Part shown: positions 1 through 47,237 of the stretch, one piece after another
Position numbering within the stretch: position 1 is the first letter of the stretch
Layout of the letters: each line of letters opens with the position of its first letter
Assembly (NCBI GenBank): GCA_001799735.1
Contig: MGUA01000019.1
Span: forward strand, 1-47,237
Origin: Elusimicrobia bacterium GWB2_63_22
GTDB lineage: Bacteria; Elusimicrobiota; Elusimicrobia; Elusimicrobiales; UBA9959
DNA: 47,237 nt
Reading direction: 5' to 3'
Made by a program: the position numbers and the translations under genes
Notes under the pieces: model-generated
Told to the model about the DNA's origin: nothing
The model's database searches: none
What the model saw: the letters and a program-made list of their open reading frames with translations, nothing else

Positions 1-6
1 ACTCAT
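1..6 (-). CDS. Start of a gene running off the left edge
   Basis: On the minus strand an AGGAGG box (rc at 12-17) stands six bases before an ATG at 6-4, followed by AGT and the window edge. Only two codons are visible, so nothing can be said of the product. The spacing is that of a good ribosome binding site, and the site lies about 50 bases after the stop of the BRO-like gene, so the two could be co-transcribed. Confidence 0.35.
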
Positions 7-54
7 ATACTGCCTCCTGTTTTGCTTTATTTGGAGGCTGAAGTGTCAACAAGA

Positions 55-360
55 TTAAGCGTTGAAATATGTTTCAATTATACTAGACGGGACAAGCTTC
101 AGTATCAGGTTTATCCCATCCAGGTCCACGCAGTCGGTGAAGTAGTATTTGCCGTCCGGGCCGGGCAGGCGCAGTCGTCGACAAACTGTCGACAAGTCGA
201 CATTACTTTTGGTTCCCCGGCGCTTTTTAACCCGGTACCAGTAATCCCGAGGGTTACTGCTGCCCGTAACTCCCGCTACTATATCGATGACGGAATAGTA
301 CCGCTTCCTGTTCCTAGCGGTCTGGCGTATGTTATTGCCGAGAAAAGGATTTTCTTTCAT
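55..360 (-). CDS. BRO-N / DinD-like N-terminal domain protein, short
   Basis: The 101-aa product has the layout of the BRO/DinD N-terminal fold found in phage antirepressors and DNA-damage-inducible protein D: a basic RNRKRYYSVIDIVAGVTGS segment (about residues 17-35), then NPRDYWYRVKKR (about 37-48), a LSTVCRRLRLPGPDGK strand-helix and a TDCVDLDGI segment. Homologues of this type usually continue for another 100-150 residues; here the reading frame stops just after the first domain, so it is either a free-standing domain or a C-terminally truncated remnant. Start: AAGGAGG lies four bases before the ATG. The local sequence is more AT-rich than most of the window, which fits acquired DNA. It lies downstream of the toxin-antitoxin-like pair in the same orientation, 60 bases away. 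The function is probably DNA binding, by family only. Confidence 0.55.
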   Translation of the reverse strand: MKENPFLGNNIRQTARNRKRYYSVIDIVAGVTGSSNPRDYWYRVKKRRGTKSNVDLSTVCRRLRLPGPDGKYYFTDCVDLDGINLILKLVPSSIIETYFNA

Positions 361-420
361 GGAACCTCCTTGTGGGGTAATTCCATGAAACTATCTTGGG
401 ATCGGGTTTGCAATGCGTCG

Positions 421-1098
421 CTACAAGGAAGCCAGTATTTTCTTGATCCGCTCAACGCGGGCGGCGGTACCGGCGGGTGCGCGCAGGTTGCCCTCGAGGC
501 TTTCGGTAAATCTATCATCCCGCAGGAATTCATGGAACTGCCCCGCCAGATACTTTTTAACCTTGGTGGGCGCGACCGAAATCTCTTCGGCGATGTGCTC
601 AGAACCATCGAGCACGGTGATTATGTCTTCCATGTCCGGGCTGGTCAGAAAATCTCCATTGCCGCGGTCCTTAAACGCCTCTAGCTTTGAGGCGAGGAAA
701 TACGGCAATGAAAAGATGCGGACTTGTTCGCCGCCGGGGAGTTTTACGCTGATGGCTTGCTCGTAGCCGTCGGGATACCAGCTGTTCTTAAAATTCAGCA
801 CGGCGCCTTCGGTCGGCATTATGTCGGTGGTAAGACCGCGGTAGCTCCAGCGGCAAATCGGTGCGCCCGTCTCTGTGACATGGCGGAAACCGAGGCGCTC
901 CAGTTCTTGCTCCAGTTTATAGTACTGGCCTCGGGTCAGCACCTGTATCACGCAATCCACATCCTCCGTGGGGCGCACCGTTGCGGCGCCGGGGTCGGTG
1001 AGATACAGCGAAACCGTGCTGCCGCCCACAAAGACGACCTTGTCTTTCAGCGGGCCGAGGCCTTTTGCTATGTGGGCCAGCATTTCAAGGCTGTTCAT
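421..1098 (-). CDS. AbiEii-type nucleotidyltransferase (putative toxin)
   Basis: This 225-aa protein has a minimal-nucleotidyltransferase signature: VGGSTVSLYL (about residues 24-33) followed by PTEDVDCVI, which supplies the two metal-binding acidic residues in the order expected for AbiEii/MNT-like enzymes. Downstream it has FLASKLEAFKDRG and SPDMEDI, also usual in this family. Members act as toxins of type IV toxin-antitoxin or abortive-infection systems by transferring nucleotides to RNA or other targets; the target here is unknown. Its ATG overlaps the stop of the upstream winged-helix gene by four bases (ATGA), so the two are translationally coupled. A housekeeping nucleotidyltransferase role is less likely given the partner and the accessory position. 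Family assignment is fairly sure; toxicity is inferred. Confidence 0.7.
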   Translation of the reverse strand: MNSLEMLAHIAKGLGPLKDKVVFVGGSTVSLYLTDPGAATVRPTEDVDCVIQVLTRGQYYKLEQELERLGFRHVTETGAPICRWSYRGLTTDIMPTEGAVLNFKNSWYPDGYEQAISVKLPGGEQVRIFSLPYFLASKLEAFKDRGNGDFLTSPDMEDIITVLDGSEHIAEEISVAPTKVKKYLAGQFHEFLRDDRFTESLEGNLRAPAGTAARVERIKKILASL

Positions 1099-1625
1099 TT
1101 GTCGGCCTTCCCGAGGCGGGCTTCAAGTTCGCGGATGGCCAGCGCCTGCTCGCGGGCGCGGCCGGCCCTGACGGCGTCCACTAGCGCCAGCAGTTCATAC
1201 AGCGCCTTGTCTTTCTCTGCCGCCAGTGGGGCTTTGTCGTAAAGCGGCTCTATGGTTTGTCCGCGTACACGACCGTGCTCATAAGGCCAGACGTACATGT
1301 CTTCTGACGACGCTATGATATGTTTTGCCAGCGGCGCGGCGGAATGGGCCGTGGGCAGGCCCCGGACGATCGGCCCCGGCCTGGCCGGAAAGACGTATTT
1401 GAGCCCGTGCACAAGGAATTCCAGCAGGGCCGTCTTCATGACCGTTTTTTTTGTCGAGTCTAGGAACCCGACCGTGCGGCAGCGGTTCAACGAGAAGCTA
1501 ATCTCGGTCTGGGACAGGCCCAGCGCCGCTACCAGGTCGATATGGCGCCACTTCTTGTCGCCCAATGCGACAAGTTTAAGGAGTATGGCAATATCCTGTG
1601 CCTTGATTCCGTTAAAGGGTCTCAT
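1095..1625 (-). CDS. Winged-helix putative antitoxin/autoregulator of the AbiE-like pair
   Basis: The 176-aa product starts with a helix-turn-helix (about residues 10-60: IAILLKLVALGDKKWRHI, then LGLSQTEISFSLNRCRTVGFL). The remainder is mixed alpha/beta with no motif I can name. Proteins of this shape sit directly before AbiEii-family nucleotidyltransferases and act as antitoxin and repressor. The stop overlaps the next start by four bases. No Shine-Dalgarno box is visible before the ATG, and a possible -10 (TAGGCT, rc 1632-1637) ends six bases before it, so the mRNA may be leaderless. The palindrome at 1652-1670 overlaps the possible -35 and is a natural operator for this protein. Domain call good; antitoxin role inferred from context. 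Confidence 0.6.
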   Translation of the reverse strand: MRPFNGIKAQDIAILLKLVALGDKKWRHIDLVAALGLSQTEISFSLNRCRTVGFLDSTKKTVMKTALLEFLVHGLKYVFPARPGPIVRGLPTAHSAAPLAKHIIASSEDMYVWPYEHGRVRGQTIEPLYDKAPLAAEKDKALYELLALVDAVRAGRAREQALAIRELEARLGKADK

Positions 1626-1631
1626 AGTAAT

Positions 1632-1670
1632 AGCCTAGCAGAAAATATTACATATTGCAATATGCAATAT
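1632..1670 (-). promoter_or_regulatory. Candidate promoter and palindromic operator of the AbiE-like operon
   Basis: ATATTGCA-ATA-TGCAATAT (1652-1670) is a perfect inverted repeat with 8-base arms and a 3-base spacer. Read on the minus strand, a TTGCAA inside it (1655-1660) is a possible -35, 17 bases from TAGGCT (1632-1637), a weak -10. The -10 ends six bases before the ATG. Binding of a dimer to the palindrome would cover the -35. Confidence 0.55.
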
Positions 1671-1708
1671 TTGACTAATTTGCCGATAGTCATTTCTGTC
1701 CGGCTTGG

Positions 1709-2797
1709 TTAGTGAAGCTCAAATGCCACGCGCGCCAACGGAGAGGCGCTCATTCGCTCCCGGAGCAGGACGGAGAGATTTTCAGCCTGTTCCCTGTAAT
1801 GCGCCCGGATTTCCCCCGCGCTTGTCGCGCGGGATATTACCCGGGGAATATCCTGCCGGGCGGTTTCCACCCAGCCGGCTCCATCGGGCGAGAAGAACCG
1901 CAGCGTCTTCATATCGAACAGTTCTTCCCCCAGCAACCGCGCCACTTCAAGCGCGTCCGGAAGCGTCCAAAGCCGAACTGCCCCGACCCGCATCCCCTTC
2001 GCCAATAATTCGGCTGGCACGAAATAGTCTTCCCAGGGCGCGGCGGCCCGGTCGCGCAGGTCTGACAGAACTGCCTCAACCCCGGGTTTCAATCCGGCGC
2101 CGCGCGCGTTGAGCAGCTCCAGCCAGAGATTGTTGCGCAATGTGTGAAAACTAAAGCCAAGCAGCCAAGGCCCGAATTTCCTCCCTATCTTCTCCGAACG
2201 CAGCCCGGCCTCTTGCGCCACTACCCAGGCCGCCAGTCCGCTGACCGTGGCCGCCGTCGCGCCGGTGTGCGCCGCCAGCAGCAGGCAGCCCAGGCCGAAA
2301 AAAGGCGCGTCTTCTCCCAGGTCGCGGTCCAGTTTTAAGCGCCACGCCAGCAATGAGAGCGCGTCCCTCTGCAATTCCTCCCCGAGGAACATGGCGCTAT
2401 GCGCCAATGGCGCGATGGTCTGGTTTTCCCCGTCGAAATACCCGTCGTTCTCCAGTTCGCCGGCAATGCGCAGCAGCGCCGCGCAGGAAAAGAGCCGTAT
2501 CAGATGGTTTTCCCGTAAGGACAGTCCTGCCTTCCAGCGCGGGTCTTCGTGCTCCGGCATGAGCCACTGGGTAAGGTCCAGCACCTCTTTCGGATGCCAG
2601 TGAACCGGGGCGGGGACTGCCCCGTTATCACGGATGGGCTTCAACTCCCTGAGATGTTCTTCTGCTTCGTTGCCGTAGTCCGCGCCCGCGATCACTGCCA
2701 GCATGCGGTCGTTTATCAACGGGCGCAGGCGGTTAAGGAGAGCCTCCGGGTCCGGTGCGAAGAGGCCCAGCAACTCTTCCGATAAAGGTGTTTTCAT
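1709..2797 (-). CDS. Protein of unknown function, likely cytoplasmic
   Basis: The 362-aa product is not recognised. It has no signal peptide or convincing membrane segment. The N-terminal third is acidic and helical (LLGLFAPDPEALLNRLRPL), the middle contains HPKEVLDLTQWL and a long helical stretch (HLIRLFSCAALLRIAGE), followed by alanine-rich helices, and the last third ends with ENLSVLLRERMSASPLARVAFEL. It begins four bases after the stop of the secreted HEAT-repeat gene, so the two are surely co-transcribed and probably function together or share regulation. The coding signal (long frame, GC-rich third positions) is good. The all-helical look could hide a degenerate repeat fold, but I cannot show it. 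Confidence 0.7.
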   Translation of the reverse strand: MKTPLSEELLGLFAPDPEALLNRLRPLINDRMLAVIAGADYGNEAEEHLRELKPIRDNGAVPAPVHWHPKEVLDLTQWLMPEHEDPRWKAGLSLRENHLIRLFSCAALLRIAGELENDGYFDGENQTIAPLAHSAMFLGEELQRDALSLLAWRLKLDRDLGEDAPFFGLGCLLLAAHTGATAATVSGLAAWVVAQEAGLRSEKIGRKFGPWLLGFSFHTLRNNLWLELLNARGAGLKPGVEAVLSDLRDRAAAPWEDYFVPAELLAKGMRVGAVRLWTLPDALEVARLLGEELFDMKTLRFFSPDGAGWVETARQDIPRVISRATSAGEIRAHYREQAENLSVLLRERMSASPLARVAFELH

Positions 2798-2801
2798 TCT
2801 C

Positions 2802-4403
2802 TTATCTTGCGAGACCGTAGATGAAACCTTTCTTGTGCTCTTCTTCGGAATTTATCTCTTCGAGAGCGCGTGTCGCCCGCGACCTGAGGAACTGATCGCC
2901 GTCCTCCAGCGCTTTCTTGAGGGCCGGGACGGCGTCTTTGGCCGCGGGGCCAATACGGCCCAGTGTAAAAGCGGCGTCCATGCGGTTGTGGCTTTTCGTG
3001 TCCAGCAGTATGGCGATCAAGGCCGGCACGGCGTCTTTAGCCTGCTCTTCCCATGCGGCAAGCGGCATGAAAGCCGCGCCGCTGACAAAGGAATCTTTGT
3101 CCTGAAGGGCGGTTACAAGCGCGACAATAGCATCTTTTTTGTTCAGGTCCCGCCGGGACAATTCAGACACCGCTATCATCTTTACGCGGAAATCGCGGTC
3201 ATTGAGGTGCTCCTTGATCACTCTCCATGGTGGCGGGTCTATGCGCCAGAGGGCTTTCAATATGTTGTAGCGTGCGTCATCGTCGGCGGAGGAAAGGAGG
3301 ACTTTTAAGCCGGGAAGAGTGTCTTTGGCGGGAGGACCTATGCTTTCCAGCGTGCTGACTGCCCGGGTGCGCAGGCGGGCATCCCCGCTTTTAAGTGCTT
3401 CGGCCAGGGCCGGTACGGCCGGCCGGCCTATTCCGCTGAGGGTTTCTATGGCTCCGGATACGCTTAGACCGTCCTCGTAGTGGGCGAGGATATTAACAAG
3501 TTGAGCTACCGCAGGTTCGCCTGCCTGCGCAAGAGCACGGGAGACATAACCTCTTACCTCGTCGTTCTTGTCCCCCAGAGAGGCGGCCAGTCCGGCCACG
3601 GCCCCGGCCGCCGCCGGACCCAGTTCGGAAAAAGCCCAAGCGGCTTTTTTGCGGAGCTCGCTGTCGGGATCTTTGAGGGATCTTTCCAGGGCCGGGACGG
3701 CGGCCTTGGCCTCCTTCCCCAATTTGCCTAAGGCCTCTATTGTTTTCCCTCGTACGGTTTTATCCGTGTCGTCGAGTGCTTTTATCAGCGCCGGAACTGC
3801 CTCCTTTGCGACGGCTCCCATCTGTCCCAACGCTGCAGCGGCGTTTTCCCGCACATAGCTGTCGCCGTCGCTGAGTGCCACGGTCAAGGCCGGTATGGCG
3901 TCCTTCGCCAGCGTTCCTTTTGTTCCAAGAGCCCAGGCGGCTTTGGCCCGTACTCGGTTGGAACTGTCCTTCAGGGCTTTGATTAGTCCAGGCACGGGAG
4001 CTATATCCCAATATCGCCCAAGCAGCCCGGCGGCGTTATCACGCACGCGGCTGTCCGGGTCCTTTAGGAGTTCCATCAGCAGCGGGAGGGTTGGTTGCCT
4101 GTTCCGCATTACTAAGGCGGCAACTTCTTTCCGGACGCCGGCATCTGTGGAGTTGTACAAGTCCGCCAATTCGGCAAAGCCGTCCTTCCCAAATGATAAA
4201 AGTGTAGCCGCGGCATGCTCCCTGTTTTCCTGGGGACCTTTAAGTATAGCGGCGCGGCATTCTTCTACCGTACCGCAAGGGCGCTCGGCGACACTGAACG
4301 CGGCCATCAGCGCTTTGGGTTTTCTTGTCTCCTGGGCTTGGAGCGGCCCTGCGAGCGTCGCGCAAATAACAACGCATATAAATGGCGTATTCTTCATTTT
4401 CAT
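2802..4403 (-). CDS. Secreted HEAT-repeat protein
   Basis: A signal peptide (hydrophobic stretch ICVVICATLAGPLQA, cleavage after about residue 22) leads into a solenoid of roughly a dozen HEAT/PBS-lyase-type repeats running to the C-terminus (533 aa). Units recur every 30-40 residues with forms such as VPALIKALDDTDKTVRGKTIEALG and VPALERSLKDPDSELRKKAAWAF. Such solenoids bind proteins; no catalytic residue is visible. It is expected in the periplasm or on the surface. No strong Shine-Dalgarno box precedes the ATG; a second in-frame ATG two codons later is an alternative start. It is the first gene of a two-gene unit with the unknown protein that follows. Identification as a HEAT protein is sure; its partner is unknown. 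Confidence 0.9.
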   Translation of the reverse strand: MKMKNTPFICVVICATLAGPLQAQETRKPKALMAAFSVAERPCGTVEECRAAILKGPQENREHAAATLLSFGKDGFAELADLYNSTDAGVRKEVAALVMRNRQPTLPLLMELLKDPDSRVRDNAAGLLGRYWDIAPVPGLIKALKDSSNRVRAKAAWALGTKGTLAKDAIPALTVALSDGDSYVRENAAAALGQMGAVAKEAVPALIKALDDTDKTVRGKTIEALGKLGKEAKAAVPALERSLKDPDSELRKKAAWAFSELGPAAAGAVAGLAASLGDKNDEVRGYVSRALAQAGEPAVAQLVNILAHYEDGLSVSGAIETLSGIGRPAVPALAEALKSGDARLRTRAVSTLESIGPPAKDTLPGLKVLLSSADDDARYNILKALWRIDPPPWRVIKEHLNDRDFRVKMIAVSELSRRDLNKKDAIVALVTALQDKDSFVSGAAFMPLAAWEEQAKDAVPALIAILLDTKSHNRMDAAFTLGRIGPAAKDAVPALKKALEDGDQFLRSRATRALEEINSEEEHKKGFIYGLAR

Positions 4404-4730
4404 CTTAACCGGCAGTCTTGGTGCTTTCCCAAAATCCCCTGTCGCTAAATATTACTATTTGAGGTTTCGAAATGAAAGGTGGCGTTCTTATCTTCTCTTC
4501 CCTTCCCCACGGGGGCGACATAAACAAAACAGAAAGCCCGCCAGGGCGAGCGAACAGCGGGTGGGGTGGAGCGCAGCGACACCGTAGTGCAGTGCGGGGC
4601 CGCGCAGTGGCCACGCCTGCGACGATATCTCGCGGTCCCCAATAACATCGAAAAATGAAAATGCATATTAAGCGGAGTGAGGCCGGGTTTCTCCCCCGCC
4701 TCATGGGGCGACATAATGTAGAATATTCCA
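4404..4730. other. Gene-free gap with two copies of a G/C-rich palindromic motif
   Basis: I see no gene in these 327 bases. The gap separates the divergent HEAT gene and the plus-strand regulator gene. It holds CCCCACGGGGGCGACATAA (from about 4505) and a similar CCTCATGGGGCGACATAA (from about 4699), the latter preceded by TTTCTCCCCCGCC. A stretch at about 4597-4650 (GCAGTGGCC, then TCTCGCGGT, then CATCGA) recurs in the same order in the gap at 8450-8550. It looks like a degenerate dispersed non-coding element. A possible -10 (TAGAAT, 4719-4724) precedes the plus-strand gene. Confidence 0.5.
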
Positions 4731-5579
4731 ATGGCAAACCCATTCTCGGAATCGCTGGTTAAACTGCGCAAAGCCGCCGGTTTCCCCACCGGCTACAGGT
4801 TCTTTCATGACAGCGGCGGCCAGCCGGTGCTGAAGATCACCTACCGGAAATACCTCCTGTGGGAGCAGGGCCGGGTGCTGCCGCCTATAGAGGCGCTCAC
4901 CCGCCTGGCTCCGGCGCTTAAACTGCTGCCTAACAGCGGGGCGCTGGGAGAGCTCGCGGCTTCCTGGCTCAGGACCATGGCCGGGGACGAAACCTACAGG
5001 TATATACTGCGGCCCATTATCTCCGTTAAGGATGAGACCGCCGGCCTGCCGCCCATGCATTCAGCCATGGGGCACGCGCTCGGCAGCAAGAAATACCCCG
5101 TTACGGTGGCCCAAGCCGCCGCTTCGCTGGAAAGTTTCGACCATCATAAGGCGTTTCTCTTTGTTACCAAGGACGGCGGCGACTGGAGCGCGGAAAGGCT
5201 GGGCTCCTGCGCCGGGCTGGCCAGGAAAACGGCTGTCGCCGTCTGCAAGGATTTCCTGGCGGCCGATATATTTAAAAAAGCCAAGGAAGGCGCCTTTTCC
5301 TGCCCGCTGGCCGGGGCCTTACTGGAATTCCCCAGGCTCGAACTGCTGCCGCCCGGCTACCCGCAGCGCGCGCACGAGTTCCAGCGCAAGCTGCTAGATG
5401 AAGGCCGTATTACATGGCGAAGGTGCGGGTTCATACGGGCCGACCGCGAAGCGCTGACCGGCTTCCTGCCTATCATAGATACCAGCGTGCTGACGGCCCA
5501 CGCTTATGAGAGCCCCGAGGGCAAAGCCTTGTTCGCGGTGGAGGGCCGCCTGGTGAAGTTAAGCGATTTCAAACCCTGA
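4731..5579 (+). CDS. Putative helix-turn-helix protein of unknown role
   Basis: The 282-aa product has an N-terminal segment that reads like an XRE-type helix-turn-helix: SLVKLRKAAGFPTGYRFF, then ITYRKYLLWEQGRVLPP and IEALTRLAPAL (about residues 8-68). The centre has a second possible winged-helix stretch (WSAERLGSCAGLARKTAVAVCKDFLAADI, about 145-185). The C-terminus has no named motif. This suggests a DNA-binding regulator with a recruitable second domain, but no ligand site is visible. No Shine-Dalgarno box precedes the ATG; a TAGAAT hexamer ends six bases before it, so the transcript may be leaderless. A good terminator follows at 5604-5630. It lies just upstream of the two cassette-type secreted protein genes and may regulate them; that is inference from position only. 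Confidence 0.65.
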   Translation: MANPFSESLVKLRKAAGFPTGYRFFHDSGGQPVLKITYRKYLLWEQGRVLPPIEALTRLAPALKLLPNSGALGELAASWLRTMAGDETYRYILRPIISVKDETAGLPPMHSAMGHALGSKKYPVTVAQAAASLESFDHHKAFLFVTKDGGDWSAERLGSCAGLARKTAVAVCKDFLAADIFKKAKEGAFSCPLAGALLEFPRLELLPPGYPQRAHEFQRKLLDEGRITWRRCGFIRADREALTGFLPIIDTSVLTAHAYESPEGKALFAVEGRLVKLSDFKP

Positions 5580-5603
5580 AGCCGCGTAACGCCCCATAGA
5601 AAG

Positions 5604-5630
5604 ACCGCCGGTCAGCCCGGCGGTTTTTTT
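5604..5630 (+). terminator. Rho-independent terminator after the HTH gene
   Basis: ACCGCCGG (5604-5611), a 5-base loop and CCGGCGGT (5617-5624) form a perfect 8-bp stem followed by a run of seven T (5624-5630). It ends transcription of the gene at 4731-5579 just before the first copy of the 256-bp direct repeat begins. Confidence 0.9.
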
Positions 5631-5633
5631 ATT

Positions 5634-5889
5634 GGCTGGTCCCGGGGCGTGGGACTAAAAAGGCTTTTTTGGTATCGTCCGGCGCCATAAACCATCAGGC
5701 CTCAAAATTGGCACTTCCGCCTCATGCGGTTTCCCGACGGGAGTTCTATACTATAAGCATAGGGTTCGCGGAAAATTTCGGTCAAGGAGAAAAGAAATGA
5801 AAAAGCAAAGCACGATAGCGGCGGCGGTTCTGGCGGTAACGGCGGTCCTGGCGGGCGGCGCCTGCGCGGCGGAGTTCGCGGGCCTGCAG
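5634..5889 (+). repeat. 256-bp direct repeat, copy 1 (promoter + leader + signal peptide)
   Basis: The sequence from 5634 to 5889 recurs at 7169-7424 (offset 1535) with a single base change: G at 5857 against A at 7392, turning Gly21 into Ser. It spans the whole upstream region, the ribosome binding site and the first 31 codons of the secreted protein gene. Identity falls off abruptly at both ends, at the preceding terminator hairpin and just after the signal peptide. Confidence 0.97.
5732..5752 (+). promoter_or_regulatory. Candidate -10 and palindrome in repeat copy 1
   Basis: TATACT (5747-5752) is a good -10. No convincing -35 lies 15-18 bases upstream. Instead there is a perfect inverted repeat TCCCG-A-CGGGA (5732-5742) ending four bases before the -10, where an activator or repressor could bind. 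The same arrangement stands in copy 2 at 7267-7287. Confidence 0.5.
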
Positions 5890-7131
5890 ACTATGCGGGC
5901 TTCAGGAGTGATGTCGTCCGCCAAGCAGGCCGGGGACATTGAAATAACGAAGATAAGCGCAGCGCCCGTAAAGGACATCCTGGGCGCCCCCGCTATCACC
6001 CAGGTGGTTGCCCCGGATTATATCTGCCAGGACGAGGGCGGCGGTTTTGCCATCCGCATCGGGGGAAAGGCCCCGAAAATCTGGCAGCTTGACGGCTATT
6101 CCACCGGGGCCGAAGAAGGAATAGAACTTAATAAAGTAAATATTGACGGGTCCGGCCTGCCGCACAGGCTCGGGGCGCAAGGGTATCTTTCCTTCGCCGG
6201 GCAGGATCTTAAACTGGATATCGCCCTGAAGCAGGACCCGAAGAGCGGCGGTATGGCGCTTACCGCCCTGCTCAACGGCGAGGAGACTTCCCTGAAGAAC
6301 GTTCCCTGCCGGACGGGTTCCGGCAAGTCCCGGACCGCCGGGCAGCGCGTGTACGCCGAGGGCACGCTTTTTTCCTATAACCGGCAGACGCGCGATTACG
6401 ACATTAATACGGGACGCGTCTGCTCGCTGACCCTGGAGAGGTTCGGGAACTATCTCGATACGGAACACGGCAGCCCGCGCGAGGTGGTGTCGGCGCGTTA
6501 CACGCTGGGCGGCTTTCCCGAACCCGGCGCCTACGCGTCCGGCACGGCCGTCGGCGGCACTCCTACCGCGTCTTTCCCCTACGTCACGCTGGAAAACTAC
6601 AAGTCGTCCGGCCTGGCCGGCGGCACGCGCGTTAAGATCCTGCTGTCCGGCGTAAGTTCTGCCCAGGCCCTGCTGGACGGGAAAGTCCCCTCCGCGGAGA
6701 TTTATGTGACCAAAGAGGCCCCGGTCGCTTCCTATTTGGGCGGCGACGGCGTGGGTTGGGGCTACTTCTGCGACCTGCGGCCGGCCTCCTACAAGGCTGC
6801 CCGCAACGGCGGCGCCCTTTCCGGCACCTATCAACTGAGCAACGCCTACACCGAGGGCACCGTGACCGCGCGGCAGTTCTCCGAGGGCGGCCTTGAAAAG
6901 GTCGAATTCCAGCTGCTCACCGCCTCGGGTGTCAATGGACACGAAGCGCAGATAAGCGGCGTGGCCTTGCGCGGCCAGGGCGGAGAATTCGTATTTAACG
7001 GCGAGGAGGGCTGCCGGCTGATGCTGCAGGCCTCAGGGCGCGTTCTTAAGATCAGCGGCGCCGACGCTACCTGCCGCGCCTACATGGGCGTAAATGCCGC
7101 GGCGGACGGCGAGTACGTTAAGCGGGATTGA
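5797..7131 (+). CDS. Secreted protein A of the duplicated-cassette pair
   Basis: The 444-aa product begins with a clear signal peptide (KKQSTIAAAVLAVTAVLAGG, likely cut after CAA near residue 25). Residues about 66-171 form a domain also found at the C-terminus of the next protein: shared marks are ITxV-x-P-x-Y-[IV]-CQ, GGG, [IV]WQ[LV]DG, LSF-x-G, and a closing NGEE...VPC. Its two cysteines (Cys77 and Cys171) are conserved in both and may form a disulfide. The rest (about 180-444) is beta-rich, contains further cysteines (for example in GRVCSLTLERF and YFCDLRP) and is not recognised. The start is fixed by AAGGAG seven bases before the ATG. Exported to the periplasm or surface; function unknown. 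A stem (7145-7171) follows the stop. Confidence 0.85.
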   Translation: MKKQSTIAAAVLAVTAVLAGGACAAEFAGLQTMRASGVMSSAKQAGDIEITKISAAPVKDILGAPAITQVVAPDYICQDEGGGFAIRIGGKAPKIWQLDGYSTGAEEGIELNKVNIDGSGLPHRLGAQGYLSFAGQDLKLDIALKQDPKSGGMALTALLNGEETSLKNVPCRTGSGKSRTAGQRVYAEGTLFSYNRQTRDYDINTGRVCSLTLERFGNYLDTEHGSPREVVSARYTLGGFPEPGAYASGTAVGGTPTASFPYVTLENYKSSGLAGGTRVKILLSGVSSAQALLDGKVPSAEIYVTKEAPVASYLGGDGVGWGYFCDLRPASYKAARNGGALSGTYQLSNAYTEGTVTARQFSEGGLEKVEFQLLTASGVNGHEAQISGVALRGQGGEFVFNGEEGCRLMLQASGRVLKISGADATCRAYMGVNAAADGEYVKRD

Positions 7132-7144
7132 GGAGGAAAACAGC

Positions 7145-7171
7145 GCCGGCAAGCGCCGCCCGCTTGCCGGC
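7145..7171 (+). terminator. Perfect 11-bp stem-loop after protein A
   Basis: GCCGGCAAGCG (7145-7155), loop CCGCC, CGCTTGCCGGC (7161-7171). No T-run follows directly, so termination would be weak; a T6 run lies 30 bases further on inside the repeat. The second 256-bp repeat copy starts at 7169, in the last bases of this stem. Confidence 0.6.
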
Positions 7172-7424
7172 TGGTCCCGGGGCGTGGGACTAAAAAGGCT
7201 TTTTTGGTATCGTCCGGCGCCATAAACCATCAGGCCTCAAAATTGGCACTTCCGCCTCATGCGGTTTCCCGACGGGAGTTCTATACTATAAGCATAGGGT
7301 TCGCGGAAAATTTCGGTCAAGGAGAAAAGAAATGAAAAAGCAAAGCACGATAGCGGCGGCGGTTCTGGCGGTAACGGCGGTCCTGGCGGGCAGCGCCTGC
7401 GCGGCGGAGTTCGCGGGCCTGCAG
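7169..7424 (+). repeat. 256-bp direct repeat, copy 2
   Basis: Second copy of 5634-5889, identical except for the base at 7392. It gives the second secreted protein the same upstream region, palindrome (7267-7277), -10 (7282-7287), ribosome binding site and signal peptide. Confidence 0.97.
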
Positions 7425-8333
7425 GCCATGGAGGTTTCCGAAGTAACGGCGGTTGTGGCGGAAGTTCCCGCTCCCCCCGTCCCCAAGGCCGCCCTGCGGG
7501 CCAACGGGACCCCCATTGACGGCTGGCTGGATGGACGAGCGCACGACCACATGGCGCCCGGCCCCCTGGGTCCTAATTCTAAATATGTCCTCTACTCGAC
7601 CCTGGTCAAAGATGAAAATACGCTTTACCTCCAGGCCTTCTCTCCGGTACACGGCCTGGACTACCTGGCGGATTTCAGGACTTCCCTGGAATACGCCCTG
7701 GCGGATCTCGCCAGCCTGCGCAGCGACAGCGGTTATTCTTACCTCGTCGCTTTCGAGCAGCAGAACTATTCCCCCGCGGCGGCTTCCAGGGTGAACATGC
7801 TGGTCGTGGAGTTCGATTCCGGGAAAATGCTGCGGTTCGCTATCGTCCGGGGGGTACCGGCTGGAGATATTAAGGACGGGAAATTCAAAGCCTATGTCCC
7901 GTCGGACGCCAAAAACAAGCACTGGTCTCCCTGGATGGCGGAAGTTTCCGCTTCCTCCGTTGCCAAAGCAGCTCCGGACCGCAATACCAGCCCCATTACC
8001 AAAGTGGAAAATCCCAAATACGTCTGTCAGACCCACGGCGGCGGGCACGCCGTCGCGTTGAACGGTAACTCGGCCCGCGTCTGGCAGGTAGACGGGGCGG
8101 AGGAAGGCGCGCAGGAGGGCTTGGAACTCAACAATGTTGTCCTTACCCGGCACCCCCGTCCCGACCATCTCGACATCGCGGGAACTCTTTCGTTCTACGG
8201 CGAAACCATTAAGCTGGACCTGGCTATCAGGACCGACGCAAATAATCCGGGAAATCCGTATATGATCGTTAAGATAAACGGCGAAGAGCAGGAGCCGCCG
8301 CTCGAGAAGGTGCCCTGCAAGATTGTCTACTGA
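7332..8333 (+). CDS. Secreted protein B of the duplicated-cassette pair
   Basis: The 333-aa product shares its first 31 residues with protein A except Ser21. Residues about 45-200 are unlike protein A and not recognised (SKYVLYSTLVKDENTLYLQ, LDYLADFRTSLEYALADL). Residues about 220-329 are homologous to residues 66-171 of protein A, with Cys232 and Cys329 matching its cysteines and the same closing INGEE...VPC. Between these parts the linker AEVSASSVAKAAP (from residue 203) repeats the linker AEVPAPPVPKAAL that follows the signal peptide (from residue 43), also at DNA level (7456-7496 against 7936-7976). So the unique domain is bracketed by two copies of a linker. Start fixed by AAGGAG. Exported; function unknown. 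Two stem-loops follow the stop. Confidence 0.85.
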   Translation: MKKQSTIAAAVLAVTAVLAGSACAAEFAGLQAMEVSEVTAVVAEVPAPPVPKAALRANGTPIDGWLDGRAHDHMAPGPLGPNSKYVLYSTLVKDENTLYLQAFSPVHGLDYLADFRTSLEYALADLASLRSDSGYSYLVAFEQQNYSPAAASRVNMLVVEFDSGKMLRFAIVRGVPAGDIKDGKFKAYVPSDAKNKHWSPWMAEVSASSVAKAAPDRNTSPITKVENPKYVCQTHGGGHAVALNGNSARVWQVDGAEEGAQEGLELNNVVLTRHPRPDHLDIAGTLSFYGETIKLDLAIRTDANNPGNPYMIVKINGEEQEPPLEKVPCKIVY

Positions 8334-8397
8334 CGCCACCGGCTAACACCCCGGGTCGGGACCCGGGGGGCCGGAAGCCGGGCGGCCGGCGGCTAAA

Positions 8398-8445
8398 ATC
8401 CCCGGAGGGATGATGCTCATGCGTCTTCCTCCGGGGATATTTTTC
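8398..8445 (+). terminator. Terminator after secreted protein B
   Basis: ATCCCCGGAGG (8398-8408) pairs with CCTCCGGGGAT (8428-8438) across a 19-base loop and is followed by ATTTTTC. The 11-bp perfect stem and T-run support intrinsic termination on the plus strand. Confidence 0.75.
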
Positions 8446-8549
8446 TTTGGTGTTCTCCCCCGCCCCACGGGGGATCGGCCTACCGCTTCCAAAGACGAAC
8501 GGGGAGCCGCATAGTGGCCGGCGAGCGGCTTCTCGCGGTATCATCGAGC

Positions 8550-8580
8550 GATCTAGGCGCTAGATCTATAGAGATTTTTT
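8550..8580 (+). terminator. Second stem-loop with T-run
   Basis: GATCTAG-GCG-CTAGATC (8550-8566) is a perfect palindrome, followed eight bases later by TTTTTT (8575-8580). It is a weaker candidate terminator or a protein-binding palindrome. Confidence 0.4.
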
Positions 8581-8708
8581 AGGAACCGATACAAAGCAAG
8601 GCGGAATCGTCCCCACAGGTCATCCGAAAGTGAGTATGCAGACTCTCTTGGATGAGGGTGTTGGCCCGCTGCGAAGTTCCGCAGATTTTAAATTTTCCGA
8701 TTTCTGCA

Positions 8709-9788
8709 TTATTTCCAGTACGAGTCTAAATCTGATGCCAGGTCGGCGAGCGCCTGCTGGTCGGCCTGGCGATAGACCAAGTCTTGAAGATCGGTGCGTT
8801 TGTCCAGGGCGTGGCCCAGCCCGTCGTAGAAACGGAAATGCAGGTTGGTTTTTTTCCAGACGAGGTCGTTCATTATCTGGATGGCTTTCGCGTTGTACGC
8901 CGGGGCCTGGTTGTCCAATTCTCCCTGGAAAAAGGCGATATCGAATTTAGCGTCCTTAATTATGGCCGCGGACTTTTTGTACAGAGCCTCCTGTCTGCGG
9001 TACTCCGGGATTGAAGGGGCATCCAGCAGAATATTGGCGAAATTACCGGCCATGAATTCAGAGCGGTCCAGGGAACCGTTCTTGTTGAGATCCAGAACCG
9101 GGAGCTGTCTCGCGAGACTCTTGCTCAAAGGGTCGTCCTTCTTTAATTCCTCCTGGCCTAAGGAGGAATTCCTGTCCAGATCGAGCGCCTCAAAAATATA
9201 AAGGGGCCGGTAAACTATTTGCTCGAAAATAGAGATGTCCAGGCTTTGCGCCGTAAAGCCTATAAGCGCCGCGCCGCGTATCCACGGAGTCTTTTCCGCT
9301 GCCTGCAAAGCCACCCGGGTGCCCTCGCTGTGGCCGAGGAAATATACCCTGGCTTTAGGGAAAGTCTTGAGGGCGAATTTGGCGAAGGACGCCGCGTCCT
9401 CCACGAAATATTTCAAGGGGTTTTCTGTGAACTTAATGAAGCCGGCGGATTTTATGAACGTCGGGTCTTTTTTTGCCGTTTGCTTCCACTGGTGGGACCG
9501 TTTATTGTAGCGGATCACGGCGAAGCCTTTCTGTGTAAGAGCGTTGGCGACGTCCACAAAGAACAGGTTCTTCGTTCCCGGGGCGGAAACGGAACTGAGA
9601 TCCTCGTCCATGTCATGCTGCCCGGAGCCGTGGAGCAGGATAATTACCCTGGAGGGGTCTTTTGCGGCAGGGGTGTCTATGGTGTATTCAAGGCCAAACC
9701 CGTCGAAGCTCTTTAAAACTTCGGCGGCCTGCGCGGAAGATGCGGAGACCAGTAAAATTGCAAGGGATGTGATGATCGACGGTTTCAT
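8709..9788 (-). CDS. Secreted alpha/beta hydrolase with two EF-hand loops
   Basis: The 359-aa protein has a signal peptide (IITSLAILLVSASSAQA), an oxyanion-type LLHGSGQHD (about residues 51-59), a nucleophile elbow GHSEGT with Ser154, an acid candidate Asp292 (GELDNQ) and His326 (GLGHALD). This is a complete esterase/peptidase-type triad. Between nucleophile and acid, where hydrolases of this fold carry the lid, lie two canonical 12-residue EF-hand loops: DLDRNSSLGQEE (203-214) and DLNKNGSLDRSE (233-244), each with Asp/Asn at 1, 3 and 5 and Glu at 12. Calcium control of substrate access is therefore plausible. Substrate unknown. It is the last gene of a closely spaced minus-strand run and starts 22 bases after the preceding stop. 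Confidence 0.85.
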   Translation of the reverse strand: MKPSIITSLAILLVSASSAQAAEVLKSFDGFGLEYTIDTPAAKDPSRVIILLHGSGQHDMDEDLSSVSAPGTKNLFFVDVANALTQKGFAVIRYNKRSHQWKQTAKKDPTFIKSAGFIKFTENPLKYFVEDAASFAKFALKTFPKARVYFLGHSEGTRVALQAAEKTPWIRGAALIGFTAQSLDISIFEQIVYRPLYIFEALDLDRNSSLGQEELKKDDPLSKSLARQLPVLDLNKNGSLDRSEFMAGNFANILLDAPSIPEYRRQEALYKKSAAIIKDAKFDIAFFQGELDNQAPAYNAKAIQIMNDLVWKKTNLHFRFYDGLGHALDKRTDLQDLVYRQADQQALADLASDLDSYWK

Positions 9789-9810
9789 TTTACGGCCTCT
9801 TTGTTGAAAC

Positions 9811-10278
9811 TCAATTCTGTTTCGCCGCGAGTTTTTCCAGGTACGCGGCGAACTCCGGGTCCTCCCCCCGCAGCAGGGCGGGCAGCGCGGCCCGGAAATC
9901 CTGGCGCCGGCACCAGTCCCGCATGTAGTCCTCCCACGAGGACCAGCGCCGTTCCTGCATCTGGGTCATGCGCTCCTCGTAGAGCAGCAGGTAGGCGCGC
10001 TCGAACAGGGAGACCAGCATTTCAAAAATGATGGCCATGCGTTCCCGCTGCTCCGGGGTCAATTCAGCGGTGCTTCCTTCGGCGAACAGGTGCAGGTCGG
10101 GGTTGGCCAGCGCTATCTTGAGGAACTCCTGGTAATTGTCCGAGAGCGACTGGTAGACCTCGTCCTCCTCGTTCTCGCGCTCTTTGCGCTGCTCGAAAAC
10201 GAACACCGCTATGGCGACCGGCAGACCGATCACGGTCACCACGTAGCTCAGCATCTCCCAGGTTTCCAGGTCGAACAT
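9811..10278 (-). CDS. Conserved one-TM protein of unknown function
   Basis: The 155-aa product has one N-terminal membrane segment (MLSYVVTVIGLPVAIAVFVF, about residues 9-28), then a charged helical domain in the cytoplasm: EQRKERENEEDEVYQSLSDNYQEFLKIAL, and further on FEMLVSLFERAYLLLYEERM and RWSSWEDYMRDWCRR. Small proteins of this form occur in many bacteria, with no function that I know. The start is supported by AGGAGG nine bases before the ATG. It lies 26 bases after ndk and 22 bases before the EF-hand hydrolase. Confidence 0.75.
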   Translation of the reverse strand: MFDLETWEMLSYVVTVIGLPVAIAVFVFEQRKERENEEDEVYQSLSDNYQEFLKIALANPDLHLFAEGSTAELTPEQRERMAIIFEMLVSLFERAYLLLYEERMTQMQERRWSSWEDYMRDWCRRQDFRAALPALLRGEDPEFAAYLEKLAAKQN

Positions 10279-10304
10279 GTGTAAAATCCTCCTGCGATGG
10301 CCGC

Positions 10305-10850
10305 CTAGACTTTTTCCTGCGGCCAGGGGCCGGTGCGGGTCTTGGGCCCGCCGGGGTCCGCCCAGGCCGACTGCCCGCCGGCGCTTATGGCGGGAAACAG
10401 GTCCACGGTTATCTCTTCGGGATGGAACCAGAGCTTGATCTCCCGCTCTCCCTCTATGGCGTCGGAGGAGACGTGCACCACGTTCTCGAACACGCCCTTG
10501 GTGGTCACGCGGCCGAAGCTGCCGCGGATGGAGCGGTAGTCGGCCTCTTCAGGGTTGGTGGCGCCGGCTATGGCGCGGGCTTTGCGTACCGCGTCCTCGC
10601 CGGTATAGGCGAAGGCCAGCACGCTGCCCTGTCCCGCGTAGAGCCGGCCGGTTATAAAGTGTATTAGTTCCTCGAAGAAGGGCTTGTCGCGCAGGTGGTG
10701 GTAATGCGTGGCGGCAAGCTGGTCAGTCACCTTGGCCAGGCGCGCCCCTACCAGCTTCAGGTCTGTTTCCTCAAAGCGCCGCAGCACGTGGCCGGCAAGG
10801 CCCTTGATCATGCCGTCGGGTTTTACGATGAGCAGTATGGATTCGGTCAT
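10305..10850 (-). CDS. ndk: Nucleoside diphosphate kinase with C-terminal extension
   Basis: The 181-aa protein transfers the gamma-phosphate between nucleoside tri- and diphosphates. It shows the family landmarks: ILLIVKPDGM near the N-terminus, GATNPEEAD (ribose/base contact), SIRGSFG, and the active-site segment ENVVHVSSD with the phosphorylated histidine; most enzymes read NxxHGSDS here, so the two residues after the His differ. It is about 35 residues longer than usual bacterial Ndk, with a proline- and glycine-rich tail (SAGGQSAWADPGGPKTRTGP) after the core. It starts nine bases after the stop of the 44-aa membrane protein gene. The extension and the altered HVSSD could affect oligomer form or rate; the kinase call itself is safe. 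Confidence 0.9.
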   Translation of the reverse strand: MTESILLIVKPDGMIKGLAGHVLRRFEETDLKLVGARLAKVTDQLAATHYHHLRDKPFFEELIHFITGRLYAGQGSVLAFAYTGEDAVRKARAIAGATNPEEADYRSIRGSFGRVTTKGVFENVVHVSSDAIEGEREIKLWFHPEEITVDLFPAISAGGQSAWADPGGPKTRTGPWPQEKV

Positions 10851-10859
10851 GCCTGTATT

Positions 10860-10994
10860 TTACTTTATCCCGCCCCGGTTTGCCCTGGTTTTTATGAGGA
10901 CTATGTGTATTGTAACGGCCGCGCCTATCAGCGCAAGCCCCGCCGCCGCCAGCAGCGGGCGGAAGTGGCGCAGCTTTGGTTCCTTTATAGTCAA
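10860..10994 (-). CDS. Small one-TM protein of 44 aa (TTG start)
   Basis: A short frame begins at TTG (10994-10992) and ends at TAA (10862-10860). The product has a basic head (TIKEPKLRHFR), a single hydrophobic helix (PLLAAAGLALIGAAVTIHIVLI) and a basic tail (KTRANRGGIK), a plausible small inner-membrane protein. GGAGGG stands about 13 bases before the TTG, rather far. Its best support is position: it fills the only hole in a minus-strand run, leaving 23 bases to the preceding stop and 9 bases to the ndk start, the same spacing as the other genes in this run. Without it the run would have a 167-base gap. Confidence 0.45.
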   Translation of the reverse strand: MTIKEPKLRHFRPLLAAAGLALIGAAVTIHIVLIKTRANRGGIK

Positions 10995-11017
10995 GAAAGG
11001 TTCGCTCCCTCCGCCGA

Positions 11018-11332
11018 TTATTGCTTTTTATTCCTGCGGATGTTCCTGAGGCCCAGGATGAGAAAGCCGATCACTACGGCCTTTACAAGGTAGTGGCTCC
11101 GCGGGTCCATGAAATCCCTTGTCATCGGCGTAAGGTTGCCGCTGGCCAGATGGGCGGCTATGCCGAGAGGCAGGGCCATATAAACCCAGTTCATGCGCGG
11201 CACCTGCCACCCGGCCCGGCGGGCCAAGCCCGACAATAAAGGGCTGAGCAGGAGCATGCCTATGAAAGACGCCGCGAAATCGAAGATCGCGTAGTCGGCT
11301 ACCTTGAACTGTCTTAAGTGGGTTATGGACAT
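11018..11332 (-). CDS. Small integral membrane protein
   Basis: The 104-aa product (starting MSITHLRQF) has three hydrophobic segments: YAIFDFAASFIGMLLLSPLLSGL, NWVYMALPLGIAAHLA, and SHYLVKAVVIGFLILGL, with a basic tail RNIRRNKK. A longer frame reaches back to 11401, but the additional residues (GASRSRPGRHFLFHPAAG) look like out-of-frame read-through of the kinase gene, so I place the start at 11332, overlapping the end of the kinase gene by ten bases. It is probably translated by coupling to the kinase. No function is known to me; its position suggests the inner membrane and perhaps a link with the sensor kinase. Confidence 0.75.
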   Translation of the reverse strand: MSITHLRQFKVADYAIFDFAASFIGMLLLSPLLSGLARRAGWQVPRMNWVYMALPLGIAAHLASGNLTPMTRDFMDPRSHYLVKAVVIGFLILGLRNIRRNKKQ

Positions 11333-14300
11333 AAAGTGACGGCGGCCCGCGGCAGGGTGAAATAGAAAGTGGCGCCCTGGCCGGGAACGGCTTGCGCCCA
11401 TACTCTGCCGCCGTGGCGGGAGATGATGCGCTTCACCGTAGAGAGGCCAATCCCGGAGCCCTCGAACTCTTCGGCCCGGTGCAGCCGCTGGAACACTACG
11501 AAGAGCCTGTCGGCGTAAGCCGGGTCGAAGCCGACCCCGTTATCCCGCACTCCTATTACGTGTTCGTCTTTGGTAGAGGCAAGAAAGATCTCTATCCTGG
11601 CGTCGGCCCTGTCGCGCGTATATTTAACCGCGTTGCCGAGCAGGTTCAGGAAAACTTGTTTTATCATTGCCCGGTCGCAGTTAGTCTCCGGCAGTTCCGC
11701 CGCCACCCAGGTTATCGCGCGCCCGGCGGTCTCGGCCTGTATTTCCGCGATGGTTTCCTTCAGCAGGTCGGCTAGCCGCACCGGCGCCAATTCCAGGGTT
11801 TTCTTTCCCGTGGTGGAAAGCTTCAGCAGGCCGTCCACCAGCAGCGTCATCTGGGTCGCCGCCTTGCTGATGCTCCGCAGGTAGCCGCGGAGTCCCTGCT
11901 GCAGCCCCGGGCCCGCCTCTTTGGCCAGCAGCTCGGCGAAGGTGTTGAGCCGGCGCAGCGGGGCTTTCATGTCGTGCGCGGCGGAATAGGAGAAGGCTTC
12001 CAGTTCTTTGTTCACCTCGGCCAGCTGTACCGTGCGCTCTTCAACGCGCTTTTCAAGCTCCGCGTTCAGTTTTAAAATTACGGTTTGCGCTTTTTTCCTT
12101 TCGGTTATGTCCAGCAGGGTCCCGATAGCGGCCGGCTTTCTCGCATAGGTCGTCTTGGCCCCGTACGCCTCGGCGTAAAATATCTCCCCGGTCTTCTTGA
12201 TGCAGCGGAAATCATAGTTGACCGACTCTATCTCGCCTACAAGGCGCTTTCTCAGGTTCTCAAGGACCAGCGGCAGGTCTTCCGGAAAGATCACATCCTT
12301 AGGGCCCTTTTTGCCCACTAACTCTTCCGCGGTATAACCGAAGAACTCCGACATTGCGGGGTTAACATATTTGAAAACGTTATCCTGTACAAGGTAGATG
12401 CCTACCTTTGATTTTTCGGCCAGGGTCTTGAACTTGTCTTCCGATTCCGCGAGCATCTCCTCGGCGTGTTTGCGGGCTGTGACGTCCCGCACGCTTTCGA
12501 TGGCTCCGTAAGGCTTTCCGTCGCTCCCTATAAGGGGAGAGGCGGTTACCCAGACGTGGGCGCCTTTGCCGCGGTTCAGCGAAGGTACGAAGACTTCGGA
12601 ATAAAGAGTTCCGTCCGGCGCCCTGTAAACGTAATCATAAGTCTTCTCTATCTTTTCGTTTTCCGCGCCGATAAGGTCTATCAGTATGGGGCGCCGCTCC
12701 CCGTACCAGGGGACGCTGTAGGCAAAATCCCCTTTGCCGAGCATTTCGCTCTTGGGAATGCCGGTCATTCGTTCAAGGGCGCGGTTCCACGCGATCACCT
12801 TTTTATCTTTGTCTATAACGAAGGTGGCGTCCGGCAGGAAATCCACGATGTCCATCAGCTGCTGGCTGGTGGCCTGCAGTTCGGTCTCGGCCTGCTTAAG
12901 CCGGGTTATATCCAGAAAGGCGCCTACTATGCCCGCCGCCTGGTCGTTCTCGTCGCGGAACACGTCCTTGGCGTAGATGACTGGGTGTTCCAGCCCGTCC
13001 TTGTCGCGCACCTTGAACTCATAAACCTGCCGGGCGGGATGCGCCATCAGTTCCAGGTCTTTGGCGTGGTAGGTCTTTGCGTGCTCGCCGGGCCAGAGCT
13101 CATAAACCGTTTTCCCCCTTATGGCCTCCGACGTCACCCCCATCAGCTCGGTGAACGCGCGGTTGCAGCCCAGATACCGGCCGTCCTTATCCTTATAGAA
13201 CACGGGAGTGGGAATGGCGGAAAGCAGCGCCGTCATGAACCTGGAGGTTTTCTCGAGGTGCAGATGCGTTCGCGCCAGCGCCGTCTCCCCCCGCTTTCGC
13301 CGGTAGATGTTCTGCAGGAGCAGCAGCAGGATCGCGGCCAGGGCGGCGAAAACTATGGCGCTCCACCATACCAGCCCTTTGTGCAGCTGGTAAAAGGAAA
13401 CCGGCGCGTTGAGGACCAGGCTGCCGGGAGGCAGGGCCGAGGTTGAAATAGCGAAGCGCTCCAGCTGCCGCTGGTCGAACATGTACCTGTTGGGGCTTTG
13501 CCTGACTATGGGGAGCTCCCGCGGCTTTGCCCCGTCGAGTAGGCGCAGGGCCAGCTCCCCCGCGGTCTTGCCCTGGTCTACGCCGCTGGTCAGCCTGCCG
13601 CCTACTATGCCGCGGCCCAGGTAGAAATCCCAAATGCCGTAAAGCGGGACCTGGGTCTGCCCGGCTATCAGGTTGATGCTCTGTTCGTAATTGTACACCG
13701 CGCCGGCGCGGTCCCGGTTGAACGTCATCAGCAAAACAATGTCCCCTTCTGAAAGGGCCGCTGTTTTCTCCAGCAATTCCCGCATGGTCAGGTTTTCAAA
13801 GAAAACAAAAGAGACCCGGCGGCTGAACCTGGGGACCACCTCGGCGGCAATGATCTTCTTGTTCGCCAGCCCGGTGGTGCTAGAGTCGTTGATGATGACG
13901 ACGCGCTTTGTGCCGGGGTGCAGCCGGAGGGCCGTCTCAAGAGTGGCCGGGATGTCGAAGGCCTCTATGACGCCGGTGACCAGGTCTTCCCGGCCTTTGA
14001 GCTGCGACTCCTGGAAATAGTTGACGCCGCAGAACACTAACGGAGCGCCGCGGAAAAGCGCGCGATTGCGCAGATAAAAGGCGTAGGCGTCGTCGTCCGT
14101 GGAGATAACGGCTTTGAGCGGTATGGAAGCGTATTTGGCCTCGAGGAGTGCGGAGAATCTCCTGTCGTAATCTTCGCTCTTTACCGTCTTGCTGTCCAGG
14201 TACTCGGTGTGCACCTCAAGCTCGCCGGCGCGGGCCTGCAGCGCCGCCCTGATGCCTTGATCTTCGCTGTCCGTCCACGCGAGGCCTTTATGGTAGGAAT

Positions 14301-14448
14301 GCAGCACCAGGACATGCTTCATGTCCTGGGCAAGCGCCCGCGCTGGCAAAAGCACGGGCAGCAGCAGGAGGAACGCTCCGGCCGCGGCAAAGCGGCGTTT
14401 TTCCGCGCAATAGCCAGGCATTTTGTTTTTCTTTCCGACTGAGATCAT
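11323..14448 (-). CDS. Membrane sensor histidine kinase with ABC-binding-protein-like sensor and three PAS domains
   Basis: The 1041-aa protein starts with a signal/anchor segment (FAAAGAFLLLLPVLLPARALA), then a periplasmic domain resembling the ABC_sub_bind family (HVLVLHSYHKGLAWTDSED, then VISTDDDAYAFYLRN, PLVFCGVNYF and YGIWDFYLGRGIVGG, about residues 40-340). A membrane helix (about 360-380) leads to three PAS domains starting near 404, 529 and 672, a coiled coil (LNAELEKRVEERTVQLAEVNKEL), the HisKA box SAAHDMKAPLRR with the phospho-accepting His near residue 825, and an HATPase with NLLGNAVKYTRD, DNGVGFD and GSGIGLSTV. No receiver domain or response-regulator gene is adjacent, so its partner lies elsewhere. 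A start ten codons further upstream is possible; the ATG at 14448 has GGCGGG before it. The ligand is probably a small molecule. Confidence 0.92.
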   Translation of the reverse strand: MISVGKKNKMPGYCAEKRRFAAAGAFLLLLPVLLPARALAQDMKHVLVLHSYHKGLAWTDSEDQGIRAALQARAGELEVHTEYLDSKTVKSEDYDRRFSALLEAKYASIPLKAVISTDDDAYAFYLRNRALFRGAPLVFCGVNYFQESQLKGREDLVTGVIEAFDIPATLETALRLHPGTKRVVIINDSSTTGLANKKIIAAEVVPRFSRRVSFVFFENLTMRELLEKTAALSEGDIVLLMTFNRDRAGAVYNYEQSINLIAGQTQVPLYGIWDFYLGRGIVGGRLTSGVDQGKTAGELALRLLDGAKPRELPIVRQSPNRYMFDQRQLERFAISTSALPPGSLVLNAPVSFYQLHKGLVWWSAIVFAALAAILLLLLQNIYRRKRGETALARTHLHLEKTSRFMTALLSAIPTPVFYKDKDGRYLGCNRAFTELMGVTSEAIRGKTVYELWPGEHAKTYHAKDLELMAHPARQVYEFKVRDKDGLEHPVIYAKDVFRDENDQAAGIVGAFLDITRLKQAETELQATSQQLMDIVDFLPDATFVIDKDKKVIAWNRALERMTGIPKSEMLGKGDFAYSVPWYGERRPILIDLIGAENEKIEKTYDYVYRAPDGTLYSEVFVPSLNRGKGAHVWVTASPLIGSDGKPYGAIESVRDVTARKHAEEMLAESEDKFKTLAEKSKVGIYLVQDNVFKYVNPAMSEFFGYTAEELVGKKGPKDVIFPEDLPLVLENLRKRLVGEIESVNYDFRCIKKTGEIFYAEAYGAKTTYARKPAAIGTLLDITERKKAQTVILKLNAELEKRVEERTVQLAEVNKELEAFSYSAAHDMKAPLRRLNTFAELLAKEAGPGLQQGLRGYLRSISKAATQMTLLVDGLLKLSTTGKKTLELAPVRLADLLKETIAEIQAETAGRAITWVAAELPETNCDRAMIKQVFLNLLGNAVKYTRDRADARIEIFLASTKDEHVIGVRDNGVGFDPAYADRLFVVFQRLHRAEEFEGSGIGLSTVKRIISRHGGRVWAQAVPGQGATFYFTLPRAAVTLCP

Positions 14449-14505
14449 GACCCGCCGCCCCTGCCGTAATGGTAGCAAAATAGAGGAAGCGGGGATGAGA
14501 AAACG

Positions 14506-14904
14506 TTAGACCAGTTCTTTCAGCAGTTCCATGGCCCGGGGGGTGTCGGTAACGTTCAACAGGAGATGGCCCACGGAGCCTGTGTAGGTGGTCCCGTAAA
14601 CAGTGGTGATATTAATGCCGTTTTCGCTCAGCAGCGTGGACATCCTGAACAGCATGCCCGGCTTGTCCATAAGTTCCATCAGTATCATCGGCGTCTCAAC
14701 GGTGGTAAAGCCTTCCTGGGTCAGCACGCTGCTGATCGGGTTCTCGGAGTCCACGGTTATGCGCACTATCCCGGCTTCGTCCGTCAGCTCCGAGGCGATC
14801 CCGATAATGTTTATCTCTTTCCTGAAGAAGTGCTCCAGGAATTTGTTCATGGCGCCCGGCGTGTTGGGCAGGAAAACGCTGTATTGCCTTACAAGTTTTA
14901 TCAT
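14506..14904 (-). CDS. Double ACT-domain protein
   Basis: The 132-aa product consists of two ACT domains: residues about 1-65 (QYSVFLPNTPGAMNKFLEHF, then INIIGIASELTDEAGIVRITVD) and about 70-132 (ILMELMDKPGMLFRMSTLLSENGINITTVYG). ACT domains bind amino acids or related ligands at domain interfaces. Free-standing double-ACT proteins of this size are thought to be sensors or modulators of amino-acid metabolism; which amino acid is not visible. The start has GGAGG five bases before the ATG. It lies between an HD hydrolase and the sensor kinase, with gaps of about 55 bases each side, so co-transcription is likely but not certain. Confidence 0.88.
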   Translation of the reverse strand: MIKLVRQYSVFLPNTPGAMNKFLEHFFRKEINIIGIASELTDEAGIVRITVDSENPISSVLTQEGFTTVETPMILMELMDKPGMLFRMSTLLSENGINITTVYGTTYTGSVGHLLLNVTDTPRAMELLKELV

Positions 14905-14959
14905 AAGTCCTCCAGGAGTCTGACAAGAGCTGCTGCGCGGGCCGGGGCAGGCTTGCTTT

Positions 14960-15619
14960 TTATTTGCGGCCGGTTACTTCGGCGCCGAACTGGCGCAGGA
15001 AAGCCGTCATAAAGCGGTGTCGGCCCGCGGCGGCGCGCCTGCCGCCCGGCGTGTTCATGAGGCCTTTGAGGAGCAGCAGCTTCTCGTGGAAATGGTTCAG
15101 GGTCGGGCCGGCCGAGCCGGAGTAGGCTTTTGCGGACTTGTGCAGCACCGGTTTTACCGCCGGGTCGTAGATGTCCCTGCCCTTGGCCCCGCCGTAGGCG
15201 AAGGCGCGGGCTATGCCGATGGCGCCTATGGCGTCCAGGCGGTCGGCGTCCTGCATGATGCGGCCTTCCAGGGTGGCGATGCGGTTGCGGACCCGGGCCC
15301 CTTTAAAGGACGACTCGGCTATGATAGAGGCGACATGCGCCACCGTGGCCTCGTCCACCTTCAGGCTCCGCAGCCAGGCCGCGGCCTTCTTCGGCCCGGC
15401 GGAGGCGTCCCCGCCGTGAAATTTCCAGTCGGCGATGTCGTGCAGCAGGGCCGCCAGCTCTACGACGAACATGTCGGCCCCCGAGCCTTTACCCAGCATC
15501 CTGGCGTTGGCCCACACGCGCTCTACGTGCAGCCAGTCGTGCCCGGTGGCCTCGCGCCCCAGGGTTTTGCGCGCGTAGGCCGCGGTCCTGCGGATAATCT
15601 CTTTTTGTTCCTTATTCAT
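14960..15619 (-). CDS. HD-domain phosphohydrolase (YedJ/YpgQ-like)
   Basis: The 219-aa protein carries the HD metal-binding set: GHDWLHVERVWANA (first His), LLHDIADWKFHGGD (the HD pair) and IMQDADRLDAIGAIGIARAF (the distal Asp). The order, the spacing and the closing EKLLLLKGLMNT match the YedJ/YpgQ group of cytoplasmic HD hydrolases, some of which cleave nucleotides or pyrophosphate. The substrate here is unknown. It starts 17 bases after the stop of the CPAF-like protease gene. The family call is secure. Confidence 0.88.
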   Translation of the reverse strand: MNKEQKEIIRRTAAYARKTLGREATGHDWLHVERVWANARMLGKGSGADMFVVELAALLHDIADWKFHGGDASAGPKKAAAWLRSLKVDEATVAHVASIIAESSFKGARVRNRIATLEGRIMQDADRLDAIGAIGIARAFAYGGAKGRDIYDPAVKPVLHKSAKAYSGSAGPTLNHFHEKLLLLKGLMNTPGGRRAAAGRHRFMTAFLRQFGAEVTGRK

Positions 15620-15636
15620 TCGAGGCCGGAGCGGTC

Positions 15637-17439
15637 CTATTTTATCAGGGCGTTCACGGCGGCGTCGGCCGCCTTCAGGTAGCCGGCGAAGTTGCCCTGC
15701 ACGTCCTCCGGGGTCACGGCGTACGGCACGTCGGGGGTGACGCCCAGGTTCTCTATGGGGGCGCCGTTAGGGCGCTCGGCTATGGTGGCGGTGAGGTTGA
15801 TGGTCTCCACGCCGAGCAGGTTGTTCTCCCGCTTGTAGGGCTTAACCACCCCGCCGGCCCCGGCGGTGCGCGTGCCAAAGATCACGGCGCGCCCGTTGTC
15901 CTGCATGATGGCCGGGAAAAAGTCCCCGCCCGAGAAGTCGGCCTCGTTGGTGAGGATCAGCAGCGGCTTGTTGTAGCGCGTTTCCGGGTTGGGTGTTACG
16001 GCGGCGATGCCGAACACCGCCAGCGGCGAGGTGATGGTGCGGCCGGCGCTCCACTCTTTTACCGTGTCCGCGTAGAAGGCCGTCCAGTTCTTGAGCAGCT
16101 CCAGGCTGACCGGGTAGCCGGCCACGTCGGGGCCCAGGCCTTCCTGCGCGTCCGCCTCGGTCTTGGCGCCGGCGGTCTCCTGGATGAACTTTATGGCCTC
16201 GGAGACGTCCGACTGGGTGAGGGAGATGTAGTGCTTGGGCACGGCCAGCGGGCTGTCGGTAAGCATGCCCGCCAGCGCGTAGAGGTAGAGCACTATGCCG
16301 CCGGGGTTATTGGTCTCGTCGATGATCAGGGCGTCGGCGCGCTGGCTGAATTCCTTGACCAGCGCCCCGAAGGCCTTGGCCTGGCCGGAGGGGTCGCTCA
16401 CCCCGTAGGTGGGGATGCGCACGAAACCTATGTTCCTGCCCGTAGAGGGCGACTTGTAGACGTAGGCCCTGAAGGGGCTGTCGGCCGGGGCCGTCCAGAC
16501 CTTCTCGCCGAAATCCGGCAGGAAGCCGTCCTTGTTGCCTATGCCGAAGGAGGCCTGTTCCCCGCCGGGCGCGGCAGCGGTCTGCACCATCATCATGCCC
16601 AGCCAGGACATCGGTATCCGGAGCCCCAGGGCGCCCTTGGAGACGAAAGGCTGCGGGGCTATAAGCTCGGGGGCGTACATCCACTTGAGCGGGTACTGCA
16701 CCGCCTCTGCCGCCCCGGCCGGCTTTATGCCCAGCGAGACCGGGCCCTGCGGCACGGCGTCGGCGGAGGCGCCGCTGCGGAAGGTGAGCATCATGGCCGA
16801 CATGGTGGCGTCGGTCTGCGGCACGCCGGCCTGGCCGGCCCGCGCTTCAAGTTCCTTTACCACCTCCTGCACGGGGCGGCCGTAGAAGGAGGTTATCTCG
16901 TCGCCGACCTTGAACGGGAAGATGTTCTCGGGGAGGGCTTTGCGGTTGATGCCGGAGATGAAGTAGCGGCCGCCGGCCTGGGTGACGCTGAGCGGCAGGT
17001 AGGCCATTTCGGTGGAATGGAACGAGACGGAGACGTGGTAGTCCTTCATGGAGTTCAGCATGGACTTCAGCAGCAGCTGGTAGTCCTTCACGCCGAAGCT
17101 CTCGGAAGAGCTCACGGTGTCCCTGGCCCGCTGTATCTCGGCGTCCAGGTCCCAGCCGTACTGGTCTTTCTTCCAGCCGGCGGGCGCGTAGCGGGCGGCT
17201 ATCATGGCGCGCACGGAGTCCAGGTCGGACAGCATCAGCTGCTTGAGCTGGGCCTGCGTCATCTGCGGCTGGCTGCCCAGGGTGGCCGAGGCCAGGTCCT
17301 TGTCGAAGACCCGGCCGTAATCCTCCGGCGAGGCGCCGGCCAGGCTCTCCAGCTCGTCCAGGGGGGCGGCGGAGGCGGCGGGTGATAAAAGCATGAGGCT
17401 GCAAAGGGCGGCGAACAGCCCTTTAACGGAATGGTTCAT
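15637..17439 (-). CDS. Secreted S41-type serine protease, CPAF-like
   Basis: The 600-aa protein has a signal peptide (GLFAALCSLMLLSPAASA) and the layout of the CPAF (chlamydial protease-like activity factor) branch of S41 peptidases. KDYHVSVSFHSTEM (about residues 133-146) supplies the candidate catalytic His, IIDETNNPGG the typical S41 strand, ADFSGGDFFPAIMQDNGRA the Ser, and GAPIENLGVTP near the C-terminus a candidate Glu, giving a Ser-His-Glu triad. A PDZ-like section (FPFKVGDEITSFYGRPVQEVV) lies between. It probably cleaves proteins in the periplasm or outside. GGAGC stands before the ATG. A perfect TATAAT (rc 17479-17484) 40 bases upstream suggests its own promoter. CPAF assignment is from motif order; the S41 call is safe. 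Confidence 0.85.
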   Translation of the reverse strand: MNHSVKGLFAALCSLMLLSPAASAAPLDELESLAGASPEDYGRVFDKDLASATLGSQPQMTQAQLKQLMLSDLDSVRAMIAARYAPAGWKKDQYGWDLDAEIQRARDTVSSSESFGVKDYQLLLKSMLNSMKDYHVSVSFHSTEMAYLPLSVTQAGGRYFISGINRKALPENIFPFKVGDEITSFYGRPVQEVVKELEARAGQAGVPQTDATMSAMMLTFRSGASADAVPQGPVSLGIKPAGAAEAVQYPLKWMYAPELIAPQPFVSKGALGLRIPMSWLGMMMVQTAAAPGGEQASFGIGNKDGFLPDFGEKVWTAPADSPFRAYVYKSPSTGRNIGFVRIPTYGVSDPSGQAKAFGALVKEFSQRADALIIDETNNPGGIVLYLYALAGMLTDSPLAVPKHYISLTQSDVSEAIKFIQETAGAKTEADAQEGLGPDVAGYPVSLELLKNWTAFYADTVKEWSAGRTITSPLAVFGIAAVTPNPETRYNKPLLILTNEADFSGGDFFPAIMQDNGRAVIFGTRTAGAGGVVKPYKRENNLLGVETINLTATIAERPNGAPIENLGVTPDVPYAVTPEDVQGNFAGYLKAADAAVNALIK

Positions 17440-17478
17440 AGTTGGCTCCAGGAATATAAACGGGTTTTCACTGATACT

Positions 17479-17503
17479 ATTATAGCCGCGCGGGGAGCGC
17501 GGC
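17479..17503 (-). promoter_or_regulatory. Candidate promoter with abutting palindrome before the CPAF-like gene
   Basis: On the minus strand a perfect TATAAT (rc 17479-17484) is directly preceded by GCCGCGC-TCCCC-GCGCGGC (rc 17485-17503), an inverted repeat with 7-base arms that fills the -10/-35 spacer. No good -35 is visible. The palindrome could be an operator, or a stem ending transcription from the pyruvate kinase gene. Confidence 0.45.
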
Positions 17504-17536
17504 GACAGGTACTAAAGGCCTTGAGTTTTCTGGGCC

Positions 17537-18571
17537 CTATGGTCTGGGGCGGCAGCCTTCTGTGTGCCGGATTATCTGGTTCATCATGCGCACCGCCTCT
17601 ACGGGGTATTTGCCCGCGGCGGTCTCGGCCGAGAGCATCACGTAGTCGGTGCCGTCCAGCACGGCGTTGGCCACGTCGGAAACCTCGGCGCGGGTGGGAA
17701 TGGGGTTGGCCGTCATGGTCTCCAGCATCTGCGTGGCGGTGATGACGGGTTTGCCGAGGCGGTTGCACAGGGCGATAATGCGCTTCTGCAGCATGGGCAC
17801 TTCCCACAGCGGGAACATCACGCCCATGTCGCCGCGGGCCACCATTACGCCGTCGGCGGCCTTAACTATCTCCTCCAGGTTCTTAACGGCTTCGCGGGCC
17901 TCTATCTTGGCGATTATCTTGCAGCCCGGCAGGGACGGCTTTACCAGCCGGGCCACGGCTCTCACGTCCTCCCCGGTGCGCACAAAGGACTGGGCTATAA
18001 AATCGGGTTTCAGCGTCAGGCCGAAAGCTATGTCGGCCCTGTCCTCGTCAGACAGCAGCGGGAAGTCCAGGCGGGCCAGGGGGATGTTCACTCCCTTGCG
18101 CTCCTTCAGGATTCCCCCCGCGGCCACTTCGCAGTCAAGCGAGTCGCGGCCCACGCCCTTCACTTCCAGGGCGATATTGCCGTCGTCGATGTAGACAAAG
18201 TGCCCTTTCTTTATAACCTTGAGCGAGCCGAGGTAATCAAAAGGTATCTCACCCGCGCGGCAGGCGCGCCCGGGCTGCACCAGGGCTACGCGCTGGCGTT
18301 TCTTAAGTTCCAGCGGCGCGGGCAGGCGTCCTATCCTGATGCGGTTGCCCTTGAGGTCCTGCAGTATGAGGATGTGGCGGCGCAGTTTGCGGTTAAGTTC
18401 CCTCACCAGGGCCACGCGGGCGGCGTGGCCGGCGTTGTCGCCGTGGGAAAAATTCAGGCGGACGGCGTCGAGGCCGGCGGCGTAGAGCCGGCGCAGCAGG
18501 GCCGGGGAGGAACTGGCCGGGCCGAGGGTGGCGAGGATCCTGGTCCTGGGGCAGCGGGGCGTTTTTATCAT
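17537..18571 (-). CDS. pyk: Pyruvate kinase lacking the C-terminal domain
   Basis: The 344-aa product holds the catalytic A domain and B lid of pyruvate kinase: [18 protein letters not shown], the lid around [12 protein letters not shown] (most enzymes have GP-K/E-IR, here GN-R-IR), [11 protein letters not shown] with the catalytic Lys, VARGDMGV, and [30 protein letters not shown]. It catalyses phosphoenolpyruvate plus ADP to pyruvate plus ATP. It ends at NQIIRHTEG, where usual enzymes of about 470 aa continue into the allosteric C domain, so effector control and the usual tetramer contacts must differ. I start it at the ATG at 18571; a TTG five codons earlier is the alternative. The terminator of the transaldolase operon lies just upstream, so it has its own promoter. 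Confidence 0.85.
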
Positions 18572-18584
18572 GTTCTTATTGTAC

Positions 18585-18654
18585 AAAAACGGTAATAAGG
18601 GAACAGCCGCCTAGACGGGGCCCATGGGGAGCTCCACGAAAAGACGGCTGTTCC
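18585..18654 (-). terminator. Terminator of the moxR-bat-rpiB-tal operon
   Basis: GGAACAGCCG (18600-18609) pairs perfectly with CGGCTGTTCC (18645-18654) across a 35-base loop that itself contains a GGAGCTCC palindrome. On the minus strand the stem is followed by CTTATTACCG and five T (18585-18589). It stands 19 bases after the transaldolase stop. Confidence 0.7.
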
Positions 18655-18673
18655 TGCGTTAGAGAGACAGTTT

Positions 18674-19009
18674 TTACAGCGCTTTGCAGCGGCGGCGCTT
18701 GGAGATCAGGTACTCGCCGTTGCGCTTGTGCATGCGGGCCACCAGCTGGTGGGTGCCGGGCTGGAAGTTGTTCCAGTCGAACCACCAGTAGCCGACCGCG
18801 TGCCTGCAGGGCTGCCAGGGCTGGTCGTTGACGGAAATGTCAACGCCGGTGCAGTCGCTGGCGCCGATGCGCACCGAATACTGCCTGGTGGTGACGCTCT
18901 CCAGGTTCTTCGGGTAGTCTACGACCACGTATTCGTTGGTGTCAACGATCTTGGTGGCGGGCTTGGTGCTGTTGGTTTTATTGTTCTTTTTCACGGCTAA
19001 CTTAAGCAT
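18674..19009 (-). CDS. Possible internal gene: C-terminal domain of the Tal fusion made separately
   Basis: In frame within the transaldolase fusion, GGAGG (rc 19018-19022) lies eight bases before an ATG at 19009-19007, an ideal ribosome binding site. Translation there would give a free 111-aa protein: a basic, Asn/Lys/Thr-rich head ([17 protein letters not shown]) and a compact beta-rich domain containing [35 protein letters not shown] and GTHQLVARM. Such a tail plus linker looks like an originally separate small protein that was joined to the transaldolase by loss of a stop codon. Whether it is made as a separate product, as the fusion or both cannot be decided from sequence. I do not recognise the domain with certainty. 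Confidence 0.4.
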   Translation of the reverse strand: MLKLAVKKNNKTNSTKPATKIVDTNEYVVVDYPKNLESVTTRQYSVRIGASDCTGVDISVNDQPWQPCRHAVGYWWFDWNNFQPGTHQLVARMHKRNGEYLISKRRRCKAL

Positions 19010-20650
19010 TTCGCTTTCCTCCGCTTGTAGGGCTTTGCCGGTGACTCCGGCTTTGCCAACCCGGGCTATCCGCTCGCCCAGAAGGGCCAGGGACTTGTCC
19101 AGGGGGTGTTTCAAATGCAGTCTCAGAACGCGCCTGTTCCGTAGATCCATGGCTTCGAAGTCGCCAATGGCTTGCGCTGTTTCCAGCTGCCAGAAAATGT
19201 ATTTTTCCCCCGAAGCTACTATATCTTTTTCGGCGCCCGCCGTCAAGATGAGCACCAGGGGCCGGCCGGGGCCGCGGCGGCGGATCTCGCCGGAGGAGCG
19301 CAGCGCGCCGGTGCCCCGCGCGAGCGGGCACTTGCCGGCGTTGCCCGGGAGGGAGGCACGGAAATTCTCCACTGCCGCCTCTACGCCCGGGGCGTCCGGC
19401 AGGCAGGAGACCAGCTGTACCCCGCTGCTGACGGAGCGCGCCAGCGCTTCTTCCAGGGTTCCGGCGCCGGCGGCGGTTTTTAGCGCGGCGGACAGCCAGG
19501 CTTCGGCCTCGCTGTCGGCCAGGTCCGGCGGCGCAGGCGGCGCCGCGGGCTTTTGCGCGGGCGCGGCCCGGCGCGCGGCCTCCATGAGCGCCAGGATGCC
19601 GTCGTAGGAGCGGGCGAACTTGGCTATGCCGTCGGCCTCCAGCTCCAGCAGGAGGCGCTTGAAATCCACCCCGGCCTTGGCCAGCCCGGCGAAATAGGTG
19701 CGGGCGGCGGCCGCGCGGTCCGCCAGGGGCTCCTTGTTTATCCGCCCGGCGGCGAAGTAAGCCTCCAGGGCGTCCTCCGGGGCCGTATTTACGGAGCCCT
19801 CCAGCGCCAGCTCCTCCATATAAAGGGAAGGCCGGTAGGCCGGGTCCTTAACGCTGGTGGAGGCCCAGAGTATGCGCTGCGGCGGCATGCCGGAAGCCAT
19901 ATAAGGCTTGGTATAAAAAAGTTCGCGGTACAGCTCGTAGGCGAGCACCGAGTTGGCGATGGCGGCGCGGCCGAGCAGTTCCTTCGGCGCCCCATCCGGC
20001 CGCGCCTTCAGGGCGGCGTCCACGGCGGAGTCGATGCGGCTGACGAAGAAGCTGGCCACCGAAGCCACGCCCTCCAGCGGCAGGCGGTTGCGCGAGCGCC
20101 AGCTCATGGCCCCGGTATAGGCCTGGGTGACCGCGCGGTAGCGTTCCACGGAGAAGATCAGGGTGAAGTTTACGCTGACGCCTTTCTTCAGCAGGGCTTC
20201 GCCGGCGGCCAGGCCTTCCGTCGTGGCCGGGACCTTTATCATCAGGTTGCGGCGGCCTATCTTTTCGAACAGGCGCAGGCCCTCGGCCTCGGTGGCGGCG
20301 GCGTTGCGGGCGAGCCGGGGCGAAACTTCCATGCTGACGAAGCCGTCCAGGCAGCCGGAAACCTCGTAGACGGGCTTGAAGATGTCGGCGGCGCGCTGGA
20401 TGTCCTCCACCGCCAGGGTCTCGAAGATCTTTTCCGCGGGGGCGCCGGCGGCGGCCAGGTCGCGCAGGGGCCCGGCGTAACAGTCCAGGGCCAGGGCTTT
20501 CTCAAAGATGGAGGGGTTGGAGGTAAGGCCGCTGACGGCGCGGAAGTCCTTCATACGGGCGATAGTGCCGTCGAGGATCAGGTCGCGGCGCAGGTTGTCC
20601 AGCCAGAGGCTCTGGCGGGTGGCGGCTATGTCGGCGGGGGTCAGCATCAA
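18674..20650 (-). CDS. tal: Transaldolase fused to a PGI-like remnant and a small C-terminal domain
   Basis: Residues about 1-370 of this 658-aa protein are a Tal-type transaldolase: [37 protein letters not shown] with the Schiff-base Lys140, [15 protein letters not shown], and [14 protein letters not shown]. It moves dihydroxyacetone units between sugar phosphates in the non-oxidative pentose phosphate pathway. Residues about 375-545 resemble the end of the glucose-6-phosphate isomerase half of known Tal-PGI fusions ([31 protein letters not shown]) but are too short to form that enzyme, so this looks like a remnant. Residues 548-658 are a separate beta-rich domain ([19 protein letters not shown]). 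Before Met548 there is a strong internal ribosome binding site (see 18674-19009). The start overlaps the rpiB stop by four bases. Confidence 0.88.
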
Positions 20651-21096
20651 TTATTTTTTTCCAGGGCGCTGATCTTGTCCAGGCGGCGCTTATGGCGCTC
20701 CTCGTTGCTGAACTCGGCGGAGAGGAAAGCCTTGGCGATCTCGAAGGCGAGCGCCTGGCCGATGATGCGGGCGCCGAGGCAGATCACGTTCATGTCGTCG
20801 TGCTCCACGCCCTGGTGGGCGGAGTAGGTGTCGTGGCAGAGCCCGGCGCGGATGCCCTTGAGCTTGTTGGCCGCCACGCAGGCGCCTACGCCGGAGCCGC
20901 ACACCACTATGGCGCGCCGCGCGGCGCCCGAGGTGACCGCCCGGGCGGCCTTCTCGGCGAAATCGGGGTAGTCCACGGCCCGGTCAGGGGAGTCGGTGCC
21001 GAGGTCCGTCACTTCGTGGCCCAGCGTCGCCAGGTGTTTGACGAGCAGAACTTTCAGGGGGTATCCCGCGTGGTCGCTGGCGATGGCTACGTTCAT
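20647..21096 (-). CDS. rpiB: Ribose-5-phosphate isomerase B
   Basis: The 149-aa protein interconverts ribose 5-phosphate and ribulose 5-phosphate. It has the RpiB/LacAB marks in the right order: [11 protein letters not shown] at the N-terminus, [21 protein letters not shown], the [24 protein letters not shown] loop with the catalytic Cys, [21 protein letters not shown], and the helical C-terminus. Length is normal. It starts 17 bases after batE and its stop overlaps the transaldolase start by four bases (ATGA), so both pentose-phosphate enzymes are the tail of the bat operon. Confidence 0.95.
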
Positions 21097-21113
21097 GTTT
21101 TTTCCTTGCGCCG

Positions 21114-21860
21114 TTAAAGGCGTTCCACTTCGGTCTTCAGAGCCCAGCCCTTTATGCCTTCCTTGGGCAGGCCGATCTCGTAATAGATCTCGTCGTCGTA
21201 ATCCAGGATCTTCACCAGGCGGCCTTCGGGGGCCGAGGCGTAGGTCTTAAAGCTCTCGCCCGGGCCGCTGAGCATGCGCGTCCCCCCCGCCCTGGTGACC
21301 ACGCCGGCGGCTGTAAAAGTGGAGGACTGCCTGGCGCCCAGCCAGGCCAGCGACAGCAGCAGCAGCGCGCCCAGCGCCAGCGAGGCCCGGCCCGACGCCC
21401 GCCCCGGCCCGCTGCCGTCCAGCAGGAAGCCGGCGCCGCCGGTGAGGCAGGCCAGCCAGAAGAACAGGATGGCGGCCGCCTGCAGCTCGCCGTCGGAGAA
21501 CAGGTAGTAGAGCAGGTGCAGCGCCTTGGGCGCGCCTTCGGGCACCAGGCGCTGGCCGGTCTGGCGCAGGGCGAAGTCCAGGTTGGCCCGGATGTCGCCC
21601 GAGCGCGGGTTGAGCGTGAAGGCCTTGGCGTAGTTGAAGACGGCCGGACCCATGCGCCCCAGCCGGAACTGGGCGTTGCCGGCGTTGTACCAGCCCCAGG
21701 GGTTGGCCGGCTCTTTCTTGACCACCTTGCGGTAGCCTTCCAGCGCCTCTTCGTAGCGGGCGTTCTTGTAATGGTCGTTGAACTCGGCCATCTCGCTCAG
21801 GTCGTAGGCGGAGGCGGCGGCCGGCAGCGCCAGCAGGCAGGCGAGCAGGAGCTTGTTCAT
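21114..21860 (-). CDS. batE: BatE-like TPR and SH3 membrane protein
   Basis: The 248-aa product has a signal peptide ([16 protein letters not shown]), TPR-like helices ([48 protein letters not shown] region, about residues 30-85), two membrane segments ([22 protein letters not shown] and [18 protein letters not shown]) and a C-terminal SH3-like domain ([18 protein letters not shown]). This is the BatE arrangement. Bat proteins, first named in Bacteroides and also studied in Leptospira, act in envelope stress or oxygen tolerance, probably as a membrane complex. A longer frame upstream is read-through of batD; the ATG at 21860 overlaps the batD stop by four bases and starts a proper signal peptide. 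Confidence 0.85.
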
Positions 21861-23719
21861 CGGAGTTCCTTCTCCAGCAGCTCTATGAGCAGGGAATATT
21901 TTCTGGTCAGGTCGCGCGCGCCCTCGGCCTCGGCGGCGGCCGGCGAGAAATGGCGCAGCTCCAGGGCGGACCAGAGGTCCTTGATCTCTTCCAGGGCCCG
22001 GGCGCTGGCGCGCGGGAAGCGGGCCTTTATCAGATCGGTGGCCTTCCGGATGGTCAGCGCGCTCACCTTTACGCCGCACTTGTCGGACAGGTAGGCCATG
22101 TAGGAGTCGTAAAGGGTGGAGACGGCCTCGTTATGCTTGCCGGCCTTTATCAGGGCTTCCGTCTCTTCGATGTCGCGGGCGGCCTCGCTGCGGGCCCTGC
22201 GGAACCTGAACAGCAGCGGGTTGGCGAGCTTGAAGCGGTTCATCCTGGCCAGCAGGAACGACAGGCCCAGCAGGGCCGCGGGGACGGCGTGCGACCAGTA
22301 GGGCAGCGTGTTGACCTGGGCGGCCACGAAGGGCAGGGCGTCCCCGCCCTTGCGCTCGCTGACGTAGCGGATGTCGGAGCCGGACTGCGTAACGGCGGAA
22401 GCCGCCGCGCTGCCCGGCGTGAAATTGAGGCTCTTGCCGGCCTGGGCGCCTTTCTCCACGGTCAGCGTCACCGGGTCGGTGGCCAGCTCCCTGTAGGCGC
22501 CGGCGCGCGGGTCGAAGAAGGCGAATTTCACCGGCGGCACGGTCTTGCGGCCCTCGGCGCGCGGCACCAGGATATAGGTGAAGGTCTTCTTGCCGCTGAT
22601 CACGTCCCCGTCCTTGCGGATGTCGAGGGAGCTCATCGTGTCGAAGACTTTAAAATCGGCCAGGTCGGGCAGCTTGGGGGCGGTGACGGCTTTCAGGTTG
22701 CCGCTGCCGGTGACGGTGACGGAAAAATTAACGGCCTCGCCGGTGCGCGCCTCGGAGCGGTCGGCCGAGGCCAGCACCGAGTAGGTGCCCACCGCCCCGC
22801 CGAAAGCGGCCGGGGCCCCCGCGGGCAGCGGCTTGATGTCGATGCTGATGGGGTCGGTGGAGAAATCCCTGCTCTGGCCCTGCGCCCCGCTCCTGGCCAT
22901 GAACTTCTGGAAGAAGTTGGGGTCGAACGGGTCTATCTGCTCGTCGGTCGGCACCTGGGCGATGACAGTGGCGGACTTGATCTCGGCCGGCCCCGGCGTC
23001 AGCGCGAACATGGCCGCCTTGATCTCGCTGTAGGCGTAGCGCACGCCGTTGATGTCGGTCTCGCCGTTGCGCACCGGCGGCAGGTCCTCGGAGATGAGGT
23101 TCTTGAAGGCCGGCGGCACGTACTGCGGGTTGGAGGAGAGCGGCACCGAGGTGTAGAACTTTATACTGACGTTGATCTGCTCGCCCGGGTAGGCCGACTT
23201 GCGGTCGGTCTCGGCCTTGATGAAGATGGGCACGCGGTCGGCGCCGCCTGCGGCCTGCTTGCGGGCGGCCGGGCGCGCGGGCTGGGCCGGGCGCGACGCG
23301 GGCTGCGACGGGGCGGCCAGCGCGGCTTTCGCCTTGGTGACGGTCACCTGCAGCTCGGGCGCTATGGCCTTCTCCTTGCCGTTGAAGACGGAGATGGAGG
23401 GGATGGTCTGCGCGCCGATGAAGCGCGGGGTCAGGATATAGGTGAACGAGACCGAGGTGGTGATCTTGCCGTTGATGATGGAGATGCTCTGGCTGCGCCC
23501 GGAGGAATAGACGTTGAAATTCTGCATGTTCGGCAGCTTCGGCTCGGGGACGTTGGCCGAGTCCCCGGAGACGGTGACGGTGAGGTAGAGGTTGCCGTCT
23601 ATCTCCACCGTGCTGCGGTCGGTCTCCGCCGTTACGGCCAGGTACGCCGCTCCCGGGGCGGCCAGCAGCAGCGCCAGCGCCAGGGCGCAGAAAAATTTAA
23701 GCGGGCGGGCCGGCATCAC
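21857..23719 (-). CDS. batD: BatD (oxygen-tolerance family) membrane-anchored protein
   Basis: The 620-aa protein has a signal peptide (FFCALALALLLAAPGAAYL), several beta-sandwich repeats typical of BatD (for example VEIDGNLYLTVTVSGDS, then VSFTYILTPRFIGAQTIPSI; and again INVSIKFYTSVPL, then VNFSVTVTGSGNLKAVTAPKLPDL with KTFTYILVPRAEGRKTVPP), one membrane helix near residues 465-485 (HAVPAALLGLSFLLA) and a cytoplasmic helical tail. It is the large periplasmic part of the Bat complex. An alanine/proline/lysine-rich linker (KAALAAPSQPASRPAQ) splits the periplasmic section. Overlaps of four bases with both neighbours show tight translational coupling. Confidence 0.9.
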   Translation of the reverse strand: MMPARPLKFFCALALALLLAAPGAAYLAVTAETDRSTVEIDGNLYLTVTVSGDSANVPEPKLPNMQNFNVYSSGRSQSISIINGKITTSVSFTYILTPRFIGAQTIPSISVFNGKEKAIAPELQVTVTKAKAALAAPSQPASRPAQPARPAARKQAAGGADRVPIFIKAETDRKSAYPGEQINVSIKFYTSVPLSSNPQYVPPAFKNLISEDLPPVRNGETDINGVRYAYSEIKAAMFALTPGPAEIKSATVIAQVPTDEQIDPFDPNFFQKFMARSGAQGQSRDFSTDPISIDIKPLPAGAPAAFGGAVGTYSVLASADRSEARTGEAVNFSVTVTGSGNLKAVTAPKLPDLADFKVFDTMSSLDIRKDGDVISGKKTFTYILVPRAEGRKTVPPVKFAFFDPRAGAYRELATDPVTLTVEKGAQAGKSLNFTPGSAAASAVTQSGSDIRYVSERKGGDALPFVAAQVNTLPYWSHAVPAALLGLSFLLARMNRFKLANPLLFRFRRARSEAARDIEETEALIKAGKHNEAVSTLYDSYMAYLSDKCGVKVSALTIRKATDLIKARFPRASARALEEIKDLWSALELRHFSPAAAEAEGARDLTRKYSLLIELLEKELR

Positions 23720-25452
23720 CAGTCCTCCAGGCGGTTCTCGGTCTGCGGCTTGCCGGGGGCGCGCCGCGCGGCGTCCTGCTGCTGCGCCGCGGCCTTTTCG
23801 CGTTCTTTCATCATTTCCAGTATCTGGCGGCTCTTTTCTTTGGCCTCGTTCTTCTTCCTTTCCTGCTCTTTCTGCTTGTCCTGCTCTTTCTTCTGCTGGT
23901 CCTGCTGCTGCTTGTCCTTGCCTTCGCCGCCGGCCTTGTCGTCTTTCTTGTCAGAGCCTTTGTCGTCCTTCTTGTCCTTGTCGTCCTTGCCGCCGCCGCT
24001 GCAGGAATTCTTCTTCTTCTGCTCCAGCGCCTTCTGCAGGTTGAACTTGGCGTTCTCGTCGTCGGGGGCCAGGGCCAGCGACTTGCGGTAATTCGCTATC
24101 GCGCCGGCCAGGTCGCCGGCCTTAAAGGCGGCGTTGCCGCGGTTATAATGGGCGCGCGCCGCCACCTTGGGGGAGGCCGCGGCCTGCTCAAAGGCCTCGC
24201 CGGCCTTGGCGTAATCCTCCATGCGGTAGTAGGCATCTCCCTGGTTGAAGGTTATCCGCTTGTCGGCGGGGGCCTTGGCGGCGGCCCTGGAATAATGTTC
24301 GGAGGCCTTGGGCCAGTCGCCCTTCTTGTAGGCGGAGTTGCCCTTGCGCGCCTCGGCCGCCCCCCCCGCCGCCGAGGCGGCGGAGGCCAGCAGCAGCGCG
24401 GCCGCGAAGACCGCGGCCCTCCCGCCTGCCTTGCGGGAAAATCTGAATTCCAGCTTGAGCCCCTTCTCCATAAGCAGTAATTCTATCAAAAGGAGGAGCA
24501 GGGCCACAGCCAGCGGCCACTGGTAGCGGTTCTTGAAGCTGGCGCGGCCCTTGCCCTTGCTGCCCTCCAGCTCCAGCGCGCCCACGGCGCCGCGCACCTC
24601 CTCGGCGGCCGCGTCGGGCCCCGAGTAGCGCAGGAAAGCCGCCCCGGTTTTGCTGGCGATCTTGATGAGGGTGTTCTCGTCCAGGCGGGTCACCACGGTC
24701 TTGCCGGCCCGGTCCTTCTTGTACTCCATGGTGTTGCCGGCGGAATCCGTCATGGGCACCAGCTCGCCGTCGGGGCTGCCGATGCCTATGGTGAAGATCT
24801 TGAGCTTCTGTTCGGCGGCGGTCTTAAGCGCGGTGTCCAGGCCGGCGGAGTGGTCCTCCCCGTCCGTGATAAGGACCATCACCTTCTGCCCGCCGTAGCG
24901 AGACAGCATGTTGAGCACGGTGTCTATGGCGATGGAGAAATCCGTGCCCTGCGACGGCAGCATGCCGGGGGTCATGGACGAGGAGAAATAGGTGATGGCC
25001 TCCAGGTCGGTGGTGAGCGGGCACTGCACGTAGGCGTCGCCCGCGAAGGCCACCACGCCTATGCGGTAATCGGCGAACTTCTCGGCGATGGCGCCCAGCA
25101 GCAGGCGGGCGTTGGCCAGGCGGTTGGGCTTGAAGTCCCTGGCCCCCATGGACAGCGAGACGTCCACGGCGATGACGATGTTGCCCTTGAGGTCGGTGAC
25201 GGGAGAAAGCTCCGCCCCCCACTGCGGGCCGGCGGCGGCCAGCGCGGCCAGCCCGACGGCGGTAATGAACAGGATCCCCCGCAGGCGCCTGCGCGCGGCC
25301 GGGGCGCCGGAGGTGAGCCGCTCGAAAGAGTCGCCGAAGATCAGGCACGCCGCCGCCTGGCGCGACGCCTCCGCCTTGTAGCGGAACAGCAGCAGCAGCG
25401 CGAAGCCGGCGGCCAGCCAGACGAGCGCGAGCGGGTAGCGGAACAGTTCCAT
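23716..25452 (-). CDS. batB: BatB-BatC fusion: von Willebrand A domain plus TPR
   Basis: The 578-aa product joins two Bat proteins that are separate genes in many bacteria. Residues 1-330 are BatB: two N-terminal membrane segments, a vWA domain with the metal-site motif DVSLSMG and ITDGEDHS, then a further membrane helix (WPLAVALLLLLIELLLM). A second hydrophobic stretch (AAVFAAALLLASAASAAGG) looks like a former BatC signal peptide. Residues about 360-480 are TPR repeats (ARKGNSAYKKGDWPKASEHYSRAA; AHYNRGNAAFKAGDLAGAIANYRKSL). The rest, about 480-560, is a very charged Lys/Asp/Glu/Gln tail. It starts with a one-base overlap with batA (TGATG). Confidence 0.9.
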   Translation of the reverse strand: MELFRYPLALVWLAAGFALLLLFRYKAEASRQAAACLIFGDSFERLTSGAPAARRRLRGILFITAVGLAALAAAGPQWGAELSPVTDLKGNIVIAVDVSLSMGARDFKPNRLANARLLLGAIAEKFADYRIGVVAFAGDAYVQCPLTTDLEAITYFSSSMTPGMLPSQGTDFSIAIDTVLNMLSRYGGQKVMVLITDGEDHSAGLDTALKTAAEQKLKIFTIGIGSPDGELVPMTDSAGNTMEYKKDRAGKTVVTRLDENTLIKIASKTGAAFLRYSGPDAAAEEVRGAVGALELEGSKGKGRASFKNRYQWPLAVALLLLLIELLLMEKGLKLEFRFSRKAGGRAAVFAAALLLASAASAAGGAAEARKGNSAYKKGDWPKASEHYSRAAAKAPADKRITFNQGDAYYRMEDYAKAGEAFEQAAASPKVAARAHYNRGNAAFKAGDLAGAIANYRKSLALAPDDENAKFNLQKALEQKKKNSCSGGGKDDKDKKDDKGSDKKDDKAGGEGKDKQQQDQQKKEQDKQKEQERKKNEAKEKSRQILEMMKEREKAAAQQQDAARRAPGKPQTENRLEDW

Positions 25453-26438
25453 CAGGGCACCGTCCTGAAATAGGTCCGTTCCAGCAGGAACAGCAGCGCC
25501 AGCAGCAGCAGTGCCGGGACCAGGAAATATTCGTACTTGTCCGAGTAGTCCGTGTAGCTCTTGGCCTCGAATCTGGTGGTCTCCAGGGCGTTTATGCGGG
25601 AGTAGATCTTCTCCAGTTCCAGGTAGTTCTTCGCCCGGTAGAACTCGCCGCCGGTCAGGGCGGCTATCTCGCGCAGGGTCGGCTCGTCTAGGTCCTCGTC
25701 GATGTAGACTACCGGCTGGGCCGGGTCGCCGGTGGGCACCTGGGCCTGGCCTTTGCCCGCCGTGCCGATGGTGTAGACCTTTATGTCGTAGGCGGCGGCG
25801 GTCCGGGCCGCCAGCGCCATGTCGGTCACCAGGCCCACGTTGGAGCGGCCGTCGGTGAGCAGGATGATGACCTTGCTCTTGGCCTTGCTGTCTTTCAGGT
25901 GGTTGACCGAGGTGACGATGGCGTCGCCGACCGCCGTGCCGTCGGCGCGCGTCATGCCCATGGAGATGCTGTCTATCAGGTCGAAGACCGACTGGTAGTC
26001 CAGGGTGAGCGGGCAGGTGAGCATGGCGAGGCCGCCGAAAACGGTGACGCCGATGCGGTCGTTGGCGCGCTTCTTTACGAAATCCGTCGCGGCCGACTTG
26101 GCGGCGTCCAGGCGGTTGTAGGGGGCGAAATCCATGGCGGCCATGCTGAGCGACGTGTCGATGGTCAGCATGATGTCTATGCCTTCCGCCGGCGGCACTT
26201 CGCCGCGGCTGGCCTTCTGCGGGCGGGCCAGGGCCAGGATGATGAGCGAGATGGCCAGCACCCTGCCCCAGAAAGGCAGGTAGCGGAAGAGCCGGGAGCG
26301 CAGGCTGTCCCGGGGTGGCAGCGGCGCGGTAACCCCGGCCGAATGCAGGCGGCGGTGGCGCTGGGCCCAGGCCAGGCCGGCCAGCACGCCGGCCAGCGGC
26401 ATCAGCAGCAGGATCCAGGGGTGCTTGAAGAGGTTCAC
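25452..26438 (-). CDS. batA: BatA: membrane von Willebrand A protein
   Basis: The 328-aa protein has membrane segments at the N-terminus (WILLLMPLAGVLAGLAWA; LPFWGRVLAISLIILALA) and C-terminus (YFLVPALLLLALLFLL) around a vWA domain with the MIDAS motif TIDTSLSM and the distal ILLTDGRSN. This is the BatA arrangement, with the vWA domain facing the periplasm and likely forming a hetero-complex with the BatB half of the next gene. The start overlaps the stop of the preceding gene by four bases. Confidence 0.9.
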   Translation of the reverse strand: MNLFKHPWILLLMPLAGVLAGLAWAQRHRRLHSAGVTAPLPPRDSLRSRLFRYLPFWGRVLAISLIILALARPQKASRGEVPPAEGIDIMLTIDTSLSMAAMDFAPYNRLDAAKSAATDFVKKRANDRIGVTVFGGLAMLTCPLTLDYQSVFDLIDSISMGMTRADGTAVGDAIVTSVNHLKDSKAKSKVIILLTDGRSNVGLVTDMALAARTAAAYDIKVYTIGTAGKGQAQVPTGDPAQPVVYIDEDLDEPTLREIAALTGGEFYRAKNYLELEKIYSRINALETTRFEAKSYTDYSDKYEYFLVPALLLLALLFLLERTYFRTVP

Positions 26439-27385
26439 GGTTTGTACCCCGACTGGGACTGGGCCGTGGTCACTACTTTGTCCACCACGGTCCTGGCGTT
26501 CTCGGCGGCGCGCGCGAAGTCCCCGAGCAGCTCCAGCAGATTCGCCGCGTCGGCGGCCGCGTCGCCCGGGTGGAGCTTGGCGAATTTAACCAGGTCCGCC
26601 TTGTGCAGGAATTCCCTGGCCCGCAGCGTGGTCTTTACGTCGGCGCCGGTGCGCTTGAGCTCCCGGGTCAGGTCGGCGGTGGTCATGAGCTCCGCGTCGA
26701 TGGCGAACTCTTCTCTGAGGTAGAGGCGCAGCACGTAGGTAAAACCGGTGTAGAGTTCCCGCATCTTGCCGGCGGCGGCCAGCGGGCTGGCGGCGAGCCG
26801 CTCCAGGCGCTCCCTGGCGCGCTGGTAGGGCGTGCGCGGGTCCTTCCAGTCCGCGTAGGCCGCTCCGGCGGCGCGGGCCGGGCGGAAGCGGCGGTACAGG
26901 AACACGGCCAGCAGGACAGCCAGCAGGCCCGCCAGCAGCCAGAGCCACGGGATATAGCGGAAGGGCGGGTAGATATCCTTGATGTCGCCTTCCGTCTTTT
27001 CAAAGATGGGCTTGATGTCGACCAGGAACGGCGGGCTTTTGGCCTGCAGGGAAGGCTTGTCCGCGGCGTAAAGCTCCCAGGTCACCGCCGGAAAGGTGCT
27101 CTGCCCGAGGGCGAAGGCCTTGGCCGCTATCTCGAAGGTGTCTATCTTCGCCCCCCCCGCCGCGGCTGAGTTGAGCCGGGAGAAGGAGAGCACCTCGAAC
27201 TCTTCCCCGCCGGCGGCGGCGGTGTCCGGGCGGATGGAATAATGCGCGGGGTAGGTGGCCTGCAGGTGCAGCTTGAACGGCGCGGCCAGCTTCACTTCGC
27301 CTTTAGGCAGCGTCAGCTTGAAAGAGACTTCCTCCGCGGCGGCGGCCGGGAGCGCGAGGAGCAGGAGGGCGAGGGCGGTCTTCAT
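26435..27385 (-). CDS. Bat-operon membrane protein of unknown name
   Basis: The 316-aa product has a signal peptide ([16 protein letters not shown]), a beta-rich periplasmic domain of about 120 residues (FKLTLPKGEVKLAAPFKLHL; TFEIAAKAFALGQSTFPAVTW), a membrane helix (IPWLWLLAGLLAVLLAVFLY) and a helical cytoplasmic domain (TPYQRARERLERLAA, then AGKMRELYTGFTYVLRLYL, LMTTADLTRELK). Proteins of this build stand between the DUF58 gene and batA in Bat-type operons. It has no catalytic motif. The frame continues further upstream in shadow of the DUF58 gene; the ATG at 27385 overlaps the DUF58 stop by four bases and begins the signal peptide. A run of eight G occurs in the coding strand at Gly codons near 27152-27159. 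Confidence 0.82.
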   Translation of the reverse strand: MKTALALLLLALPAAAAEEVSFKLTLPKGEVKLAAPFKLHLQATYPAHYSIRPDTAAAGGEEFEVLSFSRLNSAAAGGAKIDTFEIAAKAFALGQSTFPAVTWELYAADKPSLQAKSPPFLVDIKPIFEKTEGDIKDIYPPFRYIPWLWLLAGLLAVLLAVFLYRRFRPARAAGAAYADWKDPRTPYQRARERLERLAASPLAAAGKMRELYTGFTYVLRLYLREEFAIDAELMTTADLTRELKRTGADVKTTLRAREFLHKADLVKFAKLHPGDAAADAANLLELLGDFARAAENARTVVDKVVTTAQSQSGYKP

Positions 27386-28266
27386 AGCAGCTTGAACCTG
27401 CGGCGCTGGCGGAAGAATTTTTCCACCGGCCCGTGCACCGGCAGGGCGGGGTCCACGTCTATCCAGTCGGCGCCGGCGGAGCGCAGCACCGCTTCCATGG
27501 AGGCGCGCCGGGCGGCGGCCGCGGCTTCGTACGCGGCGCGGAAGGCGGGGCTGCCCAGGTCGGCGGTGAAGGCCGGCCCCCCCTCCAGCTGGTCCGTGAC
27601 CAGCAGGGCCTTGGCCTGCGGCAGCGACCGCTCGAAGCGGTCGGTGATCACTACGGGGATCAGGTCGTGGCGGCGGGCGGTGAGGCGCACTTCCTTGGTG
27701 TAATCCGGCGCGATGAAGTCCGAGATCAGGATGACGATGCCGCTGTGCTTCATCACGCGGTTGGCCATGCGCAGCGCCATCGCCACGTCGGTGCCGCGGC
27801 TTTTGGGCTGGTAGGCCAGCAGTTCGCGGATGATGCGCAGGCTGTGGTTCTTGCCCTTGCGGGGCGGGATGTAGAGCTCGGGCTTGTCGGAGAACAGCAG
27901 CAGGCCGCTCTTGTCCGAGTTCTTGAGCGCCGAGAAGGCGAACATGGCGGCCAGCTCCGCGGCGGCCTCGCTCTTGGGCTTGGCGCCGGAGCCGAAGGCC
28001 TGCGAGGCCGAGACGTCGCACATGATCATCAGCGTCAGCTCGCGCTCCTCGATGAAGCGCTTCACGAAAGGCTTGCCCGCCCGGGCGGTGACGTTCCAGT
28101 CTATAGAGCGGATGTCGTCGCCCGGCACGTACTCGCGCACTTCGGAGAACTCTATGCCGCGCCCTTTGAACACGCTCTGGTACTGGCCGGCGAAAGTTTC
28201 GCTGACCAGGCGGCCGGTCTTGATCTCTATCTGCCGGACCTTTTTTAGTAATTCAGCTGTGTTCAT
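27382..28266 (-). CDS. DUF58 protein of the MoxR-Bat operon
   Basis: The 294-aa cytoplasmic protein shows the DUF58 signature: QIEIKTGRLVSETFAGQYQSVFKGRG, EFSEVREYVPGDDIRSIDWNVTARAGKPFVKRF, then a vWA-like core (MIMCDVSASQAFGSG with the MIDAS-type DVSAS, and VILISDFIAPDY). DUF58 proteins are constant partners of MoxR ATPases and are thought to work with them in maturing or assembling protein complexes. The start is taken at 28266, with AGGA eight bases upstream; a second ATG six codons earlier lies at the edge of the palindromic element. The C-terminus (RQRRRFKLL) overlaps the next gene by four bases. Confidence 0.9.
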   Translation of the reverse strand: MNTAELLKKVRQIEIKTGRLVSETFAGQYQSVFKGRGIEFSEVREYVPGDDIRSIDWNVTARAGKPFVKRFIEERELTLMIMCDVSASQAFGSGAKPKSEAAAELAAMFAFSALKNSDKSGLLLFSDKPELYIPPRKGKNHSLRIIRELLAYQPKSRGTDVAMALRMANRVMKHSGIVILISDFIAPDYTKEVRLTARRHDLIPVVITDRFERSLPQAKALLVTDQLEGGPAFTADLGSPAFRAAYEAAAAARRASMEAVLRSAGADWIDVDPALPVHGPVEKFFRQRRRFKLL

Positions 28267-28280
28267 CGGTTTTTTTCCTG

Positions 28281-28349
28281 TCACGCCGGCGAAAGCCGGC
28301 GTCCAGGCATCAGTACTGGATCCCGGCTTCCGCCGGGATGACGGCGTGT
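28281..28349. repeat. REP/MITE-like cruciform element between moxR and the DUF58 gene
   Basis: Sixty-eight bases hold three perfect stems: CGCCGGC-GAAA-GCCGGCG (28284-28301), TCCAG/CTGGA (28302-28306 with 28316-28320) and ATCCCGGC/GCCGGGAT (28320-28339). The ends CACGCCG (28282-28288) and CGGCGTG (28342-28348) are inverted repeats enclosing all of it. The sequence, GTCATCCCGGCGGAAGCCGGG in reverse, belongs to a palindromic type met as dispersed extragenic repeats in many bacteria. It is directly inside the operon and touches the moxR stop (28352). Confidence 0.85.
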
Positions 28350-28351
28350 CC

Positions 28352-29341
<990 letters not shown>

Positions 29342-29368
29342 GTTGGATCCTTGTTTCTCAGGGGTTTT

Positions 29369-29392
29369 CCGGCGGTCCTGAGTAACCGCCGG
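29369..29392 (-). other. Stem-loop in the moxR leader
   Basis: CCGGCGGT (29369-29376) and ACCGCCGG (29385-29392) form a perfect 8-bp stem with an 8-base loop. It lies at the predicted 5' end of the operon mRNA, between the -10 and the moxR start, with no T-run. It may protect the mRNA 5' end or act weakly as a terminator for the convergent plus direction. Confidence 0.5.
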
Positions 29393-29401
29393 TCTTCCAA
29401 G

Positions 29402-29431
29402 ATTTTAAAAAATCCGGAAAAAAATTGTCAA
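29402..29431 (-). promoter_or_regulatory. Promoter of the moxR-bat-rpiB-tal operon
   Basis: On the minus strand TTGACA (rc 29426-29431) stands 18 bases from TAAAAT (rc 29402-29407), a full consensus -35 and a 5/6 -10. The spacer is T-rich. It lies just after the stop of the HEAT membrane gene and 60 bases before moxR, the best promoter match in the window. Confidence 0.75.
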
Positions 29432-29438
29432 GTCCGGG

Positions 29439-30062
29439 TTATTCTATGCGGAAGAGCGGCTTGTTCTCCATCTCGCGCAGCTGCTGCTCTTTGTGGGCTT
29501 CTATGTCCTGGCGGATGCGGTTGACGGCCTCGAGGGCCTTCAGGCGCACTTCTTCGTCGTAGTCTTCCATGGCGCGGTTGAGCGCGGGGATGGCGTCTTT
29601 ATTGGAGAAGGTGCCGATGGCCTCGACCGCCTTCAGGCGGGTCTCCCTGTCGTAGTCCTTAAGGGCTTCGCTGAGGAGGGCCAGGCTGAGCTTGCTCTTG
29701 TCCTTGGCCAGCATCTGGATGAGCTGCTGCTTTACGGAGATCTCGGTCTCGTTCTCGAAGAGGTTCTTGATCACGCCGGGGGCGCTCTCGTCCTGCAGCT
29801 GCCAGAGCAGCTCGGCGGAGGCGAAGCGCACCTTCTCGTTGGAGTCCTGCGTCAGCGAGCGCAGGGTCTTGAGGGTGGCCATGGAGAACTTTATCACGTA
29901 GGTCTTCTCCGGCTTCACCGGCAGCCCGGGGTCGGGCAGGGCGATGATCTGGTCTTTCTTGGCCATCTGGGCCATTTCTTTCTGCTTCACCTCGGTCTTG
30001 TGCTGGTTGACGAGGTAGTAGATGCCGGCGATGAAAATAAGCAGCAGCAGGAACCATTTCAT
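29439..30062 (-). CDS. Membrane-anchored HEAT-repeat protein
   Basis: The 207-aa product has one N-terminal membrane helix (WFLLLLIFIAGIYYLV, about residues 3-18), then a charged linker and about four HEAT repeats: FSMATLKTLRSLTQDSNEKVRFASAELL, LIQMLAKDKSKLSLALLSEAL, TRLKAVEAIGTFSNKDAIPALNRAM, and EEVRLKALEAVNRIRQ. It ends with a Gln/Glu-rich helix. The domain probably faces the periplasm and binds a protein. Its ATG overlaps the stop of the amidotransferase gene by four bases, so the two are made together. No enzyme function is visible. Confidence 0.88.
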   Translation of the reverse strand: MKWFLLLLIFIAGIYYLVNQHKTEVKQKEMAQMAKKDQIIALPDPGLPVKPEKTYVIKFSMATLKTLRSLTQDSNEKVRFASAELLWQLQDESAPGVIKNLFENETEISVKQQLIQMLAKDKSKLSLALLSEALKDYDRETRLKAVEAIGTFSNKDAIPALNRAMEDYDEEVRLKALEAVNRIRQDIEAHKEQQLREMENKPLFRIE

Positions 30063-30889
30063 AGTTTGATCCTCTTGAAAGAAACCTCAAGCCTGCCGGC
30101 CTTTACCGAGGCGGAGGCTATTTCGGGGTCGTTCATCTTGCGCCAGCCCGGGCCGCCGTCGGCCGGTTCGCTGGAAAAAACGAGGCGGGACTTTTCCCTG
30201 CGCCAGGCGATGCGCCCGTATTCCCAGCCCGGGGTAAGCAGGGCGCCCTTGCCCCCTTCCTTCCTGGGCTGGTAATGGCAGAGCACGGTGAGCGCGCCGG
30301 GCGAGGCCAGGAACATGTTGAGGCCGCGGTAGGGCGCGGGGCGGCCGGGGTACTTGCTCCGGCAGGAGATCCAGACGGTGCGGATCTCGTCGAGCGCCAT
30401 CTCCAGGGCCGCCTCGGGGGAGCCGTAGGCGTCGAGCATCTTCATGACCTGCCAGAACAGGACTTCGGAATCGTTGTCGCCCTTGACCTTGGCGGCGTAC
30501 TTGCCGAGCAGGCTGCGGATCTCGTCCTTGATAAAAAGCGTGCCGTTGTGCGCGAACAGGCAGCCGCCCGCCGCGAAGGGCTGGGTGTTGGCGCGGCCCA
30601 GCAGGCTCGCCCTGGGCAGCCCGGCCGGGTTGGACGCGGCGCGCAGGTGGCCGATCACCACGCCGGAGCGCGACGCCGCCGCGGCCGAAAATTTCTTGCT
30701 TTCCAGGCGGGCGGGCCGGGGGCTCTTGACCACCGCGGGCGCGCCGTTAAAAAAGCCGATCCCCCAGCCGTCGTCCTGGAAGCGGCCCTTAACGGCGTCG
30801 GCCTGGGCGAGCAGGCTTTTGGGGCCGCCGCACAGCAGATCGGAGCCGTTTTGCGGCCGGGTCGAAAGTATGGCTGTCATCCTGCACAT
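30059..30889 (-). CDS. Class II glutamine amidotransferase (YafJ/EgtC type)
   Basis: The 276-aa protein begins MCRMTAIL, so after removal of Met the catalytic Cys is N-terminal, as class II (Ntn) amidotransferases require; this decides the start at 30889, not the upstream ATG at 30907. Further marks are DDGWGIGFF (residues about 45-53), IGHLRAASNP (substrate Arg), CLFAHNGT (oxyanion Asn and Gly) and KGDNDSEVLFW. Such proteins hydrolyse glutamine or a related gamma-glutamyl amide; the acceptor or true substrate is unknown. The gene is divergent from the RDD gene, and its stop overlaps the membrane HEAT gene. Confidence 0.9.
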   Translation of the reverse strand: MCRMTAILSTRPQNGSDLLCGGPKSLLAQADAVKGRFQDDGWGIGFFNGAPAVVKSPRPARLESKKFSAAAASRSGVVIGHLRAASNPAGLPRASLLGRANTQPFAAGGCLFAHNGTLFIKDEIRSLLGKYAAKVKGDNDSEVLFWQVMKMLDAYGSPEAALEMALDEIRTVWISCRSKYPGRPAPYRGLNMFLASPGALTVLCHYQPRKEGGKGALLTPGWEYGRIAWRREKSRLVFSSEPADGGPGWRKMNDPEIASASVKAGRLEVSFKRIKL

Positions 30890-30897
30890 ATAGGCAT

Positions 30898-30926
30898 ATT
30901 TAAACAATTTTTGGCCGGGTATTCAA
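30898..30926 (-). promoter_or_regulatory. Candidate promoter of the amidotransferase-HEAT operon
   Basis: TTGAAT (rc 30921-30926), 17-base spacer, TTAAAT (rc 30898-30903): four of six matches in each hexamer. The -35 shares its bases with the -35 of the plus-strand promoter, so the two divergent promoters would compete. Confidence 0.5.
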
Positions 30927-30951
30927 ATACTTCGCAAAGTTTATATATAAT
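30922..30951 (+). promoter_or_regulatory. Candidate promoter of the RDD gene
   Basis: TTCAAA (30922-30927), 18-base spacer, TATAAT (30946-30951, perfect -10). The predicted start is about 40 bases before the RDD ATG. Confidence 0.65.
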
Positions 30952-30999
30952 GCTTTTACAAGGTTTCCCCGCAAGTCCTGAAAGAGAGGGGCCGCTATT

Positions 31000-31908
31000 A
31001 TGGAAAACAACGATTTCGAATTCAAGCCGCTGCCGCAGATCCCGGGCCTGACCGCCCCGCCCGAAGCCGACGTTGACGACGGGCCACGGCCGGAGGGCCC
31101 CGTGCCGGCGGGCTTTAACGAACGCTTCGTGGCCTACGTGATAGACGCGCTGCCGTTTGTGATGATGATCTACTGGACGCTCAAGCCGGCCATAAAGTCG
31201 GGCCTCGTGTCCCCCTCCTCCGGCGGGGAGCTGAAGTGGAAGCTGGTGTGGGTGGCCGCGTACGTCGTGTACGAGACCGTCTTCTCCAGCGGCGGGCGGG
31301 CCACGCTGGGCAAGTGGCTTATGAACATCCGCGTCCGCGCCGCCGACGGCGGGGACCTGTCCGTGGGCAAGGCCTTCATCCGGTCCGTCGCCTATTTCCT
31401 CAGCTCGGCCACGCTCAACCTGGGCTATATCCTGGCCCTCTTTACCAACAACAAACGCGCGCTGCACGACCTGGTGGCCGGCAGCCGGGTGGTCAGCATA
31501 AAGGAACGCGGCGACGTGGCCGCCGGGCTGGTGCTGGCGGTGTCCTGGGGCCTGATGGCCATCTTCCTGGGCTCCTGGCTCAATAAGACGGTGCTCCGCA
31601 TCACCCCTTCCGAAAAAAGGCAGATCGTGACCGCCCACCGCACCATCTCCAAGCTGGCCAAGCTGGAGGAGATCTATATGCAGCAGGAGGGCCGCTACAC
31701 CAACGACCTGAAAAAGCTGGCCGACCTGACCGGCAACGTCGGCGCCGTGCGCGCGGAACTTTACAAGACGCTGGAGCCGAACACGCTGGCCATCGCCTCT
31801 AACGGGCGCAGGTTCCAGATAACGGCCAAGGCGCGCAACTGGCGGCATACCGAGGTGCAGGTGTCCTCCAAGGTGGACGCCCCGCCCCCCCGCGAACTGA
31901 GGCCCTGA
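31000..31908 (+). CDS. RDD-family membrane protein with pilin-like C-terminal domain
   Basis: The 302-aa product starts with a proline-rich cytoplasmic segment, then an RDD domain (about residues 40-170): NERFVAYVIDALPFVMMIYW, GGRATLGKWLMNIRV, SVGKAFIRSVAYFLS, and RALHDLVAGSRVV. A further membrane helix (GLVLAVSWGLMAIFLGSWL) is followed by about 100 residues outside: AHRTISKLAKLEEIYMQQEGRYTNDLKKLADL and a short beta-rich part. This is like the helix and start of globular domain of minor pilin-type proteins, which carry 'E-x-x-Y-x-x-x-x-G-x-Y' at this place. Role unknown. GAGAGG precedes the ATG. A shared terminator follows at 31922-31960. Confidence 0.82.
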   Translation: MENNDFEFKPLPQIPGLTAPPEADVDDGPRPEGPVPAGFNERFVAYVIDALPFVMMIYWTLKPAIKSGLVSPSSGGELKWKLVWVAAYVVYETVFSSGGRATLGKWLMNIRVRAADGGDLSVGKAFIRSVAYFLSSATLNLGYILALFTNNKRALHDLVAGSRVVSIKERGDVAAGLVLAVSWGLMAIFLGSWLNKTVLRITPSEKRQIVTAHRTISKLAKLEEIYMQQEGRYTNDLKKLADLTGNVGAVRAELYKTLEPNTLAIASNGRRFQITAKARNWRHTEVQVSSKVDAPPPRELRP

Positions 31909-31921
31909 AGCTGCCGCCTCC

Positions 31922-31960
31922 AAAAGAAAAAGCCCCGCCTGCCGCGGGGCTTTTCTTTTT
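31922..31960. terminator. Bidirectional terminator between RDD and dksA genes
   Basis: AGCCCCGC (31931-31938), loop CTGCC, GCGGGGCT (31944-31951), with an A-rich flank on the left and TTTTCTTTTT on the right. It serves both converging genes. Confidence 0.92.
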
Positions 31961-31972
31961 ACGCCGGGGCGG

Positions 31973-32473
31973 TCAGGCCCTGTTCTTTTCGGAACCGCTC
32001 TGGCAGGCCATGCAGTAGCGCGCCGAGGGCAGGGCCTTGATGCGCTTTTTTTCTATGGTCTTCTTGCAGTGCTCGCAGAGGCCGTAGGAACCCTTCTCCA
32101 TCTTGCGCAGGGCCGCGTCTATGTCGCGCAGCATCTTGCGCTCGTTGTCGGAGAGCTCGAAAAGGATCTCCTTGTCCAGGCTCTGGGTGGCCTGGTCTAT
32201 GGAGTCGCCGACCTCGGGCTCCAGCATGTCCAGATTTTTCTTGTCCTCTACGTTCTTGGCCAGGTCCACCTTCATCTCGTTGAGCGAGGCGGAGATCTCG
32301 GCCAGTTCCTGCCGGGACAGGGGGCCGCCCTGCTGCAGCTTCGCCGGCGCGGCTTTTTTGGCCGGGGCGGTTTTGACCGCGGCTTTTTTGGCCGCGGCTT
32401 TTTTGGCCGGGGCTTTTTTAGCGGCGGGCTTTTTGGGAGAGGACTTGGGGGCTGCCTTCTTGGTTTTTTTCAT
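31973..32473 (-). CDS. dksA: DksA/TraR-type zinc-finger protein with a histone-H1-like tail
   Basis: The 166-aa protein has a Lys/Ala/Pro-rich head (residues 1-45) of PAKKA-type repeats like histone H1 tails or AlgP. It is followed by a coiled coil whose tip bears D90-S-I-D93-Q-A95, the DxxDxA motif by which DksA acts in the RNA polymerase secondary channel, and a four-Cys zinc finger (Cys133, Cys136, Cys154, Cys157). It is thus likely a DksA-like transcription factor of the stringent response, with a DNA- or RNA-binding tail. It is the third gene of speD-speE-dksA, starting nine bases after the speE stop. Its tail is encoded by repeats of GGCTTTTTTGG (rc), at 32350-32470. Confidence 0.88.
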   Translation of the reverse strand: MKKTKKAAPKSSPKKPAAKKAPAKKAAAKKAAVKTAPAKKAAPAKLQQGGPLSRQELAEISASLNEMKVDLAKNVEDKKNLDMLEPEVGDSIDQATQSLDKEILFELSDNERKMLRDIDAALRKMEKGSYGLCEHCKKTIEKKRIKALPSARYCMACQSGSEKNRA

Positions 32474-32482
32474 GTTAAACTC

Positions 32483-33454
32483 CTAGTGCTGCGAAGTGCT
32501 GAAAAACATCGGGCGCGCCTCGGTGATCACGGCGCGCGAGGCCTTTATCCTGTCGCGGTAGTACTTCGGCAGGCAGAAGGCCCCGGTTATGGTCTCCCCG
32601 TCGGAATAGACAAGCCGGCGCTTCAGCCGGGCGGCCGCCGCCCTGTCCAGCGCCGCCGCCGAGAGCCGCTGCGGCGCCAGGCGGGCGTCGTCGGTGCAGT
32701 ACAGGAAGGTCCACGGCATATCGTACGAGGGGATGAAAGCGGTATAGCTGCCTACAAAGCGGAAAGCCCGGGTCAGTGTGTTGACCAGCGCGGGGTGCAG
32801 GTCGAACTGCAGCGGCGTGCCGGGGCCGGCCTGCACCGTAAAGACGGCGCCGGGGGCCAGTACGCGCTTGAGGCGGCGGTAGAACTCCAGGGTGTAGAGC
32901 TGCACGGCGGGGCCGCCCTCTACCGGGCTGGGCAGGTCGGAGTAGACCAGGTCGAACTTAAGGGAGGTGCGCTCCACGTATTTTTTGGCGTCCTGGGCCA
33001 GCAGGCGCAGGCGCGGGTCGGCGAAGGCGCCCTTGTGCCAGGAGCCGAGGTGCTTTTTTGCGAAGCGCAGGATATTGTAGTCGATGTCGGCCATCACCAC
33101 GCGCTGCATGCCGCGGTCGTTGAGGAGCTCCCGGGCGGTGGCGCCTTCCCCCCCGCCGAGGATCAGCGCGTTCCTGGGGGCGGAGTGGGCCAGCAGGGCG
33201 GGGGCCACCAGGGATTCGTGGTAGAAGGCCTCGTCGTACTGGCTGGACTGGGTCTCGCCGTCTATCACCAGCACTTTGCCGAAGGTATGGGTCTGTATCA
33301 GCGCGGCTTCCTGGAAGGCCGTGGCCGAGGTTTCCAGCACCCGCTCCGAGCGGTGGGCGTGCAGCTCCCCGGGCGTGAAGAACTCCACGAACCAGTCGCC
33401 CCCGGGCAGCACGCTGCGCGAGTTCTTTATCCAGTCGAAGACGGGTTTCTTCAT
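32483..33454 (-). CDS. speE: Spermidine synthase (polyamine aminopropyltransferase)
   Basis: The 323-aa enzyme transfers the aminopropyl group of decarboxylated S-adenosylmethionine to putrescine or another amine. Landmarks: GGDWFVEFFTPGELHAHRSERVLE, ETQSSQYDEAFYHESLV, the nucleotide motif LGGGEGATARELL, MADIDYNILRFAKKHL, and DLVYSDLPSPVEGG where most enzymes read DxxDP(x)GP; here the second Asp is a Ser. It follows speD with a four-base overlap. The change at DLPSP could alter amine choice (for example toward agmatine or longer polyamines). Length is slightly above usual (about 290). Confidence 0.9.
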   Translation of the reverse strand: MKKPVFDWIKNSRSVLPGGDWFVEFFTPGELHAHRSERVLETSATAFQEAALIQTHTFGKVLVIDGETQSSQYDEAFYHESLVAPALLAHSAPRNALILGGGEGATARELLNDRGMQRVVMADIDYNILRFAKKHLGSWHKGAFADPRLRLLAQDAKKYVERTSLKFDLVYSDLPSPVEGGPAVQLYTLEFYRRLKRVLAPGAVFTVQAGPGTPLQFDLHPALVNTLTRAFRFVGSYTAFIPSYDMPWTFLYCTDDARLAPQRLSAAALDRAAAARLKRRLVYSDGETITGAFCLPKYYRDRIKASRAVITEARPMFFSTSQH

Positions 33455-33804
33455 TTGGGCAGCAGCCCCCTCTCCATCTTCATCACGCTGAAATGCGTCG
33501 CCTTGAAAAGTTTCTTGACCGCCTTGAACGCCTGCCAGGGCCGGGTCTTGTCCCCGCAGGTGTAGAGGTCCACCGAGGCGTAGCGGTGCTCGGGCCAGGT
33601 GTGGATGGCGAAATGCGATTCCGCGATGACCACCACCCCGGAAACGCCGTGGGGCTTGAAGAGGTGGAAGATGGAATCTATGATGGTGGCGTCGGCGGCG
33701 CGCGCGGCCTTAAGCATGGCGTCCTGCACGCCGGAGACCGACGAGAGGGTTTTGGGACTGCAGCCGTAAAGCTCCAGTATTAAGTGTTGGCCGAGCGCTT
33801 TCAT
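33451..33804 (-). CDS. speD: S-adenosylmethionine decarboxylase proenzyme
   Basis: The 117-aa proenzyme makes decarboxylated S-adenosylmethionine for SpeE. It shows the self-cleavage site: VVIAESHFAIHTWPEHRYASVDLYTCGD, in which the Ser of E-S-H becomes the pyruvoyl group, followed by the His and Cys needed for processing. Length is that of the short bacterial/archaeal class. I take the ATG at 33804 (GGAAA seven bases upstream) over a TTG seven codons earlier. It is the first gene of speD-speE-dksA, with a promoter at 33824-33852. Confidence 0.95.
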   Translation of the reverse strand: MKALGQHLILELYGCSPKTLSSVSGVQDAMLKAARAADATIIDSIFHLFKPHGVSGVVVIAESHFAIHTWPEHRYASVDLYTCGDKTRPWQAFKAVKKLFKATHFSVMKMERGLLPK

Positions 33805-33823
33805 TGTATTTTTCCGATTTATC

Positions 33824-33852
33824 AATTTATATTATTTACCCCCCCCTGTCAA
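33824..33852 (-). promoter_or_regulatory. speDE promoter with a G8 run in the spacer
   Basis: On the minus strand TTGACA (rc 33847-33852) is followed by eight G, then TAAATAATATAAATT. TAAATT (rc 33824-33829) would be a -10 at spacing 17; TATAAA (rc 33826-33831) one at spacing 15. The G run directly follows the -35, so any slip would alter spacing. Confidence 0.65.
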
Positions 33853-33926
33853 CCGCAGGGGGCGGCCTGTGAGCTGGGTGTTTCCCAGGCGGACAATGGG
33901 GCCCGCCTGGTAAGACCGCAAAAACG

Positions 33927-33955
33927 AAAGAGCCGGGCTCGAGACCCGGCTCTTT
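33927..33955 (-). terminator. Terminator of the kelch-porV operon
   Basis: AAAGAGCCGGG (33927-33937) and CCCGGCTCTTT (33945-33955) form an 11-bp perfect stem with a 7-base loop, followed on the minus strand by CGTTTTTG. It lies 18 bases after the porV stop. Confidence 0.9.
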
Positions 33956-33972
33956 CTTGGGGCTGTCTGGAC

Positions 33973-35013
33973 CTACTTGAAGGAGATGCCCTTCATCTTG
34001 GTGAAGATGGTGCGGTCCCTGCGCTGGAAGATCGGGCTGCGGAACGGGAAGTCGAACGTCAGCGAGATGCGGTGCGTGGTGCCCAGTTCGCCCATCGGCA
34101 CAAAAGCGTAGTCCAGGCTGAAGAAGTGCAGCGTCGCGCCCAGGCCCATGGAGAAGCCGGTCAGGCCGTCGCGGATCTGCTGCGCGTTCAGGCCGCCGCG
34201 CACGCACAGGCGGGTGAGCTCGTTGGGGGCGGTGGCCAGCTCCGCGCCGAACAGCACGTTCGGCCGGTTGCTCTTGGGGAACACCACGTCGGCCGCCACC
34301 AGCATGTTGCGGAAAGGGTTAATGGCGCCGCCCAGCTTGAGGGTCAGCGGCAGCGGGTTGGACTCCTCGGCGTACTTCAGGCCGCCGCCCATGTTGGTGG
34401 CCGTGACGGCCAGGCGGTAGGGGATGTCGCCGAAGTTGTAGGTCATGATGCCGATGTCGCCGGCGTAGGCCTTGGCCGACTCGACGATGGTGGAGCGGAT
34501 GTACTTGGCCGACACGCCGATGGACACGTCGATGTCCTTGTCCGAGAACTCGAGCACGGCCTTGCTGTAGGAGAGCGTAAAGACCTGGTCGCGCGGGGTA
34601 AAGGCGCCCAGGGTGTTGCCCGACACGTCGGTGCGGTCTATGGAGCCGATGTCCGTCATCAGGATGGAGGCGGCCAGCACCGAGTCGTAATTCAGGCGGT
34701 GCGCGTAGGCGGCGTACTGGTAGCTGATGTCCTCCACGTACTGCGCGCGCATGAACACGGCGGAAAGCTTGGGGATCTGCACCAGGCCGGCGGGGTTCCA
34801 GTAGATGGCCGAGGCCTCTTCCGCGACGGCCGAATAGGCGCCGCCCATGGCCGCGGCGCGCGCGCCTACGGGCAGGTTAAGGAAGTCCGCCGTGGTGGTG
34901 CCGGCCGCCGTCTTGGCGAAATACCGGGGGTCGTCCACCGCACCCGCGGGCAGGGCCGCGGCCAGCAGCAGGGCCGAGGTCAGAACGAGATGTATGGCGG
35001 TGTGGTTCTTCAT
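33973..35013 (-). CDS. porV: PorV/PorQ-family outer-membrane beta-barrel protein
   Basis: The 346-aa product has a signal peptide (IHLVLTSALLLAAALPAGA), then the PorV/PorQ opening: ADFLNLPVGARAAAMGGAYSAVAEEASAIYWNPAGL (about residues 42-77), a hallmark of this FadL-like family. Alternating strands follow to the end (for example LTLKLGGAINPFRNMLVAADVVF; FGAELATAPNELTRLCVRGGLN; HRISLTFDFPF). In the type IX secretion system PorV carries cargo proteins with a C-terminal sorting domain to the attachment complex; PorQ is its relative. Which of the two this is cannot be told. It starts one base after the stop of the giant kelch protein, which has such a C-terminal domain, with its ribosome binding site inside that gene. 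Confidence 0.85.
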   Translation of the reverse strand: MKNHTAIHLVLTSALLLAAALPAGAVDDPRYFAKTAAGTTTADFLNLPVGARAAAMGGAYSAVAEEASAIYWNPAGLVQIPKLSAVFMRAQYVEDISYQYAAYAHRLNYDSVLAASILMTDIGSIDRTDVSGNTLGAFTPRDQVFTLSYSKAVLEFSDKDIDVSIGVSAKYIRSTIVESAKAYAGDIGIMTYNFGDIPYRLAVTATNMGGGLKYAEESNPLPLTLKLGGAINPFRNMLVAADVVFPKSNRPNVLFGAELATAPNELTRLCVRGGLNAQQIRDGLTGFSMGLGATLHFFSLDYAFVPMGELGTTHRISLTFDFPFRSPIFQRRDRTIFTKMKGISFK

Positions 35014-35014
35014 A

Positions 35015-38000
35015 TCATCTCTCCACCGCCAGCTTCAGCACTTTTTTGCCGGCGCTGGAATCTATGACCGCCAGGTAAATGCCGCTGGCTACGAGCTCGC
35101 CCGACTTGTTGACGCCCTTCCAGATGATGATGCCGGTGGTGCCGGCCGTGCCGTCCCAGACCTTCTCGCCGGAGAGGGTGTAGATGCGCACCTTGGCGGC
35201 CGCCGGGATATTGGCGATGGTGACAAAGCCGTTGCCCCTGTTGGTGTAGAAGGGGTTGGGGTACACCAGCACGTCGGCCAGGCTGGTGGAGGCGTTGCGG
35301 ACGATGAGCTGGAAGAGGCTGAAATGGTTCAGCGTCGCGGTGATGGTGCGCGGGCCCGTGTCGATGACGGTTTCCAGCGGCAGGCACTGGCCGGACACCG
35401 GGTTGTAGCGGGCTATCACCATCCGGTTGCGGTTGGCGTCGATGGCCGCGATGGACTCCGCGCTGTTGTAATAGAGCGTCAGGTTCACCGGGGTCTGCGG
35501 CTGCGCGCCGTCCTGCGAGTAGACGGAGACGGTTATCGGCTGTCCCCCCACCAGGTAGCCGCACGGGTTCAGGTTGGAAGACGAGATGGCTATGGCCGTG
35601 GGCGACGGGAAGGCGCCGGCCGGGATGTACATGGACACGGCCCTGCCGTTGGGCAGGGTGCCGGTGATGGTGGTCGCCACGGTGGGATCGCTGGTGCCGC
35701 CGACCGAGCCGGCCGGGGCGCTCTGGGGGCCGGCCAGGGTGAAGGCCGAGGGCACGGCCTGTATGCGGGCCGTCACCTTGCCGTCGCCGTTGCGCGCGGC
35801 CACGTCGAAGTAGTAGGAGGTGCCGGTCAGCAGGCCGGTCAGCTGCACGTAATTTTGCGTGTAGAGGGCCGCGAACGGCACGTAGGTGGTGACGGAGAGC
35901 GTGAAGTTCTCCGTAGTGCCGCGCACCTCGTAGATGGTGGTGGAGGAGTTGTCGGCCGTCTCCCATCCCAGCGTAACGCCCGACATGGTGGTGGCCACCG
36001 GGATCACGGCCAGCGGGGCGCGGGCCAGGGTGTATTTGGAGCCGAGGTCCAGCGGGGTGCCTTCTGCGCCGGCGCCGTTAAGGGCGGTGATCTGCACGAA
36101 GTAGCGCTCGTTGGGCAGCAGCCCCGTGAAGTCCAGGGAGTCGCCGGTGGTGGAGAAAGAGGAGTATTCCACAAAGTCGCTGTGCGTGGACAGCAGCAGC
36201 TTGTAGAGGGTGCCCTCCGGGTTGCCGTTGGTTATCCAGTAGGCGGTAAAACTGCCGGTACTGACGTTGGTGAAGACGTTGGGCGTGGCCGGCAGCGGCT
36301 GCACCGTAAGGGAGTAGATGGAGCGGGACACGGCCACCGGGCCCCTTACCGTGCCGAACCCCGTAAGGTCCTTGGCCGCGTTAACGGTGACGGTGTGGCT
36401 GGTGTTGGCCAGCAGCCCCTGCTGCATGAAGTAGTTGTAGCTGGTGCTGCCGACATAGACCACGTTCTGCGTGCCGGCGGTCACGTCGAAGACCTCGTAG
36501 TAGATGCCGGAGCCGTCCACCTCGTCCCAGGACCAGCTGATGGCCGAGCTGCTGACGGCCGTGCCGGTGAGGTTGGTGACCCCGCCCACCGTTACGGTGG
36601 AGGTCTGATTGGTGTTGAACGGCGTAAGTATGCCGGCCCCGTTGCTGGCCCTTACCCGGAAGAAGTAGAGCTGGTTGGCCGAGAGCTGGTTGATGGTGGT
36701 GAAGGTGCTGGTAAAGTTAACGCTGAAAGGCACCGGCGTGGAGATGGCCAGCGGGTCCGCGAAGTTGTCCGGGGACATGGACAGTTCGTAGGTGGTGGCC
36801 GGGGTGTTGTTGTTGGGCTCCCACGACAAGGAGACCCGCTCGAAGCTGGCCGAGGTGACGGTGAGCGTGCTGGGCGTGGCCGCCAGGGTGTAGTAGGTGG
36901 CCGACCTGGTGAGCGGGCCGTAGCCGCCCAGGTTATAGGCCGAGATCATAATGGAGGCCTCGGTGTTGGGCCTCAGGCCGGTCTGCGTGTATTCGGCCGG
37001 GGAGGTGAAGGAGACGGTGGTGATGAAGATGCTGCTGCTGGCCGAGTAGACCGAGTAGCCCTGGGCAGAAGCGATGTCCACGTTGCTCCAGCTCCAGGTT
37101 ATGGAGCTGGTGCCGAGGATTTCCGCCTCCGGTGCCGTGGTGGTGCCGGTGGGGCGCGGCACGGTTACCTGCACCGTGTGGCCGGACGAGAACTGGCCGT
37201 TGGCGGCCACGCGCACGTGGTACCAGCCGTGGGGCAGGGCGCCTATCTCCGAGGGCGCGGTTATGGTGATGGAGGAAAGCGTGCTCTCCCAGGTGCCCGT
37301 GCTGTAGATGCCGCCGTAGTGGGAGTAGATCCTGGTGGAGAGGTCCACCATGAAGCCGCTGGCATTGTCTATCTGCTGCATGTAGACGCGGGGATTGGAA
37401 TGCGAGGAGTTCATGGGACCGGCGCTGCCGCCGGAAGCCTCGCTGATGCCGTGAAAATTAGTGGTGGCGCTCTGCAGCGTCAACCGGTCCCCCCGGTCGA
37501 AGAACACCGTGCCGGTGGAGATAACGGGGTTGCGCTGCGTTTCCGCCTCCAGGCCTTCGGCGTCGGGAGAGTAGGAGAAATAGGCCATGTCGGTGGTGTC
37601 GAGGTACTTGGACCCGTCCCAGCCGCCGATGTTGAGGATATAGTTGTCCCGCGTGATCAGGGAGGTGTGGTGGCTGCGGGCCTCGGTGCCGCCCTGGTCC
37701 GTGAAGCTCATGAAATCGGGGTCGAAACTTTCGGAGCGGCTCTGGGAGCCGCCGGCGGTTTCGCCGCCGGTGACCATTACCTTGCCGTTGGGCAGCAGCA
37801 CGGCCCTGTGGCTGGCGCGGTTGTAGGTGAGCAGGATCGGCACAGGCGTGGCGCCCGGGGTCTGCGTGTAGGTCCAGGAGGCGCCGTTGTAGATCTCGCC
37901 GGTGAACTGGGCTACCTCGTTATCGGAGCCGCCTATCACCAGCACGCGGCCGTCCCTGAGCAGGGTGGCGGAGTGGCCGTAGCGGTGAGTGTTCAGGTTG

Positions 38001-40864
38001 GGGCCGGCCGTAAAAGACCTGCCCGAGTAATTGTAGACCTCGCTGCGGAGCACGGCGGCGTAGCCGTTAGTGCCGCCGGTCATAAGCACGTTGCCGTTCT
38101 TGAGCAGGGTGGCCGTATGCTGGGCCCGCGGCTCGGTCATCCTGTACGGGGCGGAGTCCCAGCTGGGGTGGCGCTCCCAGTAGGAGGTGGAGGTGATAAA
38201 GACTTCGGTGGTGGCGGAGAAGGTGCTCTGCGTGGCGCCGCCGGCCACCAGCACGTTGCCGTCGGGCATCAGGGTGGCGGTGTGGTTCTGGCGCGTCTCG
38301 TACATGGGCGTGGTCAGCACCCAGCTCCTGGAAGCAGGGTAGAAGATCTCGGCCGTGTTGACGGCCGAGCTGGACGGCGTGGCGCCGCCGGCCACCAGCA
38401 CGTTGCCGTTGGGCAGCAGGGTGGCGGTGTGGCGGGTCCTGGCGAAATTCATGCTGGCGGTGGGGGTCCAGGCCTTGGTCTCCGGGTCCATCAGCTCGCA
38501 GGTGGCCAGCGGCTTTACGCCGTCCGAGCCGCCGCAGGTAAGGATCTGGCCGTCGAACAGCATGGTGCTGGTATGGAAGGCGCGTTTGGAATTCAGCTTG
38601 CTGCCGTCGGCCCAGTCGCCGCTGCCGTCGCCGGAGCCCTTGTAGACGGGGATAAAGATGGAGGCGACTTCGGTGGCGGAGAAGGTCGGGGTGAGACAGG
38701 GAACGGACGGAATATCGGGGTCCAGCACGCCGTCTTCGCAGTTGCGGCCGCCTATCATTGCGCTGTCGCCCGCCGGGGTAAGGAGCGCCGTATGGTTGTA
38801 CACCGGCTCGGCAAGGGTGGGCGAGACGTCGGTATTGTTGAGGGGCTTCCAGGTATTGGCGTTGGGGGTAAAGCCCAGCGCGCTGGAGAAGATCATTTCC
38901 CGGACCACGGCGCCGGAGCGCCTGTAGCTGAAGGCCGGCTGCGCGTCGGCGGGGCGTATCTCGTTGGCGGTATAGGTAAACTGCAGCGTGACGTTAAGCA
39001 GGCCGCCGGCGGGCAGGTTGGCGGAATTGGCCTGGATAGTGACGCCTTCCTGGAGGTTGCTTATCTCGCCGGTAATGCTGGGGATGGTCACAGAGACCTG
39101 GAAAACGCAGGTAGAGTCGCCGCAGGGGAGTACCGGGTTGTCCACGGAGATATTGGCTACGCTGCCGGCGCCGGCTATGGTGATGGCGTAGTTTCCGGCG
39201 GGGTCGGTTATGGTGCCGCTCCTGATGGCGGCCGTGCCCCTGATGCCGCGGTAGATCTTGGGCAGGGTGAGGCCCAGGGTGCCGGTTAGGGAGCCGCCGG
39301 TGATGTTCTGGGGAGAGTTCGGTTCCGTGGAGTCTATCGGGTTTACCGCGGGGAAGGTCAGCGCGTAGGCCGAGACGTTAAGGGCCGGGTCGGAGCTGCC
39401 GTCCGAGCTGAGGTTGGCCGGTTCAAAAACCGCCCAACTTTCGGTATCGCCCTGCGGCACGCGCAGCGTGACGATACTGTCAAAGTCGCCGGGCTCATGC
39501 TGGTCGTCTATCAGCGTGCCCACGGGGTAGCCGTCCAGCGTGGCCGTGCTGTTGCCTACGAATAACTCCACGTTCTCCACGGCTATGGCCGGCGCGGTCG
39601 GGTCTTCCAGCTTGGCAAAATAGGCGTCGGCGTTCACCAGGCGGCCGGAAACGTCCCTGGCGAACTTGAATTCCAGCGGTATCCGTATGTTCGAAGCGGC
39701 GGAGTTTATTGTCGCCTGTCCCGGGGTGGCGGTAGGGACGGTGACGATGAGTACGGCCGGGTCGTCGTCCAGGTTGGGGCTGGCCTCGAACAGCGTGCGC
39801 ACTATGCCGCCGTAGCCGCCGTGCATGTTCCAGCCGCCGTCGGGCAGCAGCAGGGCGGAGTGCTTGTGCACCCGGTAGGGCGACGTGCCAAAAGTGTTTT
39901 CTCCCAGCACCATGCGGCCGCCGTTCTGGTCAAAGAGTTCGGCGCCGTCCAGGTAGCCGTGGCTGCCCCAGTCCTGTACGGCGGCGGCGCTGCCTATCCC
40001 CGTGTATCTCCAGGCTTCCGCGTCCGCGGGGGTCCAGCATTCTTCGCCCTCGTCGTTGACGCACCTGTAGGTGTTGGTGGAATTGTAGCCGCCGGAGATC
40101 ATGATGATGCCGTTGTTGAGCACCGTGGCGGAATGGTCTATCCTGCCCTGCAGCAGGTTGTCCTTGGGGGACCAGGACGAGATCAGCACGTCGTACATCT
40201 CGTTCATGGGCTCGTAGATCCAGGCGGTGTTGGCCGCGTTGCGGCGGCGGCCGCCGGTGACGAACACGTTGCCGGACCGGAGCAGCACGGCCGAGTGGCC
40301 CATGCGCGAGCTTACCATGGAGACGGCGTCGGCCACGGTATTGTTGACCGGGTCGAAAAGGTCGCAGGTCTCGGTAATATTAGTATTGGCGGCGGCGGTC
40401 TGCCCGCCGCAGAGCAGCACCTTGCCGTTATTGGGGCCCTTGGACAGCAGGGTGGCGGTATGTCCCCCCCTGGCCGGGGAAAGCACGGGCGCGCCGGCCG
40501 GTACGGCGCAGGTCCTGGCTATCGGGTTGCAGACTTCGATACTGTTAAGAGGGGTGCCGTTGTTAAAGCCGCCGGCTATGAGTATGCGGCCGTCGGACAT
40601 GAGCGTGGCGGTATGGGAGGACCTGGGCTGGGCCAGCGTGCTGCCCCAGGCGTCGATATTGTTGGTCACCATGTTGTACATCTGCGCGTTGTCGGCGACG
40701 ATGGGCGTGTTGCCGGCGCCGGAGACGCCGCCGGCTATGAAGATGTTGCCGTCGGGGAGCAGGGTGGTGGAGTGGCTGTGTCTGTCCACCATCTGCGCGC
40801 CGGCGTCCGGCAATAGGATTGCCAGCGCCAGCAGGGATAAGGAGAGGACTTTTCTAAAATTCAT
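35015..40864 (-). CDS. Giant secreted kelch/FN3 protein with type-A sorting-like C-terminus
   Basis: The 1949-aa protein has a signal peptide (VLSLSLLALAILLPDAGA). Fourteen kelch-like motifs of the form H-S/T-A-T-L-L-x-(D/N)G-x-(V/I)-x-(V/I)-x-GG occur in two groups: six in about residues 25-345, then a beta-rich insert, then eight in about 690-1075, which suggests two beta-propellers. About five FN3 domains follow (about 1245-1715), then a beta domain with IPAGAFPSPTAIAIS, and last about 85 residues that fit a type-A T9SS or FlgD-like sorting domain: VYPNPF, KVRIYTLSGEKVW, GVNKSGELVASGIYLAVI, KVLKLAV. It is probably exported and fixed on or released from the surface. I start at the ATG at 40864; a TTG eight codons earlier is possible. 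One base separates it from porV. Confidence 0.9.
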   Translation of the reverse strand: MNFRKVLSLSLLALAILLPDAGAQMVDRHSHSTTLLPDGNIFIAGGVSGAGNTPIVADNAQMYNMVTNNIDAWGSTLAQPRSSHTATLMSDGRILIAGGFNNGTPLNSIEVCNPIARTCAVPAGAPVLSPARGGHTATLLSKGPNNGKVLLCGGQTAAANTNITETCDLFDPVNNTVADAVSMVSSRMGHSAVLLRSGNVFVTGGRRRNAANTAWIYEPMNEMYDVLISSWSPKDNLLQGRIDHSATVLNNGIIMISGGYNSTNTYRCVNDEGEECWTPADAEAWRYTGIGSAAAVQDWGSHGYLDGAELFDQNGGRMVLGENTFGTSPYRVHKHSALLLPDGGWNMHGGYGGIVRTLFEASPNLDDDPAVLIVTVPTATPGQATINSAASNIRIPLEFKFARDVSGRLVNADAYFAKLEDPTAPAIAVENVELFVGNSTATLDGYPVGTLIDDQHEPGDFDSIVTLRVPQGDTESWAVFEPANLSSDGSSDPALNVSAYALTFPAVNPIDSTEPNSPQNITGGSLTGTLGLTLPKIYRGIRGTAAIRSGTITDPAGNYAITIAGAGSVANISVDNPVLPCGDSTCVFQVSVTIPSITGEISNLQEGVTIQANSANLPAGGLLNVTLQFTYTANEIRPADAQPAFSYRRSGAVVREMIFSSALGFTPNANTWKPLNNTDVSPTLAEPVYNHTALLTPAGDSAMIGGRNCEDGVLDPDIPSVPCLTPTFSATEVASIFIPVYKGSGDGSGDWADGSKLNSKRAFHTSTMLFDGQILTCGGSDGVKPLATCELMDPETKAWTPTASMNFARTRHTATLLPNGNVLVAGGATPSSSAVNTAEIFYPASRSWVLTTPMYETRQNHTATLMPDGNVLVAGGATQSTFSATTEVFITSTSYWERHPSWDSAPYRMTEPRAQHTATLLKNGNVLMTGGTNGYAAVLRSEVYNYSGRSFTAGPNLNTHRYGHSATLLRDGRVLVIGGSDNEVAQFTGEIYNGASWTYTQTPGATPVPILLTYNRASHRAVLLPNGKVMVTGGETAGGSQSRSESFDPDFMSFTDQGGTEARSHHTSLITRDNYILNIGGWDGSKYLDTTDMAYFSYSPDAEGLEAETQRNPVISTGTVFFDRGDRLTLQSATTNFHGISEASGGSAGPMNSSHSNPRVYMQQIDNASGFMVDLSTRIYSHYGGIYSTGTWESTLSSITITAPSEIGALPHGWYHVRVAANGQFSSGHTVQVTVPRPTGTTTAPEAEILGTSSITWSWSNVDIASAQGYSVYSASSSIFITTVSFTSPAEYTQTGLRPNTEASIMISAYNLGGYGPLTRSATYYTLAATPSTLTVTSASFERVSLSWEPNNNTPATTYELSMSPDNFADPLAISTPVPFSVNFTSTFTTINQLSANQLYFFRVRASNGAGILTPFNTNQTSTVTVGGVTNLTGTAVSSSAISWSWDEVDGSGIYYEVFDVTAGTQNVVYVGSTSYNYFMQQGLLANTSHTVTVNAAKDLTGFGTVRGPVAVSRSIYSLTVQPLPATPNVFTNVSTGSFTAYWITNGNPEGTLYKLLLSTHSDFVEYSSFSTTGDSLDFTGLLPNERYFVQITALNGAGAEGTPLDLGSKYTLARAPLAVIPVATTMSGVTLGWETADNSSTTIYEVRGTTENFTLSVTTYVPFAALYTQNYVQLTGLLTGTSYYFDVAARNGDGKVTARIQAVPSAFTLAGPQSAPAGSVGGTSDPTVATTITGTLPNGRAVSMYIPAGAFPSPTAIAISSSNLNPCGYLVGGQPITVSVYSQDGAQPQTPVNLTLYYNSAESIAAIDANRNRMVIARYNPVSGQCLPLETVIDTGPRTITATLNHFSLFQLIVRNASTSLADVLVYPNPFYTNRGNGFVTIANIPAAAKVRIYTLSGEKVWDGTAGTTGIIIWKGVNKSGELVASGIYLAVIDSSAGKKVLKLAVER

Positions 40865-40928
40865 AATCGCCCGGGTATAGTCTACCAAACGCCTGTTACA
40901 GGATTGTTAACAAAAGTTTAAGTGTTGC

Positions 40929-41411
40929 CTAGTTTACATCCACCAGCGAGTCGCCGGTAGGGGCTTTGGGCTTGCCGGGGGCCAGCCGCTTATTGCCGTC
41001 CACCGTGAAGTGGTAAGGGTAGGTGCCGGGCAGGATATAGATCTCGGCCTTCCAGACCCCGTTCTTCTTGGCCATCTTGACGTTCTTCCAGGAGGTGAAG
41101 CTGCCGGCTATGGATACCGACTTGGCCTTGGCGTCCTTGTATTCGAAAAGGGTCTTTATGGCGTGCGGCTTTTCGGCGGCCGGGGTCTGGGCGGGGTCTC
41201 CGGCCTTCTCCACGGCAGCGGTCTCTTCTTTGGCCGCGGGCGTTGTCTCTTCTTCGTCCTCCTGCGCTACGGGCAGGGGCACCGGGTGCACCTCTATGGT
41301 ATCGCCGGAGAAATGCAGCGAGACGCGTTCGTAAATGGCGTAGCCGGCATAGGACATGACGGCCAGGCAGACTACCGCCGCCGCCGCCCAGAAAGTCTTG
41401 GATTTTGTCAT
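40929..41411 (-). CDS. Membrane-anchored CBM48/AMPK-type glycogen-binding domain protein
   Basis: The 160-aa product has one N-terminal membrane helix (TFWAAAAVVCLAVMSYAGYAIY, about residues 6-27), an acidic, alanine- and glutamate-rich linker (EDEEETTPAAKEETAAVEKAG) and a C-terminal E-set domain (about 85-160): LFEYKDAKAKSVSIAGSFTSW, MAKKNGVWKAEIYILPGTYPYHFTVDG, and GDSLVDV. This is the pattern of CBM48/AMPK-beta glycogen-binding domains, with the usual 'G-S/D-F-x-x-W' and 'Y-x-Y-x-F-x-V-D-G'. Glucan binding is inferred by family. It stands between the tRNA and the giant kelch gene, 64 bases from the latter, and may be co-transcribed. Confidence 0.85.
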   Translation of the reverse strand: MTKSKTFWAAAAVVCLAVMSYAGYAIYERVSLHFSGDTIEVHPVPLPVAQEDEEETTPAAKEETAAVEKAGDPAQTPAAEKPHAIKTLFEYKDAKAKSVSIAGSFTSWKNVKMAKKNGVWKAEIYILPGTYPYHFTVDGNKRLAPGKPKAPTGDSLVDVN

Positions 41412-41450
41412 GTTTTAATGAAAGGTGTGTCGATAACTATTCTTAATCTA

Positions 41451-41479
41451 AAGCGGGTGAAAGGAAGTTCCCATCACCC
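41451..41479. repeat. tRNA-Gly-derived palindrome, unit A
   Basis: GCGGGTGA (41453-41460) repeats the end of tRNA-Gly, and TTCCCATCACC (41468-41478) is the exact inverted copy of GGTGATGGGAA at 41631-41641 in the tRNA gene. Together they form a near-perfect hairpin: GGGTGA, GGAA, TTCC, TCACCC. Confidence 0.75.
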
Positions 41480-41501
41480 AAATACTAACCCAGTAAATTC
41501 A

Positions 41502-41560
41502 GAGCGGGTGACAGCGAGCGTTAGCGAGCTTTCCCCTATAAGGAACTATTCCCATCACCA
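41502..41560. repeat. tRNA-Gly-derived palindrome, unit B
   Basis: GAGCGGGTGA (41502-41511) is the same as at the tRNA end (41626-41635), and TTCCCATCACC (41549-41559) is again the inverted copy. The inside is longer than in unit A and contains AGCGAGC twice (41513-41519 and 41523-41529). Units A and B are about 50 bases apart. Confidence 0.75.
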
Positions 41561-41623
41561 CAAAGTTTATAACGTTGCTAAAAACCTACATCAGTAACAA
41601 ACGCTGCAACCGACGCTGAAATT

Positions 41624-41697
41624 TGGAGCGGGTGATGGGAATCGAACCCACGTCTAATGCTTGGGAAGCACTCGTTCTACCATTGAACTACACCCGC
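41624..41697 (-). tRNA. tRNA-Gly (CCC anticodon)
   Basis: Read on the minus strand, the acceptor arms GCGGGTG and CACCCGC pair perfectly. The D arm is GTTC-AATGGTA-GAAC, the anticodon arm AGTGC-TTCCCAA-GCATT gives anticodon CCC, and the T arm is GTGGG-TTCGATT-CCCAT. The discriminator is T and CCA is encoded. CCC reads GGG codons for glycine. TATTAT stands upstream as a possible -10. Downstream lie two palindromes formed from its own 3' end. Confidence 0.95.
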
Positions 41698-41775
41698 GTT
41701 AAAACTACGCCCCGCTCTCAAGATAAGAATAATACTCGTAAATTCTACTTAAAAGAGTATAAGATTTCAATAATA

Positions 41776-42333
41776 TTATTGTTTCTTTATAAGGTTCAGG
41801 AATTCCTGCCGCACTTTGCTGTCGCTCTGGAAGACGCCCAGCATGGAACTGGTGGTGGCGAAGGAGGTTTCGTTCTTCACCCCCCGCATGCTGACGCAGA
41901 GGTGTTCGGCCTCCATGACCACCCCCACCCCGCGCGGCTTGAGCACCTTGTAGAGCATGCCGGCGATCTCCCCGGTCAGGCGCTCCTGCACCTGCAGGCG
42001 GCGGGCGAAAGCTTCCACCAGGCGCGGGATCTTGGAGAGGCCCACTATGCGGCCGTTGGGGATATAGGCCACGTGGGCCTTGCCGAAGAAGGGCAGCATG
42101 TGGTGTTCGCACAGCGAGTAGAAGGCGATGTCCTTTACTATCACCATCTCCTTGTAGTCGGCCTTGAAGAAGGCGCCGTTGAAAACCTTGGTCATGTCGG
42201 CGTTATAGCCGGAGGTGATCTCGCGCAGGGCCCGCGCCACGCGCTGCGGGGTTTTTATCAAACCTTCGCGCGCCGGGTCTTCGCCCAGGGCTTCAAGGAT
42301 CTGCCGGGTGGCCGCTTCAAGGGGGTCTTTCAT
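41776..42333 (-). CDS. folE: GTP cyclohydrolase I
   Basis: The 185-aa enzyme converts GTP to dihydroneopterin triphosphate, first step of folate and pterin synthesis. Landmarks: EGLIKTPQRVARALREIT, FYSLCEHHMLPFFGKAHVAYIPNGRIVGLSKIPRLVE with the zinc Cys and His, RLQVQERLTGEIAGML, and GVGVVMEAEHLCVSMRGV with the second zinc Cys. Length is normal. The frame is open further upstream, but the ATG at 42333 starts the usual family N-terminus (KDPLEAATRQILEALGEDP) and the upstream part covers the terminator of the preceding gene. A CAATAATATTATTG palindrome overlaps the stop codon. Confidence 0.95.
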   Translation of the reverse strand: MKDPLEAATRQILEALGEDPAREGLIKTPQRVARALREITSGYNADMTKVFNGAFFKADYKEMVIVKDIAFYSLCEHHMLPFFGKAHVAYIPNGRIVGLSKIPRLVEAFARRLQVQERLTGEIAGMLYKVLKPRGVGVVMEAEHLCVSMRGVKNETSFATTSSMLGVFQSDSKVRQEFLNLIKKQ

Positions 42334-42363
42334 AGTTACAATTTTACAATACTTGCGGACGCC

Positions 42364-42391
42364 AAAAAAATCCCCCGCGGGCGCGGGGGAT
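42364..42391 (-). terminator. Terminator of the secreted helical protein gene
   Basis: ATCCCCCGC (42370-42378), loop GGGC, GCGGGGGAT (42383-42391), followed on the minus strand by a run of seven T (rc 42364-42370). Confidence 0.93.
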
Positions 42392-42413
42392 CTTGCGGCG
42401 CTCGGCCGGCCTT

Positions 42414-43031
42414 TTACTTGGAGGCGATGTAGAGCCACTTGCTGGTGGCGTTGAGGCTGCGGGACGCGGCGCCCAGGCCCTTAAGCTCGGCGGCCAGGGC
42501 GTCCATGGCCCGCTGCTCGGCCACTATATCGGTGATCTTTTTGCCGCGGACTTTTTTGCCGCCCTTCCTGGAGGCCACGGCGTCGCGCATGGCCGCTTTC
42601 TTGTTCTTGGCCGCCAGCCCGGCCACCAGCACGTTGACCTGGCCCACCTTGCGGTTGACCTTGCGGCTGTAGCTCATGATGGTGTTGGTATAGGCGGAAA
42701 GCTCCGAGCCGGACTCTATGGACGAGAACTCGGCCTTGTTGAGGGCGGAGATATGGCGGAGGTTGTTGGCGATGGACCGCAGGCTGACGCGCAAGGCGGA
42801 GAGGTCCGCCACCGTCAACCGGCTGTTGGCCGTGTCGAGGGTCTCTACGGCTTCGTCGAGGTACTCGTCCTGGCGGACGAGCTTGAACAGGATGTCCTTG
42901 AATTCTTTGACTTTGGGGCTCTCTACTTTTATCCCGGAGTCGGCCGGGGTTTTAACGTCGGCGGCGGCGAAAGCGAGGCCCAGCCCCGCGAAGAGTACCA
43001 GCCCGGCCGTAAGCGCAAATTTGTTCTTCAT
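42414..43031 (-). CDS. Secreted helical protein of unknown function
   Basis: The 205-aa product has a signal peptide (KFALTAGLVLFAGLGLAFA, cut near residue 23). The mature part is almost wholly helical: KEFKDILFKLVRQDEYLDEAVETL, LSALRVSLRSIANNLRHISALNKAEF, MSYSRKVNRKVGQVNVLVAGLAAKNKKAAM, and a Lys-rich part (RKGGKKVRGKKITD) before a last helix. No cysteine or catalytic motif is seen. I do not recognise it; a periplasmic adapter or chaperone-like helical bundle is possible. It stands alone with its own promoter (43053-43080), a good ribosome binding site (GGAGG six bases before the ATG) and its own terminator. Confidence 0.82.
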   Translation of the reverse strand: MKNKFALTAGLVLFAGLGLAFAAADVKTPADSGIKVESPKVKEFKDILFKLVRQDEYLDEAVETLDTANSRLTVADLSALRVSLRSIANNLRHISALNKAEFSSIESGSELSAYTNTIMSYSRKVNRKVGQVNVLVAGLAAKNKKAAMRDAVASRKGGKKVRGKKITDIVAEQRAMDALAAELKGLGAASRSLNATSKWLYIASK

Positions 43032-43052
43032 GTTTTTCCTCCACCTGCTCGT

Positions 43053-43080
43053 AATATAGTCTAGCTTTTGGAGGAAACAA
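43053..43080 (-). promoter_or_regulatory. Candidate promoter of the secreted helical protein gene
   Basis: TTGTTT (rc 43075-43080), 16-base spacer, TATATT (rc 43053-43058, 5/6 match). The predicted start is about 15 bases before the Shine-Dalgarno box. Confidence 0.55.
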
Positions 43081-43113
43081 CGGCACGGGCCTATGGCACT
43101 ATATATTAAAGAT

Positions 43114-43140
43114 AAAAGGCCTACCTTACAGTAGGCCTTT
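43114..43140 (-). terminator. Terminator of the acyl-CoA synthetase / CCA-enzyme operon
   Basis: AAAGGCCTAC (43115-43124), loop CTTACA, GTAGGCCTTT (43131-43140) on the plus strand; on the minus strand the 10-bp stem is followed by TATCTTTAATA. It stands 23 bases after the stop of the CCA-enzyme gene. Confidence 0.8.
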
Positions 43141-43163
43141 CGGGCAAGCGGCTGCAGGAGCGG

Positions 43164-44642
43164 CTACTTCATGCCCTTCAGCGCCCTCAGGGCCTGGTCG
43201 CGGGTCTTCACCTTGCCCTCGAACTGCAGCAGCTGCACCTTCTCCAGCAGCTCGCCGATGCGGGGCCCCTCGGTCAGCTTCAGGAGCTTTATCACGTCGT
43301 TGCCGTCCACCAGCCTGGCGGTGCGCAGCTTGAGGTTCTTCCTGATGTACACCGACAGCAGCCCGTTGAGCACCTGCATATAGCGCAGGGTCTTCTTGGG
43401 AGAATTGTAGGGCAGGCCGGGCTTCAGCGGGGCCGGCGTGTCGTGCAGGCGGCGGCGGAATTTCTTAAGCTGTTCGGCCGAGACGTAGCTGGCGTGGTCC
43501 GCCCAGGACAGCACCAGCAGCGGCACCGTGTATTCGCCCATGCTGCGGAAAAAGCGGAACATGGCCCGGTCGGAGATGACATCGTTGGCGGCCAGGTTGC
43601 CCGGGCGCAAATGCGTGCCGATGATGGCGGCGACCAGGCGGATCTCGTCGCGCGCAAAGCGCAGGTCCCCCATCACCTTCTCGGTCATCACGGCGCCGAA
43701 TTCCTCGTGGCCGAAGAAGCGCAGGCGGCCTTTTACCATGGCGGCCTTGGGCGGCTTGGCTATGTCGTGCAGCAGGGCGGCCAGCTTGAACAGGCGCGGG
43801 GCGGGGATCAGGGTCGCCACCTTCTTGTTGTCCCGCAGGTAGGCGGCCTGGTTGGCGAAAAGGTGGTCCATGCGTTCCACCACGCGCAGGGTATGGGTCA
43901 GCACGCCGCCTTTGCCGTAATAGCCCACGGCGCAGGTCTCCTGGGCCGCCAGGTCCGGGAACACGGCGCACAGCAGGCCGGCCTTGTGCATGAGCGCCAG
44001 CCAGAGATGGGACTCGTCGCTTTCAAGCAGGCGCATCAGCTCTTCCCGCACGCGCTCCCGGGCGGGCTTGGCTATCAGCGGGGCGTGTTTCTTTATGGCC
44101 TTGAGCACCGGCGCGGGAATGGCGAAATTCAGGCCCGACGCTATGCGGAAGGCGCGCATCAGCCGCACCGGATCCTCGGTGAAGATATCGGCGGCTACCG
44201 GCTTTATTTTTTTTGCGGCCAGGTCCTTGAGCCCGCCGAACGGGTCGGTTATGGCGGCGCGCGCGGGTTTAAAAGTGTAGGCGCCGTCGCGGCCCGCCTT
44301 AAAGGCGTGGTCCCGCTCCAGCCGGAGGGCCATGGCGTTTATGGTGAAGTCGCGGCGCGCCAGGTCCGCGGCCAGCGTGCCGCCCACGAAGGGCATGATA
44401 TCCACCTGCAGGCCGGTCTGGCGGCGCGGGCTGAGGCGGTACACCTGGTTCTCCTCGTCGAGCGGAAAGCAGGCGGCGTCCAAGGCGCGGGCCAGCGCGC
44501 GCACCCGGGAGGCAAAGTCGGCCGACGGCGGCACGGCCAGGTCTATGTCTTTGAAAGGGCGCTTCAGGACGGCGTCGCGCAGGGCCCCGCCCACAAGCCA
44601 GGCTTCGGGGAAAACGCGTAGTATCTTCGGTGTCAGTTCCAT
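43164..44642 (-). CDS. CCA-adding enzyme / poly(A) polymerase family nucleotidyltransferase with HD domain
   Basis: The 492-aa protein belongs to class II tRNA nucleotidyltransferases. The N-terminal head has AWLVGGALRDAVL and FKDIDLAV (two catalytic Asp), then ADLARRDFTINAMAL, DPFGGLKDL, FTEDPVRLMRAFRIASGLNFAI and RERVREELMRLL. An HD domain follows (KLAALLHDIAKPPKA, about residues 290-305, and GTHLRPGN), and a C-terminal RNA-binding section (GNDVIKLLKLTEGPRIGELLEKVQ). It adds CCA or part of it to tRNA, or A residues to RNA; sequence alone does not separate these. The only tRNA gene here encodes its CCA, so a repair role is likely. It starts 28 bases after the acyl-CoA synthetase stop. Confidence 0.88.
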   Translation of the reverse strand: MELTPKILRVFPEAWLVGGALRDAVLKRPFKDIDLAVPPSADFASRVRALARALDAACFPLDEENQVYRLSPRRQTGLQVDIMPFVGGTLAADLARRDFTINAMALRLERDHAFKAGRDGAYTFKPARAAITDPFGGLKDLAAKKIKPVAADIFTEDPVRLMRAFRIASGLNFAIPAPVLKAIKKHAPLIAKPARERVREELMRLLESDESHLWLALMHKAGLLCAVFPDLAAQETCAVGYYGKGGVLTHTLRVVERMDHLFANQAAYLRDNKKVATLIPAPRLFKLAALLHDIAKPPKAAMVKGRLRFFGHEEFGAVMTEKVMGDLRFARDEIRLVAAIIGTHLRPGNLAANDVISDRAMFRFFRSMGEYTVPLLVLSWADHASYVSAEQLKKFRRRLHDTPAPLKPGLPYNSPKKTLRYMQVLNGLLSVYIRKNLKLRTARLVDGNDVIKLLKLTEGPRIGELLEKVQLLQFEGKVKTRDQALRALKGMK

Positions 44643-44670
44643 CGCTGCCTTACCTGTGCCGCTCCCGCGC

Positions 44671-46278
44671 TTAGTGCGCCGGGGTCGTGGGCTTATGCGC
44701 GGCGCCGGCCGCGGCGGCCCGCTTCTCGAGTTCTTTTTTAAGCAGCTCGCGCTTGAGCACCTTCTGCAGGGTGTTCTTGGGCAGGGAGGAAACTATCTCC
44801 ACCTCGCGCGGGCGCTTGTAGGCGTCGAAATTGGCTTTTATGAACTGCATGATCTCGCCCTTCTCCAGCTGCACGTCGGGCCTGGCCACGCAGAAGCACT
44901 TCATGGTCTCGTTGCCGGAGTTGTCCGGGATGCCGATCACGGCGTTCTCCAGTACCTTGGGATGGGCGTTGATGGTGTGCTCTATCTGCGCCGGGAAGAC
45001 CTTGAGGCCCTTTACTATGACCATGTCCTTCTTGCGGTCGCGGATGAACAGGAAGCCGTCGGTGTCGAGCACGCCGATGTCGCCGGTCTTCAGCCAGCCG
45101 TCGTCCGTGAAAAGTTCGCGGGTGGCGGCCTCGTTGCCGTGGTAGCCGCGGGTGATGTTGGGGCCCATCACGCAGATCTCCCCCTCCTCGCCGTGCTTGA
45201 GGTGGTTGCCGTTCTCGTCCATTATCCGGATCTTCACGCCGGGGATGGCCTTGCCCACCGAGCCGTGCTTGCGGCCCTTGGGCGGGTTGATGGTCACCAC
45301 GGGGCTGGTCTCGGTGAGGCCGTAGCCTTCCAGGATATGCAGGCCGAAAGACTTATGGAAATGCTGCACTATGGTGTGGTTGAGCGGGGCGGCGCCGGAC
45401 AGGCAGAAGCGCACCTTGCGCAGGCTCCAGAACTTCAGGAAGAACTTCTTGAGGCCGCGGGCCTCCTTGGCCAGCACGCCGTAGATCTGCGGCACGGCGA
45501 TCATGATGGTGACGCCTTCGCGGCCCATGGCCTGCAGCCAGGGCTTGGGCGGGGTGATGCTCTTGACGATCATGGTCTTGCAGCCCATCAGGATGGGCGC
45601 TATCACGTTGCCGGTCCACGAGAAGGTGTGGAACATGGGCAGCAGCGCCATGAAGACGTCCTTCTTGGTGGGGTCGATGACGGAAATGGCCGCCCGGGCG
45701 TTCTCGGTCATGTTGTGGTGGGAGAGCAGCACGCCTTTGGGGTGGCCGGTGGTGCCGGAGGTGTAGAGGATGGTGGCCAGGTCGTGCTCGTCGGCCGCGG
45801 CTTTCTGGGTCTGGGGGTGGTAATGCGCGTGCTTGAGGTAATGCCAGAAGTCCGTGACGCCGTCCAGGCCGCAGAAGTCGGCCGAGATGATGAACTTGAG
45901 CCCCGGGAGGTTCTTTTTTACGCCGATGTAGTTCTTGACGAACTCTTTCTCGGTCACCACGCCCTTGCAGGAGGAGTTCTCCAGGATGTAGGCGATCTCC
46001 TCGCCCTTGGAGACCAGGTAGTTTATCGGCACGGCCACCGCGCCCAGCTTGGCCATGGCGAAATAGGAGATTATAAATTCGGGGGAGTTGCGCAGCACTA
46101 TGGCCGCGCGGTCGCCTTTGCGCAGGCCCAGCTGCCAGAACATGTCGGCGGCGCGGTCCACGGAGAACAGGACCTCGTGCCAGGACATTCTTTTATCCCC
46201 GGTCACGTAGGCGGTCTCTTCGGGGCTTCTTTCGGCCGTTCTGGCAAGGCATGAGTACAGGTCTTTAGGTTCGGTCAT
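44671..46278 (-). CDS. fadD: Long-chain acyl-CoA synthetase (AMP-forming)
   Basis: The 535-aa enzyme activates a carboxylic acid, probably a fatty acid, with ATP and CoA. Landmarks of the adenylate-forming family: TILYTSGTTGHPKGVLLSHHNM (about residues 168-189), LEGYGLTETSPVVTINP, DDGWLKTGDIGVLDTDGFLFIRDRKKDMVIVKGLKVFPAQIE, and near the end LPKNTLQKVLKRELL with the catalytic Lys. A final Ala-rich tail (KRAAAAGAAHKPTTPAH) is unusual but harmless. It has its own promoter at 46285-46312. Exact chain length is unknown, so the gene symbol is only by family. Confidence 0.88.
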   Translation of the reverse strand: MTEPKDLYSCLARTAERSPEETAYVTGDKRMSWHEVLFSVDRAADMFWQLGLRKGDRAAIVLRNSPEFIISYFAMAKLGAVAVPINYLVSKGEEIAYILENSSCKGVVTEKEFVKNYIGVKKNLPGLKFIISADFCGLDGVTDFWHYLKHAHYHPQTQKAAADEHDLATILYTSGTTGHPKGVLLSHHNMTENARAAISVIDPTKKDVFMALLPMFHTFSWTGNVIAPILMGCKTMIVKSITPPKPWLQAMGREGVTIMIAVPQIYGVLAKEARGLKKFFLKFWSLRKVRFCLSGAAPLNHTIVQHFHKSFGLHILEGYGLTETSPVVTINPPKGRKHGSVGKAIPGVKIRIMDENGNHLKHGEEGEICVMGPNITRGYHGNEAATRELFTDDGWLKTGDIGVLDTDGFLFIRDRKKDMVIVKGLKVFPAQIEHTINAHPKVLENAVIGIPDNSGNETMKCFCVARPDVQLEKGEIMQFIKANFDAYKRPREVEIVSSLPKNTLQKVLKRELLKKELEKRAAAAGAAHKPTTPAH

Positions 46279-46284
46279 AGCTAA

Positions 46285-46312
46285 ATTGTAGATAATAAAT
46301 AGAGCTTATTAA
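46285..46312 (-). promoter_or_regulatory. Candidate promoter of the acyl-CoA synthetase operon
   Basis: TTAATA (rc 46307-46312), 16-base spacer, TACAAT (rc 46285-46290, 5/6 match), a few bases upstream of the ATG at 46278. The leader would be almost absent, so the mRNA would be nearly leaderless. Confidence 0.5.
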
Positions 46313-46330
46313 AGACCTTGTAACCAAAAT

Positions 46331-46361
46331 AACGCGGCCGGGAGCTAGTCCCGGCCGCGTT
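46331..46361 (-). terminator. Terminator of the MFS transporter gene
   Basis: AACGCGGCCGGGA (46331-46343), loop GCTAG, TCCCGGCCGCGTT (46349-46361): a perfect 13-bp stem, followed on the minus strand by ATTTTGG. It separates the transporter from the acyl-CoA synthetase operon. Confidence 0.85.
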
Positions 46362-46378
46362 GCTTATGAGGAGTGTGT

Positions 46379-47237
46379 TTATTCCCGGCCGGCTTCGCGC
46401 ACCTGGATGTAGCGCTTGGCCAGCAGCAGGCCGATAGGTGTTACCAGGGCCATGCCCCCCACCCACACCCAGATCATCTGGGAATTGCGGGGGCCCTCGG
46501 CGGGGCAGTAGGCCGCCAGCAGTATGCCGGAGAGCGGCCCTACCAGGAACTTGGCGAAGAAGTACGGCAGCATGGACAGGGCCATGTAGGAGCCCTCCTG
46601 GCCCTTGGGCGCTATGGCGGCCGGGTACTCGTAGAGCCGCGGCGAGTAGAAGGCCTCGCCTATGGAATAGATGAACACGGCCAGGACTATGGCCGGGAAC
46701 AGCGGATTCAGCGGCTTGCCGGCCAGGTCCAGGTTCAGCCACCAGGCGATGACCGAACCGAGCGGCCCGTCGGCCAGCGGCTGGAACATGTCCGGCGGCA
46801 CGGCCATCAGGAATACCGAGAGCGCCGCGATGGTAGTGCCGATGATCACCGATTTATAAGCGGTGACCTTCTGCGTCAGGGCGCCCACGATAGGCGCCAG
46901 GATGATGACCACTACCGCGTTCAGCGTGCCGAAGAGCTGGCCTATCGGAGCGCCTTCGCCCAGCTCGCGGATGCCGAACTTGGGGAAGGTGTAGTAGAAG
47001 TGATAGAGAATGAACCTGACGAACACCACGAAGCCGAAGAAGGCCAGGAAGCGGTAGAACGCCGGCTGCGCCCAGAGGGAGCTGAAGATGCGCCACCAGT
47101 CCGCCGCCGCGTCGCGGCAGGAGTACAGGAAGGCGTTCGTAAAAGTCTCGCCCTGGTACTTGGAGACGGCCGGGACTATCTTCACGCCCTCGTCTGTGAC
47201 CTCCACGCCCTCGCGCATGGCGAACCAGGTCAGGATG
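46379..47237 (-). CDS. MFS transporter, C-terminal part (start outside the window)
   Basis: The visible 286 codons are the C-terminal half of a major facilitator transporter. The frame is open to the edge: codons for ILTWFA precede the first visible Met, which looks like the end of a membrane helix, so the true start lies beyond 47237. Then come a cytoplasmic loop (REGVEVTDEGVKIVPAVSKYQGETF) and about six membrane helices, such as FYRFLAFFGFVVFVRFILYHF, LFGTLNAVVVIILAPIVGAL, SVIIGTTIAALSVFLMAV, AIVLAVFIYSIGEAFYSPRL. The SPRLYEYPAAIAPKGQEGSYMAL segment resembles that of proton-dependent peptide-type MFS proteins. Substrate unknown. Confidence 0.85.
   Translation of the reverse strand, partial: ILTWFAMREGVEVTDEGVKIVPAVSKYQGETFTNAFLYSCRDAAADWWRIFSSLWAQPAFYRFLAFFGFVVFVRFILYHFYYTFPKFGIRELGEGAPIGQLFGTLNAVVVIILAPIVGALTQKVTAYKSVIIGTTIAALSVFLMAVPPDMFQPLADGPLGSVIAWWLNLDLAGKPLNPLFPAIVLAVFIYSIGEAFYSPRLYEYPAAIAPKGQEGSYMALSMLPYFFAKFLVGPLSGILLAAYCPAEGPRNSQMIWVWVGGMALVTPIGLLLAKRYIQVREAGRE

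Follow-up and report, generated by a model that had tools for sequence, protein, structure and literature searches.

Antigenic variation loci, such as vlsE of Borrelia and the surface lipoprotein loci of Mycoplasma, combine expression sites with donor cassettes. A different kind of organisation is seen in Fibrobacter, where the paralogous regulator family TIGR02147 / DUF4423 forms a multi-copy helix-turn-helix (HTH) family within one phylum and is associated with exported paralogous proteins. In polymorphic toxin systems and similar exported families, a constant trafficking N-terminus is joined by recombination to different C-terminal domains (PMC3482391). A duplicated module of the uncultured Elusimicrobia bacterium GWB2_63_22 bears comparison with each of these. 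We consider it fairly probable that this module represents the promoter, leader and signal peptide of an undescribed secreted-protein regulon of Elusimicrobiota, which would be controlled by the regulator family encoded next to it and would have expanded by copying of the module. In the open literature, which was the scope of our search, we found no description of the regulator family, the element or the regulon.

The window, that is, the whole stretch of 47,237 nucleotides that was analysed, comes from a 45-contig assembly, and all genomes with which it was compared are MAG assemblies. The features under discussion occupy its first part and are collected in Table 1. Two further genes of the window deserve mention in their own right. 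One (31976-32473, minus strand) encodes a zinc-finger protein of the DksA/TraR type whose N-terminal repeat tail is rich in lysine and alanine, resembles histone H1 (HC2) and is encoded by 15-bp repeats. The product of the other (35018-40888, minus strand) is 1957 aa long, contains many Kelch repeats as well as fibronectin type III domains and is likely a large surface protein.

Table 1. The duplicated module, the two genes that it heads and the neighbouring regulator, in order of position in the window.
Feature	Position	Strand	Basis
Putative regulator, 282 aa, XRE-like HTH (about aa 1-62) and MarR-like winged helix, undescribed paralogous family	4731..5579	+	Homologues, AF2 model, Foldseek
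Terminator-like hairpin and T run, 3' of the regulator gene and directly 5' of module copy 1	5604..5633	+	Read from the sequence; also in the hairpin listing, on the opposite strand
Module copy 1: upstream region, 82-bp element, RBS, start, gene 1 codons 1-31	5634..5889	+	Differs from 7169-7424 at one base; L130 has the orthologous module in this position
82-bp promoter-like element, copy 1	5685..5766	+	Weight matrix; model R2 match
Gene 1, predicted exported protein, 444 aa, order signal-A-B-C	5797..7131	+	ORF; domain limits from homologues
Domain A in gene 1, aa 56-179	5962..6333	+	Homologous to gene 2 aa 211-331 at 38-39% identity
Domain B in gene 1, about aa 180-332	6334..6792	+	In G000:C37 and G014:C7, present with neither A nor C
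Domain C in gene 1, about aa 326-443	6772..7125	+	Stands by itself in G025:C65 and C69
Hairpin with an 11-bp stem, behind gene 1 and reaching into the first bases of module copy 2	7145..7171	.	Hairpin listing
Module copy 2	7169..7424	+	Sequence comparison with copy 1
82-bp promoter-like element, copy 2	7220..7301	+	Model R2 match
Gene 2, predicted exported protein, 333 aa, order signal-D-A	7332..8333	+	ORF; homologues
Domain D in gene 2, aa 49-205	7476..7946	+	58-59% identity to G025:C80 and G014:C4, in other contexts there
Domain A in gene 2, aa 211-331	7962..8324	+	Homology to gene 1 aa 56-179

The two 256-bp copies of the module lie at a spacing of 1535 and differ at a single base (G at 5857, A at 7392), a degree of repetition that cannot be chance. 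Each copy comprises the intergenic region, the ribosome-binding site (RBS) and codons 1-31, in frame with an intact open reading frame, and both encode the Sec signal peptide MKKQSTIAAAVLAVTAVLAG[G/S]ACAAEFAGLQ. An earlier note on this DNA had described the copies as sharp-ended. This is true of the left edge, which is abrupt and without flanking homology, each copy beginning just past the hairpin behind the preceding gene, but the right edge fades: the following 27 bases remain identical in register at 17 positions (P = 0.00025 against random pairs), and the copied tract therefore ends within older homology. A search of the source genome and its relatives, as the earlier note had proposed, returned just the two near-identical copies in the 3.06-Mb genome and none in 31 congeners, and the sole good relative of the module in the family (75%) was found in G252, the genome to which locus L130 belongs (regulator at 7618 in both). 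The base that differs between the copies is A in L130 as well as in copy 2, and the derived base is thus in copy 1, which does not give the direction of copying within the window. A mobile or transposable element was considered as the identity of the module and rejected, as its 256 bp are without inverted terminal repeats, both copies are local and there was no plasmid match.

Locus L130 (Elusimicrobiales Ess09-09) is from a different genus of the family and has an orthologous regulator (88% amino acid identity) followed by an orthologous module, about 75-78% identical overall to that of the window. Divergence between the orthologous modules is uneven along their length, unlike the equal divergence that the earlier note had named in its refuting condition: the element box keeps 88% identity and the signal-peptide codons keep 68%, but the 19-bp spacer only 47%, whereas the window copies differ from each other at no position of the element box and spacer and at one in the signal-peptide codons. 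Because spacer and signal-peptide codons diverge freely between orthologues, selection alone is ruled out as the source of the identity between the copies; recent copying or conversion of the module by itself accounts for it, much as had been supposed from the window. Behind the L130 module, the mature part consists of an FGE-sulfatase-fold domain (E 1e-52) and contains none of domains A, B, C and D; joins between leaders and mature domains have been remade repeatedly.

The earlier note had also described the two genes behind the copies as encoding different mature proteins that cannot be aligned in place. They indeed fail to align in place, but this is because a domain of ~120 aa that both contain, domain A (E about 1e-23; 41% identity in a trimmed alignment), is displaced by about 150 aa. 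With domain A present at different positions in their products, genes 1 and 2 are domain-shuffled paralogues and not unrelated. In congeners the domains recur in other combinations, namely as A+B, as B without A, as C alone and as D in other contexts. The structure model of domain A, which was built from two sequences only, is all-beta (pLDDT 77), and a comparison of this model with the PDB gave no convincing match (best E 0.15).

Paralogy of this kind would also suit a narrower account, in which gene conversion between old tandem paralogues homogenised their 5' ends only and no wider mechanism for recruiting domains exists. The two genes are in tandem and share domain A, the fading right edge is as expected for a conversion tract that ends in homologous DNA, and a second pair of similar promoters in the source genome, on contig C20, likewise belongs to neighbouring genes. 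We nevertheless find this account unlikely, given that the order of domains differs between the genes (A-B-C versus D-A), that the left edge breaks off where no flanking homology exists, that the orthologous module in L130 heads an unrelated domain, and that the A+B domains found in three congeners stand behind another promoter class and another signal peptide (MKKFNLIAL...).

Near-identical promoters ahead of different genes recur outside the window. The C20 pair, at about 91.3 and 92.1 kb of that contig, is 90.5% identical over 211 bp, with one mismatch in the 82-bp element, and precedes different exported-protein genes. In a congener (G002:C308), four promoter modules with 90-98.6% identity are found ahead of different exported proteins; the one located at 2.2 kb includes the final 39 bases of the regulator gene (LVESRITKLRDF*) but lacks its remainder. 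This regulator tail looks like the footprint of copying outward from a regulator-proximal promoter, and taken alone the case could be an assembly effect because the contig is short and the MAG fragmented. Contig C20 of the source genome also contains, at about 65-107 kb (G000:C20, L094-L096), a 40-kb cluster of eight elements and two regulators with several duplicated segments, an apparent hot spot.

The core of the module is an 82-bp promoter-like element, which can be given in short form as TAAG...GCCTCA[T/G]GY-N19-TANNCTAT and more fully, as a rough consensus, as NCGTAAGCC.AAA.AC....GC.GGG.C.T.CGCCTCA[T/G]GY-N19-TANNCTAT. It was found by aligning the leader with weak matches from this and related genomes, followed by an iterative 82-bp weight matrix that detected 54 sites in the loci versus none in a reversed control. 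With a sequence-only model (R2), the element was detected in all 32 genomes of the genus, with 2-29 sites in each and 21 in the source genome. Over 47 elements there was no conserved base pairing, which fits a signal at the DNA level; a structured RNA leader was rejected accordingly, there being also no Rfam match above threshold. A sigma-54 promoter (GG-N10-GC, -24/-12) was likewise rejected, as the bases ten past the GG in TTGGCACTTCCGCCTCATGC are TC and the consensus of the 47 sites does not restore the motif. We infer that the element serves as a promoter.

Genes with a predicted Sec-type signal peptide follow the element at 49 of the 52 assignable sites and at 14 of 15 further sites, the latter in loci drawn from the genus-wide element matches, and thus at 63/67 in all, compared with 22% of random ORF starts, where the prediction in each case is by a simple hydrophobicity rule (positive start, hydrophobic stretch, small residues at the cleavage site) and not by SignalP. 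The mature parts of the 67 element-headed proteins fall into 36 groups that are unlinked at E 1e-4, and include trypsin, clostripain, polysaccharide deacetylase, Lnb_N, PLD-like, peptidyl-arginine-deiminase-like and FGE domains as well as many orphans. This diversity bears out the proposal, first made from the window, of an expression-and-export cassette that stands ahead of varied secreted domains, as do the L130 module before its FGE-fold domain and the two further sets of near-identical promoters before different genes. A family-wide sorting motif at the mature N-terminus was considered and set aside: about a dozen proteins share [DE]FxxLQxxxAS, and a loose pattern occurs in 17/67 versus 9% in shuffles. 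FGE-sulfatase (C-type-lectin-fold) domains are found in three element-linked exported proteins (L130:8686-9591, L126:1584-2312 and L134:14329-15234). The FGE/C-type-lectin fold is one often used by diversity-generating retroelements.

Homologues of the putative regulator encoded upstream of the first copy accompany most element loci. Six are present in the source genome, the family is present in 49 of the 295 genomes that were sampled from the phylum as a whole, and the 48 named loci in which homologues were found belong to Elusimicrobiota MAGs wherever the title states a phylum. By sequence, this protein could be assigned to no known regulator family, Pfam, NCBIfam and PDB sequences all giving no match. 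In the AF2 model (mean pLDDT 86), the N-terminal domain superposes by Foldseek on the XRE HTH (probability 0.99-1.00, TM-score to target 0.6-0.7), with E-values that are weak because the whole regulator chain is without a match, and a MarR-like winged helix was also matched.

Several observations connect the regulator family with the element. Of 72 element sites, 29 have a regulator within 3.5 kb versus about 1 expected, a figure inflated by the training of model R2 partly on regulator-near sites. The offsets are preferred ones, either 139-209 bp upstream and divergent or, in the arrangement of the window, about 0.89-1.06 kb downstream from where the regulator starts, and in divergent pairs the element is placed between the regulator and its target. 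Divergence of the regulators is correlated with that of the elements (Mantel r 0.58, P 0.0002), which could reflect shared descent of linked genes. Regulators of this family, including the one encoded at 4731-5579, most likely bind the element and would control the exported-protein genes next to it.

Some further observations on the regulator loci may be noted here. The window regulator is 88-92% identical to members from another genus of the family (L118, L130) but only 75% identical to the nearest one found in a congener (G005), a pattern that hints that regulator and module were transferred laterally as a unit. In the relative from X2_MetaBAT.4 (L118:8890-8990), whose regulator is 92% identical, homology to the window ends at 5635, just past the regulator terminator; by eye, the sequence beyond this point resembles the 5' end of a group II intron inserted behind the terminator, and a 291-base stretch of it gave no Rfam match. 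At L120:4906-5901 (minus strand), the gene directly behind the element encodes not an exported protein but a second paralogue of the regulator, which suggests auto- or cross-regulation.

The element might instead be an ordinary core promoter, recognised by an alternative sigma factor or a global regulator for exported proteins, with the XRE-like proteins as mere members or passengers of the clusters. Elements are present in two genomes without a detected regulator (G012 and G024), the source genome has about 21 elements versus six regulators, and several sites, including those on its contigs C8 and C37, are far from any regulator, so that the element may answer to something else. Moreover, there are at least three classes of element among the 47 sites, which differ in the upstream half, and the GCCTCA-N19-TANNCTAT core is common to all of them. 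The strong clustering with regulators, the preferred offsets, the correlated divergence and the position of the element between regulator and target in divergent pairs all speak against a passenger role, and we doubt that the core-promoter account is correct. An artefact of assembly, in which the second copy stems from a wrong contig join at a short repeat, is very unlikely. Repeats of this size can mislead short-read assemblers, and the genome is in 45 contigs; however, frame, RBS and signal peptide are intact at both joins, one base differs between the copies, homology fades past the right edge, the start of the mature part of gene 2 resembles that of the L130 protein behind the orthologous module (37/54 versus 28/54 bases), and similar cases occur elsewhere (C20 and G002:C308).

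On the reading that we favour, that of a secreted-protein regulon expanded by module copying, a regulator of this family would bind the long element and switch the adjacent exported-protein genes. The promoter module, with or without the signal peptide, may be copied by ectopic recombination or gene conversion to a place before another mature domain. As the block of promoter, leader and signal peptide is compact, a single short copying event would give the new mature domain expression, control and export together. Modules copied outward from beside a regulator would cause the secreted-protein regulon to grow, and the window contains a very recent case of module copying. It is quite possible, though somewhat less likely than not, that this forms a phylum-specific system in which regulators act as anchors and their cognate promoter-leader modules are repeatedly copied onto new exported genes, with a turnover of the exported repertoire that outpaces that of the remaining genome. 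If so, regulation, expression and export would be gained in one recombination step, a concrete route by which bacteria might recruit new export proteins, with promoter, regulator site, signal peptide and linker acquired in the same event. Together, the regulator family and the 82-bp element also predict a regulon of secreted proteins in a phylum where genetics is almost lacking, and they would provide a handle on many orphan exported proteins.

How, then, does this locus compare with the described systems? With antigenic variation loci it shares an identical 5' module adjoining divergent exported coding regions. The likeness to variable surface protein systems that the earlier note saw in this constant leader ahead of varied exported domains is not supported, and antigenic or phase variation through an expression cassette whose coding cassettes are exchanged within a single genome is scarcely credible, as the near-identical copies number two only, both of which head intact and complete genes, inverted repeats of at least 40 nt are absent from the window, no silent donor cassettes or switching enzyme were found, and exchange is visible between lineages. 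The Fibrobacter TIGR02147 / DUF4423 family offers a likeness in its multiple HTH copies within one phylum and in its association with exported paralogous proteins; the window regulator, however, matches nothing in NCBIfam or Pfam, even with the threshold at E 10. Its predicted N-terminal domain resembles XRE-family regulators (PDB 5woq, 2b5a and 6rnz), but the family differs from these in having extra winged-helix and C-terminal parts and no match to a Pfam HTH model, and within the loci and genomes searched it was found only in Elusimicrobiota. The likeness to polymorphic toxin systems (PMC3482391) lies in a constant N-terminal part with exchangeable C-terminal domains, which is the arrangement seen here. 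Yet the mature domains tested are not known toxins, a Pfam scan of 22 proteins having revealed no toxin family and, for most, no match at all. Here, moreover, the constant part includes the promoter and otherwise consists of essentially just a signal peptide and a short linker, and a cognate-looking regulator adjoins it.
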